From Candidatus Woesearchaeota archaeon (GTDB lineage: Archaea > Nanobdellota > Nanobdellia > Woesearchaeales > B72-G16), in contig QMQO01000007.1 of NCBI GenBank assembly GCA_003650545.1, forward strand, positions 1 to 41,573: 41,573 nt of DNA, given 5' to 3'. Numbering within the stretch: the first letter of the stretch is position 1; every line of letters begins with the position of its first letter. The notes under the pieces were generated by a model that saw only the letters and a program-made list of their open reading frames with translations, had not been told where the DNA came from and searched no databases. A program made the translations under genes and the position numbers. Shown in pieces: positions 1 to 41,573 of the stretch.

Positions 1-26
1 GAGTGCGCCCATTCCGCTGCGCACTC
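1..26. repeat. GC-rich hairpin at window edge
   Basis: An 8-bp perfect inverted repeat (GAGTGCGC and GCGCACTC) with a 10-nt loop stands out from the AT-rich surroundings. It may be the end of a structured RNA, a terminator of a gene left of the window, or a mobile-element end. The cut-off context prevents a choice. Confidence 0.5.
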
Positions 27-59
27 ATTCATCAACCAAAAATGCTAGAAAAAACTAAC

Positions 60-108
60 GGAGGACCTCAATTCCTCCCAAACGTAAACGTTTGGGTATC
101 CTTGAGGT
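60..108 (+). promoter_or_regulatory. Structured 5' leader that buries the RBS of the first lipoprotein gene
   Basis: An outer stem pairs ACCTCAA (65-71) with TTGAGGT (102-108) and an inner stem pairs 77-84 with 89-96. The TTGAGGT strand contains the GAGGT ribosome binding site for the ATG at 116, so the fold hides it. GGAGG (60-64) can instead pair with CCTCC (74-78), which would compete with the inner stem. The pairing is visible in the sequence; control of translation is an inference. Confidence 0.5.
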
Positions 109-115
109 AGATGTA

Positions 116-949
116 ATGAAAAAATATCTTTTGATAATATTGCTTGTAGGAATTGTTTTGATTAGTGGTTGTGCTAAACAAAAAGTAAGTATTTGGGAAC
201 TGCCTCCATCGCTTTTTGAAGAACTCCCTTCACAAAATTTTAGAGGGATGTATTTTAATTTTACTAAACAACCTATTGTTAATGAACCAGTTGATCTCGT
301 TTTATCATTAAAACCTAAAGAATCGTTAAATGTGTCTGTCAAAGTTATATTTTGGACAAGGGACAAAATTGCTATTATTGACGAACACACTATTGACAAT
401 GAAACAGGCATGCAAACTAAAGAATGGGAAACCAACCTAAACAAACAAGAATTTAAAGAATTCAAAACTAAAATTAAATTTTTAGATACAGAAGATTGGT
501 GCGGTAGCATAGCTGCTCGCATAGAGGTTAATGGTTTATATTATGGCACTTTAAAATTGCTTATTAAACTTGAAAATCAGGAAATAGATGTTAGAACTGG
601 TTCAAGCCCAGAGTATATACAAAAATGCAAGGAGATTAGATCTAAAACCGCCCAAATACCTGATAAAGAATCGTGTGAAGCTCTTGGTGGCAGATGGGAA
701 AGAATTAGTCCGAGACTCGAAGAATACTGTAATTTACCAACGACAGATGCTGGGAAAGAATGTTCAGATTCATCTGAATGTGAAAGCTTTTGTATTGCTG
801 AATTACTAAATTTGACAAAAGAGGACAGGCTCAAACTTGCACAAGGAACCTTTGAAACCAAAGGCAGATGCCATGAATGGAAAATTATTGTAGGGTGTTA
901 TAGTGATGTCAGAAATGGAATTGCTCAACCAGCAGTGTGTGTAGATTAG
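116..949 (+). CDS. Hypothetical Cys-rich lipoprotein
   Basis: The predicted protein starts with a short lysine-bearing signal peptide and a hydrophobic stretch that ends in the lipobox ISGC, so it should be lipid-anchored on the outer face of the membrane. I chose the ATG at 116 because GAGGT lies 7 nt upstream and the signal peptide begins there; an in-frame TTG at 92 would add eight residues before it. The middle region looks like a beta-rich domain. The last 90 residues carry about eight cysteines in a pattern (CEALGG, then CNLPTTDAGKECSDSSEC, then VVGCY-like) that I associate with surface proteins of DPANN archaea. No enzymatic motif is visible. The next gene encodes a related lipoprotein with nearly the same signal peptide, so the two are probably duplicates acting together. 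Confidence 0.75.
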   Translation: MKKYLLIILLVGIVLISGCAKQKVSIWELPPSLFEELPSQNFRGMYFNFTKQPIVNEPVDLVLSLKPKESLNVSVKVIFWTRDKIAIIDEHTIDNETGMQTKEWETNLNKQEFKEFKTKIKFLDTEDWCGSIAARIEVNGLYYGTLKLLIKLENQEIDVRTGSSPEYIQKCKEIRSKTAQIPDKESCEALGGRWERISPRLEEYCNLPTTDAGKECSDSSECESFCIAELLNLTKEDRLKLAQGTFETKGRCHEWKIIVGCYSDVRNGIAQPAVCVD

Positions 950-967
950 ATATTTTATTAGAAAAAA

Positions 968-1735
968 ATGAATCCAAAATATATATTAACATTGTTCTTC
1001 ATCGGCGTTATTTTAATTAGCGGTTGTGCTAAACAACCTTCTGATAAGAGTTATTATCCTTTACAAGTTGAAATAAATTTTTTGCAAACCCCAAAATTAA
1101 ACGACATCATTGATATAACTGTCACAGCAAAGGATATCACTAATTATAGGGACGAGGCATCAAAACAATCAATTGTAGAGCGTCGCAAAAATGAGACCAT
1201 GACAATTCCACTCCATTTGCCAGATGGATTTGAGTATGTGAGCGGGGACTTCGAATTTGTAAAAATAGTAGATTCAACACATCGTTGGTCAAAGAAAACC
1301 AAAATTTATACGTGGTCTGGTGATGTGTTAGTCAATAATGAGGAATTAATACTTAATGCCAAGATTAAAGCAGTTAAATCAGGAGAAGATTGGCCAGTTA
1401 TAAGTCACATATATGTTGAGCCAAAAGATCCAGAACGGCATTATACACTAGGCGGAAAAGGCATTACATTGTATGTTACTTTTGATGAAAAATCAGGAAA
1501 AGTAAGCAAAGAATCTTCTTACAAACCAACAGGAGTGGAAGTTGCTAGACGTGTAGATGATACATCTCCGCCAAAGGAAGATACCCCATCACAAAGAGAC
1601 TTATGGGAAGAACAACTGTCAGAAACCACCCAAATACCTATTACCGATTGTGCTCAAAGAGCAGGCAACACGCTATGTGAAGGACTTTCTGAGGGAGATA
1701 AACTGCCTTCCTGTGATTGTAATGATTGTTGGTAA
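968..1735 (+). CDS. Hypothetical lipoprotein, paralogue of the upstream gene
   Basis: This protein begins with a hydrophobic signal and the lipobox ISGC followed by AKQ, almost identical to the preceding gene 18 nt upstream, so both are likely co-transcribed surface lipoproteins. The body (about residues 30-180) seems beta-rich, with no catalytic motif that I recognise. The frame stops after a cysteine-dense tail (CDCNDCW). Immediately downstream the +1 frame encodes another Cys-rich stretch resembling a Kunitz domain. The natural protein may therefore have been longer, with its end displaced by a frameshift or recoding. No strong ribosome binding site precedes the ATG, which fits translational coupling to the first gene. 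Confidence 0.7.
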   Translation: MNPKYILTLFFIGVILISGCAKQPSDKSYYPLQVEINFLQTPKLNDIIDITVTAKDITNYRDEASKQSIVERRKNETMTIPLHLPDGFEYVSGDFEFVKIVDSTHRWSKKTKIYTWSGDVLVNNEELILNAKIKAVKSGEDWPVISHIYVEPKDPERHYTLGGKGITLYVTFDEKSGKVSKESSYKPTGVEVARRVDDTSPPKEDTPSQRDLWEEQLSETTQIPITDCAQRAGNTLCEGLSEGDKLPSCDCNDCW

Positions 1736-1736
1736 G

Positions 1737-1907
1737 ATAAACGCTGTTCAATGCCCAAAGCCTAAAGAGATTGGCAGTTGCGAGCCAATAAACGGCTTCT
1801 ATTATAACACATCTTCAAATACTTGCAAGATCATAAGCGGATGCTCTGTTGAAGGGTTAATCCCTTTTAAGTCCAGTTCTGAATGTGAAACTCTGTGTGC
1901 GGATTAA
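1737..1907 (+). pseudogene. Out-of-frame Kunitz-like C-terminal segment
   Basis: In the frame one base ahead of the preceding lipoprotein gene, the sequence encodes a Cys-rich stretch ending in TAA at 1905-1907. The spacing C-x7-C-(YYYN-like FYYN)-x6-C-x4-GC-x8-F-x5-EC-x3-C resembles a Kunitz/BPTI domain. There is no convincing start codon or ribosome binding site for it alone, because the longer open frame back to 1557 overlaps real coding sequence. It is best read as the displaced C-terminus of the 968-1735 lipoprotein, by sequencing error, mutation or recoding near TGG-TAA. Confidence 0.45.
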
Positions 1908-2141
1908 CCAGTATTCATAGTGACGCACATTTTTCAGAAAATAAAGACAAGCTTTAAATAAATCAAAGAAATCATTTTTTGTATTAGGGAAAACCTAAAG
2001 CTCAATAAAACATAAAACGCTTTTGCGCCTGATTTTAAAAAATCCGTGCGTGAAAGTTTTGAGCTGTGAATTACGCATTAGAAGCCGAAAAAGCAGAATT
2101 CTAATGTTTCAGGCGATTAGCCACTATATAATGGTTACGTG
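1908..2141. other. Gene-free region with nested inverted repeats, possible structured RNA
   Basis: I find no gene here. Four perfect or near-perfect pairings lie within 140 nt: 1999-2005 with 2059-2065 (AGCTCAA/TTGAGCT), 2026-2032 with 2109-2115 (CGCCTGA/TCAGGCG), 2075-2083 with 2099-2107, and 2118-2123 with 2132-2137. The first two cross, which would make a pseudoknot. The GC content is locally higher than in neighbouring spacers. A non-coding RNA is plausible, but I cannot name a family. Confidence 0.35.
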
Positions 2142-2157
2142 CCGAAACATTTATAAA
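2142..2157 (+). promoter_or_regulatory. Archaeal promoter (BRE/TATA) for the metallophosphoesterase
   Basis: CCGAAA (BRE) is followed by ATTTATAAA (TATA box). Transcription would start near 2180. The following stretch includes a tandem 10-bp repeat GATATCTGAT at about 2207-2226. Confidence 0.6.
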
Positions 2158-2253
2158 GGATAAAAAAGAGGATAAAAAATAGGTTATAAAAGAAATAATT
2201 AATTAGGATATCTGATGATATCTGATTTATATCTATCTTTAAGGGCAAAGAAA

Positions 2254-2856
2254 ATGAAAATACTCGCAACTGGAGACATACATGGCGATACAAGAGCAGC
2301 AAAACAGTTAGCTGAGAAGGCTGCTGAAGAAAATGTAGATTTAGTGGTTATTAGCGGAGATATAACATTCAGTGAACAGAGTACTGATAATTTAATTGGG
2401 CCTTTTAAAAAGAAAAATCTGAAAGTGCTGCTTATTCCAGGTAATCATGAAAGCATCGCAACTGCTGATTTTCTTGCAGAATTATACGGTGTTAAAAACA
2501 TACATGGCTATTCTGTTAGGTATGATGATGTAGGTATTTTTGGAGCAGGTGGGGCAAATATAGGATTACAGCAGCATTCTGAAGAAGAATTATTTGATTT
2601 ACTGAAGAAAGGTCACGATCGAATTAAGTATCTCAAAAAAAAGGTAATGGTTACGCATGTGCACCCCAGCGATACTAAAATGGAAAAATTCACAAATCTT
2701 TTTCCAGGTAGCTCAGGAGTTAAGAAAGCTATCGAGACTTTTAAGCCAGACATCTTGCTCTGTAGCCATGTTCACGAAGCTGAAGGTATCGAAGAAAAGA
2801 TAGGCGAAACTAGAGTTATTAATGTTGGTAAGAAAGGAAAAATAATTGAATTATGA
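2254..2856 (+). CDS. Calcineurin-like metallophosphoesterase
   Basis: The protein has the full metallophosphoesterase signature: GDIHGD near the N-terminus, then SGD, GNHES, and a C-terminal SHVHEAEG, which together bind a two-metal centre and hydrolyse phosphoester bonds. It is about 200 residues long, typical of small archaeal YfcE/MJ0936-like phosphodiesterases. The ATG at 2254 puts the first strand (MKILATGDIHGD) at the start, as in the family; an in-frame ATG at 2215 would add 13 residues that look non-conserved, although it lies at a suitable distance from the promoter. The substrate cannot be told from sequence. Confidence 0.85.
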   Translation: MKILATGDIHGDTRAAKQLAEKAAEENVDLVVISGDITFSEQSTDNLIGPFKKKNLKVLLIPGNHESIATADFLAELYGVKNIHGYSVRYDDVGIFGAGGANIGLQQHSEEELFDLLKKGHDRIKYLKKKVMVTHVHPSDTKMEKFTNLFPGSSGVKKAIETFKPDILLCSHVHEAEGIEEKIGETRVINVGKKGKIIEL

Positions 2857-2918
2857 ATTATAATTTTGGAGTTCCAGCCAAGTTGAGTATCGTAGATGTA
2901 TAAGCGGTTATACACAAG

Positions 2919-2951
2919 TATACTAATCATACTAATATACTAATCATACTA
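2919..2951. repeat. Tandem 17-bp repeat between convergent genes
   Basis: TATACTAATCATACTA occurs twice (2919-2934 and 2936-2951) with one A between copies. It lies in the AT-rich spacer where the metallophosphoesterase and radical SAM genes converge. Confidence 0.6.
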
Positions 2952-2969
2952 TAAATTATAAGTTTTATA

Positions 2970-4034
2970 CTATAAGTAGTTAATTTCTATTTTCAGCTTA
3001 TCCCATGTTGGATATTCTTCAACAATCGCTGGTTTAAGTTTTTGATTTAAATTTTCTTTTATCTCCTCAAGAATCCATGGTGCAATTAACACCCTATTCT
3101 TTTCAGCTTGAATTAGTTTTGCAGGAATTTTAAATTTTTTCATAAGCTTGGTTCTTAATGCAACAGGCCTCTTTGCCTCAATCATTCCTCTTATTAGAGT
3201 TCCTTCTTCTGAAATAATATCGTAATCTTTTGCAACATTTTTTGCCCTCAATTTTATTCTCTTTGAAAGCTGGACTCTATCTTTAAGTTTTGCAGTACAA
3301 TAATGAACACGCAATTTAGGATATTTTTTTGCACAATATTTTAATATCTTTAGTGCCAAAGTTTCACTGCCTTTTATTGCATAGCTTAGTTTGTTTTTTA
3401 TATGAAAACCCCGTTCCTGAAGCTGGTTTGCTTTGTTGTCCGCTATCTCCAACTCATTGATATTGAGGAACTTGATTTTTTCTACGAAAAAATCTATTAG
3501 TTTTTTTGTTTGTTTCAGTTTTCCAGGGACGGCCGGAATCTCTATTCCTAAATCCCAATCAAAGTTTTTTGCTAGTGAAATTTTATACCAAAGATCACTT
3601 TTATCAATATCTGGATGAAACCTAAGTTCATCTAAACCTGCTTTGTAAAGATTTTTTAGTTTCTTTGAATCTATTAAATCAAAAGAAGTATATAGATGGA
3701 TATGGAATGTTTTGCCAAACTTTTTCTTTAGAGCTTTTATTATTCTTAGTGTTCTATCAAGCGTCATTAAAGGGTCGCCTCCTGTTAGACCGGCTCCTTT
3801 TGCTTCTGTTAGCTGTGCTTCTTTAATGATGTTTTTTATTTTATTGGTTGGCCATTCATTTGCATAGGTTACATCTTTTTTGTACTTTTCGTCTGAGATT
3901 GGACAATAATAACAGTCTCTTCTACAAAGACCTGTCACAAATATTACTTCTTTTCTCCCCAAGACACATAGCTGACATCCTCTAGGAAGGGAGTTTATTC
4001 TTTTGGAGTAATACGGTGTATTTTTGATTTTCAT
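2970..4034 (-). CDS. Radical SAM protein (COG2108-like)
   Basis: The motif CRRDCYYCP (Cys37, Cys41, Cys44) is the CxxxCxxC site that binds the 4Fe-4S cluster used by radical S-adenosylmethionine enzymes. Two further cysteines (CQLC, residues 20-23) precede it. GLTGGDPL fits the SAM-contacting glycine-rich segment that follows the cluster. The 354-residue length and the overall pattern match the archaeal group described as related to pyruvate-formate-lyase activating enzyme (COG2108), whose substrate is unknown to me. The C-terminal 130 residues are lysine-rich and carry no cluster motif. The gene is transcribed alone, converging with the metallophosphoesterase. Confidence 0.85.
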   Translation of the reverse strand: MKIKNTPYYSKRINSLPRGCQLCVLGRKEVIFVTGLCRRDCYYCPISDEKYKKDVTYANEWPTNKIKNIIKEAQLTEAKGAGLTGGDPLMTLDRTLRIIKALKKKFGKTFHIHLYTSFDLIDSKKLKNLYKAGLDELRFHPDIDKSDLWYKISLAKNFDWDLGIEIPAVPGKLKQTKKLIDFFVEKIKFLNINELEIADNKANQLQERGFHIKNKLSYAIKGSETLALKILKYCAKKYPKLRVHYCTAKLKDRVQLSKRIKLRAKNVAKDYDIISEEGTLIRGMIEAKRPVALRTKLMKKFKIPAKLIQAEKNRVLIAPWILEEIKENLNQKLKPAIVEEYPTWDKLKIEINYL

Positions 4035-4190
4035 AGTAAGAAAGAAAAGATAGACAACTTTTTAATTTTATCTTTTTAGCTTCTGATCAACAATATTCAT
4101 TTAATGAAAAAGCTAGAAAATAGGATAGAATAGGATCACAAAGATGACAAATGGATTGAAATTAATCGCCAATATTAAATTTTTCTAGTA

Positions 4191-4952
4191 TCACTCAAAA
4201 ATAGTTTTATAATTCTTATAAATAATCTTCGCCATTTCTTCGGATGTTAAGCCATGCAATTCTGCAATCTTTGTAACTGACTTTTCTATGTTAGCTGGCT
4301 CGTTTCTCTCACGAGGAACTGGCGATAAAAAAGGTGAATCTGATTCTGTTAAAATTCTATTTTGAGGAATAACACTTGCTAGTCTCTGAAAATGTTTATC
4401 ATAAACCACAATACAAGGTATTGAAAATTTAAAGCCATTGTCAAGAGCACGGAACACTTGTCTTTCTTCACCCTGGAAGCAATGCAACACGATGTTCTTC
4501 ATATTGTTTTGTTCTAACATTGTTAAAACGTCATCTTCAGCCTTTCTTGAATGTACTAATACAGGTTTCTTTATTTTCTTTGCTAGATCTAGAACCTGCT
4601 GAAAGATTTGTTTTTGTTTTTCCCAAAGATTTTTTTTTGCAAGTTTGTGATCTAAACCTACTTCGCCTATGGCAATTATTTTGTTTTTGTTTTTTTCAAT
4701 AAATTTAAGTTCCTCGTCCACACCAAATGAGCTTTCTTTAATGGTGTGCAAGCTTTCTATCGGATCAATACCTAAAGCTGCTTTTACTATTTTGTATTTT
4801 TTTCCCATTTTTAATGATTCACGATTAGAAACAGGCGAACCTCCATTCTGGATAATTACTTTAACATCATGACGTTGTGCTCTTTCAATTACATCTTTTA
4901 GATCGTTTGTAAATTGTGGCGAATCTAGATGTGCATGGATATCTACGTACAT
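4191..4952 (-). CDS. TatD family metal-dependent hydrolase
   Basis: The sequence has the TatD pattern: an HxH pair at residues 6-8 (DIHAHLD), IGEVGLD, a PVLVHSRKA histidine, HCFQG, and ESDSPFLSP with the catalytic Asp. These residues hold two metal ions in a TIM-barrel amidohydrolase. Members act as DNases or hydrolases in DNA repair or turnover, with substrate not fixed by sequence. At 253 residues it has normal length. GGTGAT lies just upstream of the ATG (revealed on the minus strand at about 4957-4965), a good archaeal ribosome binding site. Confidence 0.88.
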   Translation of the reverse strand: MYVDIHAHLDSPQFTNDLKDVIERAQRHDVKVIIQNGGSPVSNRESLKMGKKYKIVKAALGIDPIESLHTIKESSFGVDEELKFIEKNKNKIIAIGEVGLDHKLAKKNLWEKQKQIFQQVLDLAKKIKKPVLVHSRKAEDDVLTMLEQNNMKNIVLHCFQGEERQVFRALDNGFKFSIPCIVVYDKHFQRLASVIPQNRILTESDSPFLSPVPRERNEPANIEKSVTKIAELHGLTSEEMAKIIYKNYKTIFE

Positions 4953-5001
4953 AGCTTATCACCGATTAAGCATATTATATTCTACAGAATATAGTTCTGA
5001 T

Positions 5002-5934
5002 TTAAATATTTATTCTTTCCTTCAAGGCTGCAATCATCAAAGGAAGTGCTATTGTTGCATCACAAATAACATCAACAAACTTTGCTTTCAAACTTAATTT
5101 TCCCCAAGAGATGCTCTCTTTTAGTTCAGCCCCTGAACTGCCACCTGGCTCTGGTCTGTCCATTGTTATTTGCACACCATAATCTGCTCCTTCTTTTGGC
5201 CTAAACTGCATTGCTTGTTGAATATAATTTTTGGGTACACCACCACCAATATAGATAACACCTGTGCGCTTTGCCTTGAACGCATACTGCATTATTTGTT
5301 TAAGATCTGCAAAAGCATTTACATTTATGTATTCTCCTGCTGCTAATCTGCCCCAAATCATTAAACCAATACCTGAATCAGATATTGCAGGACAAAAAAT
5401 GGGTATTTTTTTGGAAGCACAAACGTTTAAAATTGAATTTCGATCTTCAACATTCTCGCCAATCTTCCAAAGCAATTCTGGAATGTTATCAATATCTTTT
5501 AGTTTATAAAAGATCTTTGTGAAAAAATCTTCCAATGTTTGATAAACTTCGTTTTTCATAAAACTATCATATATTCTGTCTATTCCTTGTTTGTTTAACT
5601 CCTCATCATCTATTAGATGAGAACCTTGATAATGTGAATGACCAAGAGCTTCTATCAGGTCGTGTGTTAGGTTAGCGCCTGTTATAACCAAAACATCAAT
5701 CCAGTCTGATTTTAACATATCCACTAAAACTTGTTTCATACCACCAGGCACCATGGCTCCTGCAACTCCTAGAAAAACTCGACAATCTTTATCTGTAAAC
5801 ATATCTTCCATTATCTGTGTTGCTTTTGCTATTTTACCAGCACCCATTACATTGCTTTGCCGCATGGCATTAACTAGATCATTTACAGACATTTTTTTTT
5901 CTAAAGAGATTTGTTTTATTGGCTTTAGTTGCAT
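5002..5934 (-). CDS. dys: Deoxyhypusine synthase
   Basis: This enzyme transfers the aminobutyl group of spermidine to a lysine of translation factor aIF5A, using NAD, the first step of hypusine formation. The sequence shows the family's AGAMVPGGM block, the ITGANLTHDLIEALGH segment, and GGGVPKN whose Lys235 corresponds to the catalytic lysine that forms the enzyme-substrate imine. At 310 residues it is of normal archaeal length. GGTGAT precedes the ATG by 8 nt. It lies just downstream of speD on the same strand, and SpeD supplies the decarboxylated AdoMet needed for spermidine, so the two genes form a sensible pair. Confidence 0.95.
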   Translation of the reverse strand: MQLKPIKQISLEKKMSVNDLVNAMRQSNVMGAGKIAKATQIMEDMFTDKDCRVFLGVAGAMVPGGMKQVLVDMLKSDWIDVLVITGANLTHDLIEALGHSHYQGSHLIDDEELNKQGIDRIYDSFMKNEVYQTLEDFFTKIFYKLKDIDNIPELLWKIGENVEDRNSILNVCASKKIPIFCPAISDSGIGLMIWGRLAAGEYINVNAFADLKQIMQYAFKAKRTGVIYIGGGVPKNYIQQAMQFRPKEGADYGVQITMDRPEPGGSSGAELKESISWGKLSLKAKFVDVICDATIALPLMIAALKERINI

Positions 5935-6118
5935 AGATTATCACCAATTGGATAAAATATTGAACATCAAATATAATAAATATTACATTATAATAATACC
6001 AATGAATTTATAGAATCTAGCTTCCTGCTTTTCTTACAGAATCGTGTAACATATTACTAAGAGAATTTATTGATTTATAAGATTTTGGGTTTTTCGGTTT
6101 TTATTAAATTAATTTAAG

Positions 6119-6541
6119 CTAAAGTAACGCCAGGTTTCTACGCTGCTCAAAAATGATCTTTTTTGTTTTTTTAACATCAACTGGATAATGAAAACCGCGT
6201 TGAAACATCTTATGGTCATATTTTGCAGGTTTAAAATAGCTGATTATTTTTTCCAATGCGCTTTGTTCATCAAATTCTTTGCAAGAAAATATATCAAGAG
6301 CTGCAAAGTATTGTTCTGGATATGTGTGAACAGAAATATGGCTTTCTGCTATGATCACAAAACCAGAAATCCCCCATTTTTCATGTGGCGGTTCTAAATA
6401 TTTCATAACATTAGGAAGCGAAATCTTGGTCATCTCTATATGGTCGGGCATCTCGTCAAGAAAAGTGTATATAAAACTTTCGTTTGCTAAAAGATTTTTT
6501 GCACACCCATACAATTCCATTACGAGATGTGGTCCATACAT
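6119..6541 (-). CDS. speD: S-adenosylmethionine decarboxylase proenzyme
   Basis: SpeD makes decarboxylated AdoMet, the aminopropyl donor for spermidine. The motif AESHISVHTYPE marks the self-cleavage site: Glu66-Ser67 is cut and Ser67 becomes the pyruvoyl cofactor. FSC around residue 104 fits the family's catalytic cysteine region. At 140 residues it is a short class 1 prokaryotic enzyme. The ATG is the first start after an in-frame TAA. A perfect GGAGGT lies 21 nt upstream (6563-6568), too far for ordinary use. The gene precedes dys, which consumes spermidine. Confidence 0.93.
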   Translation of the reverse strand: MYGPHLVMELYGCAKNLLANESFIYTFLDEMPDHIEMTKISLPNVMKYLEPPHEKWGISGFVIIAESHISVHTYPEQYFAALDIFSCKEFDEQSALEKIISYFKPAKYDHKMFQRGFHYPVDVKKTKKIIFEQRRNLALL

Positions 6542-6880
6542 TTTGGATTACAATAAAAATCTACCTCCTTTTTTAATTAGAATTTAATAATTCTTATCAG
6601 CTTATAAACTTAACGGTTATCTTATCAATTAGACAATATAAACCTAGTGTTGCTTTGTTATAGAATATAAATTTTATTGACCATTGGATAGATTTATTGA
6701 CTATCAATTATCACAATTATCAATTACATGTCTTACTTTTGTATTCGCTTATATTTTATAAGGATTATTAATAAAGAATAATAAGAAAAGAAATAAGAAA
6801 TGTTAATAAGGAATGTTAAGGAATATGTTTATAAGATTAACAATCTTTATAAAGAAGGCAAAAATCTAAAAGTGTAGGTG
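6542..6880. promoter_or_regulatory. Divergent promoter region between speD and the 6881 gene
   Basis: No gene is visible. A TATA-like TTTATAAG for speD reads on the minus strand near 6601-6609, and CTTTATAAAG at 6845-6854 serves the rightward gene. TATCAATTA occurs three times (6623-6631, 6702-6710, 6718-6726) and could be a regulator site. Many AT-rich simple stretches fill the rest. Confidence 0.45.
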
Positions 6881-7306
6881 ATGAATATGACCATAATCGG
6901 TTTTAATTTCAAAAGGTTTGATGCTGAAAAAAAAGAACATCAAGGCGGCAATATCAAGGTAGATAATAACATCAATATAAAAAGTGTCGAAGAGTTTGAA
7001 GTAAATCTTGGCAAAGGGGCCCAAAAAGCACTAAAGTTTAATTTCGAATTCTCGTCCACATTTCAACCAGATATCGGCAGGATTATAATTGCAGGTGAAG
7101 TGATTGACCTTGAAGATGAAAAAAAGGTTAAAGAGATAGTTGAAGCATGGAAAAAGAAAGAAAAACTTGATGAGAAAGTGATGGAGCCAGTGATGACTTA
7201 CATTCTTAATAAAAGTAATATTCAAGCTTTATTAATTGCAAAGGATTTAAATTTACCAAGTCCTGTTCCTCTGCCAAGAATCAGGAAGCTGCCAAAAACT
7301 AAGTAA
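6881..7306 (+). CDS. Conserved hypothetical protein, possibly SecB-like fold
   Basis: This 141-residue protein is soluble and has no signal peptide. The pattern is several predicted beta strands (NIKVDNNINI, ALKFNFEFSSTF, GRIIIAGEVID), then a long charged helix, a second helix and a PVPLPRI tail. The strand-rich sheet followed by a long helix and a proline/leucine tail reminds me of SecB-like chaperones known from some archaea, but this is a weak guess. Candidate starts are the ATG at 6881, close to the expected transcription start for a leaderless message, and the ATG at 6887, preceded by GGTGAT at 6877-6882. Confidence 0.6.
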   Translation: MNMTIIGFNFKRFDAEKKEHQGGNIKVDNNINIKSVEEFEVNLGKGAQKALKFNFEFSSTFQPDIGRIIIAGEVIDLEDEKKVKEIVEAWKKKEKLDEKVMEPVMTYILNKSNIQALLIAKDLNLPSPVPLPRIRKLPKTK

Positions 7307-7353
7307 AAACTAGTGTGATGGTCTATTGAAATATTTATTTTCATATATCAAAA

Positions 7354-7390
7354 CGAAAGGTTTATATATTCTTGTTGATTTTAAATCAAC
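7354..7390 (+). promoter_or_regulatory. cdc48 promoter with palindromic candidate operator
   Basis: CGAAAGG (BRE, 7354-7360) is followed by TTTATATA (7361-7368). GTTGATTT-t-AAATCAAC at 7374-7390 is a perfect 8-bp palindrome around one base. It lies between the TATA box and the expected start site, where archaeal repressors usually bind. The regulator is unknown. Confidence 0.55.
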
Positions 7391-7502
7391 AAAAAGGGGT
7401 TTATTGATTTGAATATTTATTAAACAAGAATAAATAGTTACAAGAATAATTAGAATTAATAATTAGAATTAGTTGAATAGTTAATTGAATGGAAATTTAA
7501 AA

Positions 7503-10500
7503 ATGACCAAAAATGCTAAGCTAAAGGTTGCAGAAGCAATCCAAGATGATGTAAATAAAGGCATAGTCAGGATAGATAGTAAATTGATGACAGACATGGG
7601 GATTAGGCCAGGTGATATTGTTGAGATTAAAGGTGAAAGAAGTACTGTTGCTATTGCTGATAGAAGCTATCCTGGCGACATTGGTCTGAATATCATTAGG
7701 ATGGATGGTATAATTAGAAGAAATGCAAAAACAGCTATTGGCGAATATATTTTTATTAATAAAGCAGATGTTAAAGAAGCTAAAAAGGTTGTGATTGCGC
7801 CACAGCGCAAGGGCGTTATTGTTAGAGCTTCTCCTGGAATATTTAAGCAGGGTTTGCTTGGAAGGGCAGTTGTTAAAGGCGATATTGTTTCGTTAGGTGG
7901 AACCTATCGCAGAAGGAATACTCTTAGTAGCTCACCTTTCTTTGATGATATCTTTAATGTACTTGAAGAAAATACGTTGAGATTTGGTTTTGGTGATCTT
8001 AAGTTTGTTGTAGCTGATACAAAGCCTGGGCAGGCTGTTATAATAACTGACTTAACTGAGGTTGTTTTTAACCCTGAAGCAATAGAAATTAAAGACGAAA
8101 AGATTTTAGAAGTAACGTATGAAGACATTGGTGGCCTTGATTCAGAGATCACAAAAATTAGAGAGATGGTTGAGCTGCCACTTAAACACCCTGAGATTTT
8201 TGAACGCCTAGGGATAGAGCCACCCAAAGGAGTTCTATTACATGGTGCGCCAGGTACAGGTAAAACTCTTCTGGCAAAAGCAGTTGCAAACGAAACCAAT
8301 AGTAATTTTCTTCTGATTAATGGTCCTGAAATTATGTGTGTTAGCGGGGATACACCTATCTTTACTAATCCGAACGGCTATATAAAAGCCGAGAAGATTT
8401 TTGAAGAAAATGGAAAAGAAGAGACTGTTAAAAATTATATTGTGAAGAAGCTAGATAAACCAATTTCCACATACGCATTTGAAAATGGTAAAATTAAAAA
8501 AGCACACATAACTCATGTTACAAAACTTAAATCAGATGCCTATGAAGTAAAATTGAGCGATGGTAATGATATACTTGTTTCTGAAAATCAGCCATTTTTA
8601 GTTTATAGAAACTCTGAATTAGTATGGGAACCTATAAAGAATATAAAAAAAGGTGATTTTGTTGCAAGATTAAATAAACTTAAATTACCTGAAAAAAGTT
8701 ATTCTATTCCTGTTAACGAACTCAAAAAGAAACTGAATCTTATAAAGAGAGGTTCAAAGTATGCAATAGAAAGCAGAAATATATCCAGAAGTAACTTTAT
8801 AAAGCTACCAAATAAAACTTCACCTGAACTATTGGAGATTATAGGCTTAGTTGTTTCCGACGGTAGTATAAGCAAAAAAGGCGATTCAATTGGTTTTTAT
8901 AATCAAAATGTAGATTTAATAGACAGATTCAGAACATTGATGCAGAAAGTATTCGGAATTGAAAATTTCAAAGAAAAAAATAAAGGAAAAAATCTAGGAA
9001 TTATCATATATTCTAAACTGTTGATAGAGTACTTTAAACTACTACAGTTCTCAGCAGAAAATAAAATAAAAATTCCTGCTTATTTCTTTAATCTGCCAGT
9101 TAATGAGATCAAATCATTTATCAGAGGCTATTTTGATGGCGATGGTGCTGTTGCAAAATTAAAAGTTAAAGATATAGAATATCCAACACCAATACTCTAC
9201 TCCAGAAATAAAGCGTTTCTATCTCAGTTACAGTCGTTGATGCTACTAAAGATGGGGATCAGCTCTAAACTTGGCGAGCATAAAACTCTTAAGGGGACGA
9301 GGTATAAGCTTGTTGTTAGAGGATATGATGGAAGACTAAAATTTTTGGGGGTTAAACCAATTAGCGAAGATAAGAAAAGAAGATTAAACGAAATAAATAA
9401 AGTAATTAGAACAAAAGAGCATGAAAATGTTCCACACCCATCAGTTCTTATACAGAGAATCAAGGAATTACCGTATAAAACATACCGAAATAAAGACTGG
9501 TATATTTATAAAACAGGGAACGCGACAAAATATTCTTTAAAATTATTATATGATTTAGCTCTGAAGAACGGCCTTATCACAAAAAATATACAAAAAGAGT
9601 TTGATATCCTGATGAGGGATGATATAGGCTGGGAAAAAGTAACACAGATAAACAAAAAAAGAGAGATGGATTTGTATGATTTCACAGTTGACCAAGATAG
9701 TTTTGTAGGCGGACCATATTTCTTGATGCATAATTCTAAGTTTTATGGCGAATCAGAAGCTAATCTAAGAAAAAAATTTGAAGAAGCCGAAAAAAATGCA
9801 CCAAGTATAATTTTTATTGACGAAATTGATGCTATCGCATCCAAAAGAGAAGAAAGTAGAGGAGAGGTTGAGAGAAGGGTTGTAGCACAGCTATTGGCGA
9901 TGATGGATGGTCTAAAATCACGAGGTAAAGTAGTTGTAATTGCTGCAACAAATATCCCTAATTCATTGGATCCTGCATTGAGGCGTCCTGGCAGATTTGA
10001 TCGCGAAATAGAAATCGGTGTGCCAGATGTTACAGGTAGATTAAATATCCTTAAGATTCACACTAGAAACATGCCACTTGCAAAAAATGTTAACCTAAAA
10101 GAACTAGCTAATATCACACATGGTTTTGTCGGGGCTGATCTAAGTGCATTGGCAAAAGAAGCTGCAATGATTGTTCTAAGAAGGGTATTGCCTGATCTAA
10201 AACTTAAAGAAGAAGACCCTATACCTGAAGAAGTTTTGAAAAAATTAATGATTACGCAGAAAGATTTTAAAGAGGCTCTGAAGGTTGTGAGGCCATCTGC
10301 CTTGAGAGAGATTCTTGTAGAAGCACCAAACGTCACATGGGATGATATCGGTGGAATGGAATCTGCAAAACAAGAACTTATTGAAGCGGTTGAATGGCCA
10401 TTAAAGCACCCTGATGCATTTAAACGTTTGGGTGTTAAGCCACCAAAAGGTGTGCTTATCTATGGTGCACCTGGAACAGGTAAAACTATGTTGGCGAAAG

Positions 10501-11174
10501 CAATCGCACATGAGAGCGAAGCTAATTTTATCTTAGTTAAAGGACCTGAATTGCTTTCTAAGTGGGTTGGTGAGAGTGAGAAAGCTGTTCGAGAAGTTTT
10601 CAAGAAAGCTAGACAAACTTCGCCTACAATCATTTTCTTTGACGAGATTGATAGCATTGCAAGCAAACGAGGTCTAGGAGAAGATAGCAGGGTGACAGAG
10701 CGTGTTGTGAATCAATTATTGACTGAGATGGACGGTTTAGAGGATTTACACGACGTTGTTATAATTGCAGCAACAAATAGACCTGATATGATTGACACAG
10801 CATTATTAAGGCCTGGTAGATTCGACAGAATCATACTAGCAAGTATTCCAGATGAAAAAACTAGAAAGGATATCTTTAAGGTCCATACAAAAGAGATGCC
10901 TTTAAAAAATGTTGATCTAGATGATCTCGCAAAACAAACTAAAGGGTATGTTGGAGCAGATATTGAAAGTGTGTGTCGCGAAGCAGCAATCCTAGCTTTA
11001 AGGGAAGACATAACCTCAAAAGCAATAGAGATGAGACATTTCAATAAAGCACTGGAAAAGGTTGCTCCTTCAGTAACTGAAGATGTTGAGAGCGCATATG
11101 AGGATTTACAAAAAGTTTTCAGGGCAGCACGTGGAAAAGAAATGAAAATAGAGAAACCTATATATATGGGTTAA
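7503..11174 (+). CDS. cdc48: Cdc48/VAT-type AAA+ ATPase with in-frame intein
   Basis: After removal of a 466-residue intein the host protein is 757 residues, the usual size of archaeal Cdc48 (p97), a hexameric unfoldase that feeds substrates to the proteasome. The N-terminal domain (about residues 1-195) is followed by D1 with Walker A GAPGTGKT and Walker [11 protein letters not shown], then D2 with GAPGTGKT and [10 protein letters not shown]. The RRPGRFDRE and LRPGRFDR arginine-finger segments are both present. The intein sits in D1 between Walker A and Walker B, inside GPEIM/SKFYGES. The ATG at 7503 matches the family's N-terminus; a TTG at 7485 would add six residues. There is a 110-nt leader after a strong promoter. 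Confidence 0.95.
8337..9734 (+). mobile_element. Intein with LAGLIDADG homing endonuclease in cdc48
   Basis: The insert begins at Cys (TGT 8337) and ends at His-Asn (9729-9734), with Ser as the first host residue after it. This restores GPEIMSKFYGES, the conserved Cdc48 pore-loop segment. Blocks: A is [10 protein letters not shown] should read TxxH but is SENQ; the endonuclease motifs are [10 protein letters not shown] and [13 protein letters not shown] is [10 protein letters not shown] with Asp where His is common; G is FLMHN. All splice-junction nucleophiles are present. The block B His is replaced by Gln, and inteins with this change are known to splice by altered routes. Confidence 0.93.
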
Positions 11175-11205
11175 TCTTTTTAATGCTCATAAAAGGGGTG
11201 GCAAA

Positions 11206-11988
11206 ATGAAAAAACGGCTATTTTTATTGATGGTTGTTGTTCTATTGTTATTTATGACAGGATGCGAAAAAACAAAGCTAATCGATAAGATCTCAGATGC
11301 TTCTGCAAACATTGATTCTTATACATTTGATATGGATGGTACTATTAATATGAAAGTCTCGCTTGAGGGAATAACTCAAACAGCAGTTACTAGGAATGTT
11401 GGATCTGGCGCAGTAGATGTTAATGCGAGACAGATGATGATAAAGAGCACGATTAGCTCAGATCAAGGCGTAATTGATTCTGAAGTTTATATAATTGGTG
11501 ATACATTATACAGTAAAGATCCTATACAAGGTTGGGTCAAGCAAGCGGTAAGTGCGGATGTGTGGAACCAGCAAGACCAGATCCAGAAACAAGTTGACCT
11601 TTTGAGGAATTCTAAAATTAAAAAATTAGGAGATGATACAGTGAATGGTATTCCTACTATTATGTTAGAAGTCATCCCAGATACAAAGAAGCTTGTTGGC
11701 TTAATACAGGGCGAGCAGTTGAATTTGCCTGCAGATGTTGATTGGAACAAGGTTTTTAAAAATATTTATATCAAACAATGGATCGATAAGGATACATATT
11801 ATCCTATAAAGAGTCAGACAACCGTTGGTTTACTGTTGAACAAGGATACTGTTGGTGGCACTGCACAGGATGTTGAAGTGGAAATGAATATAGACATTGT
11901 GATGACAATGGATAATTTTAACCGACCTGTTGAAATCACATTGCCTGACGAAGCTCTTGGAGCAGCTGAGGTTGCTGCTTTGATATGA
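11206..11988 (+). CDS. Lipoprotein of LolA/LppX-like shape
   Basis: A signal peptide ends in the lipobox MTGC, so the mature protein starts at Cys20 and should be anchored outside the membrane. The rest, about 240 residues, is a pattern of long beta strands: INMKVSLEG, MMIKSTISSD, SEVYIIGDTLYSKD, then IPTIMLEVIPD and VEVEMNIDIVMTMD. This resembles the half-barrel LolA/LppX or DUF6612-type lipoproteins that bind hydrophobic ligands. The match is by shape only. GGGGTGG lies 6 nt ahead of the ATG. It follows cdc48 by 31 nt and may be read through from it. Confidence 0.75.
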   Translation: MKKRLFLLMVVVLLLFMTGCEKTKLIDKISDASANIDSYTFDMDGTINMKVSLEGITQTAVTRNVGSGAVDVNARQMMIKSTISSDQGVIDSEVYIIGDTLYSKDPIQGWVKQAVSADVWNQQDQIQKQVDLLRNSKIKKLGDDTVNGIPTIMLEVIPDTKKLVGLIQGEQLNLPADVDWNKVFKNIYIKQWIDKDTYYPIKSQTTVGLLLNKDTVGGTAQDVEVEMNIDIVMTMDNFNRPVEITLPDEALGAAEVAALI

Positions 11989-12009
11989 TTTTTTAATTAA
12001 GTGATATAC

Positions 12010-13299
12010 ATGCCTAAACCAGGGGATAGAGTAAAAATATCTACAATTGACGAAGTTCTAGAAGGGATTCTTATGCCAAATGAAGAGACAGATACCGTAG
12101 TTATCAAGCTAGATAATGGTTACAATGTTGGTATTGATAAAAAGAAAATAAAGAAGATAGATGTTATTGAAGAGTATAAGATGATTAAAGTGAAAGAAGA
12201 GAAGATTTTGAAGAAGAATCCTAAGCTACCAAACATTACAATATTGCACACAGGCGGAACTATTGCTAGTAAGGTAGATTATAAGACAGGGGGTGTTGTT
12301 GCTAGATTCTCGCCTGTTGAATTGGTTGCGATGTTTCCTGAACTGAAGAAAATAGCTAACATCGAATCGAAACTTATTGCTAATATGTGGTCTGATGACT
12401 TAAGAGTTGAGCACTTTGGAGTAATTGCCAAAGCAGTGAAAGAAGAGTATTCTAATGGTGCTGCAGGTGTTATTATTGGTATGGGCACTGATAACATTGC
12501 TGTTGGAGCTGCAGCATTAGCCTTTATTATAGAAAAATGCCCTATCCCTGTTCTGTTCGTAGGTGCACAGCGCAGCTCTGATCGCGGCAGTTCTGACGCT
12601 GGCACAAATCTGATTTGTGCTGCTAGTTTTATTGCGAAATCAGATTTTGCAGGTGTTGCACTTTGTATGCACGCATCTAGCGCGGATACTAAATGTGTTA
12701 TCCTGCCTGCATGTAAAACAAGGAAGTTGCATACTAGTAGGAGAGATGCATTTAAGCCAGTGAATGATACTGCTATTGCAGAAGTTGATTATAAGACAGG
12801 CAAGATCATGTTTATTAAAAAGGATTACCCAAAGAAAAAAGAGGATGAGATGATTATTAAGCCGAAGATGGAGACTAAGGTTGGTTTGATTAAGATAAGT
12901 ATTAACATGTATCCTGAGCAGTTTGAGCCTTACAAGAAGTTTAAAGGTGTTGTTATTGAAGGAACTGGTTTAGGGCATACACCAGGCGATGTTATTGATG
13001 ACATTACAAAGGTTCACGCTAAAATAAAGAAATTATTAAAAGATATAACAGAGAAGTCTGTTGTTGTGATGACATCTACCTGTTTGTTTGGCAGAGTTGG
13101 TATGAATGTTTATTCTAAAGGTAGAGACTTACAAGCGTTAGGTATTATTTCAGGAGAAGATATGCTACCTGAAACAGCTTTGGTTAAATTATCATGGTTG
13201 TTGGGTAATTATTCTGTAAAAGAGGCTAAAGAATTAATAGCAAAAAATCTTAGGGGTGAGATCTCAGATAGAACAGAAGTCAAAGAAAAGTTTATTTAG
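12010..13299 (+). CDS. gatD: Glutamyl-tRNA(Gln) amidotransferase subunit D
   Basis: GatD is the asparaginase-like glutaminase half of the archaeal GatDE enzyme, which turns Glu-tRNA(Gln) into Gln-tRNA(Gln). A small beta-barrel N-terminal domain (about residues 1-70) is followed by the asparaginase fold with HTGGTIAS (catalytic Thr near residue 83), GMGTDN, and the second Thr/Asp region. The 429-residue length is normal. I chose ATG 12010 over GTG 12001 because GTGAT at 12001-12005 is itself a ribosome binding site for it. The partner gatE lies 3.2 kb downstream on the same strand, separated by unrelated genes. The 3' end overlaps the convergent YkgJ-like gene by 8 nt. Confidence 0.94.
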   Translation: MPKPGDRVKISTIDEVLEGILMPNEETDTVVIKLDNGYNVGIDKKKIKKIDVIEEYKMIKVKEEKILKKNPKLPNITILHTGGTIASKVDYKTGGVVARFSPVELVAMFPELKKIANIESKLIANMWSDDLRVEHFGVIAKAVKEEYSNGAAGVIIGMGTDNIAVGAAALAFIIEKCPIPVLFVGAQRSSDRGSSDAGTNLICAASFIAKSDFAGVALCMHASSADTKCVILPACKTRKLHTSRRDAFKPVNDTAIAEVDYKTGKIMFIKKDYPKKKEDEMIIKPKMETKVGLIKISINMYPEQFEPYKKFKGVVIEGTGLGHTPGDVIDDITKVHAKIKKLLKDITEKSVVVMTSTCLFGRVGMNVYSKGRDLQALGIISGEDMLPETALVKLSWLLGNYSVKEAKELIAKNLRGEISDRTEVKEKFI

Positions 13300-13762
13300 T
13301 AAATGTTTTATTATCGTCATTCTTCTCAACCATCTTTAAAACTTCCGGATTAATTATGTTGCCATCATTGTCAAATTTAATACCTTTCTCTTTAATAAAT
13401 TTATCAACATCTTCAGGTTTATCAAAGCGAACTATTGCTAATTCGCCTTCACCATGCTCCTCACACTCGTTCACATCATGACCACGACACATCATTGGTC
13501 TGTTCTCATGGATCTTACATTTCAAATCGGCGGTTAGGTTTTCACAAGGAGTCAAAAACTCTAGAACCCAGTCACCGTCGGTATCGTAATAGATGTTTAC
13601 ATTTTTATGCATCACAAACCACCTGAAATCGTCAAAATCGCGCTTGTTCTCTGGTTCGTCCATCTCGTAGCTTACATAGCGACAACAACGAGCACCACAT
13701 TTCCTACAAATTTCTAGAACCTCCTCAGGCGTCATCTCTTCCTGTGACTTCGTATTTCTCAT
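13292..13762 (-). CDS. YkgJ-like Cys-cluster protein
   Basis: The N-terminus has CRKCGARCCR, and CENL, CKIHENRPMMCRGH and a CEEH follow. This is the layout of the YkgJ/zinc- or iron-chelating family, in which four conserved cysteines hold a metal ion or an iron-sulfur cluster. The middle is rich in acidic residues. No catalytic activity can be assigned from sequence. At 156 residues it is typical for the family. The gene converges with gatD. Confidence 0.82.
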   Translation of the reverse strand: MRNTKSQEEMTPEEVLEICRKCGARCCRYVSYEMDEPENKRDFDDFRWFVMHKNVNIYYDTDGDWVLEFLTPCENLTADLKCKIHENRPMMCRGHDVNECEEHGEGELAIVRFDKPEDVDKFIKEKGIKFDNDGNIINPEVLKMVEKNDDNKTFTK

Positions 13763-13827
13763 GGCTAAAGCAGAAATAGACCAATTTAAAAGTTTAACGG
13801 TTTTGGTTTTTTTCTATTTTTATTTTA

Positions 13828-14931
13828 TCAAATCTTTATCCTTATCTTTTTGGCTAACTGCCTTAGGACAATTAGTCTATCTTTTCTATCTAACTCAGAA
13901 TCTCGAATAACTTTCATCAGGAAATGTATGTTATTATCAATAAGTTTTTTATCTGCTGGATAAGGTACACCATCCTTTCCTCCATGAGCAAAACTATACT
14001 TAGCAGGATCGCACCAACTTGCTTTTGTTCCATATATGAGTTCTGCTATTAATGCCAAAGCGCGAATTGTTTTCGGACCTACTCCTCTTAATGAAAGTAG
14101 CTCCTCATAATTAGCAGGCTGAAATTCGTATGCTTGCTTTAATGTTATCTTATTTATTTTATCCATGTCTTTGATGTAATGATCTTTTTGCATGTTCAGA
14201 TGCCGTTTATCAGAAAAGAAGTCTGTTAATGATAACTGTTTGCTTTTAAAATATTTGTTTAAATGTACTGGGTTTTCTTTAATTAGATCTACACTAGCTT
14301 TTCTAGCTTCTCTGCTTTGTTTAGCAGTCATGTCTAATGCTAATATCTTTTTCTTATCAGAACAGATAGCTGTATGAGGTTCTTCTACAAAGCTTGTCAA
14401 GTTATCTGACAACCAATGGTAGCGGCGGGCGTATCTATCACTCTTTCCCTGCTGAATGACTGCCCATTTCCCCTTATCTGAAAGAATAAAACAATGATGG
14501 TATAACTGAAACTCGTCTTGAATTAACGAATTGTCGACTTTGGCAGATAACCTTGATGAATAAATTAACCTTTTAATTTTATTATCTGTTAAGTTGAGAT
14601 CTTCTCCATATTTTTCAATCTCAATGAGAGTTTTTCGAGATGCTTTACCTTTACCTCCTGCAACTTTTAACCCTAGATTAAGTGTGTTTAATGATTCCTT
14701 TATCGCGCCGCACAGTGTTGTTGTTGTACCGCTACTGTGCCAATCCATTCCGGTAGTGCAAACAAATGATTGAAAGAAAAATGGGTCAGAAAGTCTTTTG
14801 AGATACTCTTCAGTTCCATGCTCTTCTATTATGATTTTTGAAATAATCCCTGCGAGTTTCTTCATTCTCTTAAAGAGCCATAGCGGACATTTCCCTCCAT
14901 GAAGCGGGAGATTAGCTGTGCCTGTTTTCAT
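13828..14931 (-). CDS. DUF763 family protein
   Basis: The start MKTGTANLPLHGGKCPLWLF is the family signature of DUF763 (COG1415), found in archaea and some thermophilic bacteria. A helix-hairpin-helix stretch (LLSLRGVGPKTIRALALIAE, around residues 283-302) suggests nucleic-acid binding, and the conserved KASWCDPAKYSFAHGGKDG block follows it. The function of the family is not known to me; a nucleic-acid processing role is inferred only from the hairpin motif. At 367 residues it is full length. A palindromic TTTATAAA at about 14953-14960 can serve both this gene and the rightward DUF504 gene. Confidence 0.9.
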   Translation of the reverse strand: MKTGTANLPLHGGKCPLWLFKRMKKLAGIISKIIIEEHGTEEYLKRLSDPFFFQSFVCTTGMDWHSSGTTTTLCGAIKESLNTLNLGLKVAGGKGKASRKTLIEIEKYGEDLNLTDNKIKRLIYSSRLSAKVDNSLIQDEFQLYHHCFILSDKGKWAVIQQGKSDRYARRYHWLSDNLTSFVEEPHTAICSDKKKILALDMTAKQSREARKASVDLIKENPVHLNKYFKSKQLSLTDFFSDKRHLNMQKDHYIKDMDKINKITLKQAYEFQPANYEELLSLRGVGPKTIRALALIAELIYGTKASWCDPAKYSFAHGGKDGVPYPADKKLIDNNIHFLMKVIRDSELDRKDRLIVLRQLAKKIRIKI

Positions 14932-15025
14932 TCACTTTTCGACTAAGTTTTTATTTATAAATTCTGTGTATAATTGTCCAGTGTCTAGTGGAAAGCTTAA
15001 TATAATTAATAGATATTTTTAATGT

Positions 15026-15265
15026 GTGAAAACAATAAAAGAGCTAATAAATAAGATTATGTACGATAAACGTGAGAATCCTAAGGATTATACATTGCTC
15101 TATTTTGACAGAGTAACCAGAAGGAAAGTTGAGTTGAAATTTATAGACATTGATAGGATTGAAAATGGATTTATGATCGTTATTAAAGACAAAGGAGAAA
15201 TTAACATTCCATTACATCGTGTTAGAGAAGTTAGAAAAAAATATAAAGTCGTGTGGAAACGGTAA
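15026..15265 (+). CDS. DUF504 (UPF0248) protein
   Basis: This 79-residue protein fits DUF504: KIMYDKRENPKDYTLLYFDR is followed by IPLHRVREVRKK. It is small, basic and soluble. DUF504 proteins appear in many archaea, often near RNA or tRNA genes, but their function is not established. The start is GTG 15026, since the ATG at 15022 is out of frame and ends quickly. It lies 17 nt before the next gene, which suggests one transcript. Confidence 0.8.
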   Translation: MKTIKELINKIMYDKRENPKDYTLLYFDRVTRRKVELKFIDIDRIENGFMIVIKDKGEINIPLHRVREVRKKYKVVWKR

Positions 15266-15282
15266 TAATAACGGTAATAAGC

Positions 15283-16353
15283 ATGGCGAACATTATATAC
15301 TCTGTGAACTCTGAAGGCATGGGGCATGCTATAAGGAGCAAGGTTGTGATAGATTATCTTTCAAAAAAACACAACTTGTTTATTGTCTCTGGCGATGGTA
15401 GGGCAAAAGATTACCTCGCCAAGCACTTTAAGACGGTTTATGCTATACCTTATATAAGCCTTAGTTATAAGGACAATGAACTAAAGATAAGACGGTCTGT
15501 TGCACAAAACCTTAAAAAGATAACTGAACTAAAAAGAGTGAGCTCTAAAGGGTTCAGAAAGGCAATGGCTGAAATCAAGGAGTTTAATCCTGACTTAGTG
15601 ATATCTGATGCAGAGCCATTCATGAACTTTTATGCTATTTTTAAAAAAATACCTATTATCGAGATTAATAATATAAGTATTATAGAAAGATGTAAACTAG
15701 ATATTCCTAAACACAATAAGCTGAATTATTTGATTGCAAAAGAAGCCATAAAAAAGGCAACATTCGGTGCCAGATGTTATATAATTCCAACATTTTTCTA
15801 TCCCAAGCAAGTTAAGAAAAATACGTATCTTGTTCCACCAGTCCTTAGAAAAGATATATTAAACCTTAAGCCCACTGGTAAGGATAATATTCTTGTATAC
15901 CAAACATCTGACAATCATTCTAGACTTGTCTCTACTTTGAAAAAAATAAATCAAAAGTTTATTGTATATGGTTTTAACAAGGCAGGTAAATCTAAAAATG
16001 TTGTGTTTAGAAAGTTTAATGAAGGACAATTTTTCAGAGATTTTGCAGACTGTAAGGCTGTAATAACAAATGGCGGATTCACATTAATTACAGAAGCAAT
16101 ATACCTTAAAAAACCTATTTTATCAATACCTGTGAAGAAACAATTTGAACAGATAACAAATGCTCATTATCTTGAAAAACTTGGCTATGGTGAATATCAT
16201 AAAGATGTTAACCTTAAAAGAATAGAGAAATTTCTATATAATTGTGATGTATATGCACAGACACTTAAGAGATATGAGCAGAAGGATAATAAAATTCTGT
16301 TCAACAGGCTTGATAAAGTTATAATGAAGTTATCAAAAAGTTCTAGATTTTAG
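15283..16353 (+). CDS. MJ1255-like glycosyltransferase
   Basis: The N-terminal MANIIYSVNSEGMGHAIRS matches the GT-B glycosyltransferase family typified by MJ1255, in which the GxGH segment lies in the acceptor-side Rossmann domain. The C-terminal NGGFTLITEAIYLKKPILSIPV with a preceding FADCKAVITNGG is the nucleotide-sugar binding half. It should add a sugar to a lipid or surface polymer at the cytoplasmic face; the substrate is not clear. ATG 15283 fits the family start, while an upstream GTG at 15253 would overlap DUF504. Confidence 0.85.
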   Translation: MANIIYSVNSEGMGHAIRSKVVIDYLSKKHNLFIVSGDGRAKDYLAKHFKTVYAIPYISLSYKDNELKIRRSVAQNLKKITELKRVSSKGFRKAMAEIKEFNPDLVISDAEPFMNFYAIFKKIPIIEINNISIIERCKLDIPKHNKLNYLIAKEAIKKATFGARCYIIPTFFYPKQVKKNTYLVPPVLRKDILNLKPTGKDNILVYQTSDNHSRLVSTLKKINQKFIVYGFNKAGKSKNVVFRKFNEGQFFRDFADCKAVITNGGFTLITEAIYLKKPILSIPVKKQFEQITNAHYLEKLGYGEYHKDVNLKRIEKFLYNCDVYAQTLKRYEQKDNKILFNRLDKVIMKLSKSSRF

Positions 16354-16419
16354 AAAATAAAAAAAATAAATTAAAAAGTAACAATCTTCCTGCAAATCTT
16401 AGTAACCCTTGCATTAAAG

Positions 16420-16490
16420 ACTCTAATGACATTGTCAGATATAATGGTCTTGGACAATGCCAATTTTGCGTCAAATATATATATTAAAAG
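16420..16490 (+). promoter_or_regulatory. gatE promoter with upstream inverted repeat
   Basis: An AT-rich AATATATATATT box (about 16472-16484) sits 25-30 nt before the ATG of gatE, so the message should be leaderless or nearly so. About 20 nt upstream, CATTGTC and GACAATG form a 7-bp inverted repeat with a 16-nt gap, a possible regulator site. Confidence 0.4.
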
Positions 16491-16505
16491 AAATAAAAGG
16501 CACAT

Positions 16506-17930
16506 ATGGCTGTAGATTATGAAGAACTAGGTTTTAAAGCAGGTTTAGAAATCCATCAACAACTTGAAGGTAAGAAGTTGTTCTGCAATTGTCCAACCAA
16601 AATAATAGACGATAAAAAAGAAAAACCGGATCTTGTTGTGGAGAGGCAATTAAGAGCAGTGGCAGGAGAGACTGGCGAGATAGATGTTGCTGCTGTTGCT
16701 GAGGCTAAAAAAAGCAAAATATTCAAATACTGGGTTTACAAGGAAGCTTGCTGTGAGATTGAACTTGATGACGAACCGCCACATGGACCTAACATGCAAG
16801 CGTTGACAGTTGCATTACAGGTTGCTAAACTATTAAATTGTAAAATAGTCGATGAAGTAATCTTCATGAGGAAGACTGTTATCGATGGTTCTAATACATC
16901 TGGCTTTCAAAGGACTGCGCTCATCGGTTATAATGGTTGGATTGATACGTCTAAAGGCAAGGTTAGGATTGATGGTATCTTCCTTGAAGAAGAAGCTGCT
17001 AAGATTGTAAAAAGGACAAAAGAATATGATATTTATAATTTATCACGTTTAGGAATTCCACTTATTGAAATCGCAACTGCTGCAGATATAAAAGATCCTG
17101 AACACGCTAAAGAAGTAGCACATAAGATTGGCTTGGTTCTAAGATCGGTTTCAGGGATTAAAAGAGGCTTAGGAACGATAAGACAGGATGTTAATCTGTC
17201 TATTAAAAATGGCGTTCGTACAGAAGTTAAAGGTTTCCAAGACTATAGAAACATCCCTAAGGTTATAGAGTATGAAGTGAAAAGACAACTGAAGGCTATA
17301 AAGCAAGGAAAGAAGCTAAAATCTGAGGTTAGGAAAGCAGAGCCTGATTTTACAACTAGTTTCTTAAGGCCTATGCCTGGCGGTGCTCGCATGTATCCAG
17401 AAACAGATATAAAACATGTCAAGCCTGAGGTTGGCAGGCTAGAAGTGCCAATGTTAATTGAAGATAAGATTAAGGATTTGCAAAAGCTAGGGTTGGGCAA
17501 GGATCTTGCTACTTATGCTATAAAACTTAATGTATACGACACTCTGAAAGATTTTGTTGACCGTTACAAAAATGTAAAGCCGACGTTTATTGCTTCATCT
17601 ATGCTTGAAATGCCCAAAGCTCTTGGAAAAAAGTTAAGCAGGAAAATAAATGTCAGTATGAAGCAATTTGATGCTATCTTTGGCGCATTGGATAAAGGCA
17701 AGATTAGCAAGGATGCTGTTGAGAGCATTATCATTGATATTTCTAATGATCTGTTTGACCTCTCTAAGTATGAGTTAATGTCAGATGCTACGTTAAAGAA
17801 AGAGTTAGAGAAGATAGTTAAAGCGAATAAAGGCAAGCCGTTTAATGTTGTGATTGGTATTGCTATGGGTAAGTTAAAGGGTAAAGCAGATGGTAAAAAG
17901 ATAGCTGAGATGTTAAAAGGGATGGTTTAA
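16506..17930 (+). CDS. gatE: Glutamyl-tRNA(Gln) amidotransferase subunit E, short form
   Basis: GatE is the kinase/transamidase half of GatDE. The start LGFKAGLEIHQQLEGKKLFC is the archaeal GatE signature. The cradle domain follows with PHGPN, then FLRPMPGGARMYPETDI and a helical plus tail domain ending the protein. The 474-residue length is well short of the 600-plus of most GatE proteins. The gap is in the middle: YEVKRQLKAIKQGKKLKSEVRKAEPDFTTSFLRP runs straight on where other GatE proteins insert an AspRS-like (GAD) domain of over 100 residues. All catalytic blocks look intact. It pairs with gatD upstream. Confidence 0.93.
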   Translation: MAVDYEELGFKAGLEIHQQLEGKKLFCNCPTKIIDDKKEKPDLVVERQLRAVAGETGEIDVAAVAEAKKSKIFKYWVYKEACCEIELDDEPPHGPNMQALTVALQVAKLLNCKIVDEVIFMRKTVIDGSNTSGFQRTALIGYNGWIDTSKGKVRIDGIFLEEEAAKIVKRTKEYDIYNLSRLGIPLIEIATAADIKDPEHAKEVAHKIGLVLRSVSGIKRGLGTIRQDVNLSIKNGVRTEVKGFQDYRNIPKVIEYEVKRQLKAIKQGKKLKSEVRKAEPDFTTSFLRPMPGGARMYPETDIKHVKPEVGRLEVPMLIEDKIKDLQKLGLGKDLATYAIKLNVYDTLKDFVDRYKNVKPTFIASSMLEMPKALGKKLSRKINVSMKQFDAIFGALDKGKISKDAVESIIIDISNDLFDLSKYELMSDATLKKELEKIVKANKGKPFNVVIGIAMGKLKGKADGKKIAEMLKGMV

Positions 17931-18060
17931 GGATAATGGTGATAAAGTAGCGATCACTGTATGGAGTGAAACCCCTCTATCTACGCTGATTAGGAGCAAA
18001 GAGGTGGCCAGAAGCCATAGAAGTTATTTTGATCTGCTGTGGGGGATTGCTAAGAAATGA
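17929..18060 (+). pseudogene. Remnant of a TrmB-like regulator C-terminus
   Basis: Directly after the gatE stop, one frame encodes about 40 residues including VWSETPLSTLIRSKEVARSH and then FDLLWGIAKK, ending at TGA 18058-18060. The pattern (hydrophobic strand, ETP, I/L-R-x-K/E, then a FxxLW helix) resembles the last 45 residues of the TrmB regulator at 19966. There is no start codon in frame, so it is a decayed end of a lost regulator. Its stop overlaps the ATG of the next gene. Confidence 0.5.
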
Positions 18061-18644
18061 TTCCTAAAAAAATAAAACAAAAGGTTGCAGAAGGAGAAAC
18101 TCATTGGTTAAAAAGAAGATCATTTGCTCAAAAAGCTGCCAAGATAATTAAAAAACATTTTGGAAAATTAGTAGGACTAAAATTATTAGATGCGGGTTGT
18201 GCAGAAGGAAGAGAGGTTTTAGAATTAACAAAAGTGGGCATCAATGCAGAGGGTATTGATTACAATAAAGACCTCATTCTAAAAGGCAAAAAATATTTTC
18301 CAGGAATTAAAATCAAATACGGGAATGTTGAAAAACTACCGTACAAAAACAAAACATTCGATGTTGTGTTGTGTATCTCTACTTTATTCTATACTAATCC
18401 TGAGAAAAGTCTTCCTGAAATAGAAAGGGTATTAAAGAAAGGCGGTATTGGTATCATAACATTAGACACTAAAATTATTGATCTAGAAAAAAACAAAAAA
18501 ATACATAAAATGGATGTACCAAAAGCATTGAAATTATTAACTAATTCAGAGATAATAAGCAAGGAATATAAACAAAGGGTTGATAGAACACCATTTAGAC
18601 ATAAACATTGTTATTATGAGATTGTTTTTAGAAAAATAAAATAA
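18057..18644 (+). CDS. Class I SAM-dependent methyltransferase
   Basis: The Rossmann methyltransferase motifs are clear: LLDAGCAEGRE (motif I, SAM glycine loop), an acidic position after it (GIDYNK), NVEKLPYKNKTFDVVLC (motifs II-III) and LPEIERVLKKGGIGIITLD. It belongs to the Methyltransf_11 group. The 195-residue length is normal. The substrate cannot be told. An in-frame stop at 18051-18053 excludes a longer start. The ATG overlaps the stop of the decayed regulator piece. Confidence 0.82.
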   Translation: MIPKKIKQKVAEGETHWLKRRSFAQKAAKIIKKHFGKLVGLKLLDAGCAEGREVLELTKVGINAEGIDYNKDLILKGKKYFPGIKIKYGNVEKLPYKNKTFDVVLCISTLFYTNPEKSLPEIERVLKKGGIGIITLDTKIIDLEKNKKIHKMDVPKALKLLTNSEIISKEYKQRVDRTPFRHKHCYYEIVFRKIK

Positions 18645-18660
18645 TAAAAATCAAAAAAAA

Positions 18661-19812
18661 TTATATTTCTATTTCCTTATACACTTTCTTGCCGTTGACT
18701 ATACTGAATTCTTTGTAAGCGTCTGAGGAAAGTACTGGATCGCCGTTTTTCTTGAACGTCCAGCTGGCTACTTGTCCTCTCCAGTCTTTTATGTTATTCA
18801 GGAAATAGTTCTTTACACATTCGCCATCTTCACCACAATTCTCCAACGCTTCTGCAAGCATATATGTTGCATCATACATTGCTGCAGTGTAAAAAAATTG
18901 AAAGCCTGGCTGTTTTCCATATTTATCAACATACTTCTGCAATAGCTTCTCATTCTCTACGAATGGAACAACTGTAAATGCATCTTCTGGAAGAGCATCT
19001 CCAATTGATTCGTATATCTTCATGTCAATTGCGGTTGGGTTCCCCATAACTTTAACATCCACTAATCCAAGTTCCTTCATCTGCTTTAGTATCAATGCTG
19101 TATCCTCTGGTGCCTGTCCTGAGAGAAAGACACCATCAACATCTGCTGATAAAATTTTTGTTATTATTCCTCTAAAGTCGGTTGTCCCTGTTGGGTATTC
19201 TTCTTTTAAAGCTACTTTACCACCTTCCTGAATCAGTCCCTTTGTGAACTCATCTGCCCAACTTTGTGCAAATTCAGTTTGCTCTTGGATTATTGCAACA
19301 TTGTTCACATTGTATTTCTTCTTTGCAACAAATCCTATCAAGGCTCCAGCGTCTGTGCTTGGAGGTGAAGTGCGAAATGCAAATTCAAAATCGTCGAATA
19401 ATCCTGCAGCTGTTGTTGTAGCTGCTAAGATAAAAACTTTATTTTCATTTGCAATAGGTGCTACTGGTGCTGAAGCAGGCGTACAACTTGGACCAAGAAT
19501 AACATTTATACCGTCTTGGTAGATCAGCTTGTTAGCCGCTGCAACTGCATCATTGCCAGAACACATATCGTCTTCTAGAATAAGTTCCAGCTGCTTCCCA
19601 TTGACACCGCCATTTGCATTTATCTCGTCTATAGCTAGCTTTACAAAGTTGGCTTCTGTTACACCACCTACAGCCCACTTTCCTGTCAAGGCAAACATCC
19701 CACCAATTTTGATAGTGTCATGTTGTGGTGTTGGTATCAAGATTACAATTAAAGCAATGACGACAACTGCTATAATTGCTGTGGTTATCCAAAATTTATT
19801 TTGTTTGTTCAT
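18661..19812 (-). CDS. livK: LivK-type binding protein 1
   Basis: This is an extracellular binding protein of the branched-chain amino acid or amide ABC type (periplasmic-binding type 1 fold). It has an N-terminal membrane helix (WITTAIIAVVVIALIVILI) with no lipobox, so it should be held by the helix. IGGMFALTGKWA, LAIDEINANGGVNG and the PIAPV-like APVAPIANENKVFI segment are family marks; DFRGIITKI begins the second lobe. I chose ATG 19812 because GAGGTGA lies 5 nt upstream (19818-19824); an in-frame GTG at 19821 would cover that site. It is divergent from trmB, its probable regulator. Confidence 0.9.
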   Translation of the reverse strand: MNKQNKFWITTAIIAVVVIALIVILIPTPQHDTIKIGGMFALTGKWAVGGVTEANFVKLAIDEINANGGVNGKQLELILEDDMCSGNDAVAAANKLIYQDGINVILGPSCTPASAPVAPIANENKVFILAATTTAAGLFDDFEFAFRTSPPSTDAGALIGFVAKKKYNVNNVAIIQEQTEFAQSWADEFTKGLIQEGGKVALKEEYPTGTTDFRGIITKILSADVDGVFLSGQAPEDTALILKQMKELGLVDVKVMGNPTAIDMKIYESIGDALPEDAFTVVPFVENEKLLQKYVDKYGKQPGFQFFYTAAMYDATYMLAEALENCGEDGECVKNYFLNNIKDWRGQVASWTFKKNGDPVLSSDAYKEFSIVNGKKVYKEIEI

Positions 19813-19906
19813 AACTTTCACCTCACGTTTTCTATAAGATTTTTTTATTTTTTTTAATATATTTGTTATCTGATAGTAGTAGTAAACTGTTTAATATATA
19901 TTTATG

Positions 19907-19943
19907 TTGTCAGATATTTACGACAAATAAAAAAATTTATAAA
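19907..19943 (+). promoter_or_regulatory. trmB promoter with TTGTC-N10-GACAA site
   Basis: TTTATAAA at 19936-19943 lies 22 nt before the ATG, so the trmB message is leaderless. TTGTC (19907-19911) and GACAA (19922-19926) form an inverted repeat just upstream, within the spacer shared with livK 1. It is a good candidate for TrmB binding. Confidence 0.45.
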
Positions 19944-19965
19944 TTCTGAAAAATTAAGGCTTAAA

Positions 19966-20694
19966 ATGGATAAATTTGGTGCTTTAGAAGAGTTCGGTCT
20001 TGAGCCAAGGGAAGCAAAAATCTATGTAAAGCTGCTAGAGTTAGGACAGGCTACTGCCTCTCAGCTAGCCAAAAGCCTAGAAATACTAAGGCCAACTGTG
20101 TATGATATTCTTGATAAGATGATACAGAAAGGCATTGTTAGTTATTCTATTAGCTCTGGTAGAAAGGTTTTTGCAGCTGTTGAGCCCGGGGTTTTAGAAC
20201 AATTATTAGAGAATAAAAAGAGAATCCTTGAAGAATTTATCCCTGAGCTCAAAAGTATCTCAAAAATAAGTAAGTTTAAACCCTTAGTTGAAACCTACAT
20301 TGGTGTGAAAGGCCTTAAAACAATATACGATGATATGTTGACTGTCAAAGAAGATATTTATCACATATTCAACTATGAAGAATATGTAAAGTTGTTCCAT
20401 TTATTCTTCATTAAAAATTTCATAAAAAAGAGAATTGAAAAAGGTATTTGGTTTAGAGCTATAGTGAATAAGATAAAAGAAAAAGAGCTTGAGAGGTCTG
20501 ACCCAAAATTGCTTAGAGAGATTAGAACTTTGCAGATGCTAGAAGATTTTAAGATGGCAATCGTTATTTATGGGAAAAAATCTGGATTCTTTACATTTAC
20601 AGAAACACCAATGGGGATTGTAATTGAGAACGAGTTGATCACTCATTCTTTTAAGGTTTTATTTAATTACTTGTGGCAAAGAGGAAAAGAGTAG
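19966..20694 (+). CDS. TrmB family transcriptional regulator
   Basis: The first 75 residues are the TrmB winged helix-turn-helix (LGLEPREAKIYVKLLELGQ-like EFGLEPREAKIYVKLLELGQ and ASQLAKSLEILRPTVYDILD). The rest, about 165 residues, is the effector-binding part that ends in FTFTETPMGIVIENELITH. TrmB proteins bind sugars or other ligands and control transport genes. Here it diverges from livK 1 and converges on livF, so control of amino-acid uptake is likely. The message appears to be leaderless. Confidence 0.87.
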   Translation: MDKFGALEEFGLEPREAKIYVKLLELGQATASQLAKSLEILRPTVYDILDKMIQKGIVSYSISSGRKVFAAVEPGVLEQLLENKKRILEEFIPELKSISKISKFKPLVETYIGVKGLKTIYDDMLTVKEDIYHIFNYEEYVKLFHLFFIKNFIKKRIEKGIWFRAIVNKIKEKELERSDPKLLREIRTLQMLEDFKMAIVIYGKKSGFFTFTETPMGIVIENELITHSFKVLFNYLWQRGKE

Positions 20695-20702
20695 CTACTT
20701 AG

Positions 20703-21404
20703 CTACTTTCCACCTAAGTATAACTTTTTAATTCTCTGATCTTCTAATAATTGTTTACCTCTACCAGAATATTTGTTTCTACAAATTTCCAGAACATAAG
20801 CCCTGTTAGAAATCTCTAGAGAACGTTTTGCATTCTGCTCAACCATAATTATAGTAACACCTGTTTTATTAATCTCGATTATCTTATCAAAGATCAAAGT
20901 CCTTACTTTTGGACTTAAGCCGAGTGTTGGCTCATCTAATAGAAGAACCCTTGGTTTTAACATCAATGCACGAGCAATGGCAGTCATCTGTTGTTCCCCA
21001 CCAGACAATAACCCTGCGCGAGTGTTTTTTAAATCCTTTAAATTTGGAAACATTGTATAAACCCTCTTAAAATCCTTCCAAGGATTGCCAGGTTTGATGA
21101 ATGCACCAATCTCTATGTTCTCATGAACTGTTAAGTCTGTAAAAACACTTCTACCTTGAGGTACATAAGTGATTCCTGCTTTTGCAATCTGCTGCGGTGT
21201 GTACTTTGTTATGTTTTTATTTTTATAGATAATTCTCCCTTTTTTCTTTATTAAGTTAAAAATAGATTTAAGTACTGTGGATTTGCCTGCTCCGTTTGGA
21301 CCTATTATACTAACAATCTCACCTGTGTTAAAATGCATATCAATATCGTGTAATACCTGTAACTTTCCGTACCAGGCATTTAGCTTGTCTATGCTTAATA
21401 TCAT
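20703..21404 (-). CDS. livF: Branched-chain amino acid ABC transporter ATPase LivF
   Basis: LivF is one of two cytoplasmic ATPases of the Liv transporter. Walker A GPNGAGKS, signature LSGGEQQ, Walker B VLLLDEPTLGLSP and the switch His region (MVEQNAKRSLEISNRAYVLE) are all present. It starts at ATG 21404, one base after the livG stop. The GGTGG codons at the end of livG serve as its ribosome binding site. An upstream start at 21425 would overlap livG. It is the last gene of the livHMGF operon. Confidence 0.93.
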   Translation of the reverse strand: MILSIDKLNAWYGKLQVLHDIDMHFNTGEIVSIIGPNGAGKSTVLKSIFNLIKKKGRIIYKNKNITKYTPQQIAKAGITYVPQGRSVFTDLTVHENIEIGAFIKPGNPWKDFKRVYTMFPNLKDLKNTRAGLLSGGEQQMTAIARALMLKPRVLLLDEPTLGLSPKVRTLIFDKIIEINKTGVTIIMVEQNAKRSLEISNRAYVLEICRNKYSGRGKQLLEDQRIKKLYLGGK

Positions 21405-21405
21405 T

Positions 21406-22149
21406 CTAACCACCAAGGTAAGCATCTAGTACCAGTTTGTTTTTTTGGATTTGTTTTGGTGTTCCATAAGCAATCTCTTTTCCGTGATCCATTGCTATCA
21501 CTTTATCACAAATTTTCATCACAAAATCCATATTATGCTCAATCAATAAAATTGTTTTTCCTGATTTACGCATGTTTTTAATTAAACCTGCTATTTTTTT
21601 TAGAAGGGTTAGATTCACGCCTGAAGCAGGCTCATCTAATAATAATAAGTCGGCATCTAGCGCTAGTACGCGAGCAATCTCCAATAGTTTCTGTTGACCA
21701 TAGCTTAGATTCTGTGCAAGTGCATTAACCTTTATGTCTAAGCCAACAAACTTCAATAGTTCCATTGCTTTCTCTATGTTTTCTTTCTGTTCCTTTGCTA
21801 CTACTCTAAACTGCAGGGCTGACGTGAATAAACTATCATTGCTAGGAATAGCTAATAACATGTTTTCTAATACTGTTAACTGGGGGAAAAGTCTTATGAT
21901 CTGAAATGTTCTACCAATGCCAAGCTGCGCTATCTTGTGTGGAGGCATATTTGTTATATTTTTTCTTCTGTAGATAATGTTTCCTCTATCAGGCTTAAGG
22001 AAGCCTGTTATTAGATTAAAAACTGTAGTCTTGCCTGCTCCATTTGGGCCGATAAGACCAACTATCGAACCTCTTTCTATTTCAAACTTACAGTTCTGTA
22101 CTGCTTTAACCCCGCCAAAGCTTTTTGATAAACCAACTACTTTTAGCAT
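21406..22149 (-). CDS. livG: Branched-chain amino acid ABC transporter ATPase LivG
   Basis: LivG is the second ATPase of the transporter. It shows GPNGAGKTT, the long LivG-specific insert after IGRTFQIIRLFPQLTVLENM, LSYGQQK and LLLLDEPASGVN with the IEHNMDFVMKICDKV switch region. The 247-residue length is normal. Its first 44 bases overlap the end of livM, so the two are translationally coupled. Confidence 0.94.
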   Translation of the reverse strand: MLKVVGLSKSFGGVKAVQNCKFEIERGSIVGLIGPNGAGKTTVFNLITGFLKPDRGNIIYRRKNITNMPPHKIAQLGIGRTFQIIRLFPQLTVLENMLLAIPSNDSLFTSALQFRVVAKEQKENIEKAMELLKFVGLDIKVNALAQNLSYGQQKLLEIARVLALDADLLLLDEPASGVNLTLLKKIAGLIKNMRKSGKTILLIEHNMDFVMKICDKVIAMDHGKEIAYGTPKQIQKNKLVLDAYLGG

Positions 22150-23023
22150 TTTTTTTTAACAATAATCTCCTTTCTCCTAAAATGCCATTTGGCTTAAATA
22201 ATAACATTGCAATTAATATACCCGAAAACAGCATCTGCCTTATTGCTGCTACAATCGAACTTGGTAAATATAGGAAGCGTAGTGGTTCGGGTAATATAAC
22301 AAGTATTGCTGCTCCTAAAAGGGCTCCTGGTACTGATGCAATTCCGCCAACGACTATCATTGAAAGCATTAGGATTAATTCTGTTAACGTGAATGAACTT
22401 GGATCTATGAATGTAATGTAATGCGCAAATAAGCTGCCTGCTATTCCAGCAAAACCTGCTCCAATAAGCATTGCATAACTTTTATACTTCATCACATTTT
22501 TCCCTAAAGCTTTTGCAGCTATCTCATCATCACGGATAGCACGCATGGTTCTGCCAAATGGCGAGTTAACAATTTTGCTGATGATCACATATGTGATAAT
22601 TAGCACAACTGCGGCTAGTACGAAGAATTCCCATGTTGATGCAAATTTGAATCCGAATAAACTAGCTTTAGGGATTCCCGGTAAACCAAGAGGACCTCTT
22701 GTAAGGCCTTGCCAGTTTTTCATGACAGCAATTATTATTTCGGCAAAACCAAACGTTACAATTGCAAGATAGATCCCCTTTAGTCTAGTAGCTGGTAGAC
22801 TTATTAAAAAGCCAAATATAGCTGCTATCAAAAATGCGCAGATAAATGATAGCCAAAATGGAACGCCTGTTAATGTTAGCAAGGCTGAAGTGTAAGCGCC
22901 TATACCAAAAAAGGCTGCATGGGTTAGATTAAAAATGCCGGCAAAACCAATTGTCAAGTTCAAGCTAATAGCAAGTATTCCGTAAATACAAATAAATACT
23001 AAAATATTGGCAAAGTAACTCAT
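22106..23023 (-). CDS. livM: Branched-chain amino acid ABC transporter permease LivM
   Basis: The protein has about eight to nine hydrophobic segments and the LivM marks: NLTIGFAGIFNLTHAAFFGIGAY near the start and GRTMRAIRDDEIAAKALGKNV, the cytoplasmic loop that meets the ATPase. GLPGIPK and SMIVVGGIASVPGALLGA follow. With LivH it forms the membrane channel. It shares ATGA with livH (4-nt overlap) and overlaps livG at its end. Confidence 0.93.
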   Translation of the reverse strand: MSYFANILVFICIYGILAISLNLTIGFAGIFNLTHAAFFGIGAYTSALLTLTGVPFWLSFICAFLIAAIFGFLISLPATRLKGIYLAIVTFGFAEIIIAVMKNWQGLTRGPLGLPGIPKASLFGFKFASTWEFFVLAAVVLIITYVIISKIVNSPFGRTMRAIRDDEIAAKALGKNVMKYKSYAMLIGAGFAGIAGSLFAHYITFIDPSSFTLTELILMLSMIVVGGIASVPGALLGAAILVILPEPLRFLYLPSSIVAAIRQMLFSGILIAMLLFKPNGILGERRLLLKKNAKSSWFIKKLWRG

Positions 23024-23904
23024 ATTCTTATTTCCTCTTCTGTTTTTCTTCCTAATAATCCTGTAGGTCTAAATATTAACATTAAAATTAAAATCCCAAA
23101 AGCAATAGCGTCCTTATAACCTGATGGGAGCCACGCTATGCCTATATTCTCAATTATGCCAATTGTAAAACCGCCCATGACCGCGCCTCTTATATTACCA
23201 AGGCCACCTACAACTGTGGCCACCAATGCCTTTATACCAATCATCACCCCCATCGTAGGTGTTAGATTTTGTTCAATCCCAACAAGAACGCCCCCTATAG
23301 CAGCAAGGCCAGCACCAATCGCAAATATATAACTAATTATTGTTTTGTTGTTGATTCCCATTATTAAGGCTACTTGATAGTTATTAGAAACAGCACGCAT
23401 AGCCTTTCCTGTTTTTGTATATTTTAAATATAGGAATAGAGCAATCATCAGTACAATAGAAACAGCTATTATCACTATTTGGATCTTTGTTATTATCATT
23501 CCACCAGGCAAACTTATCCCTGGTTGTATCTCCCCTGTTCTATATGTTTTAATTTGAGCACCAAAGATCATTAGTATTAAAGCTTGTAAAAATATAGAAA
23601 CACCAAACGATGCAATAATAGGCGGCATCAAGCCTTTTGTGTAAAGTTTTTGATAGACAAAACGTTCTATTAGGAAAGAGACACCTATTGTGATGATGAT
23701 GGACATTAAGATAGCTATTAATATGTTGACACCAAACACAATGTTGAAAACCCAACCAATGTAGGCGCCAATCATAAAGAGCTCACCATGTGCAAAATTA
23801 ATAAAGCGAAGAACTCCAAACACCAATGAATAACCTAGTGCTACTAAAGCGTAGATTCCCCCAGCAATGATTCCGTTTAATAGTAATTGGGGGATTATTG
23901 ACAT
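23020..23904 (-). CDS. livH: Branched-chain amino acid ABC transporter permease LivH
   Basis: A polytopic membrane protein with the LivH pattern: GIIAGGIYALVALGYSLVFG with FINFAHGELFMIGAY at the start, GKAMRAVSNNYQVALIMGI as the ATPase-coupling loop, and ALVATVVGGLGNIRGAVMGG near the end. It is the first gene of the livHMGF operon and shares ATGA with livM. TTTATAAA at 24018-24025 lies upstream, but it is 113 nt from the ATG, so the leader would be long. Confidence 0.93.
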   Translation of the reverse strand: MSIIPQLLLNGIIAGGIYALVALGYSLVFGVLRFINFAHGELFMIGAYIGWVFNIVFGVNILIAILMSIIITIGVSFLIERFVYQKLYTKGLMPPIIASFGVSIFLQALILMIFGAQIKTYRTGEIQPGISLPGGMIITKIQIVIIAVSIVLMIALFLYLKYTKTGKAMRAVSNNYQVALIMGINNKTIISYIFAIGAGLAAIGGVLVGIEQNLTPTMGVMIGIKALVATVVGGLGNIRGAVMGGFTIGIIENIGIAWLPSGYKDAIAFGILILMLIFRPTGLLGRKTEEEIRI

Positions 23905-24066
23905 TTTATGATTTCCTTTTTTACAATTTTCATCAGCAGGCCATACATGATAAAGTATTCAGAATAATATTCTGTTGTAGCAAGGATTTTCTTGATTCAA
24001 TGATAAATTAATAATAGTTTATAAATTTTAATGATTTTTATAAATTTTTTGTCTCTAGGGTAGAGC
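23905..24066 (-). promoter_or_regulatory. livH: Promoter region of the liv operon
   Basis: The minus strand has two TATA-like boxes, TTTATAAA at 24018-24025 and a second one near 24037-24046. No ribosome binding site of the GGTGAT type precedes livH. The rest is AT-rich with no gene. Confidence 0.4.
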
Positions 24067-24189
24067 CAACTTAAGTGAGAATGCCGCCAAGCGAGCACTC
24101 GCATTTTAAGCTGTCTTGAGCCAGCTAGCCAGATATATTCATTTTAACAGTGTACTGCGAGCGCGGCATTCTCACAGCATTAAAAGTTG
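24067..24189. repeat. GC-rich long stem-loop element upstream of the liv operon
   Basis: GTGAGAATGCCGC (24075-24087) is perfectly repeated in inverted form at 24163-24175. CAACTT (24067-24072) and AAGTTG (24184-24189) extend it, CTCGCA (24098-24103) pairs with TGCGAG (24156-24161), and CTGT/ACAG closes further in. The result is a rod of about 120 nt, much richer in GC than the flanks. It could be a small RNA, a strong terminator of the truncated livK transcript, or a miniature mobile element. There is no open frame. Nothing is seen in 24190-24267. Confidence 0.5.
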
Positions 24190-24267
24190 ACTTCGCCCTT
24201 TTTATGTTTCCTTGTTGAATCTGTTAAATCTTAGTACCTATCCAAGAGACTTATTAGTGTGCCTGGC

Positions 24268-24768
24268 CTATTCAACAAATATAAATTTTCCATTCTTAAC
24301 CATCTTTACTGCTGCAGGCACTTGGAAGATACCCTCAGGACCTGAAGAATACGAACCTAAGGCGCCACTAAACTCTTTTATATTCTCTAGTCCAACTCTG
24401 ATGCTGTCTCTATCTGGACCATACTTCTCTGCTGCTTCAACTATCAACATTATTGCATCATAAATGTTCCCTGTTGCCATACCGGGTTCTACATTATACT
24501 TTTCATGGTATGAGTCAGCAAAACTTCTGCACACATCTGCAGGAGCAACATACCACATTCCTTCCATCAGTTTCAGCGAGACTTCATCTGTCTCGAATTC
24601 TGGTGATTCTATTGACAGTATTTCTGCTCCTAGATCCAATTCCTTTGCCTGCTGAAGGAAGCTTTTCATCTCTCCAAATAAAAGCAAAACAAAGACACCA
24701 TTTATATCCTGATCCTTTAATTTTGCAATGTTTGTTCTGAAATCTTTCTGACCATCTCTTGTACTCTT
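24268..24768 (-). pseudogene. Truncated LivK-type binding protein (C-terminal half)
   Basis: The frame encodes only the second half of a LivK protein. Homology begins at KDFRTNIAKLK, the position where livK 1 to 3 have DFRxxxxKI, and runs through YDAIMLIVEAAEKYG to the normal C-terminus. An in-frame TGA at 24769-24771 closes it upstream, with no matching start, so about 200 N-terminal residues and the signal are missing. Its start is overlapped by the end of the hypothetical gene at 24717. This looks like a fourth binding protein destroyed by recombination with the neighbouring cassette. Confidence 0.75.
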
Positions 24769-25235
24769 TCATCGTCTATATTGGTTAGATGCTTAATTAA
24801 ATTATAAACATACTTTTGTGCAACGCTGGCTCTAATAAGATTGCCATTACTAAACTGGTTTACAAAAGTTTTAGCAACTAGACTATCGTTATACACAGTT
24901 GTAGCTATGATTTGTGAACCATGAGATCTTAATGCATCTAATGTAAACTCGTCTGTGAAGTATATCTCAAATGTTGGCGCTTTAAATGGATCACATGTTA
25001 GAATGATGTTTCTTTTTTCCGCTTCTTCCTGGATAGACTTTGTGATGATGTTCTCATAGAAATCTTGGTATTTGTGTCCCAGCATGAATTTTATCACATG
25101 CAATGGTGCTAATTTTTGTTTTTCTATTATCGACCCTTTTTTAATTTTAGCGATATGCTCGTGATAGATAGTTCTGACTGCATCAAACTCTAGCCTTAAT
25201 ATATCCTCTAGTTTTTCTCTAGCTGTCTTGCTCAT
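24717..25235 (-). CDS. Hypothetical protein paired with RHH protein
   Basis: I do not recognise this 172-residue protein. It is soluble, begins with charged helices (KTAREKLEDILRLEFDAVRTI) and has a mixed alpha/beta middle (TFEIYFTDEFTLDALRSHGSQIIATTV). Its first codons overlap the last 17 bases of the ribbon-helix-helix gene, so the two are a coupled pair, like many toxin-antitoxin or repressor operons. Its last 18 codons overlap the truncated livK in another frame, so the natural C-terminus may have been replaced. A toxin role is only a possibility. Confidence 0.6.
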   Translation of the reverse strand: MSKTAREKLEDILRLEFDAVRTIYHEHIAKIKKGSIIEKQKLAPLHVIKFMLGHKYQDFYENIITKSIQEEAEKRNIILTCDPFKAPTFEIYFTDEFTLDALRSHGSQIIATTVYNDSLVAKTFVNQFSNGNLIRASVAQKYVYNLIKHLTNIDDERVQEMVRKISEQTLQN

Positions 25236-25365
25236 TTTCTAACAATCTCTCAATTGCTGTTTCTATCAGGTGTGATTTATTTCTATAATAAGAGCTAGAT
25301 CTAAGTTTTCCCCTTATTTTAGCAATTGTTCCCTCATCTAAAGACACTGAAACAGGAAACTTCAT
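25219..25365 (-). CDS. Ribbon-helix-helix (CopG-like) DNA-binding protein
   Basis: This 48-residue protein is too short for most gene finders. It reads KFPVSVSLDEGTIAKIRGKL then a YRNKSHLIETAIERLLE helix, the beta strand plus two helices of the CopG/Arc fold that binds DNA as a dimer. The RNKSH turn is typical of archaeal members. It overlaps the start of the 172-residue partner by 17 nt. A perfect promoter (25389-25403) lies 24 nt upstream, so the message is leaderless. Such proteins often repress their own operon. Confidence 0.8.
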   Translation of the reverse strand: MKFPVSVSLDEGTIAKIRGKLRSSSYYRNKSHLIETAIERLLENEQDS

Positions 25366-25388
25366 AACTTATTAAGAACTATTAATAA

Positions 25389-25403
25389 TATATAAATCTT
25401 TCG
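25389..25403 (-). promoter_or_regulatory. Promoter of the RHH cassette
   Basis: On the minus strand CGAAAGA (BRE) is followed by TTTATATA. The ATG is 24 nt downstream, as expected for a leaderless archaeal gene. Confidence 0.65.
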
Positions 25404-25538
25404 TTACTAAATAGTGGTGTATTTTAGTGAATTTATCTTCTATAATGTTCTTTCTTCTAAAAAATGCTTTACTTTGTTCATTTTTAAGTATTCTTGTAAC
25501 AGCTTTGTTGTATGCAACTAAAAAATAAAGAAAAAAAA

Positions 25539-26678
25539 TTAAATTGTTATAATGTCTATAATCTCACTTTGGCCGCTTCTTATCTCTTTTATTGTCCAAG
25601 GAATTCCAATCACATCTCCATTGCTGTCAAAGGTGTATGTCCCAATAACACCATTGTATGGCTGCATTTTGTACAAGTAATCTTTTATACAACCACTGTT
25701 TTCGCCACATTCTCTCAATGCATCTGCAATTATATATACACTGTCGTATCGCGCGCCTGTATAAAAATCATTAGCCGGTGATGTGCCAAATCTTTGCTTG
25801 TATTTTGAAAGAAACTCTGCACCTTTTTCAGTCATCCCTATGTTTACAGCGTCAAAATATTTAGCTCCTTCCAAGGCGTCGCCTGCGATTTCCAGTGACT
25901 CCTTACTTCCTATAAGCAGATTTCCATAAACCTTTATATCTTCCATACCTAGTTCAACCATCTGTTTGGCTATCTCGCCTGCGCTGCTTGTAGAGGTTCC
26001 AGGATTTATGAAAATTGCTTCTGGTCGCGCGTTTTTAATCTTTAACAAATATGTTCTAAAATCTGTTTCGTCCGAATCGTAAACCAGATCAGCTACAATA
26101 GCCTTTCCCTGGTTTTGTAATTCTTCTTTAAGGGTATGCTGAATTCCCATAGCATATTCTGTGTTTTCTGATATCAATGCTATTCTATCTTCTTCTATCA
26201 TTTTAGCCCCAATCCTGCCACCTTCCAGATCAGAAGCTGCATTCCTAAATACATAGTCGCCAGCATTTGATACATCTGGTGCTGTAGCTATTGTGAAAGT
26301 AATCACTTTATTTTGTTCTGCTATAGGTGCAAAAGCTAGTGTTTCAGCTGAACAGACGCCACCTAGGATTATTTTGACATTATCTAGAGTGATCAACTTA
26401 CTTGCTGCATTTACAGCATCCTTGCCATTGCATTTACCATCTTCATGAATCACTTGTAATAATCTTCCATTAATCCCGCCAGCATTGTTGATCTCTTCAA
26501 CTGCAAGTTCTATCGCATTTCTATCGGATTCTCCCCACGATGCTCCACCACCAGTTAGTGGACCAATGGCACCTATTTTAATTGTGCCCTTTTCCTTTGC
26601 ACAGCCGGTTATCAATAGAGCTGCTAACATTATAGCTATCAAAGATAGCATGGTGATTTTGTTCATTTTTCTTTTCAT
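25539..26678 (-). CDS. livK: LivK-type binding protein 2 (lipoprotein)
   Basis: A signal peptide ends in the lipobox ITGC, so this receptor is lipid-anchored. The mature part has KIGAIGPLTGGGASWGE, ELAVEEINNAGGINGR, APIAEQNKVITF and DFRTYLLKIKNARPEAIFI, the marks of the LivK family. The paired cysteines near the end (CGENSGC) also occur in livK 1 (CGEDGEC), which suggests a common disulfide. GGGGTTGAT precedes the ATG. It is divergent from the tandem Lrp regulator at 26810. Confidence 0.9.
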   Translation of the reverse strand: MKRKMNKITMLSLIAIMLAALLITGCAKEKGTIKIGAIGPLTGGGASWGESDRNAIELAVEEINNAGGINGRLLQVIHEDGKCNGKDAVNAASKLITLDNVKIILGGVCSAETLAFAPIAEQNKVITFTIATAPDVSNAGDYVFRNAASDLEGGRIGAKMIEEDRIALISENTEYAMGIQHTLKEELQNQGKAIVADLVYDSDETDFRTYLLKIKNARPEAIFINPGTSTSSAGEIAKQMVELGMEDIKVYGNLLIGSKESLEIAGDALEGAKYFDAVNIGMTEKGAEFLSKYKQRFGTSPANDFYTGARYDSVYIIADALRECGENSGCIKDYLYKMQPYNGVIGTYTFDSNGDVIGIPWTIKEIRSGQSEIIDIITI

Positions 26679-26770
26679 TTTATCAACCCCTTAAATTGTT
26701 AATTATTGTCAATTACTAGTTGTAACAGATACTTATTAATAAAATTTTTTAACAATTTTTCCACAAAAAA

Positions 26771-26787
26771 GCGAAATCTTTATAAAA
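26771..26787 (+). promoter_or_regulatory. Promoter of the first tandem Lrp regulator
   Basis: GCGAAAT (BRE) and CTTTATAAAA (TATA) lie 22-38 nt before the ATG at 26810, which implies a leaderless transcript. Confidence 0.6.
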
Positions 26788-26809
26788 TATTGGATTAAAA
26801 TGGGCTTAA

Positions 26810-27763
26810 ATGAAGAATTTAGACTTGGTTGACAGAAAAATACTATATGAATTAGACTGCAACTCTAGATTGCCGAATAGTAGAATTGCAAAAAATGTCG
26901 GTGTTTCCAGGGATGTTGTTAATTACAGAATTAAAAGAATGGAGGAAAAAGGGTATATCAAGGGGTATGTGCCTATCATAGATTTTGTCAAGCTAGGTAA
27001 CCTAAATATTAGAATCTTCCTTAATCTGAAGAATACTAATCCAGAGAAAGAAAAGGAAATTGTTGAGTATTTTGTAAAAGAAAAAAATACATCACTTGTC
27101 GCAAAGACAGATGGACGATATGATGTAGGGGTTGCTTTTTGGGTTAGAGATGTTTATGTATTTAAGGATTTCTGGGACAACTTCATCCAGAAGTATAATT
27201 ATTTTCTAGGTGAGTATCGTTTAAGTATTTACACCAAACTTTATTATTTTAGGAGAGATTATCTGTTAGAAAAAAGAAAATATGGCAAGATCGTATCTAC
27301 AAGTATAGGTAAGGCTAGCTATGATAAGCTTGACTCTATTATACTAGCTAAGCTATCAGAGAATGCCAGAACACCAATCATAAAGATTGCGAGAGATATT
27401 AATGTGCCTGTAAAGACTGTTGCATATAGAATAAAACAGCTGGAAAAAAAGAAAATTATACTCGGTTATGGCGTTAACATTGATTTAGAAAAATTGAAAA
27501 TTATTTATTATAAGGTGCATATAAACCTTAACAAGATAGATGTTGCTCCTTTGAATGAATATGCAAAACGCCATCCCAATATTACTTTTATCGACGAAAC
27601 AATTGGTGGATGGGATTTTGAGATTGATTTAGAGGTTAATTCACACAAAGAATTTCTCGATATTATGGAAGATATGAAGACGAGATTTTCCCAGATAGAG
27701 GATTATGAGTATTTTACTTCTAGAGGTTTTGAGAAGTTCAAATTGTTTATCCCACAAGATTAA
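26810..27763 (+). CDS. Tandem Lrp/AsnC-type regulator 1
   Basis: Two Lrp units lie in one chain. The first helix-turn-helix is at about residues 4-50 (DRKILYELDCNSRLPNSRIA and VSRDVVNYRIKRMEEKGYI) with a ligand-type domain after it. The second starts near residue 175 (LDSIILAKLSENARTPIIKI and VPVKTVAYRIKQLEKKKII) with another ligand domain. Single Lrp proteins are about 150 residues, so this is a fused pair that should mimic an Lrp dimer. It sits between livK 2 (divergent) and livK 3 (convergent, 4-nt overlap at its end). Control of amino-acid uptake is inferred. Confidence 0.87.
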   Translation: MKNLDLVDRKILYELDCNSRLPNSRIAKNVGVSRDVVNYRIKRMEEKGYIKGYVPIIDFVKLGNLNIRIFLNLKNTNPEKEKEIVEYFVKEKNTSLVAKTDGRYDVGVAFWVRDVYVFKDFWDNFIQKYNYFLGEYRLSIYTKLYYFRRDYLLEKRKYGKIVSTSIGKASYDKLDSIILAKLSENARTPIIKIARDINVPVKTVAYRIKQLEKKKIILGYGVNIDLEKLKIIYYKVHINLNKIDVAPLNEYAKRHPNITFIDETIGGWDFEIDLEVNSHKEFLDIMEDMKTRFSQIEDYEYFTSRGFEKFKLFIPQD

Positions 27764-28878
27764 ATCTCGATCTCTACAAAGTTTCCATTTTTTACTTTAA
27801 ATATACTAAATGGCTTATCCTTTACTTCACCAGACTCATCGAAACTAACAACGCCTGTCGCACCTAGATAACGAATATTGTAAAGCTCTGACTTAATCGT
27901 TTCAACATCAAAACTTCCAGCCTTTTCAATTGCCTTTGCTAAAACCATCACTCCATCATAACTGTATTCGCTATATACAGGGACTTCTTTACCTGTTTTT
28001 TGTACAAATCTGTCTTTATAATTCACGTAGTCCTCTGCTTTTGCATAATATACTGAGAGCATACCCTCAGCAGCACTACCTGCTTTCTGTATAAGATCTG
28101 CATCCTTTGTTGTTTCTGAACCAATTATTGTTAGATTTATATTTAGTTCCTTCATCTGCTTTAATATTGTTGGCAGTTCCTTTCTTGCAACTAAAATCAT
28201 TACTTCAGGATCAGCATCTTTGATCTTAATGAGCTGAGTTCTAAAATCAGCAGATTCATGCTCAAATGATTCTGATGCTACTATCCTACCACTGAAATCT
28301 TCCTCAAACTTATTCTTGATACCAACACCATAAGCGTCATTAACATAAAATAAAGCAACATTATCTAGGCCTAAACTCGCGACGATTCTCGCCATCTCTT
28401 TTGCCTGAGCAGAATCTGATGGTACTGTTCTAAATACATAGTCGCCTGCTTCATTTAATTCTGGTGTTGAGCCAAGCGTCCCTATCATCAAGACTTTGTT
28501 TGCTTCTGCTATAGGTGCAACGGCTAATGTAGGACCACTTCCATCTGCAACTATAACTACATCAAAATCATCAACAGATACAAATTTATTCATGATGCTA
28601 ACAGCTCTTTTATTGTCCAGCATAGAGTCCTCATAGACAAGTTCGATTTTTTTGCCCAAAACACCGCCTTTAATATTCAATTCTTCTACTGCAAAATCAA
28701 GGCCGGCTTTTGCAGCTAGTCCATAGGTGGCTGCTTCTCCTGTCAGAGGTGCAATAACGCCTATTTTATAGGTTGTTGCTTCTACTTTACTTATTATATT
28801 AATGCTGATAACTAGCCCAACTATAATAAATGTGATAATAATAGCACTTATTGTAAATACTTTGTTTTGTTTTTTCAT
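27760..28878 (-). CDS. livK: LivK-type binding protein 3
   Basis: This receptor has an N-terminal helix (VFTISAIIITFIIVGLVIS) without a lipobox cysteine, so it should be helix-anchored. YKIGVIAPLTGEAATYGLAA, VAPIAEANKVLMI and DFRTQLIKIKDADPEVMIL are LivK signatures. It lacks the C-terminal cysteine pair of the other two. I chose ATG 28878, four bases after the small gene upstream; an open frame to 28944 would overlap that gene. It is co-transcribed with the 59-residue protein. Confidence 0.88.
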   Translation of the reverse strand: MKKQNKVFTISAIIITFIIVGLVISINIISKVEATTYKIGVIAPLTGEAATYGLAAKAGLDFAVEELNIKGGVLGKKIELVYEDSMLDNKRAVSIMNKFVSVDDFDVVIVADGSGPTLAVAPIAEANKVLMIGTLGSTPELNEAGDYVFRTVPSDSAQAKEMARIVASLGLDNVALFYVNDAYGVGIKNKFEEDFSGRIVASESFEHESADFRTQLIKIKDADPEVMILVARKELPTILKQMKELNINLTIIGSETTKDADLIQKAGSAAEGMLSVYYAKAEDYVNYKDRFVQKTGKEVPVYSEYSYDGVMVLAKAIEKAGSFDVETIKSELYNIRYLGATGVVSFDESGEVKDKPFSIFKVKNGNFVEIEI

Positions 28879-28882
28879 TTTA

Positions 28883-29062
28883 TCATCTGTCTCCAAAAAC
28901 TTTAGTAAAATAGTCGCATCCATCATCACCTGGGTGGCAACCATACATATTATTTACATATTCAACTGGATTTGGATATTCTAACATCCTCTTTTTAAAT
29001 TCTAACACCATTTCATCTAATCTTTTTTCTGGTGCAGGAGCTTCCAATAAACCATTTTTCAT
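28883..29062 (-). CDS. Small protein (59 aa) upstream of livK 3
   Basis: This open frame has a perfect GGTGATC ribosome binding site (within 29065-29072) at normal distance from its ATG. It ends 4 nt before livK 3, so the two share a message. The sequence KRLDEMVLEFKKRMLEYPNP is a charged helix, followed by a Cys-containing end (MYGCHPGDDGCDYF) with a CHPGDDGC spacing. I know no family. It might be a small partner of the binding protein or a leader peptide. Confidence 0.65.
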   Translation of the reverse strand: MKNGLLEAPAPEKRLDEMVLEFKKRMLEYPNPVEYVNNMYGCHPGDDGCDYFTKVFGDR

Positions 29063-29162
29063 TCGATCACCCTTTGAATTTAGTATTTGCCAAGAACAAT
29101 AGAATAATTGAGTGACATATATTTAATGATTTAGTCCATATTTTTTAATTTTTAAGTAAAAA

Positions 29163-29170
29163 TTTATATA
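29163..29170 (+). promoter_or_regulatory. TATA box of the second tandem Lrp regulator
   Basis: TTTATATA lies 24 nt before the ATG at 29194, as in the other regulator genes here, which implies a leaderless transcript. Confidence 0.55.
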
Positions 29171-29193
29171 TTATTACCCCATTTCGTAAATAT

Positions 29194-30156
29194 ATGACAT
29201 TGAAATTGGATAAGAAAGACAGAATGCTTCTTGCTTTGCTAGATGAAAACTCGCGCTATAGCAACACACAAATAGCAAAGAAGATTAAGCTGAGTAAGCC
29301 AGCAGTAGAGTATAGAATCAAACGCTTAGAAAAGAATGGTGTGATATTTGAATATTATACTGTGATAGATTTTACAAAGTTTGGGTATCAGCAATATAAA
29401 ATATATCTCAAGCTTCAAGATGTAACTTTAGAAGATGAAAAGGAAATAATTGATTTTTGGAAAAGATCTAAAAATTGTGTGTGGGTTGCTGAAGTAAGAA
29501 GCAAGTGGGATTTAGCTGTTTCAATAATAGCTAAATCCAATTACGAATTTGGAAGGATTCTAAACGAGTTTATGAACAAGAATTCAGGATTTATATTAGA
29601 AAAGGATGTTCTATTGCTTGAATATTCGCCGTTATATGCAAGAGAATATCTAATGGACACAGAACAACAAGAATTTATTTATGGCGAAATGGTTGAAAAA
29701 CGTCAGATTGACTCTGTTGACAAAAAGATTCTAAAAGAGTTATCAGTTAATGCTAGAATATCAATAGTAAACTTAGTTAAAAAAACAGGGCTAACAAGAG
29801 ATGTGATAAACTATAGATTAAAGAAATTAAAGAAAGAGGGCATCATTGTACAATTTAGATGTTACCCAGAATTCAATAAAATAGGAATAAATCTATATAA
29901 ACTAATTCTAAGGACAAAGAACTTTAATGAAGATGCAGAAATGAAGCTTAAGCAATACATTAGACAACATAAAAAAGCCACACAATTATTAAAACTGATT
30001 GGAAGTTGGGATGTTGAGATTGAATTTGAAACAGAAAATGAAGATGAGTTGTACGATATTTTATTGAATATTAGAAAAGAATTTTCTTACATTATAAGAG
30101 ACTACGACATCTTAAGGGTAACTAAGAATTATAAGCTGAATTTTTATCCATTCTAA
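29194..30156 (+). CDS. Tandem Lrp/AsnC-type regulator 2
   Basis: Like the 26810 gene, this 320-residue protein holds two Lrp units. The first helix-turn-helix is at residues 5-52 (DRMLLALLDENSRYSNTQIA, LSKPAVEYRIKRLEKNGVI) and the second near 177-225 (DKKILKELSVNARISIVNLV, LTRDVINYRLKKLKKEGII). Each is followed by a ligand-type domain. It is divergent from the 59-residue protein and livK 3, its probable target. Similarity to regulator 1 suggests a duplication together with the receptors. Confidence 0.87.
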   Translation: MTLKLDKKDRMLLALLDENSRYSNTQIAKKIKLSKPAVEYRIKRLEKNGVIFEYYTVIDFTKFGYQQYKIYLKLQDVTLEDEKEIIDFWKRSKNCVWVAEVRSKWDLAVSIIAKSNYEFGRILNEFMNKNSGFILEKDVLLLEYSPLYAREYLMDTEQQEFIYGEMVEKRQIDSVDKKILKELSVNARISIVNLVKKTGLTRDVINYRLKKLKKEGIIVQFRCYPEFNKIGINLYKLILRTKNFNEDAEMKLKQYIRQHKKATQLLKLIGSWDVEIEFETENEDELYDILLNIRKEFSYIIRDYDILRVTKNYKLNFYPF

Positions 30157-30287
30157 CCTGCTTTCTCACCTCTCTCTCCAATCATTTATAAAGAAACCTT
30201 TATATTTGCAAGATCTTTACTAGTGATTAGAATTGCAATTGGCTCAGTCTTCCAATTAAGTGTAACAACCTGATTTCTAAAATCTTT

Positions 30288-30410
30288 TTATTTTTTATAT
30301 TTCCTAATATTTTTAATACTCTTTTCGACACCAATAAATCTGATCTTATAGCTATTCCTAAAATTTTTCTCTGAAGAATTCATTTTTTTTAACTCACATA
30401 ACAAACTCAT
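30288..30410 (-). CDS. Possible 40-aa basic protein
   Basis: An open frame starts one base after the stop of the double methyltransferase gene, as a coupled gene would, and reads MSLLCELKKMNSSEKNFRNS then a lysine-rich end. It has no ribosome binding site of its own and no known motif. It may be real, or chance reading of an AT-rich tail. The rest of 30157-30287 shows nothing. Confidence 0.25.
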   Translation of the reverse strand: MSLLCELKKMNSSEKNFRNSYKIRFIGVEKSIKNIRKYKK

Positions 30411-30411
30411 T

Positions 30412-31899
30412 TTAGGTAGCTCTCTTTAACAATAAGATAATATATGGTGGTATTCTTCTATCTTCCTCACTGAATAAAATAGGATATTTTCTAATTTGAC
30501 TCAGATTCGGAATTGGCTCATACACCTTTTGTATTTCAAATCCAATTTCGGCAAAGTTATTTAATAAGAAAGATAATGGGTAACGGTTGTATTCGGATAA
30601 TAAGCTGCTTCCATCACTTATTCTCAATTTTGCTTTTAAACTCGTAAAATTAGGATAGTGCGCATAAAAAGGATTATGTAAAGAAATAACTCCTCTCTCA
30701 AGTTTACTTTTTACAATAGCTCTAAACGGTTGTATATCTGCATAAATAAAAACACCGTCTTTATTTAAACATTTTTTTATTAATCTTAATGAATTGACAA
30801 ACTCTCTTTTAGATAAATAAGGATGAAACATATAAGAAAAGACAATATCAAACTTTCTATCAAATGAAAAGCTGTTTATTTTAAAGATATTCGATGAAAA
30901 ATACTCTATATTCTCTGATCTTTTTAAATTTTTAAATAATTTTTCCTGCCTTTGCAGATCTATTTTTGTTACTTTTACACCCATTTTTAATAGATCATGT
31001 GCTATTCTACCAGGACCCCACTCCATTACAAGAATAGTTTTATAATTTACATTGTCCATTAGATTTAGCATGATTGGAATCAAAAGAATATCACTTCTTA
31101 AATGAGCCTTTTTTTTGATATACTTTTTCCAAAAATCCAATAGTTCCTCTGTTTTAATTAAAACTTTTAGAGTAGTTGTTCTAAAAATTGGATAATACTC
31201 TGCAACTAGAGGCATTATATTTGTGCCTTCTTTTTTTATCAAAAGAAATAACCCATGATCGATATCTAACATATATGTAGCCGCATCTTTAATTTTTTTA
31301 CAATATTCTATAAAATTTTCCATGTGTTCGGGATAATCACCAACATTATCTACCACAACCATTGCTCCTTCACTAAGTAAAGCATACATCAATTTTAAGT
31401 ATTTATGATAATTTTGCTTATCTGCATCCATAAACACAAAATCTATTTTTTTGTTTTTAGGCCATTTTTCTAAGACTGTTAATATACACTCCTCGTATAA
31501 TGTTATTACATCACTAACCCCTGCTTTTTCAAAGTTCTTTCTTGCTATCTCTGCTTTCGGTTTAAAGATTTCAGTTGTATAGACATGCCCTCCAGTTTCT
31601 TTAGCAGCCAACCCTAACCATATAGTAGAATATCCAACACTTGCACCAAGTTCAAGAACAGTTCTTGCTTTTTTTGCTAATATTAAAAATCTTAACAACA
31701 TTGCAGTTGTAGGAGGCACCTGCCATGATTTTATATTTTCATCCTCGGGAAGTAAGCCATATTCCCCTTTGTACTTATTTGCACCTTTTGGTATAGGCCA
31801 CACTAATTTTTCTCCAGATTCATAGATGCGTTTTGCTTCATTTATAAATTTTTTAATGAAATTTTCATTTAAATCTAGTTTATTTTTAGATTTAATCAT
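30412..31899 (-). CDS. Fused double methyltransferase
   Basis: The first 230 residues match caffeoyl-CoA-type O-methyltransferases: VPPTTAMLLRFL, TVLELGASVGYSTIWLGLA (SAM loop), FVFMDADKQNYHKYL and VVVDNVG. After a linker, the second half has its own SAM loop (ILVMEWGPGRIAHDLLKMG), an acidic strand end (VTKIDLQ) and a DIVFSYMFHPYL segment, so it looks like a second, unrelated methyltransferase of the class I fold. The 495-residue protein could methylate one substrate twice or two linked ones. Substrates are unknown. Confidence 0.78.
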   Translation of the reverse strand: MIKSKNKLDLNENFIKKFINEAKRIYESGEKLVWPIPKGANKYKGEYGLLPEDENIKSWQVPPTTAMLLRFLILAKKARTVLELGASVGYSTIWLGLAAKETGGHVYTTEIFKPKAEIARKNFEKAGVSDVITLYEECILTVLEKWPKNKKIDFVFMDADKQNYHKYLKLMYALLSEGAMVVVDNVGDYPEHMENFIEYCKKIKDAATYMLDIDHGLFLLIKKEGTNIMPLVAEYYPIFRTTTLKVLIKTEELLDFWKKYIKKKAHLRSDILLIPIMLNLMDNVNYKTILVMEWGPGRIAHDLLKMGVKVTKIDLQRQEKLFKNLKRSENIEYFSSNIFKINSFSFDRKFDIVFSYMFHPYLSKREFVNSLRLIKKCLNKDGVFIYADIQPFRAIVKSKLERGVISLHNPFYAHYPNFTSLKAKLRISDGSSLLSEYNRYPLSFLLNNFAEIGFEIQKVYEPIPNLSQIRKYPILFSEEDRRIPPYIILLLKRAT

Positions 31900-32019
31900 C
31901 TCTTGTATTATTTATTTAATAATTTATAAATTTATCTGATTTCAATATTTCATTTTTAACAGAAAAATTAATAAACAAAATATTTATTCTACTTCTTAAG
32001 GGGCGAAGGTGTGGTAGCA

Positions 32020-32160
32020 ATGATCTGCAAGAGATGTGCAAAATTCAAAGTCTTTGGTGAAAATTGCTATTTCTACTTTCGAAATAAGAAAGAGTGTAGT
32101 CAGTTCGAAGAGCTTCCAGAAGAAGACAAACTTGCAGAACTAATCATAGCAGACGATTAG
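32020..32160 (+). CDS. Small Cys-rich protein (46 aa)
   Basis: The frame encodes MICKRCAKFKVFGENCYFYF with a further Cys and an acidic tail ending at TAG 32158-32160. Four cysteines (CxxC, then Cys and Cys) suggest a zinc-binding knuckle. GGTG lies about 8 nt before the ATG; an in-frame GTG at 32011 is an alternative start. A similar small Cys protein lies at 33415, on the other side of the glycosidase gene. Function is unknown. Confidence 0.6.
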   Translation: MICKRCAKFKVFGENCYFYFRNKKECSQFEELPEEDKLAELIIADD

Positions 32161-32165
32161 ATTTA

Positions 32166-33320
32166 TTAGAATCTATAATTAGATCTATATACAGACAACG
32201 CTTCTAAGAATAAGCCTGCACTCCAAGCAAATGGACGCTCGCTTTTATAAAGACTTCTGTTGACAATGCTACCATCATTTTCATAAACTTCATAAACTAT
32301 CTTATCTCGGATTATGATGTGTGCCAGCCGTTCTAATGTCTCTCTGGCTTCTTTCTTGTAGCCAATCTTAAGCTTTGCCATTGCTGTGATTGCACCTAAC
32401 CAGAGCCAGGCTTGAGATTTATTATGATAGTCATGCATGTTCACCAAACGCAGCATGAATGATGTGCGATACCAAGGATACCTCGGGTAGTTTGTTCTGC
32501 AAGGAACTGGGTGCTCCAGCTTTGTTCTTTTAAGAACAGATAAAATGCTTTTAGCCTTTTGTTTGTCTGCAACATCCCAGAGAATTGCAAGTATATTTCC
32601 ATCAACTGAAAAATAGTTATATTTTTTATTTTTATGAATCCAATCCGAATAGAATAAACCATTCCAAAAATTTTCATTTATTATTTTTTTAATTACTTTA
32701 GATAATGCAAAGTAGATTTTAGTTTTCTTATCCAATTTTAATAAACGGCATATTTCTGACAGACAATAAACAGAATAGTAATTACAGATGTTTGAGTAGA
32801 GAACAGCACCTTTTTTCTTGATTGAATCGTTCCAATTGCCAAAGTGTTTTTCTTGCACAAGCAATTTTTTAGAATTGAAAAAATTCCATCTTATTGCTTT
32901 TTCGAGATTTTTTAAATAGTGTTTTGCAAAATTTATGTCATTGCTTTTTTTAATGTAGTTATGTGCGGCTATCACAAATAAACTGTTTTGGTCTACAGGA
33001 ACATTTAGACCTTTGTCTTGGGTATAAACAGCATTTAATCGCTTCTTATGTTTTTTTATTCCAAGAAATTTCAGGATAATGTTACAGTCACCAATTCTTA
33101 ACGGAATTTGCCCGTTCTTCTTTTGGAAGTAAGCGAACATGGCTAACATCTTTCTGATTAATTGAAAATCGCGTAACCTGCAAGCACCAAAGCTTGCAAA
33201 GAAAGCATCACGAGCCCAGTAGTCGTCGTAATGTCTTCTCCCTGCAAATATTCCATTTTTACTATAACATAGCCTTAAAGAATAAGATGCTATTTTTTCA
33301 GCTTGCTGAAAGACCCTCAC
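32166..33320 (-). CDS. Six-hairpin glycosidase (glucoamylase or debranching-like)
   Basis: The protein looks like an (alpha/alpha)6 barrel glycosidase. GRRHYDDYWARDAFFASFGA resembles the active-site RDAF segment of debranching enzyme and GH15-type proteins; VPVDQNSLFVIAAHNYIKKS, FGNWNDSIK, NYFSVDGNILAILW and SERPFAWSAGLFLEAL follow in the usual order. It has no signal peptide, so it should act on internal glycogen-like or oligosaccharide substrates. At 384 residues it is only the catalytic barrel. The ATG choice is the first in frame. Confidence 0.75.
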   Translation of the reverse strand: MRVFQQAEKIASYSLRLCYSKNGIFAGRRHYDDYWARDAFFASFGACRLRDFQLIRKMLAMFAYFQKKNGQIPLRIGDCNIILKFLGIKKHKKRLNAVYTQDKGLNVPVDQNSLFVIAAHNYIKKSNDINFAKHYLKNLEKAIRWNFFNSKKLLVQEKHFGNWNDSIKKKGAVLYSNICNYYSVYCLSEICRLLKLDKKTKIYFALSKVIKKIINENFWNGLFYSDWIHKNKKYNYFSVDGNILAILWDVADKQKAKSILSVLKRTKLEHPVPCRTNYPRYPWYRTSFMLRLVNMHDYHNKSQAWLWLGAITAMAKLKIGYKKEARETLERLAHIIIRDKIVYEVYENDGSIVNRSLYKSERPFAWSAGLFLEALSVYRSNYRF

Positions 33321-33414
33321 AGTTAGATTTATACATTTTGTGATTTATAATGATTTAGGTATTACAGAATAAATAATCGAAAGTTTTATAATAATAATAG
33401 AAATAAACATCGAT

Positions 33415-33636
33415 ATGGATAACCGTGTTAACTGCAGAGAATGTACAAATTTAATTCAGAAAGGTGGCTTGCGTACATATGGCAGATGTAAAGCCAAAGA
33501 CGGACAGTTAATTAAGATTACAGGATTAGTTGAATGTGCTGACTTTGTCAAAAAACAAAAGGAAAAACAAGAGTTCTATGATAAAGGTTATGATATGCCA
33601 GATATTGGCGATAATATAGAAGCAGATTGTGAATAA
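33415..33636 (+). CDS. Small Cys-rich protein (73 aa)
   Basis: Residues 1-45 hold VNCRECTNLIQKGG, GRCKAKDG and VECADF: cysteines in a CxxC plus two singles, likely a zinc site. The layout resembles the 46-residue protein at 32020 and small archaeal zinc-ribbon-like proteins. The tail is acidic and probably flexible. It is transcribed away from the glycosidase gene. Function is unknown. Confidence 0.65.
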   Translation: MDNRVNCRECTNLIQKGGLRTYGRCKAKDGQLIKITGLVECADFVKKQKEKQEFYDKGYDMPDIGDNIEADCE

Positions 33637-34051
33637 AAAAAGATAAGGTCACTGATTTCGTACATATACTATATAACGACTCTCTATCTTTACTACAACA
33701 ATTAGTTTAGATATCCAGAAGGATTTTTTTGGTGAAAAGTCTCATATTGAAATCAAATGTGCATCTCGTGTCTCGTGTGTCTAAGATAAATCAAATTATG
33801 TATTAAAAGAAAGATTCTTCTGATCGAAACTGAAAAGTCTCAGAGTACTTACTTCAAACATATAATATAACTTTGTTGTTTTAGTGATCAATCATTTTTT
33901 AGGGTTAAGTCGTGTTTGATAGTTAAACTGCCATGACTTTCATCAGCCACTCAATCACCAAAAGTAACTGGAGCGGGATATTAGCACACTTAAGTCAACA
34001 GTACACTTTTTTAGTTAAATTTTTAAATTGGGATTAATCTTTTCTAATCAT
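33637..34051. other. Gene-free spacer before the tRNA gene
   Basis: No gene is visible in either strand. TGAAAAGTCTCA is repeated directly (33733-33744 and 33831-33842), and TCTCGTG occurs twice in tandem near 33766. Short open frames on the minus strand near 33930-34000 have no homology that I can see. The AT-rich stretch at 34010-34035 may hold the tRNA promoter. Confidence 0.4.
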
Positions 34052-34071
34052 GGGCCCGTAGCCTAGCCTGG

Positions 34072-34084
34072 ATAGATAAGGTAA
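34072..34084 (+). other. tRNA intron 1 (13 nt, position 19/20)
   Basis: Central helix GCCU (34066-34069) pairs with AGGU (34079-34082). The 3-nt bulges are GG/A (34070-34072) and AA/A (34083-34085), cut after the second base of each. The outer helix CCUA (34062-34065) pairs with UAGG (34086-34089). The intron side closes as a 6-nt loop. Confidence 0.75.
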
Positions 34085-34094
34085 ATAGGGCGAC

Positions 34095-34112
34095 AGGACT
34101 TAGTCCCGCTAA
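34095..34112 (+). other. tRNA intron 2 (18 nt, position 28/29)
   Basis: Central helix GGCG (34089-34092) pairs with CGCU (34107-34110). The bulges are AC/A (34093-34095) and AA/A (34111-34113). The inner helix GGAC (34096-34099) pairs with GUCC (34103-34106) over a UUA loop. Removal restores the anticodon stem ACAGC/GCUGU. Confidence 0.78.
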
Positions 34113-34121
34113 AGCCTCCTA

Positions 34122-34132
34122 CTCTAGGTGAA
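34122..34132 (+). other. tRNA intron 3 (11 nt, canonical position 37/38)
   Basis: The bases C32-C35 pair with GGUG (34127-34130) with one U-U mismatch. The bulges are UA/C (34120-34122) and AA/A (34131-34133), next to the anticodon stem. CCUA/UAGG (34118-34121 with 34125-34128) is an alternative pairing. Removal leaves loop CUCCUAA. Confidence 0.75.
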
Positions 34133-34154
34133 AGCTGTAGATCGAGGGTTCGAA

Positions 34155-34194
34155 TAGAAGAAACTAAAAAATATCTTGTTTCTTTCAACGAAAA
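34155..34194 (+). other. tRNA intron 4 (40 nt, T-loop position 59/60)
   Basis: UUCG (34149-34152) pairs with CGAA (34189-34192), the bulges are AA/U (34153-34155) and AA/U (34193-34195), and the outer helix is the T stem GAGGG/CCCUC. An inner hairpin AAGAAAC/GUUUCUU (34158-34164 with 34178-34184) completes a full bulge-helix-bulge fold. Confidence 0.85.
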
Positions 34195-34218
34195 TCCCTC
34201 CGGGCCCGTTTAATTAAA

Positions 34219-35178
34219 ATGTACAAAATCAAACAACTTCCTGAAGATTTCATTGTAAAAGAGATAAACAACATAACAGTAAAAGATAAAGGCAGATATT
34301 CCTACTGGTTATTAAAGAAAAAGAATCACAACACAATAAGTGCTATACATATTATAGCGAATGCTATAGGAAAACCGCTAAATACTATAGGATATGCAGG
34401 CAATAAAGACAAAAACGCGGTGACAGAACAGATCATTTCTATTAAGAATGTTAACAAGAAGAGAGTTGAGTCTACTCAGTTAAGAAATATTAGTCTTAAA
34501 TTTTTAGGAGTTGGTGATGAACCAGTTGTGATTGGTATGCTTGAAGGTAATTACTTTGAGATTGTTGTTAGAAATATTGAATCAAAACCTTTTATAAAAA
34601 AAGAGTTTATCAACCTTTTTGGTGAACAACGTTTTAGTAAGAAGAACGTTGATATAGGTAAAGCTATAGTGCATGGTTGTTTTGACAAAGCAGCTAAGTT
34701 AATTGCTGAAACAGATAGAGAGTATGGTGCAAAAAAGTTTTATAATGCTAATAAGAATAATCCTATTGCAATGATACGTTTGTTACCTAAAAGCCTAATA
34801 AAGCTTTATGTGCATGCTTATCAATCAAAAATGTGGAATGATATTGCAATAGAGTATATTAAAAATAAAAAAAGAAAAAATTGTAAAATTCCAATTATTG
34901 GTTTTGGAACTAACATCAATAATTATAATAAAGATATTCGAAATATTGTTTTAAAAATAATTAAAAAAGAAAACATAAGTAAAGAAAATTTTATAATAAG
35001 GCAGCTCCCAGAAATTAGTTCTGAAGGTGGAGAGCGTGACCTTTTTGTAAAAGTAAATATAGAAGCAAGCAGACTTGAACATGACGAGATAAATAAAGGA
35101 AAGAAAAAGATTTTTCTTAAGTTTTCATTGCCAAAAGGTAGTTATGCAACTGAGATTATTAGACAGATATTTATTTGA
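34219..35178 (+). CDS. truD: tRNA pseudouridine(13) synthase TruD
   Basis: TruD (Pus7 family) converts U13 of some tRNAs to pseudouridine. GYAGNKDKNAVTEQ holds the catalytic Asp64, YFEIVVRNIE-like GNYFEIVVRN follows, NLFGEQRFSKKN is the family's strand-helix, and VHAYQSKMWNDIA is the conserved end motif. At 319 residues it is shorter than most archaeal members, mainly in the insertion domain. It lies 11 nt after the tRNA-Arg gene, so both may be on one transcript. That tRNA has U at position 13, a possible target. Confidence 0.92.
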   Translation: MYKIKQLPEDFIVKEINNITVKDKGRYSYWLLKKKNHNTISAIHIIANAIGKPLNTIGYAGNKDKNAVTEQIISIKNVNKKRVESTQLRNISLKFLGVGDEPVVIGMLEGNYFEIVVRNIESKPFIKKEFINLFGEQRFSKKNVDIGKAIVHGCFDKAAKLIAETDREYGAKKFYNANKNNPIAMIRLLPKSLIKLYVHAYQSKMWNDIAIEYIKNKKRKNCKIPIIGFGTNINNYNKDIRNIVLKIIKKENISKENFIIRQLPEISSEGGERDLFVKVNIEASRLEHDEINKGKKKIFLKFSLPKGSYATEIIRQIFI

Positions 35179-35238
35179 ATGTATAAAAAAGTTTAAATAA
35201 TAACAACTTTTCTATTTTAAAAAAAAGGGGGGATTGTT

Positions 35239-36243
35239 TTGTTTAAAAAAGCGGTGTACATTTTTGGAGCTGTCTGGTTAGCGTTAACAATAACTGCCTG
35301 CAAACCATCTATAACAACAGAGGTTGGTAGGGAGATTGCTATAAATGAATATACAAGAGCAACACAGCTTTATTTTTGTCCTGAAGATGATTGCGAAAAA
35401 GCGATGAATAGTTTTCTTCAACAAGCAAATGAAAGTATACACTGTGCATTGTTTGATCTAGATCTTGAAAGTTTGATTACAACGCTAATAGAGAAAAATA
35501 AAGAAATAGACGTCAAGGTTGTTGTTGACGATAAAAACAAAGAAAATGTTTTGGGTTTGGACTTTGTTAAATTGGATACCAGTTCACAACTAAGCCATAA
35601 TAAATTTTGTGTGGTTGATGGAAAGATGTTGTTTACTGGAAGTACAAACCCAACTTTCAATGGTGTGAATAAAAATAATAACAATCTACTATTGATCTAT
35701 AGCAAAAAGATGGCCTATAACTATGATGCTGAATTTAATGAACTATGGCAAGGTATATTTGGTGGAGGTCCAAAAAATGTTAAAACCAAATTCATAATAA
35801 ACAATGAAGTATATGAGCAATACTTTTGCCCCGAAGATAATTGCAGGAAACATGTTAAAGATGAAATTTTAAAAGCAAAAAAGAGCATCTATTTTATGAC
35901 GTTCTGTTTTACTGATGGAAGTATATCTACAGATATTGCATTCATGTACCATAATAATTCTATTGATATTAAAGGTGTTTTTGAGAAGAACCTAGCGAAC
36001 AATAAATATAGTGAATATGAAATGCTTGAGTATCAAGGAGTTCCTGTAAAGAAAGATGGAAATAAAGCTATGATGCATCATAAAGTTTTTATCATTGACA
36101 ACGAAACCGTGATTACTGGGAGCTACAACCCCACTAAAAGTGGTGATAGCAAGAACGACGAGAACTTATTAATTATACATTCCAAAGATATCGCTAGCAA
36201 ATTTGTGGAAGAATTTAATAAAATCTGGACTACATCACCTTAA
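35239..36243 (+). CDS. Lipoprotein with two phospholipase D (HKD) motifs
   Basis: The start is TTG 35239, with GGGGGGAT 4 nt upstream. A signal peptide ends in a TAC lipobox (Cys21). Two HxK-x4-D motifs follow: H120-K122-D127 with TGSTNPT after it, and H280-K282-D287 with TGSYNPTKSG. Each half begins with a YFCPEDxC segment, so the protein is an internal duplication. The family includes nucleases and phospholipases; the surface location and compact size suggest a Nuc-type DNase or lipase that works outside the cell. The product overlaps the convergent gene by 14 nt. Confidence 0.85.
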   Translation: MFKKAVYIFGAVWLALTITACKPSITTEVGREIAINEYTRATQLYFCPEDDCEKAMNSFLQQANESIHCALFDLDLESLITTLIEKNKEIDVKVVVDDKNKENVLGLDFVKLDTSSQLSHNKFCVVDGKMLFTGSTNPTFNGVNKNNNNLLLIYSKKMAYNYDAEFNELWQGIFGGGPKNVKTKFIINNEVYEQYFCPEDNCRKHVKDEILKAKKSIYFMTFCFTDGSISTDIAFMYHNNSIDIKGVFEKNLANNKYSEYEMLEYQGVPVKKDGNKAMMHHKVFIIDNETVITGSYNPTKSGDSKNDENLLIIHSKDIASKFVEEFNKIWTTSP

Positions 36244-36751
36244 TTTTTCTATGATCCTTGCCATCTTTTTTTTTCTCTTTGATCACATACTCTTTTAATT
36301 TTTTAAAAAACAATTCACGATGTCTTTCCATTTTCTTAATGTTGCGCATATATAAACGTTGATATGTTACGATAGAAATTACCATGAAGAATATACAACT
36401 AAAAATTACGAATGCAGAAACAACCTTTGTAAAAAAACATGTCCCGCTTATGTAAGTGTAGATTGCTAACGCAAGTATGATTATAAATAACATTACTGGA
36501 GATTCTTGTTTTCTAATCTTATCCTTCTTAGCTTGTTTGTAAAGTTCGTAGAATATAACTATGGCAAATATAACGACTAGAACAAATGGAAGCCAGATGT
36601 TAGTACAATACAAGGTTACTGGTTTTTCTACCTCTTTGACAGTCTGGCCAGTTATTGTCGTTTTAATAACAAATGGAGCAACTAAAAGAATAATAGCAAT
36701 TATTATTGTACCTATCACTTTGTTTTTATGTCTAGGATGATACATGAACAT
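36230..36751 (-). CDS. Four-helix membrane protein, hypothetical
   Basis: I see four hydrophobic segments: about residues 14-30, 52-70, 85-105 and 108-128. The first is followed by a TGQTVKE stretch that often follows the first helix in DPANN surface proteins. The C-terminal 45 residues are very basic (KKLKEYVIKEKKKDGKDHRK) and should face the cytoplasm. No family is recognised. An ATG three codons in (36745) is an alternative start. It converges with the HKD lipoprotein gene. Confidence 0.7.
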   Translation of the reverse strand: MFMYHPRHKNKVIGTIIIAIILLVAPFVIKTTITGQTVKEVEKPVTLYCTNIWLPFVLVVIFAIVIFYELYKQAKKDKIRKQESPVMLFIIILALAIYTYISGTCFFTKVVSAFVIFSCIFFMVISIVTYQRLYMRNIKKMERHRELFFKKLKEYVIKEKKKDGKDHRKIKVM

Positions 36752-36820
36752 AAGAAAGATAAAAGAGTTTTATATAGTTTTTGTTTTAAAGTGGTTTTTG
36801 TTTTAAAGAATACATTTGAT

Positions 36821-37705
36821 TTAACAGAATACCAATGATGCAGCGCCTATTACGCCAGAATCGCCACCCAACTTGTTTTTTAGAATCTTTACGTGTTTTA
36901 ATGGTTCAGGAATTGTATACCTCTTCAACTCATGTTTAAGATCTCTATAAAAGTTTGCATTACTCACACCCCCACCAAACACAATTATGTCTGGATTAAG
37001 GCTGTTTATTATATTGCCAACACCAATTGCAAGATATTTGATTGTTTCCTTTCTTATTTGTTTTGCTACAGAATCACTAGATTTTAATTTTAATATGTGC
37101 TCCACTGTGACGTCTTGGTTTTTTCCTCCTGCTTCTTTGTAACGTGCCACTATGTTTGGGCCACTACAAAAGCTCTCAAAGTCTCCTTTATAATTTCTAT
37201 GTATCTCGTCTGCAGTAGGATCAATTATGCAGTGACCAAACTCTCCTGCAGAACCAGTCTTACCCGCATAAATTTTGCCGTTGATGATTATGCCTGCGCC
37301 TATGCCAGTGCCAAGTATTAGACCTATCATGTTATCGTATCCTCGGCCAGCACCATATAAATGCTCTGCGAGAGTAAAGCAATTAGCATCGTTATCTATT
37401 TTAATTGGCAGTTTAAATTTTTTTTCAAGATAAGTCTTAATATTAAAGTTAATAAGTTTTGATATATTTGGCATAAAAAGAATTTTGCCGTGCTTGTCAA
37501 CAAAACCTGGTACCCCCAAGCCAATACCAATTATTTCTGTGTTAATTAATTTTTTTATAACAGTTGTTATGTTATTAACAATAGCTAAACGACTTTTCTC
37601 TGCATGAGTCTCTGTTCTGTATTTATCAAAAATTTTACCTTTATCAGATATGATGGCTCCCTCTATTTTTGTACCGCCTATATCTAAGCCAAGAGCAAAG
37701 TCCAT
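36821..37705 (-). CDS. ROK family sugar kinase
   Basis: ROK kinases phosphorylate glucose or related sugars with ATP, or act as repressors. ALGLDIGGTKIEGAII is the phosphate-binding start, IGLGVPGFVD and KIDNDANCFTLAEH carry the catalytic Asp region, and GLILGTGIGAGIIINGKIYAG and GEFGH follow. The usual zinc motif CxCGxxGCxE is absent (FESFCSGPN instead), as in some archaeal ROK glucokinases. There is no DNA-binding domain, so it is an enzyme. It ends two bases after the aldolase gene stop on the same strand and is probably co-transcribed. Confidence 0.87.
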   Translation of the reverse strand: MDFALGLDIGGTKIEGAIISDKGKIFDKYRTETHAEKSRLAIVNNITTVIKKLINTEIIGIGLGVPGFVDKHGKILFMPNISKLINFNIKTYLEKKFKLPIKIDNDANCFTLAEHLYGAGRGYDNMIGLILGTGIGAGIIINGKIYAGKTGSAGEFGHCIIDPTADEIHRNYKGDFESFCSGPNIVARYKEAGGKNQDVTVEHILKLKSSDSVAKQIRKETIKYLAIGVGNIINSLNPDIIVFGGGVSNANFYRDLKHELKRYTIPEPLKHVKILKNKLGGDSGVIGAASLVFC

Positions 37706-37707
37706 TT

Positions 37708-38619
37708 TTAAGCCTTATTTGCAGAACCCAAAATCTTTATCCTAGAGATTACTGTCTTTTTAATAAGTTCTGTAGCTGCTTGTAAGATAGATCTATGATC
37801 AAAATCACTTTTTTTGGTCTTAAGATATTTCCTTATAGCTGCTGTAAAAGCCAATCTTAAATCCGTATCTTCATTCACCTTTCTTATACCGAGTTTAACC
37901 GCTTTTCTTATTTCGCTATCTGGTACACCATGGGCATTTTTTATCTTAGCACCAAATCTATTGGCTTGAGCAACTAGTTGTTTTGGAATGGAGGAAGCTC
38001 CATGTAAAACGAGAGGAATCTTAACATGTTCGTTTATTTCCTTTAAACGTTTAAAGTCAAGCTTTGGTTTACCTTTAAACTTATAAGCTCCGTGACTGGT
38101 GCCGATAGCAATCGCTAACGAATCTACTTTAGTTAATTTAACAAATTTCCTTGCTTGTTCTGGGTCTGTATAGATTGTTTTCTCCCCTTTAACATGATCT
38201 TCAACTCCTGCGAGTATTCCGAGTTCTGCTTCAACTGAAACACGGGGATGTGCTAATTTAACCGCTTGCTTTGTCATGACGATGTTCTGTTGAAATGGTA
38301 GATCGGAAGCATCAAGCATAATAGATGTATAACCATTTTTAATACAGTCGCGCACCATGTTGATACTTTTGCCATGATCCAGATGCAAAGAAACAGGAAT
38401 TTTAGATTGTTTTGCAATTGTCTGTATAATTGTTGCAATCTCTTTAAGACCAGCATACCTTATTGCTTTTTCAGATGTCTGTATAATAACTGGAGCATTT
38501 AACTCTGAAGCAGCATCTATTATCGCTTTTGTGAATTCAAGATTGCTTGTGTTGAATGCACCGACTGCATAGCCATGTTTATCAGCTATCTGCAATATCT
38601 TTTTAGAGCAAACTAACAT
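37708..38619 (-). CDS. fba: Class II fructose-bisphosphate aldolase
   Basis: Class II aldolases use zinc to cleave fructose-1,6-bisphosphate to two triose phosphates, or the reverse. HLDHGKS and VEAELGILAGVEDHVKGE give the metal-binding and catalytic segments; AIGTSHGAYKFKGKPKLDF and LVLHGASSIPK complete the site. The 303-residue length is that of bacterial enzymes. Most archaea use an unrelated FBP aldolase/phosphatase, so this gene was probably taken from bacteria. It sits between ferredoxin and the ROK kinase genes, and supports sugar metabolism. Confidence 0.9.
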   Translation of the reverse strand: MLVCSKKILQIADKHGYAVGAFNTSNLEFTKAIIDAASELNAPVIIQTSEKAIRYAGLKEIATIIQTIAKQSKIPVSLHLDHGKSINMVRDCIKNGYTSIMLDASDLPFQQNIVMTKQAVKLAHPRVSVEAELGILAGVEDHVKGEKTIYTDPEQARKFVKLTKVDSLAIAIGTSHGAYKFKGKPKLDFKRLKEINEHVKIPLVLHGASSIPKQLVAQANRFGAKIKNAHGVPDSEIRKAVKLGIRKVNEDTDLRLAFTAAIRKYLKTKKSDFDHRSILQAATELIKKTVISRIKILGSANKA

Positions 38620-38620
38620 A

Positions 38621-38836
38621 TTAGATTACCTTTTTATCGTCCTCGGTGATGTGAATGCAATTAACAGGGCAATTTTTTGCAGCTTCCATGTTACAGCTTA
38701 GGTTTTCACCAATGTCTGTTTTTATGCAGCGAGCTTTGTTACCTTCCATCACCCAGTTCTCAGGACAGATGGCTGCGCACGAACCACAGCCTATGCAGGT
38801 TGGTACATCATGTTCTATCTTATATTTCGGCAACAT
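38621..38836 (-). CDS. Ferredoxin
   Basis: CIGCGSCAAICP with a later CPVNC gives four to five cysteines for one, possibly a second partial, 4Fe-4S cluster. The 71-residue protein carries electrons between enzymes. The ATG at 38836 follows GAGGTGAT closely (38838-38845); an in-frame GTG at 38842 would lie inside that site. It is in line with glutaredoxin and malic enzyme genes upstream and aldolase downstream. Confidence 0.9.
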   Translation of the reverse strand: MLPKYKIEHDVPTCIGCGSCAAICPENWVMEGNKARCIKTDIGENLSCNMEAAKNCPVNCIHITEDDKKVI

Positions 38837-38899
38837 TATCACCTCTTATTTTGAATTTTTTTTGAATTTGAAATTATTACTAGATTTAAAATAATTGTT

Positions 38900-39136
38900 T
38901 TAGAGGATTTTAAGTTCCTTTTTGATGGCCTCCTTATCAAAGCCAAGGATTATTTTTCCATTTATCTCAATTTGTGGGACGCCCATATGTCCTGACTTAT
39001 TTATCATCTCTTGTGCAGCTTCTTGATTAGATGCAACATCTATTTCTTCAAACTCAATATTTTGCTGTTTCAAGAAATCTTTTGCCATTTCACAATATGG
39101 GCATGTAGGCGTTGTGTATATCTTTACTTTAGACAA
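38900..39136 (-). CDS. Glutaredoxin-like protein
   Basis: The thioredoxin fold is marked by KIYTTPTCPYCEMAKDFL (Cys12-Cys15), the MGVPQIEINGKIILGFD segment with a cis-proline after Val, and a C-terminal helix. It reduces disulfides, perhaps with a thioredoxin-reductase-type partner. At 78 residues it is a minimal glutaredoxin, common in archaea. It lies between malic enzyme and ferredoxin genes. Confidence 0.9.
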   Translation of the reverse strand: MSKVKIYTTPTCPYCEMAKDFLKQQNIEFEEIDVASNQEAAQEMINKSGHMGVPQIEINGKIILGFDKEAIKKELKIL

Positions 39137-39230
39137 TTTACCACCTGTACGATTTATTTGTTTTTTCTTTATAAATCTATCGGAGAACTGGAGAACTGAG
39201 GATTAATTTATAGATATGTTATTCAATATG

Positions 39231-40418
39231 TTATTCAATCCTAACGACTTTTGTATCGATTGCTGCTTGTTTTACAGCTTCTGCTATTTTTGGAACGATG
39301 GTTTTATCAAGAGGATCCGGTAAAATCTGTTCTGGGATTGGCTTATGAACGCAATTTGCCAATGCATTAGCAGCTGCAATCAGCATCTCTTTGTTTATTT
39401 TTGTTGCTTTTGCATCTAAGGCGCCACGAAAAATTCCAGGGAAGCCCAAAACGTTATTAACTTGGTTTGGAAAATCTGATCTGCCAGTTGCTACAACTGT
39501 TGCACCAGCTTCCTTTGCTTTGTCTGGCATAATTTCTGGAATAGGATTTGCCATTGCAAACACGATAGGCTCAGGAGCCATTCTTTTTATCATCTCACCA
39601 CTGACAATATCTGGAGCTGAAACCCCAATAAAAACATCGGAACCTTCTAAGGCATCGGATAAAGTTCCCTGAATGTTTTTTTTATTCGTCAGCACTGCTA
39701 ATTCTTTTTTATGCTCTGTGATATCTGCTCTTCCTCTATGTATTATCCCCTTGCGATCACACATTATTATATTTCTTACAGGTGTGCATATCTTAGGATC
39801 TATGTTAACGCAGAGTAACATTTTTGCAATTGCTGTGCCTGCTGCACCTGCACCACTAATTGTAACTTTAAGTTCAGAAAAATTCTTACCTGTTACTTTC
39901 GCTGCATTTATTAAAGCTGCTAGCACAACAACTGCTGTTCCATGCTGGTCATCATGCATCACTGGTATTCCTATATTCTGCAGCTTTTCTTCTATCTCAA
40001 AGCAACGAGGGGCACTTATATCCTCTAAGTTAATACCGCCGAACACAGGGGAAATATTCTTTACAAATTCAACTATATCTATGTTTTGGTTAGCTATACA
40101 TATTGGAAAAGAGTCTATATCCGCGAATTCCTTGAATAGAGCTGCTTTACCCTCCATTACAGGTATAGACGCCAAGCCGCCTATGTTTCCTAATCCTAAA
40201 ACAGCAGAACCATCTGAAATAACGGCAACAGTATTTCCTTTTATCGTATAATCATAAACACGTGCAGGATCTTTTGCAATTTCTCTACATGGTTGCGCTA
40301 CTCCAGGTGTGTAAGCTAAGCTAAGATCTTTTCTTGATGTTATAGGAAATTTAATCTTGATATCTAATTTACCTTTGAATTTTTTGTGTAGCTCTAGTGC
40401 TTCTTGAAAAACATCCAT
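39231..40418 (-). CDS. NAD(P)-dependent malic enzyme
   Basis: Malic enzyme oxidises malate to pyruvate and CO2 with reduction of NAD(P). SLAYTPGVAQPCREI, DGSAVLGLGNIGG, PVMEGKAALFKEF with its catalytic Lys, and PVMHDDQHGTAVVVLAAL with the metal-binding acids are present. The Rossmann domain shows SGAGAAGTAIAKML. The 395-residue length fits the short prokaryotic form. It leads a minus-strand run with glutaredoxin, ferredoxin, aldolase and ROK kinase genes. Confidence 0.93.
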   Translation of the reverse strand: MDVFQEALELHKKFKGKLDIKIKFPITSRKDLSLAYTPGVAQPCREIAKDPARVYDYTIKGNTVAVISDGSAVLGLGNIGGLASIPVMEGKAALFKEFADIDSFPICIANQNIDIVEFVKNISPVFGGINLEDISAPRCFEIEEKLQNIGIPVMHDDQHGTAVVVLAALINAAKVTGKNFSELKVTISGAGAAGTAIAKMLLCVNIDPKICTPVRNIIMCDRKGIIHRGRADITEHKKELAVLTNKKNIQGTLSDALEGSDVFIGVSAPDIVSGEMIKRMAPEPIVFAMANPIPEIMPDKAKEAGATVVATGRSDFPNQVNNVLGFPGIFRGALDAKATKINKEMLIAAANALANCVHKPIPEQILPDPLDKTIVPKIAEAVKQAAIDTKVVRIE

Positions 40419-40472
40419 TTTTAACCTTTTTTTTTGAGTTTTTTAATTTTTAGAAAGTTATCATGAATTAGA

Positions 40473-41258
40473 CTAACTTTCTAATGTGCTGAGCCAAACT
40501 AAAATCTCGTCTTGTAGATCTCTGTCCAACATGTTTGTTCCATGAGCAGAACCTTCTAGCGAAATTAGTTTGCCTCCGGGAGCAGGTGCTAGCTTAAATA
40601 ACGATTCAGCATCTCTTGCGGATTGATGGTCATTTTTAGCATAAACAAGCATCAATGGACGGACTCCAAGGCCTCTTGCAGCATTAGGCGTCTTTATGCC
40701 ATGGTAATTGTTACTTGGAGATAATGCAACAACCGCTTTCATTGTGTTATCCTCTGCAGCGTGAACAATTGCTAAATTAGCGCCTATGCTCGCGCCAATT
40801 ATGAAAAAGCGATCAAAGCCGACTTCTCTTAGAAAATTTCGAGCCGCTTTAATGTCTTTTGTCATAGCTTGAAAATCAACCGAATTAAAATTGTGCCAGT
40901 CTAAGTCGGAATCGCCATGACCCCGCAAGTCAATTGCAACAACAGCATACGCATTGTCTAAACGTTTTGCAAAGTCGTCCCAATCGTTTCTATTTCGGTT
41001 GAGCATATGGAGAAGAATAACAGCCGTATCTGCATGATCGTTTGGATAATAATTTGCCACAATGTTAATGTTATCTTCTGTTTTTAAATTGATTATTTGG
41101 TAACCTGAATCTGATTTTTGTTGCTCGTTAATTTCCATAGTTTTAGAAGAGACTGTTACCATCTGCTCTACTGATTGTTCTTTTTGTTGGCAACCTACTA
41201 AAAGTAAAATCATAAACATCATAAACATCAGAATTGTTGTGATAAAAACCTTCTTCAT
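40473..41258 (-). CDS. Alpha/beta-hydrolase lipoprotein
   Basis: A signal peptide ends in the lipobox LVGC (Cys23), so the enzyme should be anchored outside the membrane. The hydrolase fold has LLHMLNRNR as the oxyanion segment, DLRGHGDSD, the nucleophile elbow GASIGA (Ser157), YAKND (Asp210) and GSAHGTN (His239). It is a serine esterase or related enzyme with unknown substrate. GAGGT lies 8 nt before the ATG. The transposase gene ends 174 nt upstream on the same strand, so the insertion may have changed its promoter. Confidence 0.85.
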   Translation of the reverse strand: MKKVFITTILMFMMFMILLLVGCQQKEQSVEQMVTVSSKTMEINEQQKSDSGYQIINLKTEDNINIVANYYPNDHADTAVILLHMLNRNRNDWDDFAKRLDNAYAVVAIDLRGHGDSDLDWHNFNSVDFQAMTKDIKAARNFLREVGFDRFFIIGASIGANLAIVHAAEDNTMKAVVALSPSNNYHGIKTPNAARGLGVRPLMLVYAKNDHQSARDAESLFKLAPAPGGKLISLEGSAHGTNMLDRDLQDEILVWLSTLES

Positions 41259-41432
41259 CTATGAAACCTCGCGGTGAATTTTTCATTTGCAATCTGCAAA
41301 GGCTTTTACGACATCCATCTATTCGGGATAGCTAAGCTTCCCATTATTGCAGGTCGTATGCAAGGCATGACCCAATCATATACGAACAGGCTTACTCAAA
41401 CGAGCATTGGCCTAGGAAGATAACGGGCTCGC
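41259..41432 (-). other. Non-coding end of IS110-type element, row of hairpins
   Basis: Between the transposase stop and the hydrolase gene there are four hairpins in order: TTTGCA/TGCAAA (41286-41300), GGGA-AGC/GCT-TCCC (41325-41342), GGTC-ATGC/GCAT-GACC (41352-41372) and CGAGC/GCTCG (41401-41431). In some IS110 relatives the guide (bridge) RNA lies after the transposase gene, so this may encode it. No terminal repeat can be defined from one end. Confidence 0.4.
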
Positions 41433-41573
41433 CTATGATGCCTTTCTTACGTTTTTCAACATCGCATAAATTATTGTAAGCAACTTCCTTGAAGTTGCTA
41501 TTATTGCAATATTTGTTCCTCTTCTCTTTCTAATCCTTAAGAAAAATGCTCTTAAGGATTTGTCGTGTTGCAC
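41433..41573 (-). mobile_element. IS110-type transposase, C-terminal fragment cut by window edge
   Basis: The minus strand encodes 46 residues that end at TAG (41433-41435) and continue past the right edge. The stretch KRRGTNIAIIATSRKLLTII is the C-terminal part of IS110/IS1111 transposases (Transposase_20), where a basic segment is followed by an A-x-A-R-K-L-L helix. These enzymes are RuvC-like recombinases that use a guide RNA. Two perfect inverted repeats lie in the coding part: 41480-41498 and 41532-41560. Whether the whole element is intact cannot be seen. Confidence 0.8.

Follow-up and report, generated by a model that had tools for sequence, protein, structure and literature searches.

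The window, by which we mean the whole 41,573-nucleotide stretch of DNA that was analyzed, contains a tRNA-Arg(CCU) gene at 34052-34208 on the plus strand, with five exons and four introns in a precursor of 157 nt. Neither ARAGORN nor Rfam scans of the window reported a tRNA at these positions. The gene and the features beside it are as follows.

34020-34029 (+): A/T-rich, TATA-like stretch TTTTTAAATT, seen by eye 23-32 nt upstream of tRNA-Arg(CCU)
34052-34071 (+): exon 1, 20 nt, tRNA positions 1-19, 5' strand of the acceptor stem and start of the D-arm; conserved in orthologues
34072-34084 (+): intron 1, 13 nt, at 19/20, D-loop
34085-34094 (+): exon 2, 10 nt, positions 20-28
34095-34112 (+): intron 2, 18 nt, at 28/29, anticodon stem
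34113-34121 (+): exon 3, 9 nt, positions 29-37, with the anticodon CCU at 34118-34120
34122-34132 (+): intron 3, 11 nt, at 37/38
34133-34154 (+): exon 4, 22 nt, positions 38-59
34155-34194 (+): intron 4, 40 nt, at 59/60, T-loop
34195-34208 (+): exon 5, 14 nt, positions 60-73
34219-35178 (+): truD, tRNA pseudouridine synthase D (Pfam PF01142), 10 nt downstream of tRNA-Arg(CCU)

A sequence-only reading of this DNA had proposed introns of these lengths at these four sites, and both the spliced alignment and the orthologues confirm them; the shortest exons are, as it had stated, 9 and 10 nt. It had also claimed that splicing would be exact, with no base in surplus or missing. This agrees with our results: the spliced product matches intronless orthologues, and all of the exon bases are kept. 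The predicted product is 75 nt (GGGCCCGTAGCCTAGCCTGGATAGGGCGACAGCCTCCTAAGCTGTAGATCGAGGGTTCGAATCCCTCCGGGCCCG); in segments, the spliced exons read GGGCCCG TA GCCT AGCCTGGATA GGGC G ACAGC CTCCTAA GCTGT AGATC GAGGG TTCGAAT CCCTC CGGGCCC G. All 21 of the cloverleaf's stem pairs are present. An unconstrained minimum free energy fold of the spliced RNA forms the acceptor, anticodon, and T stems, with an alternative helix in the D region. When an independent intronless orthologue (L039) was used as the template, the spliced alignment of the gene scored 98.8, as compared to a maximum of 45.8 for 2,000 shuffles of the gene and 41.3 for 1,646 tiles from the rest of the window. The intron boundaries can be moved by 1-3 nt without altering the product; we prefer those listed above because the bulge-helix-bulge (BHB) rule and the orthologues select them.

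The TATA-like stretch is a candidate archaeal promoter. Neither a sigma-70-type site nor an intrinsic terminator was found around the gene. The TATA-like stretch and the 10-nt gap to truD suggest that the tRNA may have its own promoter or may be transcribed jointly with truD.

Elsewhere in the window, 7485-11174 (+) encodes a CDC48-type AAA ATPase of 1229 amino acids with an intein, comprising Intein_splicing and LAGLIDADG domains, in its first AAA domain. The region at 18661-28944 contains genes for a branched-chain amino-acid-type ABC transporter, several periplasmic binding proteins, and Lrp-like regulators. DPANN archaea are often thought to be auxotrophic and reduced, and such a transporter set is unusual for a host of this kind.

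Pairing at the intron boundaries

The rule that we tested places a 4-bp helix (H) between exon bases -6 to -3, counted from the 5' cut, and intron bases -6 to -3, counted from the 3' cut; the cut falls after the two unpaired exon bases next to this helix. The helices at the four sites, all on the plus strand, are as follows.

Intron 1, helix H: exon 34066-34069 (GCCU) with intron 34079-34082 (AGGU), 4/4 pairs
Intron 1, helix h: 34062-34065 (CCUA) with 34086-34089 (UAGG)
Intron 2, helix H: 34089-34092 (GGCG) with 34107-34110 (CGCU), 4/4 pairs
Intron 2, helix h': 34096-34099 (GGAC) with 34103-34106 (GUCC)
Intron 3, helix H: 34116-34119 (CUCC) with 34127-34130 (GGUG), 3/4 pairs, with a U33-U mismatch
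Intron 4, helix h: 34144-34148 (GAGGG) with 34196-34200 (CCCUC)
Intron 4, helix H: 34149-34152 (UUCG) with 34189-34192 (CGAA), 4/4 pairs

The claim of a 4-bp central helix at every site thus stands for introns 1, 2, and 4 but not for intron 3. Similarly, of the two 3-nt bulges that had been described at each site, the 3' one does have 3 nt throughout (aa, the cut, then N), but the strict form is absent everywhere. By both folding and hand reading, none of the four introns has the strict hBHBh' motif, with two 3-nt bulges and helices on both sides. Instead, all four fit the relaxed forms (hBH, HBh', and BHL types) that have been described (PMC6379350). In intron 1, the 5' site lies within a 9-nt loop (hBH or BHL). 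At intron 2, the 5' bulge is a clean 3 nt, and there is no helix h on the exon side (HBh'). For intron 3, helix h is the anticodon stem, which is whole only once intron 2 is gone, and the 5' site is in a loop (hBH or BHL). Intron 4 contains an 8-bp h', and its 5' cut is in a 4x3 internal loop.

Intron 3 is also the site where folding does not favor the expected helix. In a thermodynamic model, the pairing probability of its helix H was 0.00 in the full precursor and 0.00-0.08 over all combinations, because U36-A and A37-U pairs, as well as an alternative GCCU:AGGU pairing, compete with it. A cut near intron 3 that used the complete GCCU:AGGU helix would lose U36 and give an anticodon loop of 6 nt.

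More broadly, the rule describes the introns of these tRNAs well. Across 34 introns in 18 genes, the expected helix is paired at 123 of 136 positions; 24 introns have the complete helix and 31 have at least three pairs. A 36-intron version of this set, which contained L163 with a shifted boundary (the 34-intron set is without it), had 128 of 144 positions paired, versus 57 ± 5.5 in shuffled introns (maximum 76). When the register was slid by one base in the 36-intron version, the mean number of pairs dropped from 3.56 to 2.03 or 1.69 of 4.

The splicing endonuclease and RtcB

The sequence-only reading held that four such introns imply a splicing endonuclease of broad specificity, and it proposed a search for the type of enzyme. 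A PF01974 search of the genome detected one endonuclease gene:

G000:C6:38271-38531 (L015), at L015:1474-2004, minus strand of L015: splicing endonuclease with PF02778 and PF01974, 176 amino acids, alpha-only

The gene was found, then, but it is an alpha-only form, without the Crenarchaea-specific loop (CSL) or the second subunit that have been linked to broad specificity, and this architecture is reported to be narrow. The protein is a single unit with one N-terminal PF02778 domain and one C-terminal PF01974 domain; it aligns over its full length with the 171-residue alpha4 enzyme of Methanocaldococcus jannaschii (1a79), and it matches the alpha subunit of the Nanoarchaeum equitans heterotetramer (3iey_A, E = 5.5e-37). 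In the endonuclease alignment, the catalytic residues Y112, H122, and K152/K153 and the acidic residues D161, E163, and D165 are invariant. The acidic loop, VDDEGDVTYY, aligns with VDADGDIVYY of M. jannaschii and is probably the L10 assembly loop. The 176-aa protein has the features of the alpha4 type (a single domain pair, the catalytic Tyr/His/Lys, and an acidic assembly loop) and is not the fused three-unit protein with an ASL that defines the epsilon2 type. The CSL, an insertion of 10-11 residues between FGKPI and ENKIQLS in 3p1z_B and 2cv8_A, is absent, and it is likewise missing from the endonucleases of 29 relatives. Presumably, the alpha-only enzyme of these archaea is a homotetramer.

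Efficient removal of relaxed introns is attributed only to (alpha-beta)2 and epsilon2 enzymes (PMC6379350). Since the enzyme here appears to be alpha-only and lacks the CSL, the expectation of broad specificity is sharpened into a contradiction.

We considered whether a strongly diverged beta subunit or an accessory factor was missed, in which case the enzyme would be (alpha-beta)2-like rather than alpha-only. This is possible, but we think it rather unlikely. Broad specificity has been reported for (alpha-beta)2 and epsilon2 enzymes (PMC6379350, PMC12397907), and the similarity to the N. equitans alpha subunit is to a protein that works in a heterotetramer. Also, when we ran the alpha profile against the PDB as a control, the short beta subunit of Pyrobaculum was reached only at E = 0.58, so a very diverged beta could escape the search. 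However, the same profile detected the beta subunit of N. equitans at E = 1.2e-19, yet in none of 20 genomes from the order did it find a second endonuclease copy at E ≤ 10; among these were the single-contig genome G010 and the 99%-complete genome G004, which has a three-intron tRNA-Arg (L037). In the genome that the window comes from, neither PF01974 nor profile A1 identified a beta subunit gene at E ≤ 10. PF01974 had a match above the cut-off in 57 of 60 genomes of the order, almost all with just one gene, and the three acidic loop residues are invariant, both of which argue against a hidden partner.

On balance, we favor the view that archaea of this order use an alpha-only endonuclease, without the CSL, the ASL, or a beta subunit, to remove relaxed introns, with at least four in one tRNA and with sites in the D-loop, the anticodon stem and loop, and the T-loop. 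From the tRNA introns of this genome, we predict that the alpha-only enzyme has a specificity broader than the strict BHB motif. If this is true, the rule that ties broad specificity to (alpha-beta)2 and epsilon2 enzymes with special loops would no longer hold.

The genome also contains a gene for the RtcB ligase, on the minus strand at L200:500-3487 (G000:C10). The predicted protein has 995 amino acids, and an intein-like insertion interrupts its DINC-GVR motif precisely at the Cys that binds metal; therefore, tRNA ligation would depend on protein splicing.

Orthologues and other tRNA genes of the genome

We collected orthologues with truD protein searches, which covered 60 genomes of this order as well as named genomes of GTDB; nearly all of the best truD matches among the latter were labelled as Woesearchaeota or Nanoarchaeota. 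truD adjoins tRNA-Arg(CCU) in many of these relatives, mostly in divergent orientation, whereas the two genes are co-directional and 10 nt apart in the window. Intronless tRNA-Arg(CCU) genes lie next to truD in four cases (L021, L024, L029, and L039) and match the window's spliced sequence; L039 is identical to it from position 8 through the variable loop.

The roughly 33 non-duplicate orthologues contain zero to three introns each, mainly at the four sites of the window gene. Introns at 19/20 were found in eight relatives (L022, L023, L034, L037, L042, L113, L117, and L174), as were introns at 37/38 (L019, L037, L042, L043, L113, L117, L122, and L174) and at 59/60 (L022, L026, L037, L117, L122, L130, L142, and L174). 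The intron at 28/29 has a counterpart in L030/L134, with 15 nt and helix H of AGCG:CGCU. Three orthologues have three introns (L037, L117, and L174), and of the genes sampled only the window gene has four. L117 was a candidate for a second four-intron gene and was rejected: its two T-arm insertions are a single 36-nt intron. We ignored the apparent introns near the acceptor stem of L146, L147, L175, and L182, which look like alignment artefacts. The 11-nt intron, which had been described as exceptional, is less special than that, as L113, L117, and L176 have introns of 12 nt at the same site.

Our census of the other tRNA genes is partial and is based on RF00005 matches and DNA searches of an assembly that is 85% complete. 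Just six tRNAs scored above the Rfam cut-off in this 1.64-Mb genome, whereas the same kind of search gave 9-43 matches per genome across 39 members of the order. According to intron-aware fitting, the count is low because several of the tRNA genes are broken by introns. A tRNA-Arg(UCU) gene at G000:C4:39237-39358 (L107) has three introns, of 14, 20, and 14 nt, at 19/20, 37/38, and 59/60; their sequences are unrelated to those of the window gene, yet they fit the same pairing rule. Further disrupted tRNA genes are at L010 (G000:C12), L013 and L014 (G000:C1), and L011 (G000:C5): tRNA-Gly(UCC) fits three introns, at 37/38, 59/60, and the unusual site 53/54; tRNA-Leu(UAG) fits three; tRNA-Gly(GCC) fits two; and tRNA-Pro(UGG) fits one, at 59/60. 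tRNA-His also fits one intron. The template fits of L006, L008, L009, and L012 were ambiguous and we excluded them from the proven multi-intron genes. Low tRNA counts of this kind may mislead completeness estimates and codon-tRNA analyses of such archaea.

One further fragment, at G000:C88:172-229 (L012) on a 3.8-kb contig, corresponds to the 3' half of a second gene resembling tRNA-Arg(UCU), whose 5' part was not found. It could reflect a long intron, a split tRNA, or contamination.

Could the window gene be a decaying pseudogene, with insertions that are debris, while another tRNA decodes AGG? Under established decoding rules, tRNA-Arg(UCU) can read AGG by wobble, so the tRNA-Arg(CCU) gene need not be essential, and tRNA-Arg(UCU) is present. 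An intact copy could also be missing from an assembly of this completeness, although the search for a second intact tRNA-Arg(CCU), a check proposed with the original reading, found none. We nevertheless consider decay very improbable. No exon base has been lost, and the four insertions lie at the intron positions of the relatives and obey the pairing rule. Across 20 mature (spliced or intronless) sequences, 99.3% of the cloverleaf cells are standard pairs (30-46% in slid controls), and 14 of the 21 stem pairs are altered on both sides. The window gene keeps all 21 pairs even though its acceptor and T stems differ from those of its relatives by paired changes, and this conservation of pairing argues against a pseudogene.

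Slightly less probable still is a reading in which not all insertions are introns (for instance, one in which introns 2 and 3 are misdivided and the exons of the anticodon arm differ). The sliding boundaries, the weak fit of intron 3, and the GCCU:AGGU helix that competes at the same place would allow it, but the intronless L029 and L039, like the relatives with introns, have exactly the anticodon arm that splicing gives here (ACAGCCTCCTAAGCTGT), and the competing cut would leave the shortened anticodon loop.

Proposed processing and comparison with known systems

Very probably, then, the locus at 34052-34208 is functional: a tRNA-Arg(CCU) gene that is present in one copy in this Woesearchaeota-order archaeon and is interrupted by four introns of the archaeal BHB type. 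This proposal is based on the anatomy of the gene, the conservation of its product, the pairing at the cut sites, and the finding of a single gene each for the endonuclease and RtcB. We infer that the gene is transcribed and that its ends would be processed by RNase P and tRNase Z; that a single alpha-only endonuclease would cut each boundary at the 4-bp helix formed by the ends of the 5' exon and of the intron; and that RtcB would seal the exons. Intron 2 would probably be removed before intron 3, because intron 3 is framed by the anticodon stem, which becomes whole once intron 2 is gone, and intron 4 could be removed independently of the others. The imperfect central helix of intron 3 counts against this proposal, as does an enzyme architecture that is reported to be narrow (PMC6379350).

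Archaeal tRNA genes are stated to contain up to three introns (PMC8450103, PMC4390854, and PMC6379350, which include reviews and the main tRNA finder), and the intron count of this tRNA-Arg(CCU) gene exceeds that maximum by one. Against the stated maximum (PMC8450103, PMC6379350), it was fair to call four introns in a single DPANN tRNA exceptional. No four-intron tRNA appeared in the literature that we searched; the main text of a survey of Asgard archaea gives no maximum per gene (PMC11291895). Given the stated maximum and the rule about relaxed introns, two aspects would be new: four introns in one gene, and relaxed, non-canonical introns together with an apparently alpha-only enzyme that lacks the special loops, throughout this order. 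The question about the enzyme is of more interest than the record number of introns. In particular, the accepted view that tRNA introns diversified in co-evolution with special loops and subunits is directly testable on a protein of 176 aa and an RNA of 157 nt.

Among the closest parallels are multi-intron tRNA genes of the Thermoproteales, such as tRNA-Glu(UUC) of Pyrobaculum calidifontis and tRNA-Pro(UGG) of P. islandicum, which like the window gene have BHB-type introns at several positions; the D-loop, 37/38, and T-loop sites are shared (PMC4390854, PMC8450103). However, at most three introns per gene have been reported in the Thermoproteales, and their endonuclease is an (alpha-beta)2 enzyme with a CSL, whereas the gene described here has four and comes from a DPANN host whose enzyme is alpha-only and has no CSL. 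In the Asgard archaea Atabeyarchaeia and Freyarchaeia, 92-95% of tRNA genes have introns, which are often non-canonical, and over half of the tRNA genes have several, according to the main text of the survey (PMC11291895). Outside the archaea, tRNA-Ile(UAU) of the eukaryote Cyanidioschyzon merolae is likewise interrupted in its D-, anticodon, and T-arms (PMC9602550), but by three introns. Finally, the epsilon2 enzyme of Micrarchaeum (ARMAN-2) is also from an ultrasmall DPANN host and is reported to cut relaxed introns (PMC12397907), but it is a three-unit fusion with an ASL, while the enzyme here is a single unit of 176 amino acids.
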